Shown here: positions 1-64,000 of the stretch, in pieces | Layout of the letters: each line of letters begins with the position of its first letter | How positions within the stretch are numbered: position 1 is the stretch's first letter | Assembly: GCA_938001915.1 (NCBI GenBank) | Contig: CALLBD010000011.1 | Location: forward strand, 1-64,000 | Direction: 5' to 3' | DNA length: 64,000 nt | DNA from: an uncultured Caulobacterales bacterium | Lineage (GTDB): Bacteria; Pseudomonadota; Alphaproteobacteria; Caulobacterales; Maricaulaceae | The notes under the pieces: generated by a model | Seen by the model: the letters and a program-made list of their open reading frames with translations, nothing else | What the model was told of the DNA's origin: nothing | Database searches by the model: none | Position numbers and translations under genes: made by a program

Positions 1-2
1 AT

Positions 3-683
3 ATGCCTGAAGTCATTTTCAACGGTCCAGAAGGTCGCCTCGAAGGCCGCTATCATCCGTCTGATGATCCGCAAGCGCCTTGCGCCCTAATTCTGCCGCC
101 ACATCCAAAGGCTGGTGGACATATGGATCACCGCATTCCCGTCGCGATGTATGAGCAATATAAACGCCGGGGTTTTTCCGTGCTGCGCTTCAATTTCCGA
201 GGTGTCGGCCGATCTGTCGGCGTCTATGATAACGGCCAAGGCGAATTGCAAGATGCGGCATATGCTTTGGATTACATGCAGAGCTTTAACCAGAACGCGC
301 CCTTTAGCTGGGTCTCCGGGTATAGTTTTGGCGCATGGATTGGGATGCAGCTTCTGATGCGACGCCCTGAAATCGCTGGTTTTATTTCGATGAGCTTGCC
401 GACCAACACATATGACTTCGCATTTCTGGCGCCTTGCCCCGCTTCAGGACTCGTGACCTATGGCACAGAAGATCCGATCGTGCCGTGTGATGATGTCGAT
501 CGCGTCGTGTCAAAAATTCGCGTTCAAAAAGGCCATGAGATTGAAACCTACCGTATCGAGGGCGCGGACCATTTCTACACCAACCACTTAGAGTTAGCGA
601 TGGACGTCATTGAGGATTATCTCGATGACACGCTTGACCCGCGCTATTCTCCGCCGCGTGAGCCTAAGCTCTTGGAAGGATAA
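3..683 (+). CDS. alpha/beta hydrolase, COG2945-like
   Basis: A 226-residue cytoplasmic alpha/beta hydrolase of the short COG2945-like type; the natural substrate is unknown. The nucleophile elbow is GYSFGA (Ser108); Asp157 in GTEDP and His190 in GADHF complete a plausible catalytic triad. HPKAGG near residue 34 and FNFRGVG near 63 are typical of the family. There is no signal peptide. The ATG lies at the window edge, so the ribosome binding site cannot be seen and an upstream start is not excluded. The 3' end overlaps the convergent anmK gene by 40 bases. The fold is certain, the reaction is not. Confidence 0.85.
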   Translation: MPEVIFNGPEGRLEGRYHPSDDPQAPCALILPPHPKAGGHMDHRIPVAMYEQYKRRGFSVLRFNFRGVGRSVGVYDNGQGELQDAAYALDYMQSFNQNAPFSWVSGYSFGAWIGMQLLMRRPEIAGFISMSLPTNTYDFAFLAPCPASGLVTYGTEDPIVPCDDVDRVVSKIRVQKGHEIETYRIEGADHFYTNHLELAMDVIEDYLDDTLDPRYSPPREPKLLEG

Positions 684-1765
684 GTAATCCTTCCCCCAGT
701 CAGCGGGTGCGGTGCGCCTGTTGTTTGCGGGAAGCTGATGGGCAGGCCTTTCAGAGTACGGACAGCGAGATAAGCAAAAGCTTGCGCTTCTAGCATATCA
801 CCATTCCAACCAACATGCTCCGCCGTCACGACCACTGCATCCGTATGCACATCAAGCATTGCCATGGTTGCGGGGTTTTTACGCCCACCCCCACAGACAA
901 TCACCATTTGGGCGTCAAAGCGCCCCAAATCACGCGCAATGGATTGTGCGCAAAATGAAGCGAGCGTTGCTGCCCCATCTGCAAGCGACATACCGTCCAT
1001 TTGATTCAGAACATTGAAGTCATAACGATCGGCACTACGCGGAATTGGTCTCCTGAAGAAATCTCTCTCAAGCCACTGATTTATTTTATTAAAATCAACC
1101 TCGCCAGAGAGCGAAAGTTTTCCATCCCTATCAAAATCCATATCGGTTAACTGGATTACCCAACTGTCCAAGGGACCATTCCCCGGCCCACAATCCGTCG
1201 CCCAACAGATTGTGCCGTCTTCGATGGCTGTTACGTTAGAAACGCCGCCAATATTCAGAACAGCAACTCTTCCTGAGAGTTCAGAATATCTGACAAGCGC
1301 TTCGTGATAAACGGGCGCAAGCGGAGCACCCTGCCCGCCCGCCTCAACATCTGCGCTTCGGAAGTCATAGACAACAGGGACGCCAAAATTATTAGCGATG
1401 GGCTTTCCACGCCCAAGCTGCAGGGTTTGCCCTTTTTCACCACCCAAAGGCGGATGATGCAGGATCGTCTGCCCATGATAGCCGATAATATCAGCACGAA
1501 TATCGCCAATTGCGGCAATATGCGCTGCGTCGATTATATCCTCGGCCTGTGCGAAGCTATTTGGTGGCAGTCCGTCAAATCTCCAATTTAGAGCGTCTTT
1601 AGTAGCCCTGTTTAGAAAGATATTTTCTTTTTCCAGAAACGGTCTTTCCGCAACCCCGCCAAACCCAAAAATATCCACGCCGTCTGTCTCAATCACGGCG
1701 ACGTCCACACCATCGAGCGAGGTGCCGCTCATGAGCCCTAATGCAGTATAACGCTTCTCATCCAT
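644..1765 (-). CDS. anmK: anhydro-N-acetylmuramic acid kinase
   Basis: Recycles peptidoglycan by opening and phosphorylating 1,6-anhydro-N-acetylmuramic acid to MurNAc-6-phosphate in the cytoplasm. At 373 residues it has the usual family length. The N-terminal ATP-binding motif MSGTSLDGVD is intact, as are NIGGVSN, DCGPGN and the late CGGGRKN motif. It is divergent from tyrS, with about 45 bases between start codons. In many alphaproteobacteria anmK and tyrS are neighbours, which supports both calls. The anhydro-sugar substrate would be produced by lytic transglycosylases such as the Slt encoded near 22.5 kb. Confidence 0.95.
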   Translation of the reverse strand: MDEKRYTALGLMSGTSLDGVDVAVIETDGVDIFGFGGVAERPFLEKENIFLNRATKDALNWRFDGLPPNSFAQAEDIIDAAHIAAIGDIRADIIGYHGQTILHHPPLGGEKGQTLQLGRGKPIANNFGVPVVYDFRSADVEAGGQGAPLAPVYHEALVRYSELSGRVAVLNIGGVSNVTAIEDGTICWATDCGPGNGPLDSWVIQLTDMDFDRDGKLSLSGEVDFNKINQWLERDFFRRPIPRSADRYDFNVLNQMDGMSLADGAATLASFCAQSIARDLGRFDAQMVIVCGGGRKNPATMAMLDVHTDAVVVTAEHVGWNGDMLEAQAFAYLAVRTLKGLPISFPQTTGAPHPLTGGRITYPSKSLGSRGGE

Positions 1766-1810
1766 ATCTAACCTTTGACACGAATCTCCTGCCCGTTAGA
1801 AGCGCCAATT

Positions 1811-3079
1811 ATGACAAAACATGCTTCCAAATTTATGCAAACTCTTGTCGGGCGCGGGTATCTTTATCAATGCACCGACGAAGCAGGATTGGATGCGCTC
1901 GCACAGACTGACAACCTCGTTGGCTATATTGGGTTTGATTGCACCGCCCCGAGCCTGCATGTGGGATCGCTTGTGCAAATCATGATGCTGCGTCACCTAC
2001 AACAAAGCGGCGGAACGCCCATTGTGCTTTTGGGGGGCGGCACGACCAAGATTGGAGATCCTTCAGGCAAAGACAAATCCCGTCAAATGCTGACACAGGA
2101 AAAAATAGATTCAAATAAGGAAGGTATTCGTCAGGTCTTTTCTAAATTCCTAAGCTTTGAAGGCCCCAATGCCGCTATCATGGTCGACAATGATGACTGG
2201 CTGGGGAAACTTGGCTATCTAGAATTTTTGCGCCGTGTCGGAACAGAATTTACCGTGAACCGCATGGTGACAATGGAAACAGTCAAACGCCGCCTCGAGA
2301 ATGAGCAGCCTATGACCTTCCTTGAGTTCAATTACCCGCTTCTACAAAGCTATGACTTTGTTGAATTATACAAACGACATGGCTGCCGCCTTCAACTAGG
2401 CGGGTCTGACCAATGGGGTAATATCACAACAGGTGTAGACCTCACCCGCCGCATGGAAGGCGGGGAATGCTACGGCTTCACAACACCGCTCATTACGACC
2501 TCATCTGGCGGCAAAATGGGTAAAACGGCGGATGGCGCAGTCTGGCTCAATGGCGACCCTGCGCTTGGTAAAGACTTCACGCGAAGCCCTTATGAATACT
2601 GGCAATTTTGGCGAAACACGGAAGACGCTGACGTCGGTAAATTCCTTCGTCTGTTTACGGATATGGCAGACAAAGATATTGAGGCCTTAGATGCCCTGGA
2701 AGGCGCAGACATCAATACCGCAAAGATAGCACTAGCAAATGCAGCGACAGCCCTCTTGCATGGTGAAGTCGCGGCAAAAGAGTCTGAGGCAACCGCCAAA
2801 AAGACCTTTGTGTCGGGCCAAACGGCAGCTGGACTGCCAACGGTTGAAATTAGTCTGGCTGACTTACTCGGGATGGGCATCCTTACAGCCACAACTAAGG
2901 TCCATCTCGCGGGGTCAAATGGTGAAGCGCGCCGCCAAATCAAACAAGGCGCATTGAAGTTGAATGACGTGAAAGTTACAACACACGAGCTCATCATAAC
3001 AAAGGCCAACATTATCAACGGGGTTGTAAAAATTTCGGTCGGGAAAAAGAAACGCGCGCTGCTGAAACTCATAGACTAG
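1811..3079 (+). CDS. tyrS: tyrosyl-tRNA synthetase
   Basis: Charges tRNA-Tyr with tyrosine (class I aminoacyl-tRNA synthetase). The HIGH-like signature lies in PSLHVGSL (residues 47-54), the KMSKS-like signature is GGKMGKTADG, and a C-terminal S4 RNA-binding domain carries REIKQ-like EARRQIKQGALKLND. The ATG at 1811 (422 residues, beginning MTKHASKF) is preferred over the in-frame TTG at 1775: it matches the normal N-terminus, and AGAAG precedes it. The extra twelve residues of the longer form look like leader sequence. It ends 17 bases from the convergent AsmA-like gene, and no terminator is visible between them. Confidence 0.96.
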   Translation: MTKHASKFMQTLVGRGYLYQCTDEAGLDALAQTDNLVGYIGFDCTAPSLHVGSLVQIMMLRHLQQSGGTPIVLLGGGTTKIGDPSGKDKSRQMLTQEKIDSNKEGIRQVFSKFLSFEGPNAAIMVDNDDWLGKLGYLEFLRRVGTEFTVNRMVTMETVKRRLENEQPMTFLEFNYPLLQSYDFVELYKRHGCRLQLGGSDQWGNITTGVDLTRRMEGGECYGFTTPLITTSSGGKMGKTADGAVWLNGDPALGKDFTRSPYEYWQFWRNTEDADVGKFLRLFTDMADKDIEALDALEGADINTAKIALANAATALLHGEVAAKESEATAKKTFVSGQTAAGLPTVEISLADLLGMGILTATTKVHLAGSNGEARRQIKQGALKLNDVKVTTHELIITKANIINGVVKISVGKKKRALLKLID

Positions 3080-3096
3080 CAGGTCCCAGAGGGAGT

Positions 3097-6000
3097 TTAT
3101 TCGGTGCCCTTGGGTGCCTCTTGCTTAGGCTGCACATCCTGAATGGCCTCCTTCATGGCATCGTCAATGTCGGAACGGTCTCGTTTAAAAATCCCTCGAA
3201 GGAAACCTGGTGTGAGAGCGGACAAGGGATTGACGGTTATTTGGGTTTGTTCAAAAGGCCCATCCACCGTGTACGTCAACGCGAATAACCCACCGTCTTT
3301 CTCCTGAATAAAGATATCGCCTAGGAGTGGGATATCGCCTAAAATAGAGTTGGCCGTGTAGGCGGGCACAAGGGTCCCATCAAAATCAAGTTCACGGTCC
3401 GCCAAATCTATATCACCATTACCTGTCATTCCGACCGCTGGCCCATAAAGACGCGCATCTCTAATCGCGATATCATCCCCTAAAATCGCAAATGGCACTT
3501 TAAATCTATCGAACTGCATACTCCCACTCGTCAAAGTATCCGCGAGCCCAGTCAGTGAGGCCAAAGACAATAATTTCGCTAATGCCGGAGCCTCCTCTAG
3601 CCTAAAATCCCGCATCTCAGCTTCGCCAACATAGGCGCCGGTCTCGCCCGCCGCTGGAAGGTTTGCTGTAATTGTCAACTGCCCCCCGGTCGTATTATTA
3701 AGACCCAAAAAGGCCGAAACAGCTTTCGAGGCATCGGGCACGCTGACGTCGAATTGACGCTTTAAATCTTCCCTGGTCGCCAGAGATAATTTCAGCGCCT
3801 CACCGTCTGACAGTGCTTCCAATCTCGCCGTCTCCACAACTTCGCCAGTATGGGAGAAATAAATTTCTGAATTTGTGACAGGGAAAGCGTCGGAAAGTAT
3901 TAGGTTTTGCACCTTCCCCCTCATTAGAATCGGAACGTCAATATTACTTTTTCGCTCCTGAAATAAGTCCTCAGTCCAAGGGCTTACGTTTAAATAATCC
4001 GCGTTGAACTCAAAACCCAACTGCCCGGCAACTCGATCAGGCGTAATTTTCACGGTCCCATCTATAAGCGAGGCAATTTGCATTTTCGAGAAATCCAACT
4101 GACGCAATTTAAAATCGGACTCTAAAATAATCCTTCCGCCAACATCAATTCCGGCGCCGTTCAAAAGTGCATTCTCAATTATGTAACTATTGTCGGAGCC
4201 GCGAACAAGTTGACCAGTGAGCTTGGCCGGCTCTCCATCGGGCTTCATCCAAATTCGCTCTAATGATAATTCTGAATTGGTGAAATCAACATCCAAGGTG
4301 CCGCCAGAAATTTGTGTCCCGCGACCCAAAGCATCAATCTGTACGGCCGCCGACCCGTCAAACACCGTCCGAGAGGCAAAGCCGAGTCGATCCAAAAGAT
4401 CCGCATCAATGACTCCAGATATGCCATATCGCGTTGGAAGCGCATTATCCCCCAAAGTCTCAAGCCATGTAATTTCAGCATCCCATGGTCCAATTTTGAC
4501 TGGACCTTTGATGAGAGCGCGTTCTCGATTTGCATCAATTGTTACATTGCCATCCGTAATTTTATACTTGCCAAAATCAAAAGGCGCAGTTGCATTGAAA
4601 AATTTGCCTTTAACTTCATAGTGAATTTGATCTCGCGGCAAAAATGGGGTTAGTGCGCGGTTCAGCTTTATATTGACTGAACCGTCGCCCGAAATAGAGT
4701 CAGGCGCGATTTTATATCGACTGGCGACCTCAAAGGGCGGATAATCTGCTAGCTTCAAAAGGTCGGAGGTCCGCCCCCGACTGTTTAAATCTATATAAAT
4801 TTTACTATCTGGTTGCCCGAGGACTGGTATAAATGCCGCCCCATCTGTGACATTAATGGCCCCAACTTGTCCATTTTGAAATGCGACATTCAATCTGTTC
4901 CCAATGATTTCGCCTTGGACTGAAACCTGCGTCATCGGCGGCAAGGTTTGCATATATCTTACGGACCCTCCGTTCCCCTCAAAATAGAACTTCAATCTAT
5001 CCTGAGTTAGCTCTCGCGTCTGAAAGAACCCCTCATCTAGTTTTAGCGCCGATCTGACCTTGGTAATATCGGCATCTAAAACCGCCTGCTCTATCCATCC
5101 ACGGGCGCCTGGAAAGGACTTACTCGGCCAGAGAGAGAGGAAATCTCGCGGTGAGATCGTCCCAGACATCTCGGAATTGAACTCTAACGATTTCAAGGCA
5201 TTATTACTTTCGAGAACTAACGCGCCATCAAATCTATGCACCGAGTCAAAGATATCTATTTGACCTCGGCTAATCTCGAGTTTGCGACTATCTACATCGG
5301 CTTGGCCCGTAACTTTCAAGCCTTCAATTTTGGTTTCTGTCGGGAAAATCTGCGTTAGATTGGCATTTATATTCTTTAAAGAAAGATCGAATACGGGTGA
5401 ACTATTCACATCGCCATCACTTAGATTCCCGAGCTGAGTTAAAAACCCTGAACTCTCAAAGGAAAGATTAGGCGTTTTCAGATCGAGGACCTCAACATCC
5501 ATGCGCTCTTCACCAGGGGCCAATGAGGCTCTTATGGCCAAGCTATCAAGTGCAAAAATACGGTCAGAATTGTTTCGCAGGATTTTGAACTCACCAGGGT
5601 CTACATCCACCTCAACGGAGGCTGAACGCAAACCCTCTCGCCGAGAAAAATCGATATCTGTCGTTAAATCGACGGGGGCAGACAACCCCTGCAGCTCCAG
5701 GAACCGTCCCCGCCTGGGCCCAATCTCATTCAATCGGGCCATCTCGACTTTCAAACGCAGTCTTATAGCGTCATAGGCTGAGTCCGATAATAGGTTGATG
5801 GAGAAAGGCATAGGCTCTGTGGTCTGGTCCACAAATCCTGAGGCGGTGACCGCAAGCCCCCCATCTTGCGAGAAGCTTGTTCTCAAGAGATTGACATTGG
5901 ACTTTATATCGACGCCTGATTTTTCGTTTCTGAAATAAAATACAACGTCCTGGATTTGAAGAAATTCGAGGGAGCGTAATACGGACCGAAGATCACCCGA

Positions 6001-6612
6001 AGATTGAGAGGCTTCCCCACTTCGATAAACAGGCCCGACCCGGCCTACGCCTTCTGGCGGCCCAAGGCCCGCAATGATTTGCCCCTCGGAATTTTCGATG
6101 ACGGTTAGCACGCCCCCTTTGATTTCAGCATTGATCACTTGGGGTCTTGAAAAAATCCCATCTTCCAATTCAACGGTCGATTTAATGAGGTTGAACCGTT
6201 CTAGAACCTCACCATTTTCTCCGCGGATTTCGGCATTTTCTACTGTGACGACGATATGGTCATTCGCAGGCTGCCATGCCAAATCCAATCGGCCAAACTC
6301 CGCCTCTTTCCCGGCAAAGGCTTCGGCGAACCAAACTTTAATGTTGGGCCTCAACACAGTTAGGTCAGTAGACTGTTTCTCCAAGAGTGAGTTGGCCATC
6401 CAAAGGGCCGCAATACCCAGACCAATTGATACGGCGACCAAATCACCAAAGCCCCTATCAATGAGGTAAATTGTTTTTCTGAATATCAGCCAGGCCTTAC
6501 GCCCAAACTTAGAGAGAAAAGATGTCTTCACAGGGATAGTTTCAGCCCCAGTTTTTGGCTGTTCGTCTTCTGTCGTCTCATGCTGAGCATCTATGTCAGA
6601 ATTATTGTTCAT
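3097..6612 (-). CDS. AsmA-like / DUF3971 large envelope protein
   Basis: A 1171-residue protein of the AsmA/YhdP-like superfamily. Members span the periplasm and are linked to phospholipid movement to, and homeostasis of, the outer membrane. One membrane anchor lies near residues 56-76 (VSIGLGIAALWMANSLL). It is followed by a long beta-rich repetitive region and an AsmA-like C-terminal part with GDIDLADRELDFDGTLVP and a proline/lysine-rich tail. There is no lipoprotein box. The substrate of this homologue cannot be read from sequence. It is divergent from the peroxiredoxin gene, and the 89-base spacer holds an inverted repeat (6642-6657). Confidence 0.85.
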   Translation of the reverse strand: MNNNSDIDAQHETTEDEQPKTGAETIPVKTSFLSKFGRKAWLIFRKTIYLIDRGFGDLVAVSIGLGIAALWMANSLLEKQSTDLTVLRPNIKVWFAEAFAGKEAEFGRLDLAWQPANDHIVVTVENAEIRGENGEVLERFNLIKSTVELEDGIFSRPQVINAEIKGGVLTVIENSEGQIIAGLGPPEGVGRVGPVYRSGEASQSSGDLRSVLRSLEFLQIQDVVFYFRNEKSGVDIKSNVNLLRTSFSQDGGLAVTASGFVDQTTEPMPFSINLLSDSAYDAIRLRLKVEMARLNEIGPRRGRFLELQGLSAPVDLTTDIDFSRREGLRSASVEVDVDPGEFKILRNNSDRIFALDSLAIRASLAPGEERMDVEVLDLKTPNLSFESSGFLTQLGNLSDGDVNSSPVFDLSLKNINANLTQIFPTETKIEGLKVTGQADVDSRKLEISRGQIDIFDSVHRFDGALVLESNNALKSLEFNSEMSGTISPRDFLSLWPSKSFPGARGWIEQAVLDADITKVRSALKLDEGFFQTRELTQDRLKFYFEGNGGSVRYMQTLPPMTQVSVQGEIIGNRLNVAFQNGQVGAINVTDGAAFIPVLGQPDSKIYIDLNSRGRTSDLLKLADYPPFEVASRYKIAPDSISGDGSVNIKLNRALTPFLPRDQIHYEVKGKFFNATAPFDFGKYKITDGNVTIDANRERALIKGPVKIGPWDAEITWLETLGDNALPTRYGISGVIDADLLDRLGFASRTVFDGSAAVQIDALGRGTQISGGTLDVDFTNSELSLERIWMKPDGEPAKLTGQLVRGSDNSYIIENALLNGAGIDVGGRIILESDFKLRQLDFSKMQIASLIDGTVKITPDRVAGQLGFEFNADYLNVSPWTEDLFQERKSNIDVPILMRGKVQNLILSDAFPVTNSEIYFSHTGEVVETARLEALSDGEALKLSLATREDLKRQFDVSVPDASKAVSAFLGLNNTTGGQLTITANLPAAGETGAYVGEAEMRDFRLEEAPALAKLLSLASLTGLADTLTSGSMQFDRFKVPFAILGDDIAIRDARLYGPAVGMTGNGDIDLADRELDFDGTLVPAYTANSILGDIPLLGDIFIQEKDGGLFALTYTVDGPFEQTQITVNPLSALTPGFLRGIFKRDRSDIDDAMKEAIQDVQPKQEAPKGTE

Positions 6613-6641
6613 ATTTTCTAGAACGGCCTATAGGTCTATCC

Positions 6642-6657
6642 CGTATAAATCTATACG
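6642..6657. promoter_or_regulatory. perfect inverted repeat between divergent genes
   Basis: CGTATA-AATC-TATACG is a perfect 6-bp inverted repeat in the short spacer between the divergent AsmA-like and peroxiredoxin genes. It is a candidate operator or promoter element (it contains TATA-like -10 material on both strands). No regulator can be named. Confidence 0.3.
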
Positions 6658-6701
6658 ACCCCCCATTAATATGACATCATAAATTAAATGAGAGACGTGC
6701 A

Positions 6702-7190
6702 ATGCCAGTGAAACTAACAGACCTCAAAGCCGGGGACCCCGCTCCAGATTTTTCCATGCCAGGAAGTGGTGACAGCGGAACCTTGTCGCTCAAAGATTAT
6801 AATGGGTCATATTTGGTTCTTTATTTTTACCCAAAGGACAACACCCCTGGCTGCACAACGGAGGCCATAGAATTCACGGCTCACAAAAAGAGCTTCTCCG
6901 ACTTAAATGCTGAAATTATTGGCGTTTCTCGAGACAGTATAAAAAAACATGACAACTTTATCGCCAAAAAAGACTTGGGAATCATCTTAGGTGCGGACAC
7001 CGAAGGACAGGTCACAGAAGACTATGGCGTTTGGGTTGAGAAAAGCATGTATGGGAAAACCTATATGGGTATCCAACGGGCAACCTTCTTGATTGGGCCT
7101 GACGGGAAAATTCTCCAAGTCTGGCCTAAAGTCCGAGTGAAAGGGCATGTTGATGACGTCTTAGCAGCTCTGCGCGGGCACGCCGAGTAA
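6702..7190 (+). CDS. bcp: peroxiredoxin, BCP/PrxQ subfamily, one-cysteine form
   Basis: A thiol peroxidase that reduces hydrogen peroxide and organic hydroperoxides in the cytoplasm. Length is 162 residues. The peroxidatic Cys51 lies in the motif YPKDNTPGCTTEA. The resolving cysteine that many BCP proteins carry five residues later is replaced by Ile56, and no other cysteine exists in the protein. It must therefore act as a 1-Cys enzyme using an outside thiol. AGAGACG precedes the ATG. It is followed five bases later by the DUF455 gene, so the two probably share a transcript. Confidence 0.93.
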   Translation: MPVKLTDLKAGDPAPDFSMPGSGDSGTLSLKDYNGSYLVLYFYPKDNTPGCTTEAIEFTAHKKSFSDLNAEIIGVSRDSIKKHDNFIAKKDLGIILGADTEGQVTEDYGVWVEKSMYGKTYMGIQRATFLIGPDGKILQVWPKVRVKGHVDDVLAALRGHAE

Positions 7191-7194
7191 TCAG

Positions 7195-7998
7195 ATGGGT
7201 GTATTGGAGGACGCACACTCTGTTTTACTGACCGCTGATCCTCGCGAGAAAGCTTCAGCTGCGCGCCGTATGCGGAAAAAATGGATGAAGAACGCGACGA
7301 TTGGTGTGTCGCCTAAGTCACTTCCCCATAAACCAGCGCGGCCCAAACGCCCGATACTAGTGGCACCTTCACGGGTTCCGCGTAGGCGGTTAGGCTCAGC
7401 CGAAGGTCGCGGCGCTTTGCTTCATGCCGTGGCGCATATCGAACTCAATGCCATTGATCTGGCGGCCGATATGATTGCCCGGTTCACCAATGACCCACTC
7501 ATCGCGGAACTCGACCGGTCTGATTTCATTACCGATTGGTCTTCGGTCTGCGACGACGAAGCCCGGCATTTTCTCTTACTCGCGGAACGACTAGAGACAC
7601 TTGGGTTAGCATATGGAGATCACCCCGCCCACAACGGGCTCTGGGAAGCCGCTCAGTCAACCTGTGACAATTTCCCCGCGCGAGTAGCAATTGCCCCGCT
7701 TGTGCTGGAAGCAAGAGGCCTAGACGTGACCCCTGGTATGATAACCAGACTAAAAAACGTGGAGGACTATGAAAGTGTAAAAGTTCTGGAAATCATCTAT
7801 GAAGAGGAGATTGGGCATGTCGCGATCGGCGCAAAATGGTTCAAATATATCGCGGCCCAACAATCTAAATCACCCGAATCTTACTTTCACGACTTGGTAA
7901 ATTCCCACTTTAAAGGCCAAGTAAAGTCGCCATTTAATGATGCCGCCCGCACATTAGCAGGGCTATCAAGGGCCTATTATGCTCCCTTAGCTGTTTAA
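7195..7998 (+). CDS. DUF455 ferritin-like protein
   Basis: A 267-residue protein of the DUF455 family, which has a ferritin-like four-helix fold expected to hold a di-iron site. Candidate metal ligands are visible in HIELNAID (E and H), in DDEARHFLLL (ExxH) and in EEEIGHVAIG (ExxH). The first 65 residues are basic and proline-rich. The biochemical role of the family is not established. Placed directly behind a peroxiredoxin, it may belong to oxidative-stress or iron handling, but that is inference from context only. Confidence 0.85.
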   Translation: MGVLEDAHSVLLTADPREKASAARRMRKKWMKNATIGVSPKSLPHKPARPKRPILVAPSRVPRRRLGSAEGRGALLHAVAHIELNAIDLAADMIARFTNDPLIAELDRSDFITDWSSVCDDEARHFLLLAERLETLGLAYGDHPAHNGLWEAAQSTCDNFPARVAIAPLVLEARGLDVTPGMITRLKNVEDYESVKVLEIIYEEEIGHVAIGAKWFKYIAAQQSKSPESYFHDLVNSHFKGQVKSPFNDAARTLAGLSRAYYAPLAV

Positions 7999-8039
7999 TT
8001 GTGTATTTTTGGGTCGATGTAGCTGCATTAACTGATAAA

Positions 8040-8056
8040 TTAAGGCGAAATTAACC
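8040..8056 (+). promoter_or_regulatory. CtrA-like binding site TTAA-N7-TTAACC
   Basis: TTAA at 8040-8043, seven bases, then TTAACC at 8051-8056 match the full CtrA box of Caulobacterales (TTAA-N7-TTAAC). The box lies about 80 bases before the M23 peptidase start, where a cell-cycle regulator could act on the morphogenesis operon. A further TTAAC half-site lies at 8028-8032. Confidence 0.55.
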
Positions 8057-8123
8057 ATGATGAAGCTCAATCTCCCTTGAAGCGGACGGGGAAGCTATGT
8101 TTTAACGTTCGAAGGAACAAAAA

Positions 8124-8153
8124 ATGTTCGGGGAACCATGCTTGACGAAGTAA
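8124..8153 (+). other. nine-codon upstream ORF overlapping the M23 peptidase start
   Basis: ATG at 8124 opens a short frame (MFGEPCLTK, stop TAA at 8151-8153). GAAGG lies eight bases ahead of it, a better-placed ribosome binding site than the GGGG four bases before the peptidase ATG at 8138. The mini-ORF runs through the peptidase start in another frame and could lower its translation. It may equally be chance. Confidence 0.25.
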
Positions 8154-9349
8154 TCAGTGATGTGCGTACGCACATTTTGCGCCATTTTCCTGAGCGCCAA
8201 ATTTATCTGCGTTCGGGCGGTGAAGTAAAATACTATGTTCTAACAACCAAACTACAACTAGCGGTAACCACCCTGTTCTCTTTAATGGCGGTATGGTGTC
8301 TGTGGACTCTGATTAGCGTTTTGATTGGTAACAATCCGCTCCAATCCTCCAGTAAAAAAATGCAGCAGGAAAAAGCAAATTTCGAACGTATCTTTGCTGA
8401 CCTGAAAGCAAAAGAACAAAATGCCCAGCTGATGCTCACGGAGCAGCGCAAGAGCTTCGAAACCATTGCGCGCCAGCTGGAGCAAAAGCACCAAACTCTA
8501 TCACAGATTATGGGCTCTCAAACGCAGGGCGTCGCAGGCCCTGCTGGTCCCGCGATTGAATATTCAACAGATCGCGTGTTGATGTCACCAATTACGCGCG
8601 ACACAGCGCCTCGGGAGTCCAGAAGCAACACAATAAGAACAGCTTCGCTCGCAACCGGCTTAAATTTCGATAATTCGTTAAATACCATGGGGGCAACACA
8701 GGACGCTTTTCTGATTGCCGCAGAAAGAGAAACATTAGAGAAGATTGAGCACAACAGAGCGCTCATAAAAGCCACGGAAATTGATATCGAAACCGTTTTG
8801 CAGGCTGCGTCAAACGGCAAAGGTGGAGCCTATCGAACAGAAAAAGATGTTGATCTGGTTGAGGGCGGTTTCGTTTCTCGAGTTGCCGCTATCCAAGCCC
8901 GTGCGGCAGAAGTCGAGGCTTTAGATGACGCAATCAGAGCCCTCCCTGTCGGGCATCCAGTTGGGGCAGAGACCTATCGCACGTCGGGGTTTGGCCTACG
9001 TTCGGACCCCTTCACAAAACGTCCGACCATGCATCATGGTCTCGACTTTGGTGGCAGGCAAAAAACACCTATTTTAGCAACAGCCGACGGTGTCGTTTCA
9101 TATGTTGGACGAAAGGGCAACTATGGCCGAGTCGTTGAAATTGACCATGGTCATGGGTTTAAAACACGCTACGCACATCTCCACAAGACCCATGTGAAGC
9201 GGGGACAAAAAGTAGAAAAGGGCTTTAAAATTGGTGGTATGGGGTCTACAGGTCGTAGTACAGCGAACCATCTTCACTATGAAGTTCATTTTCAGGGTCG
9301 GACATATGACCCAAGCAAGTTTTTGAAGGCAGGACTATATGTTCAATAA
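8138..9349 (+). CDS. DUF5930 / M23 (LytM) peptidoglycan endopeptidase
   Basis: A membrane-anchored murein endopeptidase that should cut peptide cross-links in the periplasm. The order is: cytoplasmic N-terminus of about 38 residues, transmembrane segment 40-63, coiled-coil-like stretch of about 75-120, linker, and LytM domain of about 270-400. The zinc ligands are intact: H299-x3-D303 in MHHGLDFGG and H378-x-H380 in NHLHYEVH. It overlaps the bactofilin gene by 11 bases. In Hyphomonas a similar M23 protein (LmdC) works with bactofilin BacA in controlling cell shape, so the same partnership is likely here. A CtrA-like box lies upstream. Confidence 0.92.
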   Translation: MLDEVISDVRTHILRHFPERQIYLRSGGEVKYYVLTTKLQLAVTTLFSLMAVWCLWTLISVLIGNNPLQSSSKKMQQEKANFERIFADLKAKEQNAQLMLTEQRKSFETIARQLEQKHQTLSQIMGSQTQGVAGPAGPAIEYSTDRVLMSPITRDTAPRESRSNTIRTASLATGLNFDNSLNTMGATQDAFLIAAERETLEKIEHNRALIKATEIDIETVLQAASNGKGGAYRTEKDVDLVEGGFVSRVAAIQARAAEVEALDDAIRALPVGHPVGAETYRTSGFGLRSDPFTKRPTMHHGLDFGGRQKTPILATADGVVSYVGRKGNYGRVVEIDHGHGFKTRYAHLHKTHVKRGQKVEKGFKIGGMGSTGRSTANHLHYEVHFQGRTYDPSKFLKAGLYVQ

Positions 9350-9773
9350 AACCAATAATACGAATGGAACATCACCGGCCACAAAGCCAACTTCATCTGC
9401 TGCGCCGCAACGGATGGCCTCAACAAGCGCGCCTTCTATTCTGGGCCGCGACCTAGTAATCACAGGCGATATTAAGACAGATGGAGAGATCCAAATCGAC
9501 GGACGCTTAGATGGAAACGTGACGGCTGGCGTCGTCACTATCGGTGAGCAAGGAGCGGTAAACGGGAAAATTATCGCAAAAAGTGTGCATGTTCGCGGCA
9601 AGGTGTCAGGTAAGGTCGACAGCAATAGCGTAGAACTCGCTGAAACAGCAAACGTACAGGCTGATCTCATACAAGACCAGCTAATCATAGCGAATGGTGC
9701 GTTTTTCGACGGCAAATGCGCCCGAAAATCTGCAGCTCCTTCACCCATAAAAGCGGCCAAAAAAACCGCTTAA
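9339..9773 (+). CDS. bacA: bactofilin
   Basis: A polymer-forming cytoskeletal protein of 144 residues. The central region (about 35-120) is the beta-helical bactofilin domain, rich in G-x-I/V repeats such as GDIKTDGEIQIDGRLDGN. The flexible ends are rich in Ala, Thr, Ser and Lys. The N-terminus (MFNKTNNTNG) could act as membrane-targeting sequence. The gene overlaps the M23 peptidase by 11 bases, which implies translational coupling and joint action at a defined envelope site. It ends about 25 bases before a strong terminator. Confidence 0.93.
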   Translation: MFNKTNNTNGTSPATKPTSSAAPQRMASTSAPSILGRDLVITGDIKTDGEIQIDGRLDGNVTAGVVTIGEQGAVNGKIIAKSVHVRGKVSGKVDSNSVELAETANVQADLIQDQLIIANGAFFDGKCARKSAAPSPIKAAKKTA

Positions 9774-9798
9774 CGCTTAAGTAAAAATTGTTACGGTA

Positions 9799-9827
9799 AA
9801 GCCCAGACGGATGTTCTGGGCTTTTTT
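9799..9827 (+). terminator. intrinsic terminator after bactofilin gene
   Basis: The stem AAGCCCAGA / TCTGGGCTT (9 bp, loop CGGATGT) is followed by a run of six T. It closes the M23-bactofilin operon and also separates it from the end of the convergent parC gene. Confidence 0.88.
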
Positions 9828-9845
9828 AGCGTGCGTTTACCTGCC

Positions 9846-12131
9846 TCAGAGACCTTTTGCGGGATCAAAACTGGCCTTTCGAGAAAACCCTCGCGGCGCC
9901 ATTCGCCCAGCTTGAGCACGCTTTCCCTGTAACAAGTTCCAGTCGGGAACCTCTTTTCGCCGAGCAGAGGTGTCTAGGAACGTTAGCCCATCCGCTTCAT
10001 TGAAAGTCGTGATGTCGGATAGACCGCCATCCTTGTATTTTTGAAGCCTGACCCCCTTACCACGCGTCATAACCGGAAGGTCTTCAACATCATATATCAA
10101 AATTTTTCTGTTTTCACCAATACAAGCAATGTTCTCTCCTTTTGTCTGTATGACGCGCAAAGCCTCGGCATCACCCTTTACGTTTAAGGTTTTGCGACCG
10201 CCTCGCGTGCTGGCAATAATTTCAGCTTCAGAAACGCGGAACCCATATCCATCCGTACTTGCGACAATGAGTTCTCGTTCTGGGTCATGAACAAACATAC
10301 CAATTGGACTATGGTCATTTTCCATATCGACTAGCAAACGAATGGGCTCTCCGTTTCCACGGCCGCCCGGAAGTTTATCCGCGCCGAGTGTGTAAAATTT
10401 TCCGTTGGTTGCGAAGACAATAATCTTATCGGTCGTCTCCGCGGGAACGGCAAAGGCAAGCTTATCTCCCTCTTTAAACTTCAGTCCCGAAAGGTCGTCC
10501 ATCTTACCCTTCATCGCTCGTATCCACCCCTTTTCGGACATCACGACAGTAATAGGCTCTTTCGTGATAAACGCCGTCGCTAAATCCACATCAATATCAG
10601 GCGCCGCTTCAAAGGTTGTACGCCGGGCGCCTAATTCAGTTTTGGGTCCGTAGATATCACGGACTTCCTTGACCTGTTCCGCAATCGCTTCCCATTGCAA
10701 GCTATCCGTCGACACCAGTTTATTGAGCTCATCTCGCTCTGCCGAGAGCTTGTCATGCTCGCCTTGGATTTCAATCTCTTGGAGCTTGTTCAAAGCCCGT
10801 AGACGCATGTTTAGTATTGCATCAGCCTGACGTTCCGTCAGCTTGAACACCTTCATCAATTCTTGTTTGGGGTGATCTTCAAAACGGATAATCCGAATGA
10901 CTTCATCAATATTCAAGAAAGCAATCATGTAGCCATCAAGAATTTCCAGGCGGTCAGCAATCTTCGCGAGGCGTTGATTGGAGCGGCGGAGCAGGACTTC
11001 GCGGCGATGGTCTAGCCAGGATTGAAGAACCTCACGTAAATCCATGACCCGCGGAGTCCTTGTCGCATCCAATACGTTCATATTAAGACTGACGCGGTTT
11101 TCTAATTCTGAAATCTTGAACAAGCTCTCCATAAGGACCGCAGGATCAATATTTTTGCTTTTTGGCTCCAGAATAATCCGAATGTCCTCTGCACTTTCAT
11201 CGCGCACATCAATCAAACCTGGAGATTTTTTGAGTTCAATAATCTCAGCAAGCTTTTCAATCAGTCGAGATTTTTGGACTTGGTAGGGAATTTCAGTGAC
11301 GACAATCTGATACTGACCACGGCCTGTGTCTTCCACGTTCCAACGAGCGCGGACCTTAAATCCGCCTTTCCCCGTTTGGTATGTTTCTAGCATCGACTCT
11401 CTGGGCTCGACAATTACGCCGCCTGTTGGCAAGTCTGGTCCAAGCACATATTTCATCAGGGTCTCAACCCGCGCTTTGGGTGTCTTGATGAGGTGAAGCG
11501 CCGCATCGCATAATTCCGCAGCATTATGCGGAGGAATGGACGTCGCCATGCCCACAGCAATTCCTTGGCTGCCATTAGCGAGTAGATTGGGGAAACCTGC
11601 TGGCAGGACCAAAGGCTCTTCGTCTTCCTCGTTATAGGTCGGGCCGAAATCTACGGCATCCTCGTCAAGGCCAGATAAAAGCGCTACGCCTGCCGCTGTC
11701 ATTTTTGCTTCAGTGTAACGCATAGCCGCAGGGCTATCTCCGTCAATGTTTCCGAAATTACCTTGTCCGTTTACGAGCGGATAGCGGGCGGAGAAGGATT
11801 GAGACAGCTTGACTAGTGCATCATAAATTGAGGCATCTCCATGTGGATGATATTGGCCCATCACATCCCCGACGATGCGAGCGCATTTTTTGTGCGCATT
11901 TTCTGGGTTTAATTTCAGCTGGCGCATCGCGTACAAAATACGGCGATGCACAGGCTTCAACCCATCCCGCACATCTGGCAGCGCCCGCTGCGTGATTGTT
12001 GACAGTGCATATGCAAGATAGCGAGAGGATAGGGCCGTATCGAAGTGCTCTTCAATGATAGCGTTCTCTGGCACGCCTTTATCGCCGCCAGACCCCGAAG
12101 ATTTTGATTTTGTTTTGGGTGTCTTCGCCAT
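9846..12131 (-). CDS. parC: DNA topoisomerase IV subunit A
   Basis: The A subunit of topoisomerase IV, which decatenates daughter chromosomes. It has 761 residues. The breakage-reunion domain (about 25-500) has catalytic Tyr139 in [11 protein letters not shown], the preceding NFGNIDGD motif and the RRxILYAM helix. The C-terminal part forms the DNA-wrapping beta-propeller (repeats such as [12 protein letters not shown]). The missing GyrA-box and the gene position after recO favour ParC over GyrA. The ATG has a Lys/Ser-rich lead of about 20 residues. It is the last gene of the rpoZ-parC minus-strand group. Confidence 0.95.
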
Positions 12132-12193
12132 GAATTTTGGGAGCCTTTCGAATCACTTGTTTGAGGCTACCAAAAGCTGAGGCAAGGTGCGCC

Positions 12194-12946
12194 TCAAACT
12201 TCAGTTTTTTGGGGACGGCTGGCATAACCTGTCGCAATAAGCCTATCAATCATAGCGCTTCGTGCCTCTGGCAAGGTCCTATTGATTTCCCATTGTACCC
12301 GCGTTTCCAAAAAATATCCTGTTAAGCGCAAACCTTGCCAAATATCCTTAGGGCTAGCGGAAGGCTCTCCGCGCATGAATCCAGGTAAGACAAGCATTTT
12401 GTCACCATAGGGAGCCGCTGCCTCCGAACATACAGCGCGGCCAGACCGAGGAGATACATGGGTCAAATTATCTATTGCACCCGTCGCCGCGCATTCGGAA
12501 AAATCAAGGCCATAGCCTAACGCCGCAAGAAGTCCGGCTTCCCATCTTACATAAAGCGCGGGCCAAATTTCAGGTTTATCCAAATTGGACACAACAATAG
12601 AATAAACATCATATAGAGCCGGGAAAGCTTCGCGCTCGGGTAATAGCTCGCGTGTCATCACGCAAAGCGCGTTCAACCCCGCTAGGCTCAGGCGTTGCTC
12701 CATTAATTCTGCCGCGCGGCTATCAAGGGCTTCTAGGGTGTAATAACCTAGCTGGTCCTCTAGGCGGCCACGCCATTCGACGGCCACATGGTTCCCAGGC
12801 TGCAAGATTGGTCGCATGCGCCGACCGACACCTCCGCGAACAAGGCCCGGATGCCGCCCTCTGTCTCGCGAAAAAACCTCAATTATCGCAGAGGTCTCCC
12901 CGTGCTTTCGGGTACTTAGAATATATCCATCGGAAGCCCAGTCCAT
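12194..12946 (-). CDS. recO: DNA repair protein RecO
   Basis: Recombination mediator of the RecFOR pathway; it loads RecA on SSB-coated gaps. Length is 250 residues, normal for alphaproteobacteria. The N-terminal OB-fold starts MDWASDGYILSTRKHGE, with GRHPGLVRGGVGR following. The helical C-terminal part carries cysteines that do not form a full CxxC-type zinc site. It begins four bases after the era stop, so era-recO translation is probably coupled. parC follows 62 bases later. Confidence 0.94.
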   Translation of the reverse strand: MDWASDGYILSTRKHGETSAIIEVFSRDRGRHPGLVRGGVGRRMRPILQPGNHVAVEWRGRLEDQLGYYTLEALDSRAAELMEQRLSLAGLNALCVMTRELLPEREAFPALYDVYSIVVSNLDKPEIWPALYVRWEAGLLAALGYGLDFSECAATGAIDNLTHVSPRSGRAVCSEAAAPYGDKMLVLPGFMRGEPSASPKDIWQGLRLTGYFLETRVQWEINRTLPEARSAMIDRLIATGYASRPQKTEV

Positions 12947-12950
12947 CAGT

Positions 12951-13904
12951 TTAGACGTCGAATTCCAGTCCCATACCCGTATATCTCGCCTGATCGTCCT
13001 TCCATTTTTCTCGGACTTTCACGAAGAGGAATAAGTGTACTTTACGACCCAACCAATCCTGCATATCACGGCGAGCCGACGCGCCAATATCTTTAATTGT
13101 TCGGCCTTGTTTCCCTAGAACAATGGGTTTTTGAGAAGAGCGCCTAACATAAATAACCTGCTCAATGCGAACATCACCATTCTTTTGTTCTTTCCAACTC
13201 TCCGTTTCCACCATGCTCGCATAGGGGAGTTCATCATGTAAGCGTAAGAAAAGTTTCTCACGAGTGATTTCCGCCGCCATAAGGCGCGAAGGGATATCAG
13301 CCGCTTGATCTATTGGGTATAAAAGCGGTCCCTCAGGCATTGCCTCTGCCAGCGCCGTGGAGAGCGCCTTGATGCCCTCACCGTTTTTGGCCGACGTCAT
13401 AAAGAGCTCTGCATAGACATCCATTTCATTGAACTCAGCGATTAAGGGCAAGACTTGCTCATGCGGAATTTCATCAACTTTATTTAACACAAGATATGCC
13501 TTCGCACCGCGTTTTTTTAAACCATTGGCAACGCTTTTCGTATCTTCAACGGATAGCCTGTCTTGCGCGCTGCCTTCGCCTGCTGAGCGGCGAACCCAAG
13601 CTGGCGCATCAACAACATGGACAATGAGGTTGCTATCATCTGCCCCCGTCCAGGCCGCATGGACCATAGATTTCGCGAGACGATCAGACTCGTTTGGGGC
13701 AAAAATACCCGGGGTATCAACGAGGACGACTTGAGCCTCATCGCCGCCCGCCGTTTCTAACATTGCAATAGCTCTTATCTGGAAACGTGTCGTTTGAACC
13801 TTATGCGTTACGATGGAGACCTTCTCGCCCACTAGCGCATTGGTTAGGGTTGATTTCCCCGCATTGGGCGCGCCAACAATAGCTGCAAATCCTGCACGAC
13901 TCAT
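12951..13904 (-). CDS. era: GTPase Era
   Basis: An essential GTPase that binds the 3' end of 16S rRNA in 30S maturation. G1 is GAPNAGKST, G3 is DTPG and G4 is NKVD. The KH RNA-binding domain is C-terminal (GKQGRTIKDIG). Start choice: ATG at 13904 overlaps the rnc stop as ATGA (317 residues); an in-frame TTG at 13913 would add three residues and is less likely. The rnc-era overlap and order are conserved in many bacteria. Confidence 0.96.
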   Translation of the reverse strand: MSRAGFAAIVGAPNAGKSTLTNALVGEKVSIVTHKVQTTRFQIRAIAMLETAGGDEAQVVLVDTPGIFAPNESDRLAKSMVHAAWTGADDSNLIVHVVDAPAWVRRSAGEGSAQDRLSVEDTKSVANGLKKRGAKAYLVLNKVDEIPHEQVLPLIAEFNEMDVYAELFMTSAKNGEGIKALSTALAEAMPEGPLLYPIDQAADIPSRLMAAEITREKLFLRLHDELPYASMVETESWKEQKNGDVRIEQVIYVRRSSQKPIVLGKQGRTIKDIGASARRDMQDWLGRKVHLFLFVKVREKWKDDQARYTGMGLEFDV

Positions 13905-14602
13905 AAGGACCAACTTTCTAACAAATGGAGAGCTGCGTATCGTTCCGCATCACGTTTAGACTTGCCCGTCCCTCGGGCCGCGCCAACGCCGTCGACGCGC
14001 ACTTCAATTACAAATAAGGGTCTATGGTCAGGACCACTCCGTTCAACAGTATCATAGACGGGTAAACCATGCTGCCCCGCCATTGCGCGTTCTTGTAATT
14101 CGGTTTTGGGATCTTTAGCCGATTTTTTGACAACCTCTTTTAACAAAGGTTTCCAAAATTTTTCAAAAAAGCTTTTTACATCAGTGTAGTCACCATCAAT
14201 ATATATCGCGGCAATCAGGGCCTCGCAGGCATCCCCCAGAATTGATGTTTTCTCCCGACCACCTTGGCGATCTTCGGACGCAGACATTAGAAGCGCATCA
14301 CCCAATCCAATCTGACGGGCAATCTGTGCGCAAGTTTCTTTCCGCACAAGAGCGTTCAAACGCCGCGCTAATGTGCCCTCGGCTTCAGAAGATTGATAAT
14401 AGAGTGCCTCTGCGGTCAAGAGCCCGAGAATTCTATCTCCTAAGAATTCCAGACGTTCATTGTCGCTCGCAATACGTTGTCCGTCGCCGTAAGAACTATG
14501 GGTCATCGCTTGAATAAGATGTGAAGCGTCCGTGAATTTATAGCCTATTCGGGCTTCTAACGCCGACAGACGCGGATAGCGATTATCAGCTAACTCTGTC
14601 AT
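13901..14602 (-). CDS. rnc: ribonuclease III
   Basis: Cleaves double-stranded RNA in rRNA processing and mRNA decay. The catalytic signature NERLEFLGDRILGL is intact, as is the second acidic site in LGDACEALIAAIYID. A C-terminal dsRNA-binding domain ends GTGKSKRDAERYAALHLL. ATG at 14602 (233 residues) overlaps the lepB stop as ATGA and has AAGGG upstream. An in-frame start at 14650 would add 16 residues with no family match and a long overlap, so the shorter form is preferred. Confidence 0.95.
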   Translation of the reverse strand: MTELADNRYPRLSALEARIGYKFTDASHLIQAMTHSSYGDGQRIASDNERLEFLGDRILGLLTAEALYYQSSEAEGTLARRLNALVRKETCAQIARQIGLGDALLMSASEDRQGGREKTSILGDACEALIAAIYIDGDYTDVKSFFEKFWKPLLKEVVKKSAKDPKTELQERAMAGQHGLPVYDTVERSGPDHRPLFVIEVRVDGVGAARGTGKSKRDAERYAALHLLESWSL

Positions 14603-15384
14603 TTGATGCCCTTGAACCAACGGTCCTTTCGAAAATTCCACCATGTCCAAGGCTTGTAGATAACGAAATTCTCATTGACTGACAGCAGAACAATTTCTGC
14701 GCGACCTATAATGTTCTCTTTGGGAACAATCCCCGCGCCGCCTCGGGCAACTGTCACGCGGCTATCATATGAATGGTCGCGGTTATCCCCCATCATGAAG
14801 TAATACCCCGCTGGGACAATACGGACATCAGTTTTATCTAACTGGCTGTTTTTCTGCGCGTCCAGTATAGTAAAAGACTTTCCGCTTGGAACGGTCTCTT
14901 CGAGGATATCCGCATTTTCAACATTCCCAAAAGAATTTGTGTAGTCATAGGTTCCCGTTTTCTTGACAGGTAATTTCTCACCGTTGAGATAGAGGAGACC
15001 TTGCTTCATCTGAATTTGATCACCAGGCAATCCAATAACGCGTTTTATAAAATTCTTATTATCGCCCTTGGGGCGGAATACGATGACATCTCCGCGCTTT
15101 AACTCTCGTTCGAACAAACGCCCTTCCCGCACGGGGAAAGGAAATGGCGTCGCAGCATGCTTCCCATATCCAACGGAGAATTTAGATGTGATGATATAAT
15201 CGCCTTTAACGAGGCCAGGCACCATAGATCCTGACGGAATATGAAAAGGTTGAAAAATGAAGGTTCGAAGAACAAACGCAATTCCTAATGCCCAAAGGAC
15301 TGTCGATAAGGTCTCGCCTTTTCCACCTTGGGCTTTCTCCACCATTTCTATTGCTGGATTAGGCTTTGTATCAGTTTGTGTCAT
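14599..15384 (-). CDS. lepB: signal peptidase I
   Basis: Removes signal peptides from exported proteins at the outer face of the inner membrane. It has 261 residues with a single N-terminal transmembrane segment (about 27-45). The Ser/Lys dyad is visible: Ser53 in HIPSGSMVPG and Lys114 in FIKRVIGLPGD. The late motif GDNRDHSYDSR is present. It lies between acpS and rnc in the conserved alphaproteobacterial cluster. Secreted substrates in this window include the Slt, the second amidohydrolase and the DUF192 protein. Confidence 0.96.
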   Translation of the reverse strand: MTQTDTKPNPAIEMVEKAQGGKGETLSTVLWALGIAFVLRTFIFQPFHIPSGSMVPGLVKGDYIITSKFSVGYGKHAATPFPFPVREGRLFERELKRGDVIVFRPKGDNKNFIKRVIGLPGDQIQMKQGLLYLNGEKLPVKKTGTYDYTNSFGNVENADILEETVPSGKSFTILDAQKNSQLDKTDVRIVPAGYYFMMGDNRDHSYDSRVTVARGGAGIVPKENIIGRAEIVLLSVNENFVIYKPWTWWNFRKDRWFKGIK

Positions 15385-15389
15385 AGGCT

Positions 15390-15794
15390 CTATGTAACGT
15401 CTGGATTGGCTTCGGCAATCGCAAATGCAGTCGCATAAGGATAATCATCCGACAGGGATAGATGAATATACCAGGCATGATATTGTGGGCATAATTCATC
15501 CAATCTAGTTGCCGCGTCTTTCGTTAACTTCACGATAGGCCGGCCGGACGGATCATTTTGCACTTCGACTGAGGTCCAACTTAACGCGCCAGTCTCAGGT
15601 CCAGCCAAAGCTTTTGCGACGGCTTCTTTGGCCGCGAAACGTTTGGCATAGCTCATGGCGGGACGAGCCTTACTTTCGCAATAGGCCTGCTCTGCTGGGG
15701 TAAAAGTTTTGTTTAAAAATCTTTTCCCAAACTTCTCGATGGACTGTTCGATGCGCCGAATATCGCAGATATCTGTGCCTATACCAATAATCAC
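15390..15794 (-). CDS. acpS: holo-[acyl-carrier-protein] synthase
   Basis: Transfers 4'-phosphopantetheine from coenzyme A to acyl carrier protein. Length is 134 residues. The magnesium-binding motif GIGTDICDIRRIE opens the protein, and the second signature, AKRFAAKEAVAKAL, is intact. The start overlaps the pdxJ stop by four bases. In this cluster acpS sits between pdxJ and lepB, as in other alphaproteobacteria. Confidence 0.95.
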   Translation of the reverse strand: MIIGIGTDICDIRRIEQSIEKFGKRFLNKTFTPAEQAYCESKARPAMSYAKRFAAKEAVAKALAGPETGALSWTSVEVQNDPSGRPIVKLTKDAATRLDELCPQYHAWYIHLSLSDDYPYATAFAIAEANPDVT

Positions 15795-16546
15795 GCGGCG
15801 CGAGCTTCCGATATCACATTCCGCATTTCAGCAATGGCCTCATCCAACCCGAGGAAAATAGCTTCCCCGATAAGAAAATGACCTATATTGAGCTCCATTG
15901 TTTCGGGTATCGCGGCCACTTTCCCGACATTGTCAAATGTAAGTCCATGTCCAAAATGAACCTCAAGCCCTAGCTGGTCGGCTAACTTCGCACTCCTTAC
16001 GAATGCCTCCAAATGAACCTCAGCTTTTTTTTCATCCCCATCGTCTAAAGCGTGGGCGTAAGCGCCCGTGTGAAACTCAACAACTGACGCTCCCGTGCTT
16101 GCGGCGGCTTTAATTTGCGTTTCAACCGCTTCGATAAATAATGACACACGAGAACCAGCCTCAGCTAATTTTCTCACAATAGGTGCAATGTGATTATGCC
16201 CTGCCGCCACGTCTAACCCCCCCTCCGTTGTTCTTTCCTCACGGCGTTCAGGCACGATACAAATAGCTTTGGGTTTTAGCTCAAGCGCAATTGCAAGCAT
16301 CTCCTCAGTTGCTGCCATTTCCATATTTAGGGGTACGTCTTGGCTTTCACAAAGCTGCTGAAGCCGCACCATATCCTCATCGCGTATATGACGTCTATCC
16401 TCTCTTAGATGGGCTGTGATTCCATCCGCTCCTGCGCGAATAGCGGCATATGCGCCTGCTACGGGGTCAGGATGCTCCCCGCCCCTCGCATTTCTGACGG
16501 TTGCGATATGGTCGATATTTATGCCCAGGCGCGGGAGTGTCGTCAT
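15791..16546 (-). CDS. pdxJ: pyridoxine 5'-phosphate synthase
   Basis: Condenses 1-deoxyxylulose 5-phosphate with 3-amino-2-oxopropyl phosphate, the last step of DXP-dependent vitamin B6 synthesis. It is a TIM barrel of 251 residues. The start [20 protein letters not shown] is characteristic. HLREDRRHI, a late GHGLTFDN and an [12 protein letters not shown] motif are all present. It overlaps pyrE and acpS by four bases on either side. Its product PLP serves several enzymes in this window, including the cysteine synthase, the cystathionine beta-lyase and the aminotransferase. Confidence 0.96.
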
Positions 16547-17127
16547 GAGAGCCCTCGACTACCGGGTTTAATAGCTGGGAGTTTTGCCAACTCAGGCGGC
16601 AAATCACTTGGGTCGAAATCTGGAAAACGCCTCGCCGCTAAACTTATTAATGGCACGCCAATATCGGCTTCACCGTTAGAACGGTCAAAAATGCAGGCCC
16701 CAGCTATGATATCCGCTCCGGTGTCTTTCGTAATCGCCGCAATACACTCGCGCGAAGACAAGCCTGTCGTGACAATATCTTCTACCATCAATACTTTGCT
16801 TCCGGGCCTGATTGAAAATCCGCGGCGGAGCGTAAACTGACCGTCAACACGCTCAACAAACAAAGAGTCGACGCCCATGTGGCGCGCGGTCTCATATCCG
16901 GGGATAACACCGCCCATTGCAGGGGCGATAATGACATCGGGTTCAATCCCTTGCGCTTTTATTTTATTCGCGAGAGCTTTGCAGACGATTTCTGTAAGCC
17001 GCGGGTTTTTAAATATTAGAGCCTTTTGCAAGAAGACAGGGCTACGTCGTCCCGAAGACAGAATGAAATGCCCCTCCAACAGCGCGCCCGCCTCGCGGAA
17101 AACATCTAAAACGTCATCTGTATTCAT
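16543..17127 (-). CDS. pyrE: orotate phosphoribosyltransferase
   Basis: Makes orotidine 5'-phosphate from orotate and PRPP in pyrimidine synthesis. It has 194 residues. The PRPP-binding loop is [14 protein letters not shown]. The N-terminal [13 protein letters not shown] and [12 protein letters not shown] match the family. It lies four bases after the rel stop and overlaps pdxJ by four bases, forming a tight rel-pyrE-pdxJ-acpS-lepB-rnc-era-recO run. Confidence 0.93.
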
Positions 17128-17130
17128 AAA

Positions 17131-19374
17131 CTAAGCTTTCGTATGAGCGGGTAACGCCCGGCTGCGGTTGACCTTCACCACGTAAGATGAGGCCCTCAAG
17201 GCTGCAATGATTGACATCATATGACGCGTATCGCGGACTTCGACATCTATCGTCATATCAAAAAATGTCGGGCTCCGATGTGTCATTTTAATGTTGGTCA
17301 CATTGGCCTTCGACTCACCAATTATTTTTGTCACGTCAGCTAATGCTCCTGGCACGTTTTCAATGGTAAGTAACATACGCCCAATGGAAGCTGCGTGTTC
17401 AACGGCGCGGCGCCAAGTAAGGTCAATCCAATTTTCAATCCGTTCTTCTTCGGTCGCCAACTCATCACAATCAATCGTGTGAATTAAAATACCGCGTCCC
17501 GGACTCTGTAATCCGACAATCCGGTCTCCCGCAATCGGAGAGCAACAGGGTGCGAGGTGTAAACCTCGTCCAGGGTTTAATCCATTTCCCTTGACGTACA
17601 AACTGACGCTCCCATCATCTATGATATCTAGGCCCTCGACACCGCCATCGGCCTCCACTTCATTGCGGAACGGAAAGACGGCTTCCATAAAGGCTACCAT
17701 AGACAGCTCACCCCGACCCAAAGTCTCGTAGAGCGTCGTCTCGTCTGAAATATCTAGGCGTTTTAGGGCATCAGTTAGCACGGCCGAGTCGATGTTTTTT
17801 CCCTGGCGTTTAAACGCATGCAACGCGAGAGTTTCCCCAATCCTCCGGAACTCTTCTGACTCCCCTTCTCGCGTTAAGCGCCGCAGAGCTTGTCTGGCAC
17901 GCCCCGTTATCACGATACTCTCCCAGCCTGGTTGAGGCTCGGCGACCCCACCCCGAATAATCTTCACCACATCGCCATTAGTCAGCTGGGTTCTAAGTGG
18001 TACATCGCGCCCATTTACGATTGCGCCTATACAGGTATCTCCAACTTCCGTGTGAACAGCATAGGCAAAATCTATTGGCGATGCCCCGCGAGGCAGAGCA
18101 ATCAAATCCCCTTTGGGCGTAAAAGTGAAAACCTGATCTGTAAACATCTCAAGTTTTACATGATCTAAGAATTCATCAGCATCACCACTCTGTTCCATCA
18201 TCTCGATAAGCGGACGAATACGTTTTAGCGGATCACCGCCAGAGGCTTGTGCACGCGCTGGGTCATAGGCATAGCTTTCATCCTTATACGCCCAATGCGC
18301 CGCAACCCCGCGGTTCGCCACATCTTCCATTCGCTCTGTTCGAATTTGGATCTCAACCCGTCGATTCTCGTCGGTTCGAATTGTGGTGTGTAGGGATTGA
18401 TATCCATTGGGTTTTGGAACTGAAATGAAATCCCGAAAGCGGGATGGGACAGCCCTGAAAACATCATGCAAGACTCCAAGCGTCTGATAGCACTCGGCAT
18501 GGGTCTCAACGATAATCCTAAAAGCGTAAATATCCGCAACATCATCAAAACTAATGTTCTGGCGTTCGAGTTTGCGCCAAATAGCATAGGCGCGTTTCTC
18601 GCGGCCATACACGCGCACGTTAAGACCAGCGTCATTTAAGGTGTTTTTCAACGCTGTGAATACCTGACTGATGGCCTCACCTTGCGACTCACGCCAGTCT
18701 TTTAGACGCCTTTCGATACTTTCGTACCCCGCAGGATTGATGTGACGGAACGACAAATCCTCAAGTTCAGAACAAATTTTATCTACGCCAATCCGCCGAG
18801 CCAGAGGGGCAAAAATTTCCAAGGTCTCTCTCGCAATACGTTCCCGAGAAGCTTGTTTGGGGTGGTATTGTAGTGTCCTCATATTGTGTAGACGGTCACA
18901 AAGTTTGACGAGGAGAACACGCACATCTTTTGAAACGGCCAGAATAAATTTTTGAAAATTCTCAGCCTGAGCCCGCTCCCTTGACAGGTTTGGGCGGGAC
19001 ATTTCAACTTGCCCAAGTTTTGTAACACCGTCGACAAGCTCAGCGATCTCTGGCGTAAACTCATCGGCAAGGTCTGTCACGGTTGCGTCGGTATCTTCCA
19101 ATACATCGTGCAAGAGTGCCGTGCAAACAGTCGCGATATCTAGTTTCAGAGATGCAACTATCCCCGCAACCTCAATAGGATGCGCATAATAGGGATCGCC
19201 TGAATGCCGTAATTGTTTCCCGTGAGCTTGAACCGAGTAAACATAGGCTTTGTTCAGCAACGCCGCATTCGCGGAAGGGTCATATTTTTTGACAAGCTCA
19301 ACCAGCTCATACTGACGGAGGTATTTTTGCGAGGTCTTTGGCGCTGAGATGTTGACTGGCTGGTTCACTGGCAC
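17131..19374 (-). CDS. rel: bifunctional (p)ppGpp synthase/hydrolase (RelA/SpoT family)
   Basis: The central stringent-response enzyme. Domains over 747 residues: HD hydrolase (HSGDPYYAHPIEVAG and LLHDVLEDTD, near 55-95), synthetase (about 240-350, with SVPKPNGYQSLHTT), TGS (about 410-470, TPKGDLIALPRG) and ACT at the C-terminus (ENVPGALADVTK). Both hydrolase and synthetase motifs look intact, as expected where only one long Rel protein is present. The start is GTG (another in-frame GTG lies two codons on), with no strong ribosome binding site. rpoZ lies just upstream, separated by a terminator. Confidence 0.95.
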   Translation of the reverse strand: MPVNQPVNISAPKTSQKYLRQYELVELVKKYDPSANAALLNKAYVYSVQAHGKQLRHSGDPYYAHPIEVAGIVASLKLDIATVCTALLHDVLEDTDATVTDLADEFTPEIAELVDGVTKLGQVEMSRPNLSRERAQAENFQKFILAVSKDVRVLLVKLCDRLHNMRTLQYHPKQASRERIARETLEIFAPLARRIGVDKICSELEDLSFRHINPAGYESIERRLKDWRESQGEAISQVFTALKNTLNDAGLNVRVYGREKRAYAIWRKLERQNISFDDVADIYAFRIIVETHAECYQTLGVLHDVFRAVPSRFRDFISVPKPNGYQSLHTTIRTDENRRVEIQIRTERMEDVANRGVAAHWAYKDESYAYDPARAQASGGDPLKRIRPLIEMMEQSGDADEFLDHVKLEMFTDQVFTFTPKGDLIALPRGASPIDFAYAVHTEVGDTCIGAIVNGRDVPLRTQLTNGDVVKIIRGGVAEPQPGWESIVITGRARQALRRLTREGESEEFRRIGETLALHAFKRQGKNIDSAVLTDALKRLDISDETTLYETLGRGELSMVAFMEAVFPFRNEVEADGGVEGLDIIDDGSVSLYVKGNGLNPGRGLHLAPCCSPIAGDRIVGLQSPGRGILIHTIDCDELATEEERIENWIDLTWRRAVEHAASIGRMLLTIENVPGALADVTKIIGESKANVTNIKMTHRSPTFFDMTIDVEVRDTRHMMSIIAALRASSYVVKVNRSRALPAHTKA

Positions 19375-19407
19375 CGCGTATAAGCGTTTATGAGGGTATC
19401 GGCCAAT

Positions 19408-19434
19408 AAAAAAGCCGCCTTAAACGGCGGCTTT
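19408..19434 (-). terminator. intrinsic terminator between rpoZ and rel
   Basis: On the minus strand the stem AAAGCCGCC / GGCGGCTTT (9 bp, 6-base loop) is followed by a run of six U. It lies 20 bases after rpoZ and about 34 before rel, so rel depends on readthrough or on its own promoter. Confidence 0.85.
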
Positions 19435-19453
19435 CACAGCAATTTCGATAAAT

Positions 19454-19828
19454 CTAAAAGCGAGACGAGCTGTCGTTATCGCGGTCTCCCTGCAGTGCGC
19501 GCAGAACATCGGCTTCCGTCATCTCAGCCTGCGGCTGAGCCTCGCCATGCTCTAGGGCCAAGACTGGTGCGTCATCTTGCTCATCAGGAAGGTCATCATC
19601 TTGGATAACCCGCTGCAGTCCAACAACGAGCGACTCACGAAGGTCGTTCATATCCAATGTCTCATTTGCGAGCTCACGCAGCGCCACAACAGGCGTCTTG
19701 TCATTATCACGGTCTATCGTCAGCTCCGAACCGGCTGCGATGTTACGAGACCGATGGGACGCAAGCAGAACGAGGTCGAAACGGTTCGCAACTTTTTCAA
19801 TGCAATCTTCAACGGTAACGCGGGCCAT
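19454..19828 (-). CDS. rpoZ: RNA polymerase omega subunit
   Basis: The small omega subunit, which helps assembly of beta' and in many bacteria forms part of the ppGpp-binding site. ATG at 19828 gives 124 residues starting [20 protein letters not shown], the family N-terminus; an upstream in-frame start would add ten unrelated residues. GGAG lies five bases before the ATG. The acidic C-terminal tail (about 80-124) is longer than in enteric omega, as is usual in alphaproteobacteria. A terminator-like hairpin lies directly upstream of the ribosome binding site. Confidence 0.94.
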
Positions 19829-19842
19829 AAAAACTCCAATAC

Positions 19843-19866
19843 AAAAAGGCCGTTGCACAACGGCCT
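19843..19866 (-). terminator. terminator-like hairpin in front of rpoZ
   Basis: On the minus strand the stem AGGCCGTT / AACGGCCT (8 bp, 4-base loop) is followed by UUUUU. The U-run ends only five bases before the GGAG of rpoZ. It may end the folK transcript or act as a leader attenuator for rpoZ. Confidence 0.65.
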
Positions 19867-19914
19867 CAAATTCACGCGGGTCTTAGTCATTCCCTGCCGC
19901 GTAATCAACCAATT

Positions 19915-20397
19915 TTACCACGCCCCGACATATCTTGTTGCGCGAATATCCTGCAGGGGCAGTTCTTCGGTGCGTTTCAACCATTTCGCCTCTATCTCCG
20001 ACGCGGGCACCAGCACGAAGGCCCTGTCCAACATGCGGGGATGCGGGAGCTTCAACTCCGGTGTATCTTTGATTTCATTACCAAAAGTGAGTAAATCTAA
20101 GTCAAGTGTCCGCGCTGAATTGGGGACGCCGCGCACGCGCCCATGTTTCGTCTCAATGGATTGCATAAGGCTCAGTAATTGGAGAGGCGCGCCAGTGAAC
20201 GCCCCTTTTACAACAGCATTAAGATAAGCGGGCTGGTCAGAGCCGCTCGGCCACGCTGGAGACCGCCAAAGCCCAGACTTTTTCTCAAGATGAAACCCAT
20301 TACCGCATAGATCCTCCAAAGCGATTTTAAAGGTGACTTTCGGGTTGGATAGATTACCACCAAATGCGATAAGACAATCAGTCATAGCTTTTTTCAT
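19915..20397 (-). CDS. folK: 2-amino-4-hydroxy-6-hydroxymethyldihydropteridine pyrophosphokinase
   Basis: Transfers pyrophosphate from ATP to the pterin in folate synthesis. Length is 160 residues. Motifs seen are AFGGNLSNP near the start, GLWRSPAWP, the metal/pterin region GVPNSARTLDLDLLTFG and LPHPRMLDRAFVLVP. A nearby alternative ATG four codons in (20385) is possible. The 5' end lies 19 bases from the divergent NYN gene, so their promoters must overlap the neighbouring coding sequence. Confidence 0.94.
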   Translation of the reverse strand: MKKAMTDCLIAFGGNLSNPKVTFKIALEDLCGNGFHLEKKSGLWRSPAWPSGSDQPAYLNAVVKGAFTGAPLQLLSLMQSIETKHGRVRGVPNSARTLDLDLLTFGNEIKDTPELKLPHPRMLDRAFVLVPASEIEAKWLKRTEELPLQDIRATRYVGAW

Positions 20398-20416
20398 TTC
20401 TCCAACGGTTCAAATT

Positions 20417-20974
20417 ATGGTTTTTTACCCGCAAGAGCGTATCGCCCTCTTTGTTGATGGTGCAAATTTATATTCTACAAGTAAAGCGCTAGATTTCGAT
20501 ATAGATTATAAAAAAATGCTCGAGTTTTTCCGGGAAAAAGGTCGATTGGTGATTGCCCGCTATTACACAGCGATACTGGAAAATGATGATTACTCACCGT
20601 TAAGACCCCTCGTAGATTGGTTAAATTACAACGGATACCAAGTCATCACGAAACCTACGAAATCATACACGGATAGAGATGGTCGCAACCGCATTAAGGG
20701 CAATATGGATATAGAGTTAGCCCTCGACATGGTGGAAATGGCGGAACACGTCGACCATATTATTCTTTGCAGTGGTGATGGAGATTTTCGAGCGGTAATT
20801 GACGCCTGCCAGCGCAAAGGAACGCGGGTTACGGTCGTGTCCTCAATGCGGACCCAACCTTCTATGCTGGCGGATGAATTGAGACGCCAAGCCAATGACG
20901 TTATAGACCTCTCAGAATTGGAAAACATGATAGGCCGCCCGCAGCGTGAATATGCCGACTATGACGATGAGTAA
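20417..20974 (+). CDS. NYN domain (LabA/DUF88) protein
   Basis: A PIN-like ribonuclease-fold protein of 185 residues. Acidic active-site candidates appear in LFVDGANLY near the start, in NMDIELALDM and in CSGDGDFRAV, the classic NYN pattern. LabA/DUF88 proteins are presumed RNA-cleaving, and the target here is unknown. ATG at 20417 (MVFYPQERIALFVDG) is preferred to an earlier in-frame ATG at 20333, which lies inside the divergent folK. It stands alone between two minus-strand groups. Confidence 0.88.
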   Translation: MVFYPQERIALFVDGANLYSTSKALDFDIDYKKMLEFFREKGRLVIARYYTAILENDDYSPLRPLVDWLNYNGYQVITKPTKSYTDRDGRNRIKGNMDIELALDMVEMAEHVDHIILCSGDGDFRAVIDACQRKGTRVTVVSSMRTQPSMLADELRRQANDVIDLSELENMIGRPQREYADYDDE

Positions 20975-21033
20975 TTTGCCTTAAGCTGAGCTCAATATCT
21001 AACGCAATCCAAATTGTGTAGACCTATTCCAGT

Positions 21034-21528
21034 TCAGCCTTTTTCTCGCATCAACCTCGCTTTTTGTTTCTGCCAATCTCTCTTTTTATCCGTTTCACGC
21101 TTGTCGTAGTTCTGCTTACCCGTCGCGGTTCCAATTAAAAGTTTTGCGCGACCCCCATCATTAAAGTAAAGTTTTAGCGGAACAATCGTGCGGCCTTTTC
21201 GTTGAGTTTCTCCCATTAACTGATTGATTTGCTTTCGTTTTATCAGGAGCTTTCGAGGGCGGGTTGGCGCATGATTGAATTGGCTTGCAGGGGCATAAAC
21301 GGGGATATTTGCATTGATAAGCCAAGCCTCGTTTTTCTCAACGGAAACGTAACTCTCGGCAATATTCGCACGGCCTTCTCTTAGAGCCTTAACCTCTGTT
21401 CCTAATAGCTGGATTCCAGCTTCTATTGTGTCTTCGACGGCATAATTATACCTCGCGCGCCTATTGTCTGCGAGAACGGTATCCGTGGACCCTGCTTTTT
21501 TCTTTCTGCCACCTGCTTTGCTGGACAT
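21034..21528 (-). CDS. smpB: SsrA-binding protein
   Basis: Partner of tmRNA in trans-translation, rescuing stalled ribosomes. ATG at 21528 gives 164 residues, beginning one base after the dapA stop. Family motifs visible are [33 protein letters not shown] and the basic C-terminal tail [16 protein letters not shown], which enters the mRNA channel. An in-frame GTG at 21543 would add five residues. The tmRNA gene itself is not in the window. Confidence 0.96.
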
Positions 21529-21529
21529 A

Positions 21530-22405
21530 TCAGATTTGCACACCTGCCTGCGCCATGGCGGCTTTCACCGCAGTCTTGGTCGACTCCCGGCACTCTGTAA
21601 TGGGCAATCGAACACCCGGTTCCATTTTTCCCATGAGTGACAACGCGTATTTTGTTGGCGCAGGGCTTGGGTCTATGAAAATATCTTTATGTAGCCGATC
21701 CAATTTAGCATTCCACTCGCGCGCTGTGACATAATCTCCGTCCATCAGAGCATTGTGAAAGCCTGCGTATTCCGCAGGCGCTATGTTGGACCCCACAGAA
21801 ATCGCCCCATGTCCGCCGTGGGCGCTATACCCAAGGGACGTAGGATCGTCACCAGAGAGTTGAATGAAGTCGGCGCCGCACCGCACAGTCAAACCGGCAA
21901 CGCGCGAGATATCCCCTGTCGCGTCTTTACATCCGATCACGGTCGGGAGTTTTGACAATCGCTCCATCGTACCCTGTTCGATATCGACGATGCTTCGCCC
22001 CGGAATGTTGTAAACAACAATGGGAATATCTACCGCTTCGGAGATTGCTTTGAAATGCTGATATATACCCTCTTGGCTGGGCTTGTTGTAATACGGCGTT
22101 ACGACCAGAGCTGCATCCGCACCCATGGCCTTGGCGTGTTGTGCGTATTTGATCGAAACTCGGGTTTCGTTAGAGCCCGCTCCCGCAATGACGGGCACCC
22201 GGCCATTCGCCGCCTCAGACGTCAAGCGGATAACACGCTGATGCTCCTCATCCGTAAGCGTAGCGCTCTCTCCGGTTGTGCCGCATGGCACTAGCCCATG
22301 CGTCCCAGAGTTGATTTGCCACTCGACAAAATCTTGAAATGCCGTCTCATCAATCGTCCCGTCCTTAAACGGTGTAACCAGAGCTGTAATTGACCCTCTT
22401 ATCAT
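21530..22405 (-). CDS. dapA: 4-hydroxy-tetrahydrodipicolinate synthase
   Basis: First committed step of lysine and meso-diaminopimelate synthesis; condenses pyruvate with aspartate semialdehyde. ATG at 22405 (291 residues, starting [13 protein letters not shown]) matches known N-termini and has GAAAG upstream; ATG at 22420 would add five residues. The Schiff-base Lys160 lies in [10 protein letters not shown], Tyr132 in VVYNIPGR and the pyruvate loop in GTTGES. It is divergent from the lytic transglycosylase, and the spacer has an inverted repeat. Confidence 0.96.
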
Positions 22406-22492
22406 ATTTGTCTTTCGCATGGCGGTTGTGTACGTCCAAAGTTGTTGTCGGGTGATAGCGTCGTTATGGACATGGGTTCAAGACATCGTTTC

Positions 22493-22509
22493 TTCACTTT
22501 CATAGTGAA
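22493..22509. promoter_or_regulatory. inverted repeat between dapA and slt
   Basis: TTCACT-TTCAT-AGTGAA is a perfect 6-bp inverted repeat about 29 bases ahead of the Slt start, in the divergent spacer. It is a possible operator shared by two cell-wall genes. No regulator is recognised. Confidence 0.3.
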
Positions 22510-22537
22510 TGTAATACGCCTTTTGTGGGAATCAAGA

Positions 22538-24595
22538 ATGACGAAAACTAGACCGTTTTTAGGCTTTATAACGCTTCTTTTTTCTATATTTTTCTGCAAC
22601 TTAACCGTAGTTTCTGCACATGCAGCTATACCTGCGCCGCGTTTAAAGCCAGCCCCGCCTCCCATGTCCGCCTATTTGAGCGAGTCGGACGCTAGGTTTT
22701 TTAGGCGAGGTCTCGCAGACGCCAAAGCCAGGAGATGGTCGGGGGTCGAGCGCGAAATCAACAGAATCAATGATCCCGTAGCGAAGGATGTGTTGCGCTG
22801 GATTCAAGCTGCCAATGATAGAAATGCTCCAACGGAGCGCCTTGAATATGTGCATCGATACCTTAATGATTGGCCGAGACTAACGCGGGTTCGCGCCGAA
22901 GCCGAGCGGCGCATGTTCGAAAAATCATGGGACGCCAACCGCATATTAAACTGGTTCCAAGGGGAAGACCCTCCCGTATCAGGCGAAGGAAGAGCCGCGC
23001 TTGCAGGGGCTTATTACGCAAGAGGCGATGTCCAAAATGGCGATAAATTTCTACGTCTGGCCTGGCGCGAGAGCCGCCTAACAAGAGACGGGCAAAAAAA
23101 AATATTTCGGCGCTATCAAAACAAATTTACAAAAGAAGATCATGCCGCTCGTGCAGATCACTTAATTTGGTCTGGATATCGCCATTTTGAAAAGGCGCGC
23201 GCGCTCCTCCCTCATATGGGGCGCACAGATCGTGCCCTGATGAATGCACGAATGCGGCTGAATAGAAATTCGTCTGGCATGGATGCGGCTGTCAATGCCG
23301 TACCTAGCACGCATATATCTGACCCCGGCTTCATTTATGAGCGGGCCCGCTGGCGCCGTAAGAAAAAGACTAAAACCTATGCCCTGCCAGTTTACCTTTC
23401 GGCCAGAGAAGCGCCAGTCTCGGAAGTTGGCAAAAAGGCTATGTGGCGTGAAAAAAAGATCATGGTCTATTGGGCGATATCTGAGCAGAAATATAAGGAA
23501 GCCTATCAACTGTCTCTCCACCACGGATTTACAAGAGGGACTGATTTTGCAGACGCCGAGTTTTTAGCTGGCTGGCTCGCGCTTACCCGTCTGAAAGACC
23601 CTGACCGAGCTCTAAGACATTTTACCCGTCTTCGCGACGGCGTTGGATCACCCATATCCTTGGCCCGCGCACATTACTGGATTGGGCGGACGCATGCCGC
23701 TAAGTCTGACGGGCAGCAAGACCAACACTATCGCCAAGCAGCTCAATATCCGAACACATATTACGGAATTTTGGCGGGGTCGGAGGTTTACGGAAGCTCT
23801 CATCGCGTGCTCCTCCCGCCCGAAACGATCTTTGATGGCGCTGAGGCAGAATTTGCAGCTGACAATCGGGTGCGCGCGCTTCACCTTTTGGGCGAGGCTG
23901 GCGAACAACGCTATTTCTCACAACTCAGCTATCACTTGGATGATGAAGTTGATAGTTTATCCAAGCTCTCATTATTAAGCGGGCTCGCTAAGGACTACGG
24001 GTTTATGCGCCCTTCGCTCCGGGCCGCCAAACAAGCCGGTCGGTTCCAATCTTTGTTAACCGAGAGCGGCTACCCCATCATAACCTCCATAGATGCTCTG
24101 CCCAGAAACAAATTTGAGCAGGCGTTCGTATATGCCATCGCGCGGCAAGAGAGCGAATTTGCAACCAATGCAGTGAGTTCCGCCAAGGCCTATGGCCTTA
24201 TGCAGATGATTAACGGTACAGCCAAAGCCACCGCCCGAAAACATCGCATCAAATATGACCGCAACCGTTTAGCCTCTGATGGAGACTACGCAGCGAAAAT
24301 GGGGGCGCTCCATTTAAATGATTTGCTAGATATGTGGGACGGGTCATATATCCTTGCGGCCGTCAGCTATAATGCAGGGCCGCACCGCGCCAAGACCTGG
24401 ATAAAGGCTTATGGTGACCCCCGTGAAGCAAATGTCGACGAAATAGACTGGGTCGAGAAAATACCCTTCTCGGAGACCCGAAACTATGTGATGCGCGTCA
24501 TGGAAAACCTGCAGGTCTATAGAGCCCGCCTTTCAAATGACGCTGCCCCAAATCGCTTGAAGCAAGATTTACGCGCTGGCCAGCAACCCTTTTAG
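22538..24595 (+). CDS. slt: soluble lytic murein transglycosylase (Slt family)
   Basis: A periplasmic enzyme that cleaves MurNAc-GlcNAc bonds, releasing 1,6-anhydro-muropeptides. ATG at 22538 gives 685 residues with a Sec signal peptide (about 1-29, ending VSAHA). A long alpha-helical superhelix (about 50-480) precedes the SLT domain. The catalytic Glu538 is in ARQESEF, followed by AYGLMQMINGTA and SYNAGPHR. A longer in-frame start at 22442 would put 32 extra residues before the signal peptide and is rejected. Its product feeds the recycling step of AnmK encoded near 1 kb. Confidence 0.94.
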   Translation: MTKTRPFLGFITLLFSIFFCNLTVVSAHAAIPAPRLKPAPPPMSAYLSESDARFFRRGLADAKARRWSGVEREINRINDPVAKDVLRWIQAANDRNAPTERLEYVHRYLNDWPRLTRVRAEAERRMFEKSWDANRILNWFQGEDPPVSGEGRAALAGAYYARGDVQNGDKFLRLAWRESRLTRDGQKKIFRRYQNKFTKEDHAARADHLIWSGYRHFEKARALLPHMGRTDRALMNARMRLNRNSSGMDAAVNAVPSTHISDPGFIYERARWRRKKKTKTYALPVYLSAREAPVSEVGKKAMWREKKIMVYWAISEQKYKEAYQLSLHHGFTRGTDFADAEFLAGWLALTRLKDPDRALRHFTRLRDGVGSPISLARAHYWIGRTHAAKSDGQQDQHYRQAAQYPNTYYGILAGSEVYGSSHRVLLPPETIFDGAEAEFAADNRVRALHLLGEAGEQRYFSQLSYHLDDEVDSLSKLSLLSGLAKDYGFMRPSLRAAKQAGRFQSLLTESGYPIITSIDALPRNKFEQAFVYAIARQESEFATNAVSSAKAYGLMQMINGTAKATARKHRIKYDRNRLASDGDYAAKMGALHLNDLLDMWDGSYILAAVSYNAGPHRAKTWIKAYGDPREANVDEIDWVEKIPFSETRNYVMRVMENLQVYRARLSNDAAPNRLKQDLRAGQQPF

Positions 24596-24629
24596 AACAA
24601 GGCGATTTGGTCATCGCTGAATATAGCTT

Positions 24630-24658
24630 TTGACAACTTGTTCTTTATTTGTTCTTAG
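24630..24658 (+). promoter_or_regulatory. probable LexA-controlled promoter of the FAN1-DnaQ gene
   Basis: TTGACA at 24630-24635 is a perfect -35 element; a weak -10 would fall near 24653-24658. Between and over them lies GTTC-N7-GTTC (24640-24654), the LexA recognition sequence of alphaproteobacteria, placed where a repressor would block RNA polymerase. A second possible -10 (TATAAT, 24694-24699) lies downstream without a good -35. Confidence 0.65.
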
Positions 24659-24679
24659 TGAACATGTGAGGACAAACCT

Positions 24680-24727
24680 GTGAATAAATGCTGTATAATC
24701 TGTGAGTACGCGCCGTGCCACCCCTAG
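24680..24727 (+). other. 15-codon leader ORF ahead of the FAN1-DnaQ gene
   Basis: GTG at 24680 with TGAGGA seven bases upstream opens a short frame encoding MNKCCIICEYAPCHP and ending in TAG at 24725-24727. That stop overlaps by one base an in-frame GTG (24727) of the large nuclease ORF. The nuclease itself has no clear ribosome binding site, so it may be translated by reinitiation after this leader. It could alternatively be the true N-terminus displaced by a frameshift. Confidence 0.4.
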
Positions 24728-26913
24728 TGTCACGCCAACATATACGCGCAGAACGTAACCGATATAGACGCAGTCAAAATGGACAGGTTTGGTCCGTCAA
24801 AACGTTACCCGCATTTTATTATCACGGTAATTTCTGCATGGTAATAGAGAGCGTTCGGGACGAACTTGGTGAAGTTTTAGACAAAGAAAGTCAAAGTTTT
24901 ATAAATGATTTCATGAACTTACCTTTCGAGGCTCAATGTGCTTTTGCGAGAATGTCGGCTAGGAAATCCAATATCTTCAACGTTGAAAAATTTGACTATC
25001 CCGAGATTGAAAACATCAATGTGCAGTTTGAAACCTTGTCGTATGCCCATTTTGTTTCAGACATCACGCCGGCCGACGGTAAAGATTTTTTCACATACCT
25101 CACGAAGCCCGAACTGATCGGCATGCTATCCGAAAACTCGAGCAAGGCGTCATTCAAGAAAACCTGGAAAAAATCTACCCTCATTGACTTTGCAATGGAT
25201 ACTCTGGACATCGCAAAGTTATCCGTTCCGCCAAAGTTTTGGGCGCAATCTCGCAGAGATGAGTTAGCCTATATATTCTACCTATACTCAGGGCGGGTCG
25301 ACAGCCCCTTCCAAGACTTGACACTTCGAGACCTTGGACTTGTTAAGCCGCCAAAAAGCAACAAACTTTTTGGCGATCAATTTGAATGCAAAGATAGTGC
25401 AAAGTCTGCTTTCTTCTACGCAAAAGCCTTACAGGGTTTGAAACAAGACAACATAGATCAAAATAATGGTCTAATTGGGACGATGTCGGATTGGCCGGAA
25501 CCAAACTGCCCCGTTAGTGCAAACCAACGCAATAAATTGCTCTACCAACTGGGCAAAATATCGGAGCAACACACCAATATTGAAACCGCCTTACTGCTCT
25601 ATGCAGAAGGGGAGAGTGCAGATTGTAATGAACGCCTAATCCGCTTGCGATACAAGCAAGGAGACAAGGTTTGGGTCAAAAAATATCTTGAGAAGACAAT
25701 CGACAACCCCTCCTCTGACGATGAGTATAATTTCGCGCAGGATTTTTATGTGCGAAAGTATAATAAAAAACGCACATCCGCCGTCACGGATATTTTACGC
25801 GACGCAGAGCAGATTGAATTAGATGAAGCCTTTAAAAACCGACCTGAACACGCCGCGCTGAAATTTTTTAGGCGCAAAGAACTTACCTGCTTAAGGACCG
25901 AAAATAAACCCTGGCGTACCCTGTTTGCTTTGCTTTTTTGGGATGAAATTTTTGGACAAACTCAAGATTTGAACGCTACCAAGACCTTGCACTCCAATCA
26001 ATTTTACTCGGCGAATACAGATTCAATTGAACGCAAGTTAGGCGAAATAGACACGCCCAATCTAATAATGATTCGGCTTTTAAAAACCTTTACCGCCAAT
26101 TTTGGGGTTAAACAGAGAATCATTCGGTGGGATACTCAAGCGCTCGACTCCATCCGCACCCTTATTGAAACCGCGCCGAGAGGCGCATTGGCGAGAATGC
26201 TGCGAGTGATGGCGAGAAATTGGAAAAACACCAAAGACGGTTTCCCTGACCTCATGATAGTAGAGAACGGTATATGTCGTTTTGTCGAAATAAAGGCCAC
26301 AGGAGATGTGATTCGCCGGAATCAGCTCACGCGCTTGCAACAACTTCGTAAGGCTGGGTTTGCGGCAAATGTTGTCAAAGTGAACTGGACAATTGACCCA
26401 AACCAAACCTATGTCGTTGTTGACGTTGAGACCACGGGAGGTCGCCCTGGGCTTCACCGTGTGACAGAAATTGGCGCTGTAAAAATAAAAGGCGGCGAAA
26501 TTATTGGCGAATGGTCAAGTCTTATAAATCCGCAGCGCTCCATTCCGCCCAATATCACGCGTATTACCGGCATATCTCATGATATGGTTGCGAGCGCGCC
26601 AATCTTTGCGGAAATTGCTGATAGCTTCGCTGAATTCATGGACGACGCCATATTTGCAGCACATAACGTGAATTTTGATTATGGATTTATTCGCGCAGAA
26701 TACCAAATGATAGATCGCCAGTTCCGCTATTCAAAAATATGTACCTGTGCGTCCATGCGCAGACTCTACCCAGGTCACAGGTCTTATGCGCTGAAAAACC
26801 TATGCGAGGCATTTAATATTGAACTGCATAATCACCACCGAGCACTATGTGATGCTCAAGCTGCCGCAAAACTTCTGTTATTGGTCAACGCAAAGCGTAT
26901 GGAAGTTGAATAA
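24715..26913 (+). CDS. FAN1-like VRR-NUC nuclease fused to a DnaQ-family 3'-5' exonuclease
   Basis: A 732-residue DNA repair nuclease. Residues of about 30-450 match bacterial FAN1: LPAFYYHGNF, a winged-helix-like block around LPFEAQCAFARMSARKSNIF, a helical repeat region and ENKPWRTLFALLFWDEIF. The VRR-NUC core follows (about 455-560), with PD-(D/E)xK residues Asp512, Glu525 and Lys527 in GFPDLMIV...VEIKATGD. The C-terminal 170 residues are a complete DEDDh exonuclease: Asp570/Glu572 in VVVDVETTG, HNVNFD (650-655), His708 and Asp713 in HHRALCD. The start is uncertain (GTG 24715 or 24727); ATG 24838 would cut into the conserved YYHGNF block. FAN1 acts on flaps and interstrand crosslinks. A LexA-type box lies upstream. 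Confidence 0.88.
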   Translation: MPPLVSRQHIRAERNRYRRSQNGQVWSVKTLPAFYYHGNFCMVIESVRDELGEVLDKESQSFINDFMNLPFEAQCAFARMSARKSNIFNVEKFDYPEIENINVQFETLSYAHFVSDITPADGKDFFTYLTKPELIGMLSENSSKASFKKTWKKSTLIDFAMDTLDIAKLSVPPKFWAQSRRDELAYIFYLYSGRVDSPFQDLTLRDLGLVKPPKSNKLFGDQFECKDSAKSAFFYAKALQGLKQDNIDQNNGLIGTMSDWPEPNCPVSANQRNKLLYQLGKISEQHTNIETALLLYAEGESADCNERLIRLRYKQGDKVWVKKYLEKTIDNPSSDDEYNFAQDFYVRKYNKKRTSAVTDILRDAEQIELDEAFKNRPEHAALKFFRRKELTCLRTENKPWRTLFALLFWDEIFGQTQDLNATKTLHSNQFYSANTDSIERKLGEIDTPNLIMIRLLKTFTANFGVKQRIIRWDTQALDSIRTLIETAPRGALARMLRVMARNWKNTKDGFPDLMIVENGICRFVEIKATGDVIRRNQLTRLQQLRKAGFAANVVKVNWTIDPNQTYVVVDVETTGGRPGLHRVTEIGAVKIKGGEIIGEWSSLINPQRSIPPNITRITGISHDMVASAPIFAEIADSFAEFMDDAIFAAHNVNFDYGFIRAEYQMIDRQFRYSKICTCASMRRLYPGHRSYALKNLCEAFNIELHNHHRALCDAQAAAKLLLLVNAKRMEVE

Positions 26914-26938
26914 GTAGTCAGGGCTTTCACCTTTGGCG

Positions 26939-27895
26939 ATGCTGTGTAAAAAGAGCGGGACTCATCTTCAGGACTTCGTTTTGGTTACTTCAAAATTCAC
27001 ACAAGACATCCCAAGCCGAATTGACACTATTCGTGGATTGATTGAGATGCGGCTGTCGGAAATTATCCCCTCCGAAACCACCTGGCCTGCCCGCTTGCAC
27101 GAGGCGCAACGTCACGCGCTGCTATCTCCGGGTAAACGATTCCGTCCACTCCTTTGCGTTTTTATCGCGGAAGGCGGCGGAGTGAAAAAGGGGCCTGACT
27201 TAGATGCGGCAATCACGACTGGCTGCGTTGCCGAAATGGTGCATGCCGCCTCCCTTATCCTTGATGATTTGCCCTGTATGGATGATGCGGATTTACGTAG
27301 AAATCAGCCAACCACCCATATTGCCTTCGACGAAAGCACTGCCATCTTATCCGCAACGGCTCTCCTAAACCGCGCATTTGGCGCCCTGTCTCGACTAGAG
27401 CAAATTAGCGCCGACAAGCGGGTAGAGATGATAGACCTCTTGTCATACGCCGTTGGATCCAAAGGTTTGATTGCAGGTCAAATGGCTGATCTGGCCAATA
27501 CCGACAAGGGGACGTCAATCGCTGAAATCGAACGTCTCAACACGCTCAAAACGGGAGCATTATTTGACTTTAGTGTAGACGCAGCCGGTATCCTCTCAGG
27601 CATGAGAGCATCTCAGCGAGATGCCTTGAAAGATTTCTCCTATCACCTCGGATTGGCCTTTCAGCTCCTAGATGACGTAAAAGATGCTGTCATGAATGAG
27701 GGAGAAGCAAAAAAATCCGTTAACAGAGATGCAGGCAAAGCTACTATTTTAGCGATTGCTGGCTCGGCTGCGTCACGAAAAAAATTAAATGAGTATTTGT
27801 CGCACGCTAAGGCCGCCTTACAGCGCGCGGAGCTGAATAATCTAAGTACTCTGACTGCCATCTTGGATCATCAATTTGCCTTCTTACGCAGCTGA
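26939..27895 (+). CDS. crtE: geranylgeranyl diphosphate synthase (CrtE-like)
   Basis: A trans-isoprenyl diphosphate synthase of about 318 residues. The first aspartate motif is DDLPCMD (near 109-115), the second DDVKD (near 245-249). The residue five before the first motif is Ala (AASLILDD), as in CrtE-type GGPP synthases, rather than the Tyr of farnesyl diphosphate synthases. Together with crtW and crtZ downstream this supports a C20 product for carotenoid synthesis. The start is unclear: ATG 26939, or TTG 26933 six bases earlier. The stop overlaps the ABC ATPase start by 20 bases. A farnesyl product cannot be excluded. Confidence 0.88.
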   Translation: MLCKKSGTHLQDFVLVTSKFTQDIPSRIDTIRGLIEMRLSEIIPSETTWPARLHEAQRHALLSPGKRFRPLLCVFIAEGGGVKKGPDLDAAITTGCVAEMVHAASLILDDLPCMDDADLRRNQPTTHIAFDESTAILSATALLNRAFGALSRLEQISADKRVEMIDLLSYAVGSKGLIAGQMADLANTDKGTSIAEIERLNTLKTGALFDFSVDAAGILSGMRASQRDALKDFSYHLGLAFQLLDDVKDAVMNEGEAKKSVNRDAGKATILAIAGSAASRKKLNEYLSHAKAALQRAELNNLSTLTAILDHQFAFLRS

Positions 27896-28835
27896 TATAG
27901 CAACCAAACAGAACGTCTTAAGCGTTCGAGACTTGACAGTTGATTATGGGAAACATCGCGCCCTGGATAACTTGTCTCTAAATATTGCCGTGGGCGAATT
28001 AGTCGGAGTCATTGGCCCAAATGGCGCGGGTAAGACCAGCTTCGTGAAGGCCCTATGCGGCCGCCTACCTTTACGTGGGGAATTGAAGGTTAAAGGTATG
28101 AATTTACGCCAAGGTACAGATCGCCGCCAACACATCGCCCTCGTGCCGCAAGATATTGGTCTCTACCCGCACTTAACTGCAAAAGAAAACTTAAGCGTCA
28201 TCGGACGATTATTAAGGTTGAAGGGCAAACAGAATATCGCCGATGCCCTAGCTGCGGTGGAAATGACTCTACACGCAAACTTACGCATTTCCGAAATGTC
28301 AGGGGGCATGAAACGCCGCATCAATGTTGCCGCGGCAATTCTCACGGAACCAAGTCTTATCGTTTTTGACGAACCCACTGCCGGCGTCGATACACCGGCA
28401 CGTGATACGGTCCACAGACTCGCACGCCAGCTCGCTGACGAGGGAAAATCTGTCATTTTGATTACACATGAATTGGAGCAAGCCGAGGCGCTTTGCGACA
28501 AAGTCTTAGTCCTATGTAAAGGCAAGCGTTTGGCGTTTGAGACACCCTCACAACTTTTAGAAAGTAGTTTCCATGACCAAAGGGAAGTTCGAGTGAGGTA
28601 TGCCGTCCCGCCCAAACAAGACGTCTTTTCTGCAATGGAGCCATTTGAGTTCTCGCAAGGAGAGCTTCCCACAATCTGGGTCGCAATGACAAATGCCAAT
28701 GAGGTTAGCTTTATCTCCGCCTTTCTAACAGCCTTGAAGGGGCAGAATGACTTAGTTCGGGAAATAAGCGTTCGAAGACCAGGCTTGAACGCGCTCATGC
28801 ACCGCGTTGAAAAAACAGGGCAAATATCGGCATGA
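27876..28835 (+). CDS. ABC transporter ATP-binding protein
   Basis: The ATPase of an ABC-2 (DrrA/NodI-like) exporter, 319 residues. Walker A is GPNGAGKTS, the signature is SGGMKRR, Walker B is LIVFDEPTAG and the switch His is in ILITHE. About 90 residues follow the nucleotide-binding domain. TTG at 27876 is the only sensible start and lies inside the end of crtE, so the gene is probably translated by coupling. It overlaps the permease as ATGA. It sits inside a carotenoid operon; the substrate is unknown. Confidence 0.92.
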   Translation: MPSYAADIATKQNVLSVRDLTVDYGKHRALDNLSLNIAVGELVGVIGPNGAGKTSFVKALCGRLPLRGELKVKGMNLRQGTDRRQHIALVPQDIGLYPHLTAKENLSVIGRLLRLKGKQNIADALAAVEMTLHANLRISEMSGGMKRRINVAAAILTEPSLIVFDEPTAGVDTPARDTVHRLARQLADEGKSVILITHELEQAEALCDKVLVLCKGKRLAFETPSQLLESSFHDQREVRVRYAVPPKQDVFSAMEPFEFSQGELPTIWVAMTNANEVSFISAFLTALKGQNDLVREISVRRPGLNALMHRVEKTGQISA

Positions 28836-29926
28836 TTTTTGCTGTTTTTAAAACCATGTGGCTTCGTCTTTGGCGAGACAAAGGCGCTTTTGCCCTCGCG
28901 TTTATCTTACCCGGTTTTATTTTTGCGGTCTTCGCGGCAATTTTTGCAAATGCCTCGGGCGGGAATTTAGACTTGCGTGTTGCGCTAGGGGTTACGACGG
29001 ACTTGGCGGAGACTCAGAGTTTTTCAAAATATATACGAGATAGTGACTTAATTTCAGTTTCCTTTGATCAAGCTTGGGAAGAAGACGATGTAAGGAATCG
29101 TGTTCGTCTTGGGCAAGAGGACGTGGGCATCATTCTGTTTGGCCCTGTTAGTAATCCAACTGCACCCTCAATTCGCATCATCCAAGATCCCAGTCGAGAA
29201 GTCGCCGCAACTGTGCTGAAAGGGCAAATGCGGCAAATGCTGATGAGCCATGCGGGAGTGGAAAACGCAGGCGGATTTGAAACCGTATCAGCCCTCGGTC
29301 AAAAAGACGCGCCCGTTTTAAAGGACCCAACCGTCACATATTATATCGGTGCAACGGCCATTTTATTTCTTCTTTTTTCGGCCATGCAAGGCGCGGCAAT
29401 TTCAATAGATGAAAGGCAAAACGGCATTAGCGATCGACTTATGGTTGGCCCATATGGAGCTTTTGGGATGTTGAGTGGAAAATTTGTTTTCCTGACCATA
29501 GTTGGATCTTTGCAGGCCGCCATTATTTGCGCCGTTGCCTACATTTTTTTCGATGTGCCGATATTGGCCCATTTAGGCGCGCTATCGCTCGCCTGTTTCG
29601 GCGCCGCCGTCTTAGCCTCTGGACTCGCACTTCTTCTGGCGTCCTTATGTAAAACACAGACCCAGATGAACACGCTGAGCACTTTTGCCGTTTTACTCCT
29701 CTCTGCCGTAGGCGGGTCAATGGTACCTCGCTTTATGATGCCTGGGTGGTTGCAGCAGCTTGGCGCCTTCACACCGAATTTCTGGTCAATAGAGGCCTTC
29801 TATGGCATTTTGGCACGGGGACAGAGTGTTGTAGATTTGCTATGGGTTTGGGTAGTATTGTTTGGCGGGGGTTTTCTCTGCCTCGGTTTAGCCGCGCTAT
29901 TGTCGCACAAGTTAATGAGGGTCTGA
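28832..29926 (+). CDS. ABC-2 type transporter permease
   Basis: A 364-residue membrane protein, partner of the preceding ATPase (ATGA overlap). It has one N-terminal transmembrane helix (about 17-40), a large periplasmic domain (about 45-165) and five more helices in the C-terminal half, the plan of YhhJ/DrrB-type ABC-2 exporters. The motif MQGAAISIDERQNGISDRLM before the second helix is typical of the family. It is followed immediately (no spacer) by crtW. Export of a lipid, hopanoid, carotenoid or drug is conceivable; sequence does not decide. Confidence 0.9.
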   Translation: MIFAVFKTMWLRLWRDKGAFALAFILPGFIFAVFAAIFANASGGNLDLRVALGVTTDLAETQSFSKYIRDSDLISVSFDQAWEEDDVRNRVRLGQEDVGIILFGPVSNPTAPSIRIIQDPSREVAATVLKGQMRQMLMSHAGVENAGGFETVSALGQKDAPVLKDPTVTYYIGATAILFLLFSAMQGAAISIDERQNGISDRLMVGPYGAFGMLSGKFVFLTIVGSLQAAIICAVAYIFFDVPILAHLGALSLACFGAAVLASGLALLLASLCKTQTQMNTLSTFAVLLLSAVGGSMVPRFMMPGWLQQLGAFTPNFWSIEAFYGILARGQSVVDLLWVWVVLFGGGFLCLGLAALLSHKLMRV

Positions 29927-30655
29927 GTGGTAAACACCACAAAATCGTCGGAGGCACATAGAAATCTAGGCCCGCTATATGCGGCCCTGATTGCCGCGGC
30001 ATGGGCCACGGTGCACATATACAGCGTTTTTTTTCATCCGCTATCCGCCCCAATGTGGAAAACCGTTGCGTTAATTGGTCTGCAATGCTGGCTCTACACT
30101 GGATTATTTATAATAGCACATGACACCATGCACGGGTCATTATTTCGGAGCAATGACCGCATGAATGCAGCTATCGGAACAGGTATATTATTTGTCTACG
30201 CTGGATTTAACTGGCGCAAAATGCGCGACGCTCACCATGATCACCATAAATTTTCAGGAACAGCAAAGGACCCCGACTTCAATGCCGAAAACCCTCGTAG
30301 TTTTTGGCCTTGGTATCTGAAGTTCTTTCTCACCTATTTCGGATGGCGGCAGCTGGTCATTTTATTTGGTTTTACCCTCACCTATATTTTGCTCGGTGCG
30401 AATTATTTGAGCACGATTATTATGTGGGCGGTGCCAGCTATATTATCATCGGTGCAGTTATTTTATTTTGGGACTTTTCGCACCCATCGGCACGCAGAAG
30501 ACTTTCCAGATGCGCATAACGCGAGGACGAATGACTTCAATGGTTTGGCGTCTTTGCTGAGTTGTTTTCATTTTGGGTATCATCACGAGCATCACCTTTT
30601 CCCCCATGAACCTTGGTGGCGACTCCCGCTAAGGAAACGTGAGACTCAAATATGA
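29927..30655 (+). CDS. crtW: beta-carotene ketolase
   Basis: A membrane di-iron oxygenase that adds 4-keto groups to beta-ionone rings (towards canthaxanthin/astaxanthin). Length is 242 residues. The histidine boxes are present: HDTMHG, HHDHHKF, HRHAEDFPDAHN and HHEHHLFPHEPWW. Membrane helices lie between them. The start is GTG at 29927, directly after the permease stop (TGA-GTG). It overlaps crtZ as ATGA. Lycopene cyclase and phytoene genes (crtY, crtI, crtB) are not in this window. Confidence 0.94.
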   Translation: MVNTTKSSEAHRNLGPLYAALIAAAWATVHIYSVFFHPLSAPMWKTVALIGLQCWLYTGLFIIAHDTMHGSLFRSNDRMNAAIGTGILFVYAGFNWRKMRDAHHDHHKFSGTAKDPDFNAENPRSFWPWYLKFFLTYFGWRQLVILFGFTLTYILLGANYLSTIIMWAVPAILSSVQLFYFGTFRTHRHAEDFPDAHNARTNDFNGLASLLSCFHFGYHHEHHLFPHEPWWRLPLRKRETQI

Positions 30656-31155
30656 CCGTGATTTTGAATATCGCGATTGTCCTTATGTCGATTATCGGCA
30701 TGGAAATATTTGCCTGGGTCATCCACAAATATGTCATGCACGGGCCTGGTTGGGGATGGCATGAAAGTCATCATACCGAAACGGAGGGCAATTTTGAAAA
30801 AAATGACCTCTACGCTATAGTCTTCAGCTTTATCGCAGCAGGCTTTTTTATCATTGGATCCATGGGGGTGACATGGCTTTGGTATGTTGGACTGGGCCTG
30901 ACGATATACGGCATTCTATACGCGATTGTACATGACGGGCTTGTTCACCGTAGATTACCCTTCCCTCGCAAGGCCCGCGGCCGCTACATGAAACGCCTCG
31001 TGCAAGCCCACCGGCTTCACCATGCGGCGCATTCAAAAGAGGGGTGCGTCAGTTTTGGTTTTATTTGGGCTGAAGATGTCCAGAAGCTGAAAGCTGAACT
31101 GAAGTCAAATATGGCGGCGACGGGCCAATCTTTGAAAACCAAACAAACGGATTAA
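30652..31155 (+). CDS. crtZ: beta-carotene 3-hydroxylase
   Basis: A di-iron membrane hydroxylase that adds 3-OH groups to beta-ionone rings; with CrtW it gives astaxanthin-type products. It has 167 residues and four hydrophobic segments. The His motifs HKYVMHG, HESHHTETEG, HDGLVHRR and HRLHHAAHSKEG are intact. The start overlaps crtW (ATGA). The end lies seven bases before aat, which may ride on the same transcript. Confidence 0.95.
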   Translation: MTVILNIAIVLMSIIGMEIFAWVIHKYVMHGPGWGWHESHHTETEGNFEKNDLYAIVFSFIAAGFFIIGSMGVTWLWYVGLGLTIYGILYAIVHDGLVHRRLPFPRKARGRYMKRLVQAHRLHHAAHSKEGCVSFGFIWAEDVQKLKAELKSNMAATGQSLKTKQTD

Positions 31156-31161
31156 AGCAGC

Positions 31162-31749
31162 TTGTCTCAAGCTTTTAGTCCAGATGATTTGATTGCGTGT
31201 TACCGGCGCGGTGTTTTTCCGATGTCTGACAGCCGCGAAGACGAATCTCTCTATTTGGTCGAACCAAAGCTTAGAGGCATTCTACCGTTAGATTCACTGC
31301 ATATTTCAAAATCTATGCGGAAATTTAGGCGTCAAACCGATCTCGCAGTCACCATAAACAAGGACTTTCCTGCCGTAATTGAGGCCTGCGCAACGGGGCA
31401 TGGCGGAACTTGGATTAGCCATAGTATTGAATGGCTTTACCTAAACCTGCATGCGCGTGGAGACGCACATAGCGTGGAGGTATGGGAAGATAATGTCCTC
31501 GTTGGCGGACTTTATGGCGTCACGCAAGGGCGGGCTTTTTTTGGGGAAAGCATGTTCTCCAAACGTACCAATGCCTCTAAACTTGCTCTCATTTATTTAG
31601 TTGAACATCTTGTTAATCGGGGCTTTAGTCTTCTTGACACCCAATTTTTGACGGATCATCTCAAATCTCTTGGCGCCATCGAAATTTCGCAAGCCGAATA
31701 TCTGAAAAAATTAAGTGTCGCATTGGAAAGGAACGCCCGTTTCGATTGA
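31162..31749 (+). CDS. aat: leucyl/phenylalanyl-tRNA-protein transferase
   Basis: Adds Leu or Phe to N-terminal Arg/Lys of proteins, marking them for ClpS/ClpAP degradation. It has 195 residues. Motifs are YRRGVFPMSD, the EPKLRGILPLD stretch, GGTWISHS, VGGLYGV, FFGESMFS and LLDTQFLTDHLKSLGA. TTG at 31162 is the likely start. It lies seven bases after crtZ, with no promoter visible. The lipoprotein amidohydrolase follows about 30 bases later. Confidence 0.95.
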   Translation: MSQAFSPDDLIACYRRGVFPMSDSREDESLYLVEPKLRGILPLDSLHISKSMRKFRRQTDLAVTINKDFPAVIEACATGHGGTWISHSIEWLYLNLHARGDAHSVEVWEDNVLVGGLYGVTQGRAFFGESMFSKRTNASKLALIYLVEHLVNRGFSLLDTQFLTDHLKSLGAIEISQAEYLKKLSVALERNARFD

Positions 31750-31780
31750 CCTAAGCTTACAGATTGAACAAAAGAGTCTT

Positions 31781-33139
31781 ATGAAAAATATAATTCCAGT
31801 TTTACTTTCCGCATCCGCATTGATGGCATGCAACCCCGACAGCGAAATAAGCTCAAATATGGACGCCTCGGATGAGACCCCTTTCGCGAGCACCTATAAA
31901 CCTCAACCCTCGACGAGCGTTCTGCTGAAAAACGCAACTTTAATCGATGGCGTAAGTGCAGAGGAGCGAACAGGTAACATTCTCGTCGCAGATGGCCGCA
32001 TCAGTTTTGTTGGCGACGGCGATGTCCCAGAGGGTGTAACCGAAATGGACTTAGAGGGCCGCTATGTAACGCCGGGTATCATCGACATTCACTCGCACCT
32101 CGGAAATTACCCGTCTCCAGGTGTAAGAGCCCATGGCGACGGAAATGAGGCAACCAGTCCCATCACGTCAGAAGTTTACGCCGAACATGGTGTTTGGCCA
32201 CAAGACCCAGGGTTTGATGAAGCGCTTCAAGGTGGTGTCACAACGCTTCACATATTACCAGGCTCAGCGAACCTATTTGGCGGGCGGGGTGTAACGCTTC
32301 GCAACGTACCGTCCCGAACCGTACAGGGCATGAAATTCCCTGATGCGCCCTACACGTTAAAAATGGCCTGTGGGGAAAACCCAAAGCGGGTTTACGGCAC
32401 GAAAGGCGGCCCTGCGTCGAGAATGGGAAATGTTGCTGGGTATCGTAAGAATTGGATCAAAGCGGCAGCGTATAAAGCCAAACGCGACAAAGGCGGTGAC
32501 TATGACCGCGACCTACAGCTTGAAACACTCGCCGATGTGCTTGACGGAAAAATTCTCGTACAAATGCACTGTTACCGCGCCGATGAAATGGTTCAAATTC
32601 TCGATCTAGCCAAAGAGTTTGAGTATAAGGTCACTACATTTCACCATGCGGTCGAAGCCTATAAGATTGGCGATTATCTGGCTGAAAATGATACCTGCGC
32701 GGCTATGTGGGCGGATTGGGGCGCATTCAAGATGGAAAGCTTCGATTATATCAATGAAAACATTCCCTTCGTTCACGCGGCAGATGCCTGCGCTATGATT
32801 CATTCCGATGATGAGAACAATATTCAACGTCTAAATCAGGAAGTCGCAAAAACATGGGCTGACGGTAACCGCGCGGGCCTAAATATTAGCAAGGCCGAAG
32901 CTTGGAAGTGGCTGTCAACCAATCCCGCAAAGGCTTTGGGAATATTGGAGGAAACAGGAACCTTAGAAGCTGGCAAGCGTGCAGATATTGTGATTTGGGA
33001 TGGCGACCCGTTCTCGACTTATGGACGTCCAGATAAAGTCATGCTGGATGGCGCAATCCTGTTCGACCGGTCATCGGGTTTAAAGCCTAAGAGCGACTTT
33101 CGGTTGGGCTATGCAGACCTTACGGAGGGTGTAAAATGA
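31781..33139 (+). CDS. secreted amidohydrolase, lipoprotein
   Basis: A metal-dependent amidohydrolase (imidazolonepropionase-like), 452 residues. ATG at 31781 gives a lipoprotein signal with lipobox LMAC, so the protein is anchored to a membrane on the outer side of the inner membrane. The metal site is intact: HSH in GIIDIHSHLGN, later His in QMHCYRADEM and TFHHAVEAY, and the Asp in IHSDDENN. It ends with KRADIVIWDGDPFS. An earlier in-frame start (31715) lies inside aat and would bury the signal. It overlaps the next amidohydrolase by four bases. Substrate unknown, possibly a peptide or cyclic amide. Confidence 0.88.
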   Translation: MKNIIPVLLSASALMACNPDSEISSNMDASDETPFASTYKPQPSTSVLLKNATLIDGVSAEERTGNILVADGRISFVGDGDVPEGVTEMDLEGRYVTPGIIDIHSHLGNYPSPGVRAHGDGNEATSPITSEVYAEHGVWPQDPGFDEALQGGVTTLHILPGSANLFGGRGVTLRNVPSRTVQGMKFPDAPYTLKMACGENPKRVYGTKGGPASRMGNVAGYRKNWIKAAAYKAKRDKGGDYDRDLQLETLADVLDGKILVQMHCYRADEMVQILDLAKEFEYKVTTFHHAVEAYKIGDYLAENDTCAAMWADWGAFKMESFDYINENIPFVHAADACAMIHSDDENNIQRLNQEVAKTWADGNRAGLNISKAEAWKWLSTNPAKALGILEETGTLEAGKRADIVIWDGDPFSTYGRPDKVMLDGAILFDRSSGLKPKSDFRLGYADLTEGVK

Positions 33140-34368
33140 GATGTCTTCTCCTTACAGTCGCTACAATGGCGTTTTCAACGCCGTCTTTCGCTCAAACCTT
33201 TTTTGTCGATGATGCAACAGTTGTCGCAAGCAATGGAACCCAATCGAAAACAGATATCATCGTCGTCGATGGTGTCATCCAAGGCCGTGGTGCGAGACTA
33301 TCCGCCCCAGATGGTGCGACCACTATTTCCGGTGGATGGGTCACGCCGGGCCTATTTGCCCCCATGTCATCCTTGGGCATGACGGATATTGGTTCCGCCG
33401 GCCCTGGCAATGATGTCGGATCGGAGACCTCGGAAACAAATGTCTCTGAATATGCTGCAGACAGCTTCAATCCTCGCTCGGTTCACATTTCAAATGTACG
33501 TCAAAGCGGAATCACCCATGCCGTGATAGCCCCACGCAGCGGGGGCAATAGTATTTTTGCAGGTACGGGCGCTATTATATCTATGACGGGGAATTTCGAC
33601 TCAGTCATAATTCCCGAGGCCTTTGTTATGGTCGATATGGGCGAAACCGGAACAATACGCGCGGGTGGATCGCGGGCAGCAGCCATGTCCCAACTTCGCG
33701 CCGCTATTGAAGACGCAGAAGGCTTTTTCAAGCGTTACGCAACACAATCCGATGGCGGCGACATCCTGTCTCGTCAGGACGCGGCCGCATTCTCTCGCGC
33801 AGTGGAGGGTAACATTCCGCTCTTCATTCGCGTAAACCGGGCCGCGGACATTATGCGGTTGGTTGAATTGAAATCACGCCACAGATCCCTCGATATCGTA
33901 ATCGTTGGCGGCGCGGAGGCGTGGGAAGTGGCCAATGATATAGCAGGGGCGAATATTCGCGTAATACTGGACCCCTTACAAAATTTACCCAGTGCATTTG
34001 AAAGCGCGGGATCACGGCTGGACAATATACTCTTTCTTGAAAAAGCGGGCGTCGAGTACGCTATCTCCAATTTGACAGCACTCGGCGTCACAAAACCCGC
34101 AACTCTGGCACAGCACGCAGGAGCTGCCATTGTTGAAGGCCTGCGTTGGGATCAAGCCTTTTCAGCCATTTCATCCGTACCCGCCTCTTGGTTTGGAGTG
34201 GATACGCCATCTATTGTCGTATGGGATGGCGACCCTCTTGAGGTAACCTCAGCCCCGATTGCCATGTCAATTGATGGCAAAGCGCAGTCCATGACATCGC
34301 GGCAAAAGGCCCTCAGAGATCGCTATAACCCGACTTATGACGGCAATCTGTCTCATAAATATCGTTAA
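33136..34368 (+). CDS. secreted amidohydrolase-like protein lacking the HxH metal motif
   Basis: A 410-residue periplasmic protein with Sec signal (about 1-19, ending PSFAQ), coupled to the preceding enzyme by an ATGA overlap. The N-terminal composite domain and PSIVVWDGDPLEVTS ending match amidohydrolases. However, where the active enzyme has HSH, this one reads WVTPGLFAPMSSLGMTD, and other metal-binding His residues are also absent. It is probably a non-catalytic partner or structural subunit of the first amidohydrolase. Such pairs are common in this bacterial group, but the role is not established. Confidence 0.82.
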   Translation: MRCLLLTVATMAFSTPSFAQTFFVDDATVVASNGTQSKTDIIVVDGVIQGRGARLSAPDGATTISGGWVTPGLFAPMSSLGMTDIGSAGPGNDVGSETSETNVSEYAADSFNPRSVHISNVRQSGITHAVIAPRSGGNSIFAGTGAIISMTGNFDSVIIPEAFVMVDMGETGTIRAGGSRAAAMSQLRAAIEDAEGFFKRYATQSDGGDILSRQDAAAFSRAVEGNIPLFIRVNRAADIMRLVELKSRHRSLDIVIVGGAEAWEVANDIAGANIRVILDPLQNLPSAFESAGSRLDNILFLEKAGVEYAISNLTALGVTKPATLAQHAGAAIVEGLRWDQAFSAISSVPASWFGVDTPSIVVWDGDPLEVTSAPIAMSIDGKAQSMTSRQKALRDRYNPTYDGNLSHKYR

Positions 34369-34389
34369 AGTCGCAGCGGCTGACTCCGC

Positions 34390-34417
34390 TTGACCTCTGG
34401 GGCGCGAACCTTATGTT
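34390..34417 (+). promoter_or_regulatory. possible promoter of the DEAD-box helicase gene
   Basis: TTGACC (34390-34395), 16 bases, then TATGTT (34412-34417) resemble a housekeeping promoter in the 106-base spacer before the helicase. It would leave a leader of about 50 bases. Low confidence without mapping. Confidence 0.35.
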
Positions 34418-34474
34418 ACGGCAACTTAATAAGGCCCTGCATACTTGTGCTCGCCTTTGCTGAAATGAGACACC

Positions 34475-36232
34475 TTGAGCGACCAAATAACACCCGAAGA
34501 AATTGATGCTGACGCAAAGATTGACGTTACGTTTTCAGAGCTTGGCCTTGACCCGAAAATTCTCAAAGCTCTTGGTGATTTAGGGTATGTAACACCGACC
34601 CCTATCCAAGCTAAAGCCATCCCTGCGGCGCTGCAACAACGCGATGTACTCGGTATCGCGCAAACGGGAACAGGGAAAACGGGCGCTTTCACATTGCCTA
34701 CAATGCACAAACTTTCAAAGGGGCGTGCGCGGGCACGCATGCCGCGCTGTATTATCGTTTGCCCAACACGAGAACTTGCGGCCCAAGTGGCCGAGGACGT
34801 TGAAAATTACGGCAAATACCTGAAGTTGGAGATGGCCCTATTAATTGGCGGGGTGTCTTTCGCTGAACAAGATAGAAAGCTCATGAAGGGTGTCGACATA
34901 TTAATCGCGACCCCTGGACGCTTATTAGACCAATTTGAGCGCGGTAAAATTTTGATGACGGGTGTTCAAACCCTTATCGTCGATGAAGCTGACCGGATGC
35001 TGGACATGGGCTTCATCCCAGATATAGAAAAAATATTCGCCATGACACCCTTCACGCGTCAGGTTTTATTTTTCTCCGCAACAATGCCAAATGAAATTAA
35101 GCGGCTCGTCGACCAGTTTTTGCATCAACCCGTCAGCATTCAAATTGCCCGTAAAAATATGACGGCAAAAACAGTAACGCAGCGTATCGTTCGCGTGCCG
35201 TCATCCGATGCCAAGCAAAAGCGCACGGCATTAAGATGGTTGATAGATAATTCAGAAAACCCTGTTGATAATGGCATTATATTCTGCAACCGAAAACGTG
35301 ATGTAGACATTGTTTCAAAATCATTAAACGTTCACGGTCACGACGCAGAGCCTATACATGGTGATTTACCACAAAGTCTGCGCACGCAAACACTCGATCG
35401 CTTCAGAAATGGGAAAATCAAATTTCTTGTAGCGTCTGATGTTGCCGCGCGCGGATTGGACGTCCCAACAGTAAGTCATGTTTTTAACTATGACGTTCCA
35501 AATCACTCAGAAGACTATGTTCATAGAATTGGGAGAACAGGTAGAGCTGGTCGTAAAGGCGACGCCATTATGCTCGTTGCCCGTTTGGACGAAAATAACT
35601 TCCAAGATATTCTCAATCTCATTAAGGTAAAATCTATCGAAGAGATTGAAATCCCGGGCATAGAGGACTTCCCGAAAGACGCAGGCAATCGTAAACGTCG
35701 AGGCCGCGATGCTAGCAAGGGACGGGGCAGACGCGACTCAAACCGAAGCGGCGGCCGCAGCCGCGGTCAACGCGATGACGGGAGCTATCATGACAGCAGT
35801 GCGTCAACGGAAAAGGTTGGTAGAAATTCTGTACCTAAACGGAAATCAGAAACCTCAGACACTCCCGCTGCAAAAGAAACAAAAGCGCCGATAGAGCGTA
35901 GACGGCCCGCACCACGCCGAAAACCCGCTCCCGGGCGCAAGGCACCTGAATCTGATATTGCCGAGACTGAGGCCACCAACGAGTCTCCAACTGAGGCAAA
36001 GTCTCAAAGTAAAACATCCCGACGAAGAGCTGCGCCTAGGTCATCTAAAGCGCCTGAGAGAAAAACGGCAGAGGCTAAGCGGAAGCCGCGCGAAACGAAA
36101 AAAAGCCAAAACACTGACAGTTCAGAAAAACCTAAAAAGTCATCCTCAAAGCCATCACGGGAAAAACAATCGTCCAGACAAAAGGGTAAAACACCCTTCG
36201 GAGATGATGTTCCAGACTTCCTTAAATTCTAA
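34475..36232 (+). CDS. DEAD-box RNA helicase (RhlE/DeaD-like) with long basic tail
   Basis: An ATP-dependent RNA helicase of 585 residues. Core motifs: Q motif TPTPIQAKAIP, I AQTGTGKT (62-69), PTRELA, TPGR, II VDEADRML, III SAT, and IV-VI including VASDVAARGLD and HRIGRTGRAGR. The last 185 residues (about 400-585) are low-complexity and rich in Lys, Arg, Ser, Pro and Glu, with RG-type patches (KGRGRR, GGRSRGQR) and no fold; they probably bind RNA. TTG at 34475 is the only near start. It overlaps the convergent hydrolase gene by four bases. Confidence 0.92.
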   Translation: MSDQITPEEIDADAKIDVTFSELGLDPKILKALGDLGYVTPTPIQAKAIPAALQQRDVLGIAQTGTGKTGAFTLPTMHKLSKGRARARMPRCIIVCPTRELAAQVAEDVENYGKYLKLEMALLIGGVSFAEQDRKLMKGVDILIATPGRLLDQFERGKILMTGVQTLIVDEADRMLDMGFIPDIEKIFAMTPFTRQVLFFSATMPNEIKRLVDQFLHQPVSIQIARKNMTAKTVTQRIVRVPSSDAKQKRTALRWLIDNSENPVDNGIIFCNRKRDVDIVSKSLNVHGHDAEPIHGDLPQSLRTQTLDRFRNGKIKFLVASDVAARGLDVPTVSHVFNYDVPNHSEDYVHRIGRTGRAGRKGDAIMLVARLDENNFQDILNLIKVKSIEEIEIPGIEDFPKDAGNRKRRGRDASKGRGRRDSNRSGGRSRGQRDDGSYHDSSASTEKVGRNSVPKRKSETSDTPAAKETKAPIERRRPAPRRKPAPGRKAPESDIAETEATNESPTEAKSQSKTSRRRAAPRSSKAPERKTAEAKRKPRETKKSQNTDSSEKPKKSSSKPSREKQSSRQKGKTPFGDDVPDFLKF

Positions 36233-37308
36233 GAGGGAGGCTGTTCGACACGTTGAACAACCTGATCTAGTTCAATGTAAATCCTATCTAATACAGGATC
36301 TATCTCCTGTGTAAGACAATGACCAGAACCAGGAATTGGAACGGATACACAGTCCGGCATTCGCCTACCGCATACGTGTTTATTGAGGTCTGTCTGGACA
36401 AAATTATCAAGCTCCGCATGAATCATTGTGACAGGTTTATTAATGGACTCAGGGTAGCCCGCCTGCAGAACAAAATTACTGCTTCTGTAAAACTCCCGTC
36501 CCCAACTAAAGGTGACGCCTCCAACTCGCTGCTCGGGGTGCATTGTAAAAATCGCATCTCGCATAGGCAAGCGTTTCGGTGATGAGGCACAGTGCTCAAT
36601 ACCGACCTGTAACAAATTGCCTTCGCTATAAGGTTTCCAATTATCATTCCCTGGCAGATATCGCTTATCTTTCCCTAGAGCGTTGCCGATACGCAGCACC
36701 AATGAGGCTCTTTCGAAGCTCATGTCGCCTGCTTTTGGTTTTAGCGCAGGCGCCAACAACAATAAACCTTCCACAAGATCAGGATGCTCTCCCGCAACCC
36801 GAAAAGCGACGTGCCCCCCGAACGACATTCCCATCAGTATAATCGGTCGACTTTCCGGGAGTTCAAGGCCTTGCAAAAATAAGGCGACATCATTTGAATA
36901 GACTTTGAAATCATCAACCAGGAGCTTTTCAGGCCGCGATGGTCGGGCGCGCTCCGAACCACCCTGACCGCGCAGATCAAACCCAATGACATGATATCCC
37001 CTAGACGCGATGTCTCCAACTTGCTCACCATACATATCCATCGTCGCCGTATAGCCTGGAATCATAACGACCGTGGCTTGTGCGGAGGCAGAATTCCCCG
37101 TTTGGCCATAGCGTAACTTTGTCCCATCTTCGCTCGCAAAGACCGCCCAGCTCCAATCATCTGGCATATCGGGGATGTGAAATGCCTCCACTTGAGCGCG
37201 GTAAGACGCGGAGACCTCATAGGGGTCATAGCCTTGTTCAGGCCATGCAAAAAAGCCAATTACAGCCAAGAGCAACCAACCGATCAAAACAAATAGAACC
37301 TGTTTCAT
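36229..37308 (-). CDS. alpha/beta hydrolase, lysophospholipase/monoacylglycerol lipase-like
   Basis: A 359-residue serine hydrolase with an N-terminal hydrophobic segment (about 2-22), either uncleaved anchor or signal. The elbow GMSFGGH carries the nucleophile. The oxyanion region GYTATMDMYGEQ, FDLRGQGGSERA, the late Asp in HAELDNFV and His in GSGHCL follow the PldB/monoglyceride-lipase pattern. A lipid substrate on the periplasmic side is likely. Its ATG overlaps the GST stop by one base (TAATG), so the pair is one transcript. Confidence 0.85.
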   Translation of the reverse strand: MKQVLFVLIGWLLLAVIGFFAWPEQGYDPYEVSASYRAQVEAFHIPDMPDDWSWAVFASEDGTKLRYGQTGNSASAQATVVMIPGYTATMDMYGEQVGDIASRGYHVIGFDLRGQGGSERARPSRPEKLLVDDFKVYSNDVALFLQGLELPESRPIILMGMSFGGHVAFRVAGEHPDLVEGLLLLAPALKPKAGDMSFERASLVLRIGNALGKDKRYLPGNDNWKPYSEGNLLQVGIEHCASSPKRLPMRDAIFTMHPEQRVGGVTFSWGREFYRSSNFVLQAGYPESINKPVTMIHAELDNFVQTDLNKHVCGRRMPDCVSVPIPGSGHCLTQEIDPVLDRIYIELDQVVQRVEQPPS

Positions 37309-37910
37309 TAACTGGCCCCCTTATATGCGTTTGTGGCTTTCCACACATCTGTTTGCGAGAGTTTTCGATGCCACATCGCTAAATTGGGAGCCGCTTTCCT
37401 CCACTCAATGTGTGAGGCACGGTAGTCAGCATAATCCAAACCACAGATGATTGCGATATTCCCATATGTCCAATCATTCCCAAGCCATTCATTTATTTTT
37501 TCAAGCGTAGCGATTGCGTTTCGTATGGCTTGCTCATGGCGGTTTATCATTTCATCCCAATGCAATTCCTTGGACCGCATGGTTTCGACTCGATAATTGT
37601 AAACCGCGTCGGAGAGTCCATCGCCCAGCGCGTGCTGCCAAAGTTGAATAAAACGTGTATGTCCGCGCTCAGGCAACAAAGATTCTGCACGGAGACTATC
37701 CAAATATTCGCAAATCACAGGGCTGTCGAAAAGAAACTGTCCCGGTTGCCACTCCAGGGCTGGAATTTTCCCAAGAGGATTATCGCCCGCTATATACCCA
37801 CTGGTCCCATTTTTTTCTGGGTAAATTTCTTTTAATTTAATCTCCGATAATCGCGCTAATATCATTGCTTTGCGAGCGTAGGGTGAAATCGGATGGCAGA
37901 TAAGTTTCAT
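37308..37910 (-). CDS. glutathione S-transferase family protein
   Basis: A 200-residue cytosolic GST-like protein. The thioredoxin-fold N-terminal domain (about 1-78) has MKLICHPISPYARKA, NPLGKIPALEW and the Glu/Ser-type glutathione site FDSPVICEYLD; the helical C-terminal domain follows. Candidate active-site Ser is in PISPYARK. ATG at 37910 starts exactly at the fold; an in-frame start at 37964 would add 18 hydrophobic residues unlike the family and cross the terminator region, so it is rejected. Substrate unknown. Confidence 0.87.
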   Translation of the reverse strand: MKLICHPISPYARKAMILARLSEIKLKEIYPEKNGTSGYIAGDNPLGKIPALEWQPGQFLFDSPVICEYLDSLRAESLLPERGHTRFIQLWQHALGDGLSDAVYNYRVETMRSKELHWDEMINRHEQAIRNAIATLEKINEWLGNDWTYGNIAIICGLDYADYRASHIEWRKAAPNLAMWHRKLSQTDVWKATNAYKGAS

Positions 37911-37947
37911 TACGCGTATATAGCTTGGAGCTATCAGAAAAATAGTT

Positions 37948-37985
37948 AAAAAAAGACGGGCCACTGCGTAAAACAGCGACCCGTC
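37948..37985 (-). terminator. strong intrinsic terminator after the large outer-membrane protein gene
   Basis: On the minus strand a 12-bp stem (GACGGG...CCCGTC arms, including wobble pairs, 7-base loop) is followed by seven U. It begins three bases after the stop of the 1130-residue protein and isolates the GST gene from it. Confidence 0.88.
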
Positions 37986-37988
37986 CAG

Positions 37989-40900
37989 TTATGGTGGGGC
38001 GGCACCAGACAAACTGTCTGTTGGCCTCCCACTGGTAAACGGTTTAAGCCGAGGGATTGGACCTTCATATTTTTCTTCAGTTACATCTCCAGAATCTTGC
38101 GTGTCCTGCACACCCATATCCCGCGTGTCTGGTGATGAGTCTGAAGCTGTCTCAATATCCACAATGGTAACGGTAGCTTTTCGGAACTTTGCTAGCGCCG
38201 TTTCATTCACGTCGGGTGCAGGGGCGGCAACGCCCGCCAGTTTCAAATCTTTACCACGCAATAGAATTAAATTTTGTCGTGCCATTAAGTCGGCCTCAGG
38301 GTCTAATTCAACAGTGAAAATTTGCCCTGGGGCTATGTCCTCTTTTTCAGACTCGAGTATTTCAACGCGATACTTTCCTTGCGGTAAATCATCGAAGGCA
38401 TATTGACCAAAGCTTGTGGTAAATTGCGTGATATCCACATCACTTTCATCGGATGTGAGTCGTAGTTTTGCCCGCTCCACCCGCTTTTCACCTCTATCAT
38501 ATTGTCCGTTCCCGTTCTCGTCCTCATAGGCGAACCCTCGAATTTGTCCCCTCTGCACAATGGCTAAAGGAATATCAGTAATTTGCCCTTCGGAAATGGT
38601 TACACGGGTCGTGATGTCGGCGGACAAGTCATATCCAATCGGCAAACTCTTCGCATCAATTTGCACCTCATGTATGCCCGCTCTAACATTTTGGATTGTA
38701 AAGAACCCATCAGCACCAGACCGCAGTATCAAACGTGTACCCTTGACTTTGACAATCACACGCGGAATTCCCACTTCTGTCGCTTGGCGGACTCCATCTC
38801 TGTTTTTATCTAAGAAAACCTGACCTTTTAATATGCCACGTCCATCTTGCGTCTTTTTAATAGCCCGTCTCGGATTGAAATTGAAATTTCCATCCAGTTG
38901 AAGCCCGAGCCTTTGGTTGCCTCGCAAATCATTACGATACCCCAAACCAACAGATAAGTTTTTACCGATATTTAGACGCCGAGCCGCAGATATAGCCAAA
39001 AACTTATCGCTTCGGGAATTGCCGCGCGTTGACAAGCTTTGCAGTAATCCAAAGTTAGCATTCACAACATTTTTCTTGCCAAATAGTTCCCCCGAGTGGA
39101 ATCCCGCGCTCAATCCGCCCCTTGCACTCCAATCCTTGCCATCCCAAACCCCGCTCAAGCTTGGCCCAATTGTCAAGCCCGCTTCTTTTGGCAAATTAAA
39201 CCCAAACCCTGGCCGAGAGACTGTAACTGTGGCACTTTCGCGGTTGTCATCGTCATTGCGAATGGACTTCCCATATCGTGCACGAATAGTAAGCTGATTA
39301 AACTGCTTAAAGGCTTGTGCCTGCAAGTCTGTCGCGTCGATCTGGTTGATCGTGCCATCGATTAAACGAGTCTCTGTCTCCGAACGCGAAATCGCTCCAG
39401 ACAAATTCAGGCCTGTATCGCCAATGCCTGTCGTGACGCTTACTGACGCATTTTTTTGTTCGGAGTCAGCCGTACCTGACTTCAAAACCCCCGTCTTCGC
39501 ATATGCCGCCGCAACCCCCGCTGTAGGGTTTTTCAATATTCCAATATCTCGCTTTGGTAGGTAGGTTACGCTTGCGGTGATGTCCACCTGATCAGATCCC
39601 AACCGTCGAATGTCTAGCGGTAATTCCTCCTCATCAAAATCAGCCTCTGGGTTAATTTCCTCAGCGATTTCATCAGCCTGCGCTTCTGCATTCAAGTTAG
39701 ACCGAAGGAATTCTGCGCCATCATACCCCGCCCGTAGGTTAAGATTGAAGTTTTCTCCTAATCTGCGCCTGATATCACCGCTGACACGGAAATCCACCGC
39801 AGCTTCACGGGAAGGTCCGTTGAACGCCCCAACCGCCACATCCGCATTCCATTGCCAATTTTTATCGCGATTTCCCCTACCCAGGCGGCCAGAAATTATC
39901 TCGAGAATCGCCTGTTGGTCTTTGGATAGGTTGTCATGTGAAACGGCGAGACCCGCTTCCCACCCTTTTAAATCGGCATACCTGACACCCGCAGCTAAGC
40001 CCCCATATACATTGCGGTTTTGATCGCCGCTAATTGACTTTACCCCTGTGAGCGGCAAGCCAGCTGCAACGGCAACACCACCAGACTTCAACGCATATCT
40101 GGCCGACACGCCTAAGATACGCCTCGAGTTGACCGAATCTAGCTCTCGATAATTCGCTGAATAATCTCCGATAGACCCGGACACGCCGTTCGTATGCGCA
40201 AAGTCAACAGACAACCAATCGGGTTGGAATTCCGCCGCATTGGAGGGTAAATCCGAAATTTCATACCTAATGCGCGAATTCACGCGTCCGACATGGGAGT
40301 CAAATTGGACCCGCGTCCCCGTATCTGGCGAGAGGCTGAAGTTGAGTTGCTCTGGTGTGAACGGAGCCCCTTTGGCCGCATCATCTATAGATTGAAGTGG
40401 TTTAATGGAGCCCGACAATCGATCATCCAATCGAATGTCTATACGGCCACTTCCCCCCTCAACATCAACGTGGGTCCCCGTCAAAGCTTCCACAGCAGAG
40501 ACTGGAATCAATAGATTAGTTTGATCAATATATGTAATGTCTTTCGAAAGTCCCACAGGTTTTCCATTCGCGCTCACAAGGCCCGTTGAAAGATTCAGCA
40601 TCATGGACACGCTATCCTGAATACGACGAATTTCGACAATCGACCCATTTCCAGACAGGACGACCGAATTTCCCAACGCCTCTGCAATTGGCACAATAGG
40701 TAAAAGCAAAACAGGTCCGATAGATTTGGGCTCAGGATTCACGGCTCCCAAAGGGATATCATCGACAAAGATATCAAACCCTGTCGCGACACGTAACCGT
40801 GGGTCAAGTTTGAACTTGAACTCATTGGAATCCGCGTCGAACCGCCCTGCCGCCCCAGCTAGAACAGCGATAGCATTAGGCGTGAGAATAAAATGCTCTG

Positions 40901-41381
40901 GCTCGACCTCTCCAAAATGATCAAGCTTTCCTAATGCGCGGCCATTCGCCTTTACAATCCCTGTCTCCGTATAGAGCTCCATAACCACGTTATCTTGGCT
41001 ACGGCGCACGATTAGCGCTTTAGAGATATCATCATATTCCACATCATTTCCCAGACTTTGGAAAATGGGCAATGCATTTACATATAGATTACCGTCGGCC
41101 GTTCGATGTACTTCCGTGCTTTCAAGCGTTTCGCCGTCTAATTTGACAATAATCGTACTGTCAACTTCAGCAATTATCTTGGTGTTGACAGTTTTTACTG
41201 TCTCGACAGCCTCAACCTTATCTGGCGCTGGCTCCTCCGCAATTTCAACACTCGCCGTTTTAGTAACCTCTATCGCGGAAACATTATCTGCAGCCATAGC
41301 GAGACTGGATAAGCAAAGATAGAAAAGCGCAAAAACCCAACCAAATGCAAGGCCTTGAAGTCTAAATCTTCGTCCTAACAC
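37989..41381 (-). CDS. large outer-membrane protein with duplicated stalk-like domain, barrel-like region and SdrD-B-like domains
   Basis: 1130 residues, not recognised as a named family. The Sec signal is about 1-30 (ending AMA). An acidic linker precedes two tandem copies (about 72-198 and 203-322) of a copper-amine-oxidase-N/stalk-like unit, each containing a G-[IL]-V-x-A-N-G-[RK]-x-[LV]-G motif. Residues 350-840 alternate polar and hydrophobic amino acids in short strands with GD and aromatic turns, like an outer-membrane beta-barrel. Two SdrD-B-like Ig domains follow (about 851-945 and 946-1035) with Ca-type loops DKNRDGVRQATE and DENGNGQYDRGE. An Asp/Pro tail ends the protein. The gene is coupled to the small secreted protein upstream. 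Possible role: surface assembly or adhesion. Confidence 0.72.
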   Translation of the reverse strand: MLGRRFRLQGLAFGWVFALFYLCLSSLAMAADNVSAIEVTKTASVEIAEEPAPDKVEAVETVKTVNTKIIAEVDSTIIVKLDGETLESTEVHRTADGNLYVNALPIFQSLGNDVEYDDISKALIVRRSQDNVVMELYTETGIVKANGRALGKLDHFGEVEPEHFILTPNAIAVLAGAAGRFDADSNEFKFKLDPRLRVATGFDIFVDDIPLGAVNPEPKSIGPVLLLPIVPIAEALGNSVVLSGNGSIVEIRRIQDSVSMMLNLSTGLVSANGKPVGLSKDITYIDQTNLLIPVSAVEALTGTHVDVEGGSGRIDIRLDDRLSGSIKPLQSIDDAAKGAPFTPEQLNFSLSPDTGTRVQFDSHVGRVNSRIRYEISDLPSNAAEFQPDWLSVDFAHTNGVSGSIGDYSANYRELDSVNSRRILGVSARYALKSGGVAVAAGLPLTGVKSISGDQNRNVYGGLAAGVRYADLKGWEAGLAVSHDNLSKDQQAILEIISGRLGRGNRDKNWQWNADVAVGAFNGPSREAAVDFRVSGDIRRRLGENFNLNLRAGYDGAEFLRSNLNAEAQADEIAEEINPEADFDEEELPLDIRRLGSDQVDITASVTYLPKRDIGILKNPTAGVAAAYAKTGVLKSGTADSEQKNASVSVTTGIGDTGLNLSGAISRSETETRLIDGTINQIDATDLQAQAFKQFNQLTIRARYGKSIRNDDDNRESATVTVSRPGFGFNLPKEAGLTIGPSLSGVWDGKDWSARGGLSAGFHSGELFGKKNVVNANFGLLQSLSTRGNSRSDKFLAISAARRLNIGKNLSVGLGYRNDLRGNQRLGLQLDGNFNFNPRRAIKKTQDGRGILKGQVFLDKNRDGVRQATEVGIPRVIVKVKGTRLILRSGADGFFTIQNVRAGIHEVQIDAKSLPIGYDLSADITTRVTISEGQITDIPLAIVQRGQIRGFAYEDENGNGQYDRGEKRVERAKLRLTSDESDVDITQFTTSFGQYAFDDLPQGKYRVEILESEKEDIAPGQIFTVELDPEADLMARQNLILLRGKDLKLAGVAAPAPDVNETALAKFRKATVTIVDIETASDSSPDTRDMGVQDTQDSGDVTEEKYEGPIPRLKPFTSGRPTDSLSGAAPP

Positions 41382-41809
41382 TCCGACAACTCCATTCGGA
41401 CGCGGCAGTCAGGCTGTTCTGAACAAACAGTATTCTGTTGAACAGGCACAGGCGACCATCCACTCCGAACGGAGTTGTAGACGGAAACGGAAGGTGTGGG
41501 GGACGCCAGGTCAAAGCGAAACTGTTGTTTCAATTCGATTCGGCGTGAACCAAGGGTAACATCATCGACAATAAGCCGAGACATCATAGTTTCAGACGTA
41601 GAAGACGGATCTAGAGGGATTGCGCGTCGGCATTCACCAACAATCCACCAAACTCGTTTTTCATTCGTCTCAATTAGGAAAGCTGTGTCGCCCTCCATAA
41701 TTTCAAGCATGACCGTGTCACTCGCCTCGTTATTCGAGGTCGATGACGCTGCACCACTTAACCCTAGGGCCAAGATTAGCAGTGATATGAGCGTAATTAC
41801 TCTCATCAA
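41375..41809 (-). CDS. small secreted protein upstream of the large outer-membrane protein
   Basis: 144 residues, no family recognised. It has a signal peptide (about 1-22, MMRVITLISLLILALGLSGA), then a mainly beta, acidic domain with WWIVGEC near 55-60. The cysteine-containing C-terminus (TVCSEQPDCRVRMELSEC) holds three more cysteines, suggesting disulfides in the periplasm or outside the cell. It overlaps the outer-membrane protein by seven bases, so the two products probably act together, for example as subunit or assembly partner. That role is inferred from context only. Confidence 0.62.
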   Translation of the reverse strand: MMRVITLISLLILALGLSGAASSTSNNEASDTVMLEIMEGDTAFLIETNEKRVWWIVGECRRAIPLDPSSTSETMMSRLIVDDVTLGSRRIELKQQFRFDLASPTPSVSVYNSVRSGWSPVPVQQNTVCSEQPDCRVRMELSEC

Positions 41810-42200
41810 TCAGTCTAATTTTACCATTCACACCAAATCGCGGTCTTTTGCCGCTTATGTTGGCAGTGTAGAGAAAGAGAGTTGATATCAGGTTTAGACA
41901 GGATTCAGAAAGACCTCGAAAAACCCCTATTTCACTGATGAAAAGGTTAACGCGCCAATGATTTGATGCGGGAAACAGGTTGATTGCTCATGATAGTTAC
42001 AGCCGAGCTTTTAGTTCACAGGCTAAGGGATATGAGAAGCCGAAAAAATCGCTTTAAAATGCTTTAAAACCAATGGTTTAAAAGCAAGCCTTTAGATAAA
42101 AATCAATATTTACAGAAATACCATAAACTTCAGTGTAGATAAGAAATCGCCATTAAAATACTGATAAACCACAGTAAATAACTATCCTCAATACCCTAGT
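41810..42200. other. AT-rich intergenic region with short repeats
   Basis: 391 bases without a convincing gene, between divergently oriented ends and starts of minus-strand genes. GCTTTAAAA occurs twice in tandem (42051 and 42061). The second copy forms an imperfect palindrome with GGTTTAAAAGC (42061-42084). It must hold the promoter of the small secreted protein; no clear -35/-10 pair stands out and no terminator for guaA is evident. Confidence 0.5.
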
Positions 42201-43772
42201 TTACTCCCACTCAATTGTCCCCGGAGGCTTTGACGTCACATCATAAACCACCCTATTTACACCGCGTACCTCATTGATAATCCGTGTCGCTGTTTCCCCT
42301 AAGAACTCGTGGTTATAGGGGTAGTAATCCGCCGTCATTCCATCGGTTGACGTCACAGCCCGAAGCGCCAGAACAAAGTCATAGGTTCTGCTATCGCCCA
42401 TTACGCCGACTGTCTGCACGGGAAGAAGGACCGCAAAAGCTTGCCAAATTTCATTGTAAAGCCCGTGCCTCTTAATCTGGTCTAAATAAACGGCATCCGC
42501 CTCTCGTAAAATATCAAGTCGAGGTTTTGTAATCTCACCTGGGCACCGGATAGCAAGACCCGGCCCAGGAAAAGGATGACGCTCTACGAAATCAGAATGT
42601 AAGCCCAACTCGCGGCCTAGCGCCCTCACCTCATCCTTAAATAATTCCCGAAGCGGCTCGACAAGCTCTAAGTCCATACGCTCAGGCAAACCGCCGACAT
42701 TATGATGAGATTTAATCGTAACGGAGGGACCACCGTCAAAAGACACGGATTCAATTACGTCTGGATAGAGGGTTCCTTGCGCAAGAAACTTAGCGCCGCC
42801 GACTTTTTTTGCTTCGCGTTCAAAAATATCAATGAACGTTCCGCCAATGATTTTACGTTTCTTTTCTGGGTCCTTTACCCCCGTTAGCAGCGACAAAAAC
42901 TGATCGCCAGCATCTACGTGAATAAGGTTGATATCGTAATGATCACGGAAGAGCGCCGTCACCTGATCGCTCTCGCCTTTCCGCATCATGCCCGTATCAA
43001 CGTAAACACAGGTGAGCTGGTCACCAATGGCTTCGTGAATGAGAACTGCTGCGACAGAACTGTCAACACCCCCCGAAAGACCACAAATGACCTTACCGTC
43101 ACCGACTTGGTCTCGAATGGCCTTAATCATCTCGTCCTTAAAGGACGCCATACTCCAATCACCCTTAAATCCCGCGATTTCATGGGTGAAGTTACGGAGC
43201 ATCTTTGCTCCATTAGGCGTATGAACCACCTCGGGATGGAATTGCACACCGTAATATTTGCGAACTTCATCAGCAATCGCCGCATAAGGGGCATTGGGCG
43301 ATACGCCAATCACTTCGAAACCTTCAGGAAGTTGACTGACGCGATCTCCATGGCTCATCCAGACCTCTTCGCGATTAGAAAGCCCCTCAAACAAAGGGCT
43401 TGTGCCAGAGGTGTCAACAAAAGCCCGTCCGAACTCCTGCTCGTCAGAACTTTCAACTGCGCCGCCAAGCTGCGCACACATCGTCTGCTGGCCGTAGCAA
43501 ATCCCGAGAACGGGAAGGCCAGCGCCCCAAACGGCCTCATCGGCGCGCGGCGTTCCAATCCCCGTGACTGAGCTTGGCCCGCCGGATAAGATTATCGCTT
43601 TAGGGGAAAAACTCTTCAAAAATGCTGCGTCGACTTTGTTGAAAGGATGCACTTCAGAATAAACACCGCTTTCGCGAACTCGCCGCGCAATCAACTTAGT
43701 AACCTGCGAACCGAAATCAATTATCAGAAGTTTTTCGTGTTCTTTTACAATATCTTCTCGGGTATTATTCAC
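42201..43772 (-). CDS. guaA: GMP synthase (glutamine-hydrolysing)
   Basis: Converts XMP to GMP with glutamine-derived ammonia. It has 523 residues. The glutaminase domain has the nucleophile Cys in GICYGQQ and His/Glu in GVQFHPEV; the ATP pyrophosphatase has GLSGGVDSS; the C-terminal dimer domain ends [14 protein letters not shown] at 43772 is the chosen start: GGAG lies upstream and it overlaps the rsmB stop as GTGA. A longer frame to 43895 runs through rsmB and is rejected. It forms part of guaB-rsmB-guaA. Confidence 0.96.
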
Positions 43773-45051
43773 GCAGATTTCTCCATCACGGCAAAGAAAA
43801 AGCCATCTGTATTTGTTGAGGCAGGTGTGAGTGTAAGGGTGCAACCATCCGCGGACCATGGCTTCGGCGTATCCACACCAAATCGTTCTTCCCAAACTTC
43901 GCCCGCGGAAAGTAATGTGAAATCCGATGTGCGCTCCAAAAATGCATAGACTTGCGCTTCGTTCTCGGCCGCCAGCATTGAGCAGGTAACGTAAAATAAA
44001 AATCCGCCTGGTTTCACAAAATCCTTGGCTTGATCCAGAACTTTGACCTGCTCAGCCATGCGTCGACCTAAAGCATCTTCAGTTAAGCGCCATTTTGCAT
44101 CAGGTTTTCGGCGCCATGTCCCAACACCAGTACAGGGTGCATCGACCAAAACGCGATCAACCTTCCGTCTAAGGTGGTTCAAACTTTTAGCGGGCGGCGG
44201 AACGACCTTGATTATCGAAGCGCCAGCCCGTGTTGCGCGCTCATAGGTCGGCGCGAGACGGCGTTTATCAATATCGAAAGAATAAATTGCACCCTCATTC
44301 CCCATATCAGAAGCTAAAGCCAAAGACTTACCGCCGCCCCCCGCACAATAATCCAACAGAGTTTCGCCAGGCTTCGCAGCGACAAGAAGGCTCACAATCT
44401 GCGACCCTTCATCCTGAATTTCCAATTTTCCCGTCAAAAAATCTTCGTCGGATTGGACATTAGGATGGCGTCCAAAGCCTTCGACGGGGGGAAAGCGCAT
44501 GCCTAAAGGTGAAATTACGGTTGGCGTTGCCGTATTCACCTCCAGCTGGTCACGCGTGGCTTTAATCGCATTTGCGCGGACATCTAATGGCGGACGCTCA
44601 GTCAGGGCCGCCCCTTCTGTGACGGCCTCTTCATCGAAATTGGTCTCAAATGCTGGCCAAAGCCAATCAGGCACATCAGCTCGGATATGATCTGGAGCAT
44701 CTTCCAAATCGATTTGTCCCCTCAATTTCGAAATTTGGTCGTCAGTCAAAGGCGCGCCGAAGTGCCTATCGCCGTCGGTTTGCGCAAGAATTTCCTCAAC
44801 GGTGATACCACCCGAAAAAACAACAGCCCCTAAAGCCAAGGCTCTGGGACTTTCATCATTCATACGAAACCCAATTGAATTTTTCCGCCGCAACGCATCC
44901 AGTACGATATTTCCTATGGCGGACCGATCTTTTGATCCCGCAAATCGATGGGATTTACCCCAATCGCGGAGCGCCATTGTTACAGGCGTGCGGCGCTCAA
45001 TGATGTCCTCTAAGACTTCAGCCGCCGCCTGTATTCGTCCACCCAGCCGCA

Positions 45052-45052
<1 letters not shown>
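43769..45052 (-). CDS. rsmB: 16S rRNA (cytosine-C5)-methyltransferase, RsmB/NOP family
   Basis: An S-adenosylmethionine-dependent rRNA m5C methyltransferase, 427 residues. The N-terminal helical part resembles NusB/RsmB. The SAM motif is [14 protein letters not shown], the catalytic cysteines are in [12 protein letters not shown] and in [16 protein letters not shown]. The start overlaps the guaB stop by one base (TAATG), and the stop overlaps guaA. RsmB is the best match but other NOP-family specificities are possible. Confidence 0.88.
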
Positions 45053-46539
<1,487 letters not shown>

Positions 46540-46609
46540 TTATCAGCCTTCATGCGGCGGTGCAAAGAGTTTCCTGCTTAAAAGGGCTCGCGCGCGCAAT
46601 TAAGCGCAG

Positions 46610-47380
46610 TTATGGGTCTCGGCTTTGCAAATTAAGCGCTACGAGATAAATTTCAGGGCTCCCCTTGCGCGAACTCTTAGGTTTTGCGTGCTGAACTTTT
46701 TGAAAATTATGCTTCAAACGGTCGAGAAGCACCTTTTCCGCCCCTCCTTGAAAAACCTTTGTAACAAAATGCCCGCCAGGCCTTAAAGTCTGCATGGCAA
46801 ACTCAGCTGCAGCTTCGACAAGTGCCACAGTTTTCAGATGGTCTGTTTGGCGATGCCCTGTCGTGTTGGCGGCTAGGTCTGACATTACTAGGTCGGGCTG
46901 AGCGCCGAGAAGTGTTTTTATTCGGCGCGGAGCTGTCTCGTCCATAAAATCAAACTGAATCAAATCAGCCCCGGGAACAGGATCGACGGGCAGCAAATCT
47001 ATACCGACAACCTTATCAGCACCGCGTTTCATCGCAATCTGAACCCAGCCTCCAGGTGCGCAGCCGAGATCTACAACAAGCGAGCCTGCCTTCAGCAGTC
47101 CAAACCTATCATCCAGCTCTTCGAGCTTGAAAGCCGCGCGGGACCGATATCCTTTTTCTTTAGCTTTGCGGACGTAGGGATCATTGATCTGACGCTCAAT
47201 CCAGAGTTTTGAAGAGATTTTACGACCACTGGCCGTTTTGACTTTTTTATGCATCATTCGGGTCGCGTCATCTTGCTCTGACTTAGACGTCACCCGCGAG
47301 CGTTTCGGACCTTCAGTTTTGGACCCTGTCATCTTACTGCGCGCAGGACGCTTTCTATGCCCCGGCGTTTTATTGGCCAT
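46610..47380 (-). CDS. rlmE: 23S rRNA (uridine-2'-O-)-methyltransferase RlmE
   Basis: Methylates U2552 of 23S rRNA in the A loop during 50S assembly. ATG at 47380 gives 256 residues, with GGAGG upstream. The N-terminal extension of about 50 residues is very basic (HRKRPARSK and similar) and longer than in the E. coli protein. The core starts LWIERQINDPYVRKAKEKGY; SAM motif DLGCAPGGWVQ and MSDLAANTTGH are intact, with K-D-K-E-type residues in place. The start overlaps the end of ppx/gppA by 11 bases. Confidence 0.94.
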   Translation of the reverse strand: MANKTPGHRKRPARSKMTGSKTEGPKRSRVTSKSEQDDATRMMHKKVKTASGRKISSKLWIERQINDPYVRKAKEKGYRSRAAFKLEELDDRFGLLKAGSLVVDLGCAPGGWVQIAMKRGADKVVGIDLLPVDPVPGADLIQFDFMDETAPRRIKTLLGAQPDLVMSDLAANTTGHRQTDHLKTVALVEAAAEFAMQTLRPGGHFVTKVFQGGAEKVLLDRLKHNFQKVQHAKPKSSRKGSPEIYLVALNLQSRDP

Positions 47381-48530
47381 GCGACGCCTCCACCTCAGGG
47401 GCAATATTTGTCGAAACCTTTAAACCCCTTGGGTTTTGCCCTTTCTGCATCAAGCCAATAAGCATGCCTTCGCGTAAGCCTCTATCAGCTACGCGGATCA
47501 TTTTAGACGGCCAGTTCTCACACAACACGTCTATTATTGCGCAGCCGGCAACGAGGAGTTTGGCACGGTCATTGCCAATGCAAGGTTCTTTTGCCCTATC
47601 TTCAAATGTTCTCCCACCCATATCACGCGCCACGCTGAGGGCGTCCGCTGTCCGCAGCCAAAGACCATCAACCTTTGCGCGTTGATAAAAAGGCAGTTTC
47701 AAATGGATGCCTGCCAAAGAGGTGATCGTACCAGATGTCCCAATCAAGTGCCCTCTTCCTTGCTGGAACATATTTGTAAAACGTGTCTCGCAGCCCTGTT
47801 CGACAATTTTTTGACGCACGACAGCGCGAAGCTCGTCATACCAGACTTCTTTATCGTCAATCTCAGGCACCAATTCCGACAAGGTAACGACGCCAACAGG
47901 GAGAGAGGCCCACGCACTGATAGGTGGTCTGTGCAATCGCCGTTCGGTTTTCTCAGCCCCTAATTTTCTTATGTCCACCCATGAAAGTTCTGTGGAACCC
48001 CCGCCTATATCAATGACGAGCGCTACGTCCTTCGTCGGATCAACCAAGTTAACGCATCCCATTACGGCCAAGCGACTCTCTACGCGGGGACTGATGATTT
48101 CCAGACTCAGGCCCGTTTCCTCTTTAACACGCTTGAGAAAGGCTTCGCCGTTGCTCGCTCTGCGGCAGGCTTCCGTTGCAACCGAACGCCACCTTTTAAC
48201 GCGCTTTACCTTCATCTTGCCAGCACAAACTTTCAAGGCCTCTACGGCCGCGTCCATGCTCTCTTCACTTAATGCACCTGTTGAAGCAAGCCCTTGCCCC
48301 AACCTAACCACCCGGCTGTAGCTATCTATAATTTTGAACGTGTCACCCGATTCCTTCGCAATGAGAAGTCGGCAATTGTTAGTCCCAAGGTCTATAGCCG
48401 CATACACACCAGATTGACGGCCCTTGCGGGACCCTCCTCCGCCGCTTCCGCGTTTATGTCTTGCCCGCCTCCCACGACTGCGCCCCTTTGGCGCAACGTT
48501 GCTGGAGCCGGCAGTATTCTCATCCGGCAT
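47370..48530 (-). CDS. exopolyphosphatase / guanosine pentaphosphatase family
   Basis: A Ppx/GppA phosphatase of 386 residues (ASKHA fold) acting on polyphosphate or pppGpp. The phosphate-1 motif AAIDLGTNNCRLLIA, EACRRASNG and DIGGGSTELSW are intact. There is no C-terminal HD-like domain, so it is the short form. The first 40 residues are an unusual Gly/Arg/Ser-rich basic stretch (RSRGRRARHKRGSGGGGSR). Together with Rel in the same window it would set (p)ppGpp level. The product overlaps rlmE. Confidence 0.88.
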   Translation of the reverse strand: MPDENTAGSSNVAPKGRSRGRRARHKRGSGGGGSRKGRQSGVYAAIDLGTNNCRLLIAKESGDTFKIIDSYSRVVRLGQGLASTGALSEESMDAAVEALKVCAGKMKVKRVKRWRSVATEACRRASNGEAFLKRVKEETGLSLEIISPRVESRLAVMGCVNLVDPTKDVALVIDIGGGSTELSWVDIRKLGAEKTERRLHRPPISAWASLPVGVVTLSELVPEIDDKEVWYDELRAVVRQKIVEQGCETRFTNMFQQGRGHLIGTSGTITSLAGIHLKLPFYQRAKVDGLWLRTADALSVARDMGGRTFEDRAKEPCIGNDRAKLLVAGCAIIDVLCENWPSKMIRVADRGLREGMLIGLMQKGQNPRGLKVSTNIAPEVEASHGQ

Positions 48531-48645
48531 GGTATGTCTTTCAATTTACCGCGGGTCGCAAATGATTGCGCGCTCGCACGGCTTCGTCGTAACCGTCGTA
48601 GGGCAGAAACCTGCCCCGCGTAAAGGCCTTTATCAGGACAGGATT

Positions 48646-50391
48646 CTAGTGGATATCAATGTGATCCGAAAATTGCGACCAGTCTGGCTCTGGCTGCAAA
48701 TCTATCATCGCATCATGCTGGGACAAATAAACATTTCCGCTCAGTTTCTCTAAGAAGTCAGACCTGTAGAACCGCTCTCTCACAACGGACTGCATGGCAG
48801 AAAGGTGAAGTTTGGCATCAACGCTTTTCAGCCGCTTGTTAATTTCGGTAAGACTAGACAAAGCGCTGGCATCAATCCGGCTTACGCCCGTACACATGAG
48901 TATAAGATCGGTCATTTGGGGATGATCCGATACTATTTTTGCCACCCTATCTTCGAGGTAGCGCGCATTGGCATAGTAAAGGCTGTCATCGATACGAAGC
49001 GTCTTAACAGTTTCAAAGGTTTCGACAATGAAACGATCAGCATCCCGATAATGCTCTGTGCCCGTAAACCGACCAACCAAGGGCATGTGAGGAGTTAAAC
49101 TCATTCTGATATGAAGGACCATTGCCAATACCACACCAACCAAAACGCCCCATTGCACGCCGAAAATCAGAACGGATAAGAATGTCGCGATTGCGGTAAT
49201 ACCGTCGGCCCGTGAATAGGTCCATGTTCGCCAGATACTGCGGAAGTCTAGTAAACTTAAACACGCCACAATTATCAATGCCGCCAAAACAGATAGCGGC
49301 AAATTATACAGGGCGGGCGTCAAAAAGAGAGCGGTAAGAGCCATGAATATTGCGACGAGCAAACCAACAAATGGCGTTTTTCCTCCAGCAGTAAAATTCA
49401 CAGCAGAGCGGGACATCGACCCATTAATAGGATAGCCCCCCGTAAGCCCTGCCACCGCGTTAGAGGCCCCTATGCCCAGCAATTCTTTATTCGTGTCTAC
49501 TCTACCTCGTTTACGTGACGCCAATTCTTGCGCCGTGGAAGTGCTGTCAACAAACGCAACAATGGCAATAACCAATGCGGGAACAAGTAAATTTTCATAT
49601 TCGGGAACGGACAAATTTGGAAATGACAACGGCGGCAGGCCCGCGGGTACCTCCCCTACAATGGCTAACCCGCTCTCTCCACCAAAATCAAAAATCGCAC
49701 TCAAACATACAAAAGCTACTATAATGACAATTGGCGCCATTCTCGCTATCAGCTTGGCCCATTTTGCACGAAGCCCAGACTTCACCAAAACATAAGGTAG
49801 CCCCTTACGAACGAGAAGAAATAGGGCTATCGCGACGGCCCCCGTTCCCACTGCGAGAACATTAACCTCCAAAAGCTGCGTTATTAGGCTTCCAATCATC
49901 CCAAACACTGTTTGAGACTCTACCTTAACCCCCAAAATATGTTTGGCTTGACTAAAAATGATGAGAAGGGCGGCCCCGGTAATATATGCAGAAACCACGG
50001 GCCGCGAGACAAAGTTCATTATAAACCCAGCTTTAAAAAACCCAGCAACAATTAGCATCCCGCCCGTCAAAAGCGCCAAGGCACCAGCACTTAGAATGCG
50101 GGTTTCAGGCGGAATCAAGGCTATTGTCGCGGCAGTCATAAGCGAAATAACGGCAGTGGGCCCGACGTTTAGATAATTTGACGAGCCAAGCAGGGCATAG
50201 GCGACAAGCGGAAATATCGAGGCATATATACCTATTTGCGGCGGTAATCCGGCGAGCAAAGCATAAGCCAAACATTGCGGCACAAGCAGGATTGTTACAA
50301 TAATCGCGGCCAGAAAATCATCTGCGAAAATTTGACCATTGTAGTTTTTCAACCAGCTATATTGCGTTCCAAAAACGTTCCGCAAATTCAT
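48646..50391 (-). CDS. SulP family anion transporter with STAS domain
   Basis: A 581-residue inner-membrane transporter of the SLC26/SulP family. About 11-14 transmembrane segments fill residues 20-430; family motifs include VPQCLAYALLAGLPPQIGIYA and GGYPINGSMSRSAVN. The cytoplasmic STAS domain (about 450-560) carries LILMCTGVSRIDASAL. Sulfate or bicarbonate are the usual substrates; neither is proven here. It lies 24 bases after a DUF442 gene, which could hint at a sulfur link. Confidence 0.93.
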   Translation of the reverse strand: MNLRNVFGTQYSWLKNYNGQIFADDFLAAIIVTILLVPQCLAYALLAGLPPQIGIYASIFPLVAYALLGSSNYLNVGPTAVISLMTAATIALIPPETRILSAGALALLTGGMLIVAGFFKAGFIMNFVSRPVVSAYITGAALLIIFSQAKHILGVKVESQTVFGMIGSLITQLLEVNVLAVGTGAVAIALFLLVRKGLPYVLVKSGLRAKWAKLIARMAPIVIIVAFVCLSAIFDFGGESGLAIVGEVPAGLPPLSFPNLSVPEYENLLVPALVIAIVAFVDSTSTAQELASRKRGRVDTNKELLGIGASNAVAGLTGGYPINGSMSRSAVNFTAGGKTPFVGLLVAIFMALTALFLTPALYNLPLSVLAALIIVACLSLLDFRSIWRTWTYSRADGITAIATFLSVLIFGVQWGVLVGVVLAMVLHIRMSLTPHMPLVGRFTGTEHYRDADRFIVETFETVKTLRIDDSLYYANARYLEDRVAKIVSDHPQMTDLILMCTGVSRIDASALSSLTEINKRLKSVDAKLHLSAMQSVVRERFYRSDFLEKLSGNVYLSQHDAMIDLQPEPDWSQFSDHIDIH

Positions 50392-50415
50392 ACAACATCC
50401 TTTAAGTCCTCAAAA

Positions 50416-50841
50416 TTACTCCGTTTGATGACTTGCGTATTGGGTCAGGAGTGCCCGTATTTGCTCCAAGTTATACCCAGCGGCGGAGAGGGCGTCCATC
50501 ACAGGTTCAACTCCCATGTGTTTGACATGCGCAAACGCCCAAAGCGATGCCGATCTCATACCCGATGCACAAAAGGCAACGATTGGGCGCGGCGCATTAT
50601 TATAAGCCGTTACCGAGGCATCAATTAAACCTGGCGTAAGACCGTCAGACATTGGAATATGGAAATAATCGACCCTCATCGACATAGCTGACTGTTCTAG
50701 ATCCCCTGATAGGGGCTGAATTGGCGATTCCATGTCTGGGCGATTATTGATGAAACTCATGACGCCTTGCTCAGATAAGGCTTGCATTTGCGCTTCAAGC
50801 AATTGCCCCGTAATAAAAACGTCACCTGGCAGTTCTTTCAT
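50416..50841 (-). CDS. DUF442 / beta-lactamase hydrolase-like phosphatase-fold protein
   Basis: A 141-residue protein of the TIGR01244/DUF442 family, with a tyrosine-phosphatase-like fold. The P-loop CASGMRSA (Cys91, Arg96) is the only clear active site. The motif IFNRPD-like FINNRPDMES fits the family. Members are often called sulfur transferases, and some work with persulfide dioxygenases. Function here is inferred; the neighbouring SulP gene makes sulfur metabolism possible. It starts three bases after the tkt stop. Confidence 0.82.
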   Translation of the reverse strand: MKELPGDVFITGQLLEAQMQALSEQGVMSFINNRPDMESPIQPLSGDLEQSAMSMRVDYFHIPMSDGLTPGLIDASVTAYNNAPRPIVAFCASGMRSASLWAFAHVKHMGVEPVMDALSAAGYNLEQIRALLTQYASHQTE

Positions 50842-50843
50842 GG

Positions 50844-52835
50844 CTACGCCAACATTGATTGGGCTAAATCTATAATTGCCTCGGATGTGATCCCGAAATG
50901 GGTGAATAATTTCGCACCTGGCGCAGACGCCCCAAAACTATCCATGCCGATAAATCCGCCACCCCGTCCGATTAAGCCATCCCATCCCTGCCGGATGCCA
51001 GCTTCGATCGCGATTTTGGGTAAGTCCTTGCCTGTCACAGATCGAATATACTTTTCATCTTGCTCTAGAAATAAATCCAAACAAGGCACGGAGACCACGC
51101 GGGCCGACACACCCTGAGCTTCTAATGCCTCTGCGGCATCCATAGCTAGATGCACCTCTGAACCACTTGCCAACAAAACAATGTCGTCTGCGCCCTTGCC
51201 TGCTCGAATAACATAGGCTCCCCGTTCGCACATGTTTTTGGAGGCATTGTCTCGCACTGCAGGTACACCTTGGCGGGTCAAAGCCATAATGGATGGCGCT
51301 GTTTTACATTCGAAAGCCAGCTCGTAACATTCTGCCACCTCCACGGCGTCCGCCGGACGATAGGTATAGCAATTTGGTATCGCTCGAAGGCTGGCAAGGT
51401 GTTCGACAGGCTGGTGAGTCGGTCCGTCCTCCCCAACACCGATTGAGTCATGAGTCGCGACATAAATTGTCCGAATCCCCATGAGCGCCGCCAGACGGAC
51501 TGACGGACGACAATAATCCATAAAGACCATGAACAGGCCAGAGTAAGGTATCACACCGCCATGCAAAGCCATTCCATTCATCGCTGCGGCCATTCCATGT
51601 TCGCGGATACCGTAGTTCACATAACGGCCATCATAAGACTCCGCTTGGATTTCTTTTGAGGTGGCAGGCGTTTTAGTCTTGTTTGACCCTTCCAGATCAG
51701 CCGACCCAGACAAAACATCGCTGAGCAATTCCGTGAGCGGCGCGAGCGCCTTGTTTGAGGAGACGCGCGTGGCCAATGCAGGCTTCTCTTTCGCCACACT
51801 CTCCTTAAAACTCTGAAAAGCTTCTTTCCAACCAGACTCCAACTCCCCTGCCATAGCCCGAGTAAAATCAGTGCTTTGCGGATGAGCCTTCAACCGCTTG
51901 ACCCAATCGGCCCGGGCCTCCGCGCCAGCCGCCGCGGGCTTTGCCCAATCCGCATATACATGTTTGGGGATTTCAAAAGGCGCGTGGTCCCAACCGCGAG
52001 CCTTGCGGGTTCCTGCGATTTCGTCATCCCCAAGCGGCGCGCCATGCGCCTTATTGAAGCCGGCTTTTGTCGGCGCGCCCTTCCCGATGGTCGTCTTGCA
52101 CGCAATCAATGTAGGCTTGTCTGACGCCTTTGCTTTTCGGAGCGCAGTCGTAACAGCCTCGCGGTCATGCCCATCAATAGCAATTGTGTTCCAATTGGCT
52201 GACTTGAACCGCGCAATCTGATCCGTCGAGCTTGAAAGAGAGACGGGACCATCAATCGTAATATTATTGTCGTCCCAAAGCACAATAAGGCGGTTCAGCC
52301 GTAAGTGCCCGGCTAGACCAATAGCCTCTTGGCTTATGCCTTCCATCAAGCACCCGTCTCCCGCGATAACGTAAGTGTGGTGATCGACGATCTCGTCACC
52401 GAATCGAGCGTTAAGTTGACGTTCTGCCAATGCGAAGCCGACTGCGTTGGACAGACCTTGTCCTAGTGGACCCGTTGTTGTTTCAACGCCCGGAACATGT
52501 CCAAATTCCGGATGCCCTGCCGTGATAGACCCAAGCTGTCGGAAATTTTTGAGCTGGTCCATTGTGACAGCCTCATAGCCTGTCAAATGAAGAAGGCTGT
52601 AGATAAGCATAGACCCATGCCCAGCGGACAAGATAAATCTATCTCGGTCCGCCCAATCTGGTGCTTTAGGGTCAAATTTTAAAAATTGTGAGAACAATAC
52701 GGTTGCAGCATCTGCCATTCCCATTGGCATTCCCGGGTGACCAGAGTTAGCCCGCTGGACGGCATCCATAGATAACGCTGCGATAGCATTCGACATATCG
52801 CGATGCTGCTCTGCGGTGAAGGTCAAATCGGTCAT
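50844..52835 (-). CDS. tkt: transketolase
   Basis: A thiamine-diphosphate enzyme moving two-carbon units in the pentose phosphate pathway. ATG at 52835 gives 663 residues, with AGGA upstream; the longer frame to 52934 adds 33 unrelated residues. Motifs are RANSGHPGMPMGMA, the ThDP motif GDGCLMEG...NN, GHDREA, and the pyrimidine domain DSIGVGEDGPTHQPVEH with its catalytic His. The transketolase C-domain ends VSVPCLDLFLEQ. The 207-base spacer to cysK has no clear feature. Confidence 0.96.
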   Translation of the reverse strand: MTDLTFTAEQHRDMSNAIAALSMDAVQRANSGHPGMPMGMADAATVLFSQFLKFDPKAPDWADRDRFILSAGHGSMLIYSLLHLTGYEAVTMDQLKNFRQLGSITAGHPEFGHVPGVETTTGPLGQGLSNAVGFALAERQLNARFGDEIVDHHTYVIAGDGCLMEGISQEAIGLAGHLRLNRLIVLWDDNNITIDGPVSLSSSTDQIARFKSANWNTIAIDGHDREAVTTALRKAKASDKPTLIACKTTIGKGAPTKAGFNKAHGAPLGDDEIAGTRKARGWDHAPFEIPKHVYADWAKPAAAGAEARADWVKRLKAHPQSTDFTRAMAGELESGWKEAFQSFKESVAKEKPALATRVSSNKALAPLTELLSDVLSGSADLEGSNKTKTPATSKEIQAESYDGRYVNYGIREHGMAAAMNGMALHGGVIPYSGLFMVFMDYCRPSVRLAALMGIRTIYVATHDSIGVGEDGPTHQPVEHLASLRAIPNCYTYRPADAVEVAECYELAFECKTAPSIMALTRQGVPAVRDNASKNMCERGAYVIRAGKGADDIVLLASGSEVHLAMDAAEALEAQGVSARVVSVPCLDLFLEQDEKYIRSVTGKDLPKIAIEAGIRQGWDGLIGRGGGFIGMDSFGASAPGAKLFTHFGITSEAIIDLAQSMLA

Positions 52836-53042
52836 GTGTAGTCCTGAGGTATGGGGCGGCGACTCGTGTTTGTATGTAGATCGCGTATGACATAAAGTTA
52901 ACAGTTTCACTAGCGAGCCAGCTCGGCTGTCCACAGGTCCTCAAGCAGAAATTACACCTTTTAATACAGCACAGTTGCGTGAGCTGACGAAAAGCGGTGG
53001 ATTTTGGCGGCTTACTACGGCAAACCCCAAATTAAGAAACCT

Positions 53043-54056
53043 ATGAGTCTGATCATGATGAAAGCCCGCAACGTACTCGACCTTATTGGGAACACGCCTC
53101 TCCTATACCTGAAGGACGCTTCGGAAATGACAGGGTGTGAGATTTACGGAAAGGCTGAGTTTTTAAATCCCGGCCAATCTGTAAAAGATCGTGCCGCATT
53201 ATCTATCATTCGGGCCGCCGAAAAATCTGGCGCGTTAAAGCCTGGCGGCATTGTCGTCGAAGGGACCGCGGGCAACACGGGTATTGGTCTTGCCATGGTT
53301 TGTTCTGCACTGGGCTATCGCTGTAAAATCGTGATGCCGCGAACCCAGAGTCAGGAAAAAAAGGACGCCGTTAAACTCCTTGGGGCAGAGCTGATAGAAG
53401 TTGACGCCAAACCTTACTCCGACCCAGGCAATTATATTCACGTGTCGGAACGCCTCGCCCAAGAGTTAAACGAAAACTCTCCCAATGCAGCCATATGGGC
53501 TAACCAATTCGATAATACGGCAAATAGAGACGCCCACGTCAACACAACAGGTCCAGAAATTTGGGAACAAACAGAGGGTAAAGTCGACGGCTTTATCTGC
53601 GCAGTGGGATCAGGCGGAACTTTGGGCGGCGTTTCGCTCGCCTTGAAAGCAAAAAATCCAGACATCCAAATAGGACTAGCGGATCCATTCGGGTCGAAAA
53701 TGTTCGCCTATTACGAACGCGGCGAATTAGAGAGCACGGGTAACTCTATCACAGAAGGCATCGGCCAAGGCCGCATCACAGCAAACCTACAGGATATAAC
53801 CGTGGATCGTCAGTACCAAATTTCCGATACGGACGCCTTACAAGTCATATTTGAACTCAACCAGCTAGAAGGTATATGCTTGGGAGGTTCTTCGGGTATC
53901 AATGTTGCGGGCGCAATTCAAATGGCGCGAGACATGGGTCCGGGACACACAATCGTCACTATCCTGTGTGACTATGGGCAACGATATCAATCAAAAGTCT
54001 ACAATCCTGATTTCTTGCGAGAGCGAAATCTGCCCGTTCCAAATTGGCTATGCTGA
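53043..54056 (+). CDS. cysK: cysteine synthase A
   Basis: A PLP enzyme making cysteine from O-acetylserine and sulfide. From ATG 53043 it has 337 residues. Schiff-base Lys48 lies in PGQSVKDRAAL; GTAGNTGIGLAM binds the substrate and VGSGGTLGG holds the phosphate. A TTG at 53004 would add 13 residues. Four bases separate it from metC. The cysK-metC pair joins cysteine making to cystathionine splitting, and cystathionine beta-synthase activity cannot be excluded. Confidence 0.92.
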   Translation: MSLIMMKARNVLDLIGNTPLLYLKDASEMTGCEIYGKAEFLNPGQSVKDRAALSIIRAAEKSGALKPGGIVVEGTAGNTGIGLAMVCSALGYRCKIVMPRTQSQEKKDAVKLLGAELIEVDAKPYSDPGNYIHVSERLAQELNENSPNAAIWANQFDNTANRDAHVNTTGPEIWEQTEGKVDGFICAVGSGGTLGGVSLALKAKNPDIQIGLADPFGSKMFAYYERGELESTGNSITEGIGQGRITANLQDITVDRQYQISDTDALQVIFELNQLEGICLGGSSGINVAGAIQMARDMGPGHTIVTILCDYGQRYQSKVYNPDFLRERNLPVPNWLC

Positions 54057-54060
54057 ACTC

Positions 54061-55215
54061 ATGAAAAAAGACAGGAAGCTCGCGACTAAATTCACCCATA
54101 TGGGTCGTCCCACTGCTGGACTTGGCACCTCTGTGAGCCACCCCGTTACGCGGGCATCAACACTATTGTTTGAAAAAGCAGAAGACCTATATCGTAATGA
54201 TATCCGCGGTTATGGCCGGCACGGAACGGCTGTTCATGACGCCCTTGCTGACCTGTTTACAGAATTGGAGGGAGGCTTTGGCACCCTTTTATACCCCTCT
54301 GGTCTGGCAGCCTTGACGGGGCCAATCCTATCAGTCGTATCGCCAGGCGACCATATTCTCCTTTCCGATTCTGCCTATGGACCCACGCGGAGTTTTTGCG
54401 AAACATTTCTGAAAAAAATAGGCGTAGAAACGACATATTTTGACCCTCGCATTGGGGCAAGTATCAAGAATGAAATTAAGGCAAACACGACGCTCATCCT
54501 TTTGGAAAGTCCCGGTTCTTTAACTTTTGAAGTTCACGATATCCCTGCGATTACAAAGGTCGCCAAAGCGAAAAAAATTACGACACTTATTGATAATACG
54601 TGGTCAGCTGGAATCACGCTATCACCACTCAAGTTGGGCGTGGATATTTCCGTGCATGCGGCTACCAAATATTTTGGTGGACATAGCGATGTGATGTATG
54701 GCGCCGCGGTTTTCGCAGACAAGACGCGTTTCTTGAAAGCCCAAAAGACAGCGAAACAGCTTGGAAACGCAAGCTCGCCAGATGATGCTTATCAAATTCT
54801 TCGAGGATTTAGAACGGTTATACCTCGGTTCCGCCAGCAGGAGGCGACTTCTTTGGCTTTGGCCGAATGGCTGATGACGCGAGATGAAGTACAACAGGTG
54901 CTACATCCCGCTGTCTTGGGTCATCCCGACCACGCCCTCTGGAAGCGCGACTTTACGGGAGGCGGGTGTATTTTTTCAGTCGTATTAAAACCATTGACTG
55001 ACACCGATGTCTTGAAATTTGTCAATGCGCTCAATTTATTTGGGATTGGCTATTCTTACGGCGGATTTGAAAGTCTTGCAATACACTGCGACCCACAGCT
55101 TCGCCGATATCTTGCCAAAACTTTGCCTGGTCCTCTGGTTCGTTTTGCATGTGGCCTCGAAGACCCATCAGACTTAAAAGCAGATATAGAACAAGCTCTT
55201 GCAACGGTTTTTTAG
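54061..55215 (+). CDS. metC: cystathionine beta-lyase
   Basis: A PLP Cys/Met metabolism enzyme splitting cystathionine to homocysteine, ammonia and pyruvate. ATG at 54061 gives 384 residues. The internal lysine is in ATKYFGGHSD; YGRHGTAVHDAL, YPSGLAALTG, and IDNTWSAG are diagnostic for the MetC branch. A longer frame from 53902 overlaps cysK and is rejected. The 3' end overlaps the esterase gene by 17 bases. Confidence 0.93.
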   Translation: MKKDRKLATKFTHMGRPTAGLGTSVSHPVTRASTLLFEKAEDLYRNDIRGYGRHGTAVHDALADLFTELEGGFGTLLYPSGLAALTGPILSVVSPGDHILLSDSAYGPTRSFCETFLKKIGVETTYFDPRIGASIKNEIKANTTLILLESPGSLTFEVHDIPAITKVAKAKKITTLIDNTWSAGITLSPLKLGVDISVHAATKYFGGHSDVMYGAAVFADKTRFLKAQKTAKQLGNASSPDDAYQILRGFRTVIPRFRQQEATSLALAEWLMTRDEVQQVLHPAVLGHPDHALWKRDFTGGGCIFSVVLKPLTDTDVLKFVNALNLFGIGYSYGGFESLAIHCDPQLRRYLAKTLPGPLVRFACGLEDPSDLKADIEQALATVF

Positions 55216-56392
55216 GCTTCTAAACTTCTTATTATACGGCTTATTGCTCTGGGCGGTTGTCGCACTAGGATCATGCGCGCCTGCGCGGACAATATTGAAG
55301 CAAGCTGACCTCACCCCAACTTCATATGCCCCGGCTAAATTGGACAATGTCAGCGCAAGCTACGCGGCATTAGAAGCGGCAATCTACGGACGCTTTACAC
55401 CGCCACAAAAATTCGATCTGCTATCCGCCGACATTATCAAAACAGATTGGTTGGACGGAAAAGCCTCCGTAGAAAAACGCGTCTACTCCATATCTCACGG
55501 ACAAACACCTCAAAATCTCGACGTCATATTTGTGTTACCCAATGGCTATCCCGATGCCCCTCTAATCATCTCTCAAAATTTCACATCCATAGACGGCGTC
55601 ATCGCAAAAAATGGTGTTTCGGCGCTGACTGACGAGAACGTCAAGATGGGGTTTCTTGGGTCCATTTTTAAATTTTTCTTTGGAAGGTATATCGTTGAGC
55701 CGCCACTAGAAGACATTTTAGACCGAGGGTACGGCTTTATCGCAATGCATCCACCTGACTATATCGCGGATAGAGCACAGCTTGGATCAGAGCAGCTTGA
55801 TAATATATTTGGAAACATGGAGAACAGACCGGGCGTCCTGACGGTTTGGGCCTCTCTTACAACGGCGCTTGGCGACCAACTAAAAGCCGAGAACCCGAGC
55901 CGCCTGTTGATAGCCTACGGACATAGCAGATATGGCAAAACCGCCCTACTCGCGGCGGCCTACGGCACATCTATTGATGGCGCCATTGCCCATCAATCAG
56001 GCACGGCGGGCGCGTCGCTCATGCGCGATGAAACTGGCGAAAGTATAAAAGACGTTGTGAGCGCGTACCCCCATTGGCTCACCCCAATAGCATCTAGTTT
56101 TGCGGAAAACCCGAAATCCCTCCCCAGCGATGCGCACGCGCTTTTGGCGTACATATCCCCCAAGCCAATCTTGCTGGGGAATGCGCGGCGCGATGTCTGG
56201 TCTGATCCCGAGGGCGCTTATCAGGCCGCCAAATGGGCCTCTCAGAACACGCGACAAGTTTTCTCGGCCACACGACTCGATGACTTTAAGCCCAAGGATG
56301 ACATTGCGATATGGACGCGTCCCGGCACGCACGGCGTCGTAAAAGAGGATTGGCCGGCGTTCCTTGAGTTTTTGGACGCCCACTTCAAATAA
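55199..56392 (+). CDS. lipoprotein, glucuronoyl esterase (CE15)-like hydrolase
   Basis: A 397-residue secreted alpha/beta hydrolase. The N-terminal hydrophobic signal ends in LGSC, a lipobox-like sequence, so membrane anchoring is likely. The nucleophile motif is GHSRYGKTAL, close to the G-C-S-R-x-G-K motif of CE15 glucuronoyl esterases. IAHQSGTAGASLMR follows and the catalytic His is probably in RPGTHGV. The start is TTG at 55199, inside metC. A plant/algal sugar ester substrate is suggested by the motif but not proven. Confidence 0.8.
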   Translation: MQRFFRLLNFLLYGLLLWAVVALGSCAPARTILKQADLTPTSYAPAKLDNVSASYAALEAAIYGRFTPPQKFDLLSADIIKTDWLDGKASVEKRVYSISHGQTPQNLDVIFVLPNGYPDAPLIISQNFTSIDGVIAKNGVSALTDENVKMGFLGSIFKFFFGRYIVEPPLEDILDRGYGFIAMHPPDYIADRAQLGSEQLDNIFGNMENRPGVLTVWASLTTALGDQLKAENPSRLLIAYGHSRYGKTALLAAAYGTSIDGAIAHQSGTAGASLMRDETGESIKDVVSAYPHWLTPIASSFAENPKSLPSDAHALLAYISPKPILLGNARRDVWSDPEGAYQAAKWASQNTRQVFSATRLDDFKPKDDIAIWTRPGTHGVVKEDWPAFLEFLDAHFK

Positions 56393-56526
56393 TTGGAAAT
56401 TTTGGAGCTAGTAGAGGCCCCAAATATGACAGGGCTCATAGTCTTTTGTGGGCGACATCGGAGGCGTGCTGCCTATGTTAAATGTGCAGTAAAGCGCTTA
56501 TCAGTTTAAGCTGTTAAATTGGAGAG

Positions 56527-56603
56527 TGGCAGACCCATCAGGACTCGAACCTGAAACCTGCCGCTTAGAAGGCGGCTGCTCTATCCAGTTGAGCTATAGG
56601 TCC
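56527..56603 (-). tRNA. tRNA-Arg (anticodon TCT)
   Basis: 77 bases including an encoded CCA. The minus strand reads GGACCTA acceptor, GCTC/GAGC D-stem, GCCGC-CTTCTAA-GCGGC anticodon arm with TCT at 34-36, and GGTTCGAGTCC T-arm. The acceptor closes with one terminal G-U pair and one U-G wobble. Confidence 0.94.
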
Positions 56604-56614
56604 CCAAATTTACC

Positions 56615-56920
56615 TCAATGCGTCCAAGGTAGTTTCCGGTCAAAGTCGAAATTCTCAGCGTAGGACCGTGAAATTCGTTTTGAGCGCGGACGATCAATGA
56701 CGCGGTAAGGAATATCATTGGCCTTTGCATATGAGACAGCAGCCTCTTTAGAGTCAAACCTCATCTCTAGCTGGCCACGCGTGTCAACGCTACGCGTATT
56801 TCCCGTAAGCGGATCGATAAGGCGAGGCTTAGTTGATTGAAAATCAATCATCCAGACCCCAGCCGTAGCGTTACCGGATGTCATCGCAGAAGGTTGTGCT
56901 TGATATATCTTTGCGTACAT
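56615..56920 (-). CDS. complex I accessory subunit, NDUFS4/ETC_C1 family
   Basis: A 101-residue protein of the ETC complex I subunit family (mitochondrial NDUFS4 / AQDQ homologue), found in alphaproteobacterial NADH dehydrogenase. It shows MYAKIYQ, WMIDFQS, DPLTGNTRSVDTRGQLEMRF, and the Arg-rich end RPRSKRISRSYAENF. It is encoded away from any nuo genes, between tRNA-Arg (11 bases) and the HerA-like gene. It probably stabilises the peripheral arm of complex I. Confidence 0.9.
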   Translation of the reverse strand: MYAKIYQAQPSAMTSGNATAGVWMIDFQSTKPRLIDPLTGNTRSVDTRGQLEMRFDSKEAAVSYAKANDIPYRVIDRPRSKRISRSYAENFDFDRKLPWTH

Positions 56921-56967
56921 AGGGGGGCGATAGCGCTGGATCGCCCAAGGGTCAATCCAACGAATGC

Positions 56968-58953
56968 TTAGATATTCTTATGAAATGCAGAATTTAGTCG
57001 AGATTTCACATCTGAAAGCGCCGCGGCCCTACCCTGTTGCAAAGCCGTCGGTGCTTTCTGCCCCCGCAACCTTTCTCTCACCTGAGCGGCTAGGTCGCTG
57101 ATCGGCTGCGCCGTAGATCCAGGCTGCATCTCCCTTACACCCTTCGCCTGAGGCCGGTGCGCCGCCGGGGCCGCCGATGGCGGAGTTTTCCGCAAGCTCT
57201 GCCTGGCGTCATGAACTACGGATACCTGCGGCCTAGATGCAGCCCTTCCATTCCCCTGGAAACTGCGCGCCCGCCATCTATCGAAAACTTTTGCCATCAA
57301 TTCTGGTGTCGCGATATCCTTTTTCCATAAATCCGTAAATTGCGCACTAGAACTATGCGGGCGATATTCTTCAGCGAGCGTGTTCAAAATTACTCGCATC
57401 GGAAGGTTTACTGACTCACCAAACACCATGGTTTCAGCTGTACCAAGCGAAGGTAAGAAGGAGAGCAATTCAGCCGCCCCATCCGGAACGGCGGCACGTA
57501 CAAAATTTTGATCCATCTCATTTGACAGACGCATTGAAAAAATCGTCGAACATTGAGAAAGTGTGGACGGCTCTAGCTCAGAGGGTCGCTGAGAAATAAT
57601 CCCAAGCGAGACTCCATATTTTCGACCTTCTTTAGCGATACGGCCAATAATTCGGCGGGTGGAATGAAACCCTAAGCTTTTATCTCGCGGGATATATCTA
57701 TGTGCTTCTTCGCAGACTAATAAAATTGGCAATTTGCGCTCAGACCAGGTGGCAAGCTCAAATGCAAGACGGCTCACAACTGAAACCACAATATTTAAAG
57801 CTTCTGAGGGAATTCCAGAAAAATCGAGGCAAGAAATTGGCTTACCGTTCACGGGTAGCCGGAAAATACGCCCAACAATATCTTCGATAGGCCGCGGTGA
57901 CGCCTGATTTTTAAAGATAAATTTATAACGCGGATCCGCAATAAGCGTCGCTATGCGCCGGTTAAGACGTTTATAGGGCGCAAGATTGTTGGAATTGTCT
58001 AGCTTTCCCATCTCATGTTCAATCAACTTACTCACATCGCGAATACGGTAAGGGACAGGACTATCGAGACTAATGTGGGTTGCGCGTTGAAGCTCCGCTT
58101 CTATGTCATCAATCTTGACCTGGGTGCTCAAATTTCCGGTTTGCAGAGATCGGTCGTAAAGACGCTTCGCCTTTAGCAAGAGATCATGCAAAATTTCGGT
58201 CTCTTCCCGAGCCTGATCTTCGATTTCGGAACACAGCAGCTCACAGGTCTCGACAAAGTCAAACATCCATAGAGGTAAATCCAAAGACTCTTGGTCGATA
58301 ACCTCAGCGCGATCCCCGAAACTCTTAGAATATTCATTATGGGGATCGAATAGAACAACATGCCCCATAGGGTTTTCATTCAAAATAGCTTGTAGAACCA
58401 AGGCAACTGTACAGGATTTCCCGGAGCCTGTAGAACCAATAATCGCAAAGTGTTTCGACAATAAATCGTCGACTCGAACTTTCGCGACAATCGAGTTATC
58501 CTGTTGAAGACGCCCAACCTCAATGCATGTCTCATTTTCACGGTTGAAAATGAGGGTCAGCTCTTGGGGTGACATGTTATAAACCGCTTCGCCCAAGACA
58601 GGAAATGAGCGAACGCCGCGGAAGAACTTTGTCGTCCTGGTCGTCTCATTGGTCGTTATTTCACCCAGAATATTGAGCTGAGCCAAACAGCCATCCGACA
58701 TACCCTCCTCGTCCGCAGCGCCGATTTTCAAAGATGAGACCATAGCAACCACGATAGATTGAGCCGTGATAATCTTCAGGATTGTGCCAATTTGTGCGAG
58801 TTGAAGCTGATTATTACGAATAAGCGACTTATTGACCGTAATCGTCGCAACAGAAGACCCAACAGTTCTGATTCGACCAATTTCAACCTGCTTATATGGC
58901 TTCGCCTGCGGCGATACGGCAGCAAGATTTTTGGCATTAGGAGCAATATTCAT
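56968..58953 (-). CDS. HerA-like ATPase (DUF87 helicase)
   Basis: A 661-residue hexameric FtsK/HerA-type ATPase. It has a HAS-barrel-like N-terminus (about 20-150), Walker A GSTGSGKS (173-180), Walker B LLVCEEAH (Glu415/416) and a late GTAETMVFGES region. The C-terminal 100 residues are an unstructured basic/Pro tail. HerA usually works with NurA nuclease in DNA end resection, or in defence modules with SIR2 or DUF4297; neither partner is here. ATG at 58953 has GGAAGAGA upstream; GTG 58980 would add nine residues. tRNA-Pro lies upstream. Confidence 0.86.
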   Translation of the reverse strand: MNIAPNAKNLAAVSPQAKPYKQVEIGRIRTVGSSVATITVNKSLIRNNQLQLAQIGTILKIITAQSIVVAMVSSLKIGAADEEGMSDGCLAQLNILGEITTNETTRTTKFFRGVRSFPVLGEAVYNMSPQELTLIFNRENETCIEVGRLQQDNSIVAKVRVDDLLSKHFAIIGSTGSGKSCTVALVLQAILNENPMGHVVLFDPHNEYSKSFGDRAEVIDQESLDLPLWMFDFVETCELLCSEIEDQAREETEILHDLLLKAKRLYDRSLQTGNLSTQVKIDDIEAELQRATHISLDSPVPYRIRDVSKLIEHEMGKLDNSNNLAPYKRLNRRIATLIADPRYKFIFKNQASPRPIEDIVGRIFRLPVNGKPISCLDFSGIPSEALNIVVSVVSRLAFELATWSERKLPILLVCEEAHRYIPRDKSLGFHSTRRIIGRIAKEGRKYGVSLGIISQRPSELEPSTLSQCSTIFSMRLSNEMDQNFVRAAVPDGAAELLSFLPSLGTAETMVFGESVNLPMRVILNTLAEEYRPHSSSAQFTDLWKKDIATPELMAKVFDRWRARSFQGNGRAASRPQVSVVHDARQSLRKTPPSAAPAAHRPQAKGVREMQPGSTAQPISDLAAQVRERLRGQKAPTALQQGRAAALSDVKSRLNSAFHKNI

Positions 58954-59039
58954 AGAGTCTCTTCCGGGATGCTTCGACACGCGTTTAGCACTAAGGCCTT
59001 AGCAAAGCCTTACATTCTAAAGAATTTAGGAAGAAACCG

Positions 59040-59116
59040 TGGTCGGGGCGGCAAGATTCGAACTTGCGACCCCCTGTTCCCAAAACAGGTGCGCTACCAG
59101 GCTGCGCTACGCCCCG
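59040..59116 (-). tRNA. tRNA-Pro (anticodon TGG)
   Basis: 77 bases with encoded CCA. On the minus strand: CGGGGCG acceptor, CCTGT-TTTGGGA-ACAGG anticodon arm with TGG at 34-36, and GTTCGAATC T-loop. All stems pair well. Confidence 0.95.
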
Positions 59117-59178
59117 ATCACGGTGGAGGGCTACTTACCGCGAACAACGTAAAAGGCAAGTATAGAAACTGAAGAAAC

Positions 59179-59649
59179 TCAGTTGCCGAAGAAGGGATGC
59201 TTGACCGTATCGCCTGGACGAATGCCCCGCGCCTTGGACTCACCGCCCTTTAATTCTACGACGGCGGCTACAACAGCCTCAGATGAACTACTCCGTAATG
59301 TGTACGGCTGATGGCTATGCTCAATTTTCAAAATTTTCCCATTTGACCGGACGAAAAGAATATCTAGAGGGATGGAAGTGTTCTTCATCCAGATTGTCGC
59401 GACTTTGGGCTCTTCGAATTCAAAAATCATCCCCGTATCCGCGACCATAGTTTCGCGGAACATCATCCCGCGGGCCTGCTGATCTAAGGTCTTGGCTTCC
59501 TCCACTAAAAACTCATGCGTCCCATCCTTTGTCACAATGCTCAGGGGCTTGGGTTCACCAAAATCAACCACGTCGTTTTTAGACGTTTGCGCGAAAGCGG
59601 GCGACGCTAGCAAAGCAAAGACGATAGACATTGAGACAAGTGTTTTCAT
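59179..59649 (-). CDS. DUF192 secreted protein
   Basis: A 156-residue protein with Sec signal peptide (about 1-20, ending AFAQ) from ATG 59649. DUF192 motifs are visible: EEAKTLDQQARGMMFRE, GMIFEF, and IWMKNTSIPLDILFV, with a late VVELKGGESKARGI. Members are small beta-rich exported proteins, function unknown; they sometimes accompany cold-shock or stress genes. It lies between tRNA-Pro and tRNA-Glu. ATG at 59673 would put eight residues before the signal. Confidence 0.88.
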   Translation of the reverse strand: MKTLVSMSIVFALLASPAFAQTSKNDVVDFGEPKPLSIVTKDGTHEFLVEEAKTLDQQARGMMFRETMVADTGMIFEFEEPKVATIWMKNTSIPLDILFVRSNGKILKIEHSHQPYTLRSSSSEAVVAAVVELKGGESKARGIRPGDTVKHPFFGN

Positions 59650-59730
59650 GCCGTTCTCATACAAGCTGAACACTGGCGATGTAAATTGAAAATCGAGGAA
59701 GAAAGCAGCCTGTCGGCCTGAGCAGCTGAA

Positions 59731-59805
59731 TGGCAGTCCCTAGGGGAATCGAACCCCTCTTTCCAGGTTGAAAACCTGGCGTCCTAACCGATAGACGAAG
59801 GGACC
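59731..59805 (-). tRNA. tRNA-Glu (anticodon TTC)
   Basis: 75 bases with encoded CCA. On the minus strand: GGTCCCT acceptor, CCAGG-TTTTCAA-CCTGG anticodon arm with TTC at 34-36, and GGTTCGATTCC T-arm. Stems pair completely apart from terminal G-U. Confidence 0.95.
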
Positions 59806-59874
59806 GCATCAGTCAGTGTGGAGCGCGATATATAGGCGGCTTTCAAAGCATGCAAGTGGCTTTCGTGCAAAATA

Positions 59875-61644
59875 TCAGTCTAAAACAGGCGCGAGGTCCT
59901 GAAGATGTAAATCTATGCTTGAGCGTCCTTGCCAAACATTCGTCTTTAGCTGCCCGACCGCATGAAAACGCTTTGACCCTGCAGTCAGCAAGGCCTCATC
60001 TAAACCTGATTCGTTGGCGCGAAAACATATACCACTGATAGACCCGCCGTCTGCGCCAGAGAGAGTGAACCGCACATGGTCGCCTTTCGTGCGCTTAGCA
60101 AAGGAAACCGAGACATCAGAGATAGCAAACACAGGCTGAGGATTCCCCGCGCCATAGGGCGAAACGCTCTCTATGGTTTCCATCAAATCCGGCTTGATCG
60201 CGGAAAGGGATAAAACAAAATCCAATTTCGTTGAGTCATTTCGCAAAGCCAACTCAACTTTCTTTGACAGACTTTGCCGCGTAAACCTTTGAAATTCCTC
60301 AATTCGTTCGGGGTGCATAGTCAAACCGCCCGCCATTTCATGCCCGCCGCCAGACAAAAGCAAGCCCTGTGCTTTGGCGGCCGACAATGCCCCGCCTAGG
60401 TCGACACCAGATATAGACCGACCAGACCCTTTTGCCATAGGCAAGGCCGCACCCGCGTCTATACCAATTACTATAGCCGGCCGCCGAAAACGGTCTTTCA
60501 ATCGGCCAGCCACGATCCCTATAATTCCGGGATGCCAATCAGGCATAGATACGATTATAACGGGGTCATTGGCCTGTGATTGGGCCGCATCGAGCGCCTC
60601 AGACAATATTTTATCCTGCATCTTTCGGCGTTCTTGATTCACCCTATCCAATTCCGCCGCATGCGCATAAGCCGTTTGCGCATTTTCTGTCGAGAGTAAT
60701 TCTGCCCCCATATCTGCACGGCCAATCCGGCCGCCCGCATTTATCCGCGGACCCAAAACAAACCCCGCGTGATAGGTCGTAAAGGGCGGATCAGCCTGCG
60801 CAACATCGGCTAGGGCTTTTACCCCGATATTCTGATTGGCCGAGAGGACTTTTAATCCCTGCCGCACAATTGCGCGGTTAACCCCGCGCAAAGGAACCAC
60901 ATCACAAATCGTGCCCAAAGCCGTAAGGCCCAATAGACTTTTCAAATCAAGCTTAGGCGCTATGCCCCGTCCACGCGCCTCTCTTTGCAAAGCGACCAGC
61001 AGCATAAAGGTAACACCCGCCGCCGCCAAATGTCCCTGCCCTGAGCTGTCATCCTGCCTATTAGGGTTCACGACCGCCAATGCAGGTGGTGGCGCATGGC
61101 CCATCAAATGATGATCAACCACAATGACGGGCAACCCAATCTCATCCGCATGAATTAAAGCTTCATGCGCTGCCGCCCCGCAATCCAAAGTGACGACCAA
61201 GTCAATGGACTCCGCCTTCAACTGGTCGAACGCTGCTTTGGAGGGCCCGTAACCCTCTTTCACGCGATCCGGCACATAAAGCCCAAATTCAAACCCGAGC
61301 GCCCGCCCCCATCGAATGAGCTGCGCCGCGGACGTCCCGCCATCAACATCATAATCAGAGAATAGGGTGATGCGCTTACCCGCGGAAATATACTCGAGAA
61401 TAAGCGAAGCGGCTTTGTCCAAGTCAGCTAAATCCGACGGGTTAGGCAGACTATTTTTAAGGGAAGGCGACAAAAATGTTTCAACATCGCCCGGGTCAAC
61501 ACCCCGACCAGACAATAGAGCGGCCTGCAGTAGAGGCAGGCCTGTATCCCTAGCATATTGTTCTAACTCGTCTGGATTATGCCGATAAGTCCATTGCCGC
61601 CCGCGAATAGAATGCGTCACACCAAGGCAGGATTTATCGTTCAT
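59875..61644 (-). CDS. recJ: single-stranded-DNA exonuclease RecJ
   Basis: A 5'-3' exonuclease on single-stranded DNA, active in recombination and mismatch repair. It has 589 residues. DHH motifs are intact: SDYDVDGGTS (Asp97/99/101), TLDCGAAAHEAL and VVDHHLMG; DHHA1 has SGGGHEMAGG. The OB-fold and C-terminal part complete it. The start overlaps the aminotransferase stop by four bases. Confidence 0.95.
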   Translation of the reverse strand: MNDKSCLGVTHSIRGRQWTYRHNPDELEQYARDTGLPLLQAALLSGRGVDPGDVETFLSPSLKNSLPNPSDLADLDKAASLILEYISAGKRITLFSDYDVDGGTSAAQLIRWGRALGFEFGLYVPDRVKEGYGPSKAAFDQLKAESIDLVVTLDCGAAAHEALIHADEIGLPVIVVDHHLMGHAPPPALAVVNPNRQDDSSGQGHLAAAGVTFMLLVALQREARGRGIAPKLDLKSLLGLTALGTICDVVPLRGVNRAIVRQGLKVLSANQNIGVKALADVAQADPPFTTYHAGFVLGPRINAGGRIGRADMGAELLSTENAQTAYAHAAELDRVNQERRKMQDKILSEALDAAQSQANDPVIIVSMPDWHPGIIGIVAGRLKDRFRRPAIVIGIDAGAALPMAKGSGRSISGVDLGGALSAAKAQGLLLSGGGHEMAGGLTMHPERIEEFQRFTRQSLSKKVELALRNDSTKLDFVLSLSAIKPDLMETIESVSPYGAGNPQPVFAISDVSVSFAKRTKGDHVRFTLSGADGGSISGICFRANESGLDEALLTAGSKRFHAVGQLKTNVWQGRSSIDLHLQDLAPVLD

Positions 61645-62855
61645 TCGGCCGCGACCGCGTCCGATTGCATTAGGGATTTTAGGTTTCTGGCGGCCTGCCG
61701 GATACGCTGCTCATTTTCAACGAGCGCCATACGGACATAACCTTCCCCATTTTCACCAAATCCAACACCAGGGGACACAGCGACCCCCGCCTCTTTCATC
61801 AGTAATTTTGAAAATTCTACTGAACCTAGATTAGCAAATTTTGGCGGAAGCGGAGCCCACGCAAACATAGAGGCATCTGGAGGCGGCACGTCCCACCCTG
61901 CCCGCGCAAAGCTTTCAACCAAGACATCGCGGCGCTTTCGATAAATTTCACGGGCCTCTTCCACACACTCCTGTGGGCCGTCCAGGGCAGCGCAGGCCGC
62001 AACCTGAATCGGCGTAAATGCCCCATAATCCAAATAAGATTTAACTCGCGTAAGCGCGGCTATTAGGCGGCGATTTCCCACCGCAAAACCCATGCGCCAA
62101 CCGGCCATGGAATATGTCTTCGACAGGGAGATGGTCTCAATCGCCATAATTTCTTCAGGGTCGATAAATTCAAAAATAGACGGCGGGGCCTCACCAAAAT
62201 AAATTTCCGAATAAGCCAAGTCAGACAACAAAATAATATCGTGGGCCTTAACAATCGCGACAATCTCATCATAAAAAGCGCGCTCTGCCGTCATCCCCGT
62301 TGGATTTGAGGGAAAGCAAACGACAATCGCCATGGGTGGTTTTTCGGCAATTTCGAGGGCGGCTTTGACGCCCGCTAAATACTCATCAGCCGTGATGGCT
62401 GGTATTCCCTGAATTTTTGCGCCTGCAATAACGAATCCATAAGCATGGAGCGGGTAAGAGGGATCGGGCGCATAGATGACGTCCCCTGGCGCGGTAATCG
62501 CCTGAGCCAGGTTAGCAAATCCCTCTTTCGACCCAAGTGTCGCAATAACTTGGTCTTCCGGATCAAGCCGAACATCAAAGCGGCGCTCATAGTACCGCGA
62601 GCAAGCTTGCCGCAAACCCTTTATACCCCGGGAGGCCGAATAGCCGGTCACGCGGGGCTTTTGAACAGTCTCGACCAGCTTATTTATGACGTGTTGAGGC
62701 GTTGGCAAATCGGGATTCCCGAACCCAAAATCGATTATATCTTGCCCATCGGCGCGAAGCTGGGCTTTTAGCTTATTAACTTCCGCGAAGACATAGGGCG
62801 GGAGGCGCTTAATTCGGTAGAATTCATCTGTTGGGATTTCTGGATTTGTTTGCAT
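61641..62855 (-). CDS. pyridoxal-phosphate aminotransferase, AlaC-like
   Basis: A class I/II aminotransferase of 404 residues. N-terminus EFYRIKRLPPYVFAEVNKLK is characteristic of the AlaC / putative LL-diaminopimelate aminotransferase group. The PLP lysine is in SLSKTYSMAGWRMGF; GFGNPDLPTP and PSNPTG are present. Glutamate-pyruvate or aspartate-family transamination is likely. It is coupled to recJ by a four-base overlap. Confidence 0.92.
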   Translation of the reverse strand: MQTNPEIPTDEFYRIKRLPPYVFAEVNKLKAQLRADGQDIIDFGFGNPDLPTPQHVINKLVETVQKPRVTGYSASRGIKGLRQACSRYYERRFDVRLDPEDQVIATLGSKEGFANLAQAITAPGDVIYAPDPSYPLHAYGFVIAGAKIQGIPAITADEYLAGVKAALEIAEKPPMAIVVCFPSNPTGMTAERAFYDEIVAIVKAHDIILLSDLAYSEIYFGEAPPSIFEFIDPEEIMAIETISLSKTYSMAGWRMGFAVGNRRLIAALTRVKSYLDYGAFTPIQVAACAALDGPQECVEEAREIYRKRRDVLVESFARAGWDVPPPDASMFAWAPLPPKFANLGSVEFSKLLMKEAGVAVSPGVGFGENGEGYVRMALVENEQRIRQAARNLKSLMQSDAVAAE

Positions 62856-62876
62856 GACGGTCCGTCCTGTCCCCTT

Positions 62877-63272
62877 TTAACGGCGAGGTCTGTAATCTGG
62901 GAAGCCCTGCACGGGGCCGGACGCGGGGTCGTCAGCTTTGTAGGCGTGAACCTTAGCCTTCAAAGCCTCATACCGAAGCTGATCATCCGCTGTTGTAAAA
63001 CCCTCCTCCACGCCGTCAGGCCGAGGCGCATCTCGTAAAGCTTGGATAGTTCTCACATCTTGGTCCCATTGCTCGGCGGTCCGAACATCCGTTGGGGCTT
63101 CAGGTGCTTCCGCCACCCTTGGATAACTCTTATCTATGTTCGCAGCATCTACGCTAAACTCAGGTGTTTTGATGAAGTCTAATTTCGGCATAGAGACGGT
63201 TTGACACGCTGCCAAAATCAACGCGGCCCCCATCGCAATTCCGATTCGTTTTATAACCACTTCATTTTTCAT
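62877..63272 (-). CDS. small lipoprotein, unknown function
   Basis: 131 residues from ATG 63272. The signal ends in LAAC, a standard lipobox, so the mature protein is a lipid-anchored periplasmic or outer-membrane protein of about 110 residues. The mature part is Asp/Glu- and Ala-rich, ending in GFPDYRPRR. No family was recognised. A start 18 bases upstream (63290) would add six residues. It lies 21 bases before the aminotransferase gene, with which it may be co-transcribed. Confidence 0.72.
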   Translation of the reverse strand: MKNEVVIKRIGIAMGAALILAACQTVSMPKLDFIKTPEFSVDAANIDKSYPRVAEAPEAPTDVRTAEQWDQDVRTIQALRDAPRPDGVEEGFTTADDQLRYEALKAKVHAYKADDPASGPVQGFPDYRPRR

Positions 63273-63336
63273 GACTCTCATATGCGCCAAAAGTGGCCAG
63301 CGGTCATCCTAATTATCACTCATAATTCATATGACC

Positions 63337-64000
63337 CTAAGGAAAGACACCAACGTGTTGCAAGCCCAAGGTTTCATCCCAGCCCTGTGTGGCATTGTAA
63401 TTTTGAATCGCTTGGCCAGAGCTGCCCTTGGTCAAATTATCAATAACGGAAACAATGACTGCCGAATTCGCCACTCTGTCAGCAAAAATGCCGATTTGGC
63501 AATGATTGCTGCCGCGCACATGTCTGGTTTGCGGAACTTGACCTTCTTCTAAAAGATGGACGAAGGCTTCGTTTGCATAGATCGAAGTATAGTGTTTGCG
63601 TAAGGCCGCGACACTTACACCGTCTTTAAGAACAACATGGCACGTCGCTATCATCCCGCGGTTCATAGGTAACAAATGCGGCGTAAAGCGCACATTCACA
63701 GACTTTCCGGCAAAATCTCTTATTGCCTGATCCATTTCGGGGGCATGACGATGCGAGCCAATACCGTAGGCTTGCGCGCCATCTGTCGTCTCCGAATAGG
63801 CAAAAGCCAAAGCCGCTTTTCGACCCGCTCCCGTAACGCCAGATTTGGCATCAATAATAATATGATTGGCTTCAATCAAATCTGCCTTAAGGGCAGGCAA
63901 GAGCGCCAGCATCGAACTTGTCGGATAACACCCGGGACAGGCCACAAGCTTTGCCCCTTTTAATTTGTCCCGGGAAAATTCAGTCAAACCGTATACTCGT
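63337..64000 (-). CDS. argC: N-acetyl-gamma-glutamyl-phosphate reductase (partial)
   Basis: Third step of arginine synthesis. The reading frame runs through the window end at 64000, so the N-terminal NADP-binding part is missing. About 220 C-terminal residues remain. The catalytic Cys lies in ACPGCYPTS; SHRHAPEMDQ and FTPHLLPMNRGM are diagnostic. It ends QHVGVFP. A TTG at 63987 looks like a start but lies mid-protein. Confidence 0.94.
   Translation of the reverse strand, partial: RVYGLTEFSRDKLKGAKLVACPGCYPTSSMLALLPALKADLIEANHIIIDAKSGVTGAGRKAALAFAYSETTDGAQAYGIGSHRHAPEMDQAIRDFAGKSVNVRFTPHLLPMNRGMIATCHVVLKDGVSVAALRKHYTSIYANEAFVHLLEEGQVPQTRHVRGSNHCQIGIFADRVANSAVIVSVIDNLTKGSSGQAIQNYNATQGWDETLGLQHVGVFP

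Follow-up and report, generated by a model that had tools for sequence, protein, structure and literature searches.

A single gene in the window (the whole stretch of 64,000 nucleotides that was analysed here) encodes a FAN1-type nuclease joined to a DEDDh 3'-5' exonuclease, and the main new observation is a predicted LexA box upstream of it. FAN1 is a crosslink-repair nuclease common to bacteria and humans; to our knowledge, its use in bacteria and the fate of the 3' end at its cut have been little studied. With a LexA operator predicted from the sequence, the fused gene is placed in the predicted SOS regulon. Its product is probably an SOS-induced, structure-specific repair nuclease, of which the FAN1 half would cut 5' flaps or crosslinks while the attached exonuclease would trim the adjacent 3' end.

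An earlier note on this DNA had proposed one frame joining a FAN1-type nuclease and a DnaQ-type exonuclease. The open reading frame and three Pfam domains confirmed this (Table 1). FAN1_HTH (59.1 bits, cut-off 27), VRR_NUC (54.3 bits, cut-off 23.8) and RNase_T (126 bits) all exceeded their Pfam gathering scores, the latter two being the profiles that the note had named for a check. The GTG is probably the true start codon, since GTG or ATG was found at the matching position in relatives of the same genus. The full-length fusion is also encoded in a single frame in 16 other genomes from this genus or family, with 48-60% identity, and a chance arrangement, an artefact or a frameshift chimera was thereby ruled out. 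An AlphaFold model of the fused protein, established with 52 fusions as input, reached a mean pLDDT of 88.4 and a pTM of 0.75. Apart from neighbors common to the genus or family, no conserved operon partner was detected.

Table 1. Features of the fused gene and of its upstream region, with positions in the window.
Feature	Residues	Position	Strand	Evidence
TTGACA, probable -35 element 5' of the LexA box		24630-24635	+	Conservation only; TTGAC kept in relatives
Predicted LexA (SOS) box GTTCTTTATTTGTTC, GTTC-N7-GTTC		24640-24654	+	Pattern match and conservation
Fused FAN1-DEDDh gene		24715-26913	+	Single uninterrupted ORF, 732 aa, GTG start, stop included
FAN1_HTH	34-114	24814-25056	+	Pfam PF21315, E 3.9e-16; same position in genome search
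FAN1 helical middle, SAP-like and TPR-like, with E378	115-452	25057-26070	+	phmmer to PaFAN1, predicted helices, Foldseek
VRR-NUC domain with D512, E525, K527	453-558	26071-26388	+	Pfam PF08774, E 1.7e-14
Short conserved junction TIDPNQTY	559-566	26389-26412	+	Conservation and model confidence
DEDDh 3'-5' exonuclease domain with D570, E572, D655, H708, D713	567-721	26413-26877	+	Pfam PF00929, E 2.4e-36

Judged by sequence comparison and by the model, the FAN1 half is a full-length FAN1-type nuclease and more than a bare VRR-NUC domain. In a phmmer search of solved structures, residues 33-561 of the fusion aligned to residues 19-558 of Pseudomonas aeruginosa FAN1 (PaFAN1; E 3.3e-18). The best Foldseek matches of the model were PaFAN1-flap complexes, and VIA-align recovered FAN1 over about 500 residues outside the C-terminal part with a Z score of about 20. 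D512, E525 and K527 align with the catalytic motif of PaFAN1, in which D507, E522 and K524 are the named residues (PMC9635880). A further acidic residue, E378, is aligned to a Glu conserved in PaFAN1 and human FAN1. E378, D512 and K527 were invariant in all 91 aligned fusions and all 42 unfused FAN1s; E525 was invariant in the 91 fusions and had a single exception among the 42 unfused proteins. The PaFAN1 residue matching K274 is one which we take to belong to the 5'-phosphate pocket. This position is occupied by K or R in 62/91 fusions vs 38/42 unfused FAN1s, and as the basic residue is less regular in the fusions, the fused lineage may have a looser pocket.

Pfam FANC_SAP stayed below reach in the window protein, although the region aligns with PaFAN1; the family was detected in one unfused FAN1 (L141). 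Within the VRR-NUC domain, helices were predicted at residues 474-486 and 491-501 ahead of strands at 513-517 and 520-528, the first strand being without assignment, and this topology is compatible with FAN1. The VRR-NUC domain of FAN1 carries a two-helix insertion, is monomeric and acts on flaps rather than Holliday junctions (PMC4103454). The usual FAN1 architecture ends with VRR-NUC, whereas in all fusions a DEDDh domain of 170 residues follows it. This additional C-terminal domain is a variant feature and not a criterion for the chemistry of the FAN1 family.

For the C-terminal part, residues 561-731 resemble the DEDDh exonucleases of DinG, PolC and DnaQ, and a sequence search of solved structures matched residues 563-725 to the exonuclease domains of the same three proteins. 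The best-fitting fold was the exonuclease of Staphylococcus aureus DinG (SaDinG; VIA-align, Z 26.5, rmsd 1.5, 169 residues, 36% identity). D570, E572 and D655, the latter within HNVNFD, are invariant in every one of the 91 fusions, and H708 and D713 are kept in all but one sequence, which is gapped there; a fusion with either active site lost was not found among the 91. The residues listed in the earlier note (Asp512, Glu525, Lys527, Asp570, Glu572, HNVNFD, His708, Asp713) proved correct by alignment, with E378 as an addition, and its description of a complete FAN1 N-terminal part and core followed by a complete DEDDh exonuclease agrees with Pfam, the PaFAN1 alignment and the fold matches. Some DnaQ-fold proteins work on RNA, and Pfam weakly reported the exoribonuclease family Rv2179c-like. 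That the domain acts on RNA, or is mainly a DNA-binding or docking module and not a DNA exonuclease, is nevertheless highly improbable in view of the conservation of the five DEDDh residues and of its best sequence and fold relatives, all of which are DNA exonucleases.

The note had further termed the exonuclease proofreading-type. The DnaQ fold held, but closeness to the DnaQ of the host did not: the domain scored 99 bits with the dnaQ_proteo model (cut-off 222.7) and 98 bits with PRK05711 (cut-off 196), which places it outside the proteobacterial epsilon family. In an exonuclease-domain tree, for which the sampling of outgroups was biased by the search patterns, alphaproteobacterial DnaQ-like proteins were split from the exonuclease halves of the fusions at 97%. 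A capture of the exonuclease from the host's own DnaQ is supported neither by these scores nor by the tree. The same genome encodes a second DnaQ-like gene (C119:783-1301). By these comparisons the exonuclease has a DnaQ fold, yet is not near the host DnaQ, and it is not necessarily a proofreader.

Among unfused proteins, the closest relatives found were the exonuclease domains of Bacteroidota DEDDh/GIY-YIG proteins and one protein from Verrucomicrobiota. In the tree of this short domain the GIY-YIG group sits among the fusions, with weak inner branching. The Bacteroidota proteins (L103-L109) represent a parallel fusion, in which the same type of exonuclease is joined to another type of endonuclease. 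The verrucomicrobial protein (L102:3773-4531) is a stand-alone DEDDh exonuclease with 59% identity to the exonuclease half of the L101 fusion, likewise verrucomicrobial and its nearest relative found; no FAN1 remnant lies within 4 kb on either side, and a FAN1 half may have been separated or lost. Within the family of the window, identity to the window protein amounts to approximately 70-81% in the exonuclease half and approximately 40-54% in the FAN1 half. Judged by this higher identity, the added exonuclease domain is under stronger constraint than the FAN1 half.

Upstream of the fused gene, a transglycosylase-like neighbor ends at 24595, and the predicted box in between shows the GTTC-N7-GTTC pattern of the Caulobacter-type LexA operator (PMC9578287). 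When seven upstream regions were aligned, the box formed the main invariant block, with TTGAC ahead of it; a consensus promoter scan made no call at the TTGACA. The pattern was matched 64 times in the whole genome, no more often than in a reversed control, so that a lone match is weak evidence and the weight comes from conservation. Two other matches occur in the window (6193-6207, minus strand, and 50366-50380, plus strand); a total of three is near the 1.9 expected by chance, and these two may be meaningless. The alpha-type box was also found upstream of recA and lexA of this genome, which served as positive controls. The earlier note did not contain this box, through which the gene is linked to the SOS response.

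Boxes were then counted in the 250-base start region of each locus, the loci being related and hence not independent samples. GTTC-N7-GTTC was present in 35 of the 40 alphaproteobacterial fusions, against expectations of 0.13 (real windows taken from these loci) and 0.27 (shuffles), and in none of the 40 gammaproteobacterial ones. These carried CTG-N10-CAG in 23 of 40 cases (1-2.1 expected), often as a near-perfect TACTGT-N8-ACAGTA. A perfect box was missing in 5/40 alphaproteobacterial and 17/40 gammaproteobacterial fusions. The SOS argument is strongest in this point, that the predicted box type changes from one host class to the other. Unfused gammaproteobacterial FAN1 genes (L126-L169) have boxes as well, with CTG-N10-CAG in 23 of 43 start regions vs approximately 3-4 expected. 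SOS control may therefore be general to bacterial FAN1; in agreement with this, PA1865, which encodes FAN1 in P. aeruginosa, is induced by UV-C and ciprofloxacin (PMC12796719).

The boxes of the unfused genes also bear on how closely the two halves cooperate. Unfused FAN1 functions without an exonuclease and often has LexA-type boxes too, and each half of the fusion looks complete by itself; the chain could accordingly hold two independent SOS nucleases with separate substrates, combined for equal dosage or common recruitment. We regard this as quite improbable: the short junction is conserved across a long evolutionary span, and the lack of any fusion with a lost active site is less expected from a loose tether. 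Across 52 diverse fusions the junction of about eight residues has invariant Q564 and Y566 and an almost invariant P562, and model confidence across it is high (pLDDT about 91). A junction this short, conserved and confidently modeled argues for two nucleases fixed in their placement rather than loosely tethered.

Within the genus of the window, 14 of 18 genomes encode the full-length fusion, as do three of 18 further genomes in the family; it was absent from all 24 sampled genomes of other families in the order. Beyond the family, species genomes were scanned for conserved exonuclease motifs, and at least about 70 further fusions were identified, a lower bound since 80 loci were kept from the scan; their architecture was checked. 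They come from Hellea, Robiginitomaculum, Asticcacaulis, Neomegalonema, Bradyrhizobium, Woeseiaceae, Alteromonas, Glaciecola, Pseudoalteromonas, Idiomarina/Aliidiomarina, one Oceanospirillaceae genome and Verrucomicrobiota. Overall, at least about 90 full-length fusions are distributed over Alphaproteobacteria, Gammaproteobacteria and Verrucomicrobiota, i.e., two phyla. FAN1_HTH was present in 55 of 398 sampled genomes of the phylum. In this sample every alphaproteobacterial match has a frame length of 724-754 aa. Most matches of the gammaproteobacterial family f191 have frames of 719-784 aa, and nearly all remaining matches of the sample are of unfused length, the call of fused or unfused being made from frame length alone for several of these genomes; two members of f191 that were read were placed with Glaciecola and Pseudoalteromonas. 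No genome with both a fused and an unfused FAN1 was found among those sampled.

Three genomes deviate from the common picture. The Bradyrhizobium-like genome G416 carries two different full-length fusions (L113 and L125), each with an alpha-type LexA box. In a Woeseiaceae genome two frames that overlap, 3920-4792 and 4647-6017, make up the fused gene (L081:3920-6017), owing to either a frameshift or an assembly error. In an Alteromonadaceae genome (G451, L170:1-2888) the FAN1 gene is broken after approximately residue 98 by an insert of 1.3 kb, whose ORFs 1262-1684 and 1681-2499 (both on the plus strand) resemble the OrfA/OrfB pair of an IS3-family element.

In a tree of the FAN1 halves, fusions and unfused proteins were separated by one branch with an SH-aLRT support of 100% (88 vs 28 rows), and the same split was obtained after addition of more divergent unfused proteins (76 vs 37 rows); both trees were built by a quick method, the branch that divides them is long, and all of their unfused rows derive from a single phylum. 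With the two groups on opposite sides of one branch, the trees fit a single fusion event with subsequent spread. Against a phage origin, no phage record spans 80% of the query; the matches cover the exonuclease domain, one of them extending slightly into VRR-NUC. A mainly plasmid-borne gene was likewise rejected, as only five of 72,556 plasmid records contain the fusion, all on large Bradyrhizobium and Pseudoalteromonas replicons.

In the mechanism that we propose, LexA would repress the gene via the upstream box, as its pattern and conservation suggest, and DNA damage would lift the repression. By homology, the FAN1 half with its HTH, SAP-like, TPR-like and VRR-NUC parts (E378/D512/E525/K527) would bind branched DNA. 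Its VRR-NUC domain would cut the 5'-flap strand a few nucleotides beyond the junction, like PaFAN1, which cleaves 5' flaps (PMC4103454), and the cut would lead to unhooking of an interstrand crosslink or to flap clearance (PMC4103454, PMC9635880). The DEDDh half would digest 3'-5' from a 3' end at the same junction, tied there by the roughly eight conserved residues. Precedents for this activity are the DEDDh domain of SaDinG (PMC12345164) and the mitomycin C repair factor MrfB (PMC11194089), both DNA 3'-5' exonucleases. Its candidate targets are 3' flaps of short length, nascent 3' ends that have stalled and the 3' end from the FAN1 cut. According to PDB titles, FAN1 structures include 5' flaps and double flaps with a 3' tail, and because of this tail the 3' end next to the cut appears as the natural target of the added domain. 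If the two activities are coupled, a double flap or blocked end would thus become a clean gap, ready for polymerase and ligase. We infer both chemistries from the conserved active sites, and the action of both domains on the same junction from the architecture. The order given in the earlier note, incision before trimming, is plausible.

MrfB suggests another use of the exonuclease, namely resection 3'-5' away from the FAN1 cut, by which the stretch with the lesion would be removed in a one-protein excision pathway. Resistance to mitomycin C requires MrfB independently of UvrABC (PMC11194089), MrfB possibly resects in this way beside the helicase MrfA, and the exonuclease family is common to the Bacteroidota DEDDh/GIY-YIG proteins. 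Such DEDDh domains favor single-stranded ends, however, no conserved helicase partner lies beside the gene, and no result here supports long resection; we therefore consider this reading unlikely. Trimming of the 3' end next to the cut remains our preferred function. In its furthest form, which we put forward tentatively, the fusions would constitute a distinct FAN1 lineage in two phyla, mostly LexA-controlled in Proteobacteria, in which a single molecule would handle both polarities of a junction at a double flap or crosslink, with VRR-NUC acting on the 5' flap and the closely docked DEDDh domain on the 3' flap or end. We know of no FAN1 described as processing both polarities at one junction.

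The earlier note had given as one refutation of its proposal that the fusion might be widespread and already described. The former applies, as the fusion forms a FAN1 lineage of its own in two phyla; the latter does not, since a literature search aimed at the fusion found no paper describing it, a mention in the core FAN1 papers (Gwon 2014, Jin 2018) or in Iyer 2006 being possible. Both halves are well known singly, and what was not found in the literature is their lineage-wide, SOS-linked combination. Public annotation, where seen, reads "exonuclease domain-containing protein" only, so that the FAN1 part is hidden; as it registers the exonuclease domain, domain databases probably list the fused architecture already. 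An SOS-linked FAN1-exonuclease lineage hints at which second activity FAN1 needs. It offers one protein for direct tests of coordinated endo- and exonuclease action, and its culturable hosts (Asticcacaulis, Alteromonas, Pseudoalteromonas and Bradyrhizobium) provide a genetic handle.

Among known systems, Bacillus subtilis MrfB resembles the exonuclease half as a DEDDh 3'-5' exonuclease against mitomycin C damage, but is a separate protein which works with the helicase MrfA and has no FAN1 part (PMC11194089). The DEDDh/GIY-YIG proteins (NCBIfam PRK07883 family) combine, like the fusion, a DEDDh exonuclease with an endonuclease domain of structure-specific type; their GIY-YIG endonuclease follows the exonuclease, and a FAN1 part is lacking. 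The closest solved fold for the exonuclease half, SaDinG (PDB 8ZEF, 9II8), likewise has a DEDDh exonuclease joined to another DNA-processing domain, whereas this other domain is a helicase, with the exonuclease at the N-terminus (PMC12345164). P. aeruginosa FAN1 (PDB 4R89, 4R8A, 5Y7G, 5Y7Q) and human FAN1 can be aligned with the fusion over the full length of HTH, helical middle and VRR-NUC core, and their catalytic residues are conserved in it. Identity is approximately 20%, the fusion has no Pfam SAP match and a fully supported branch lies between them; both FAN1 proteins stop after VRR-NUC, where the fusion continues with its DEDDh exonuclease.
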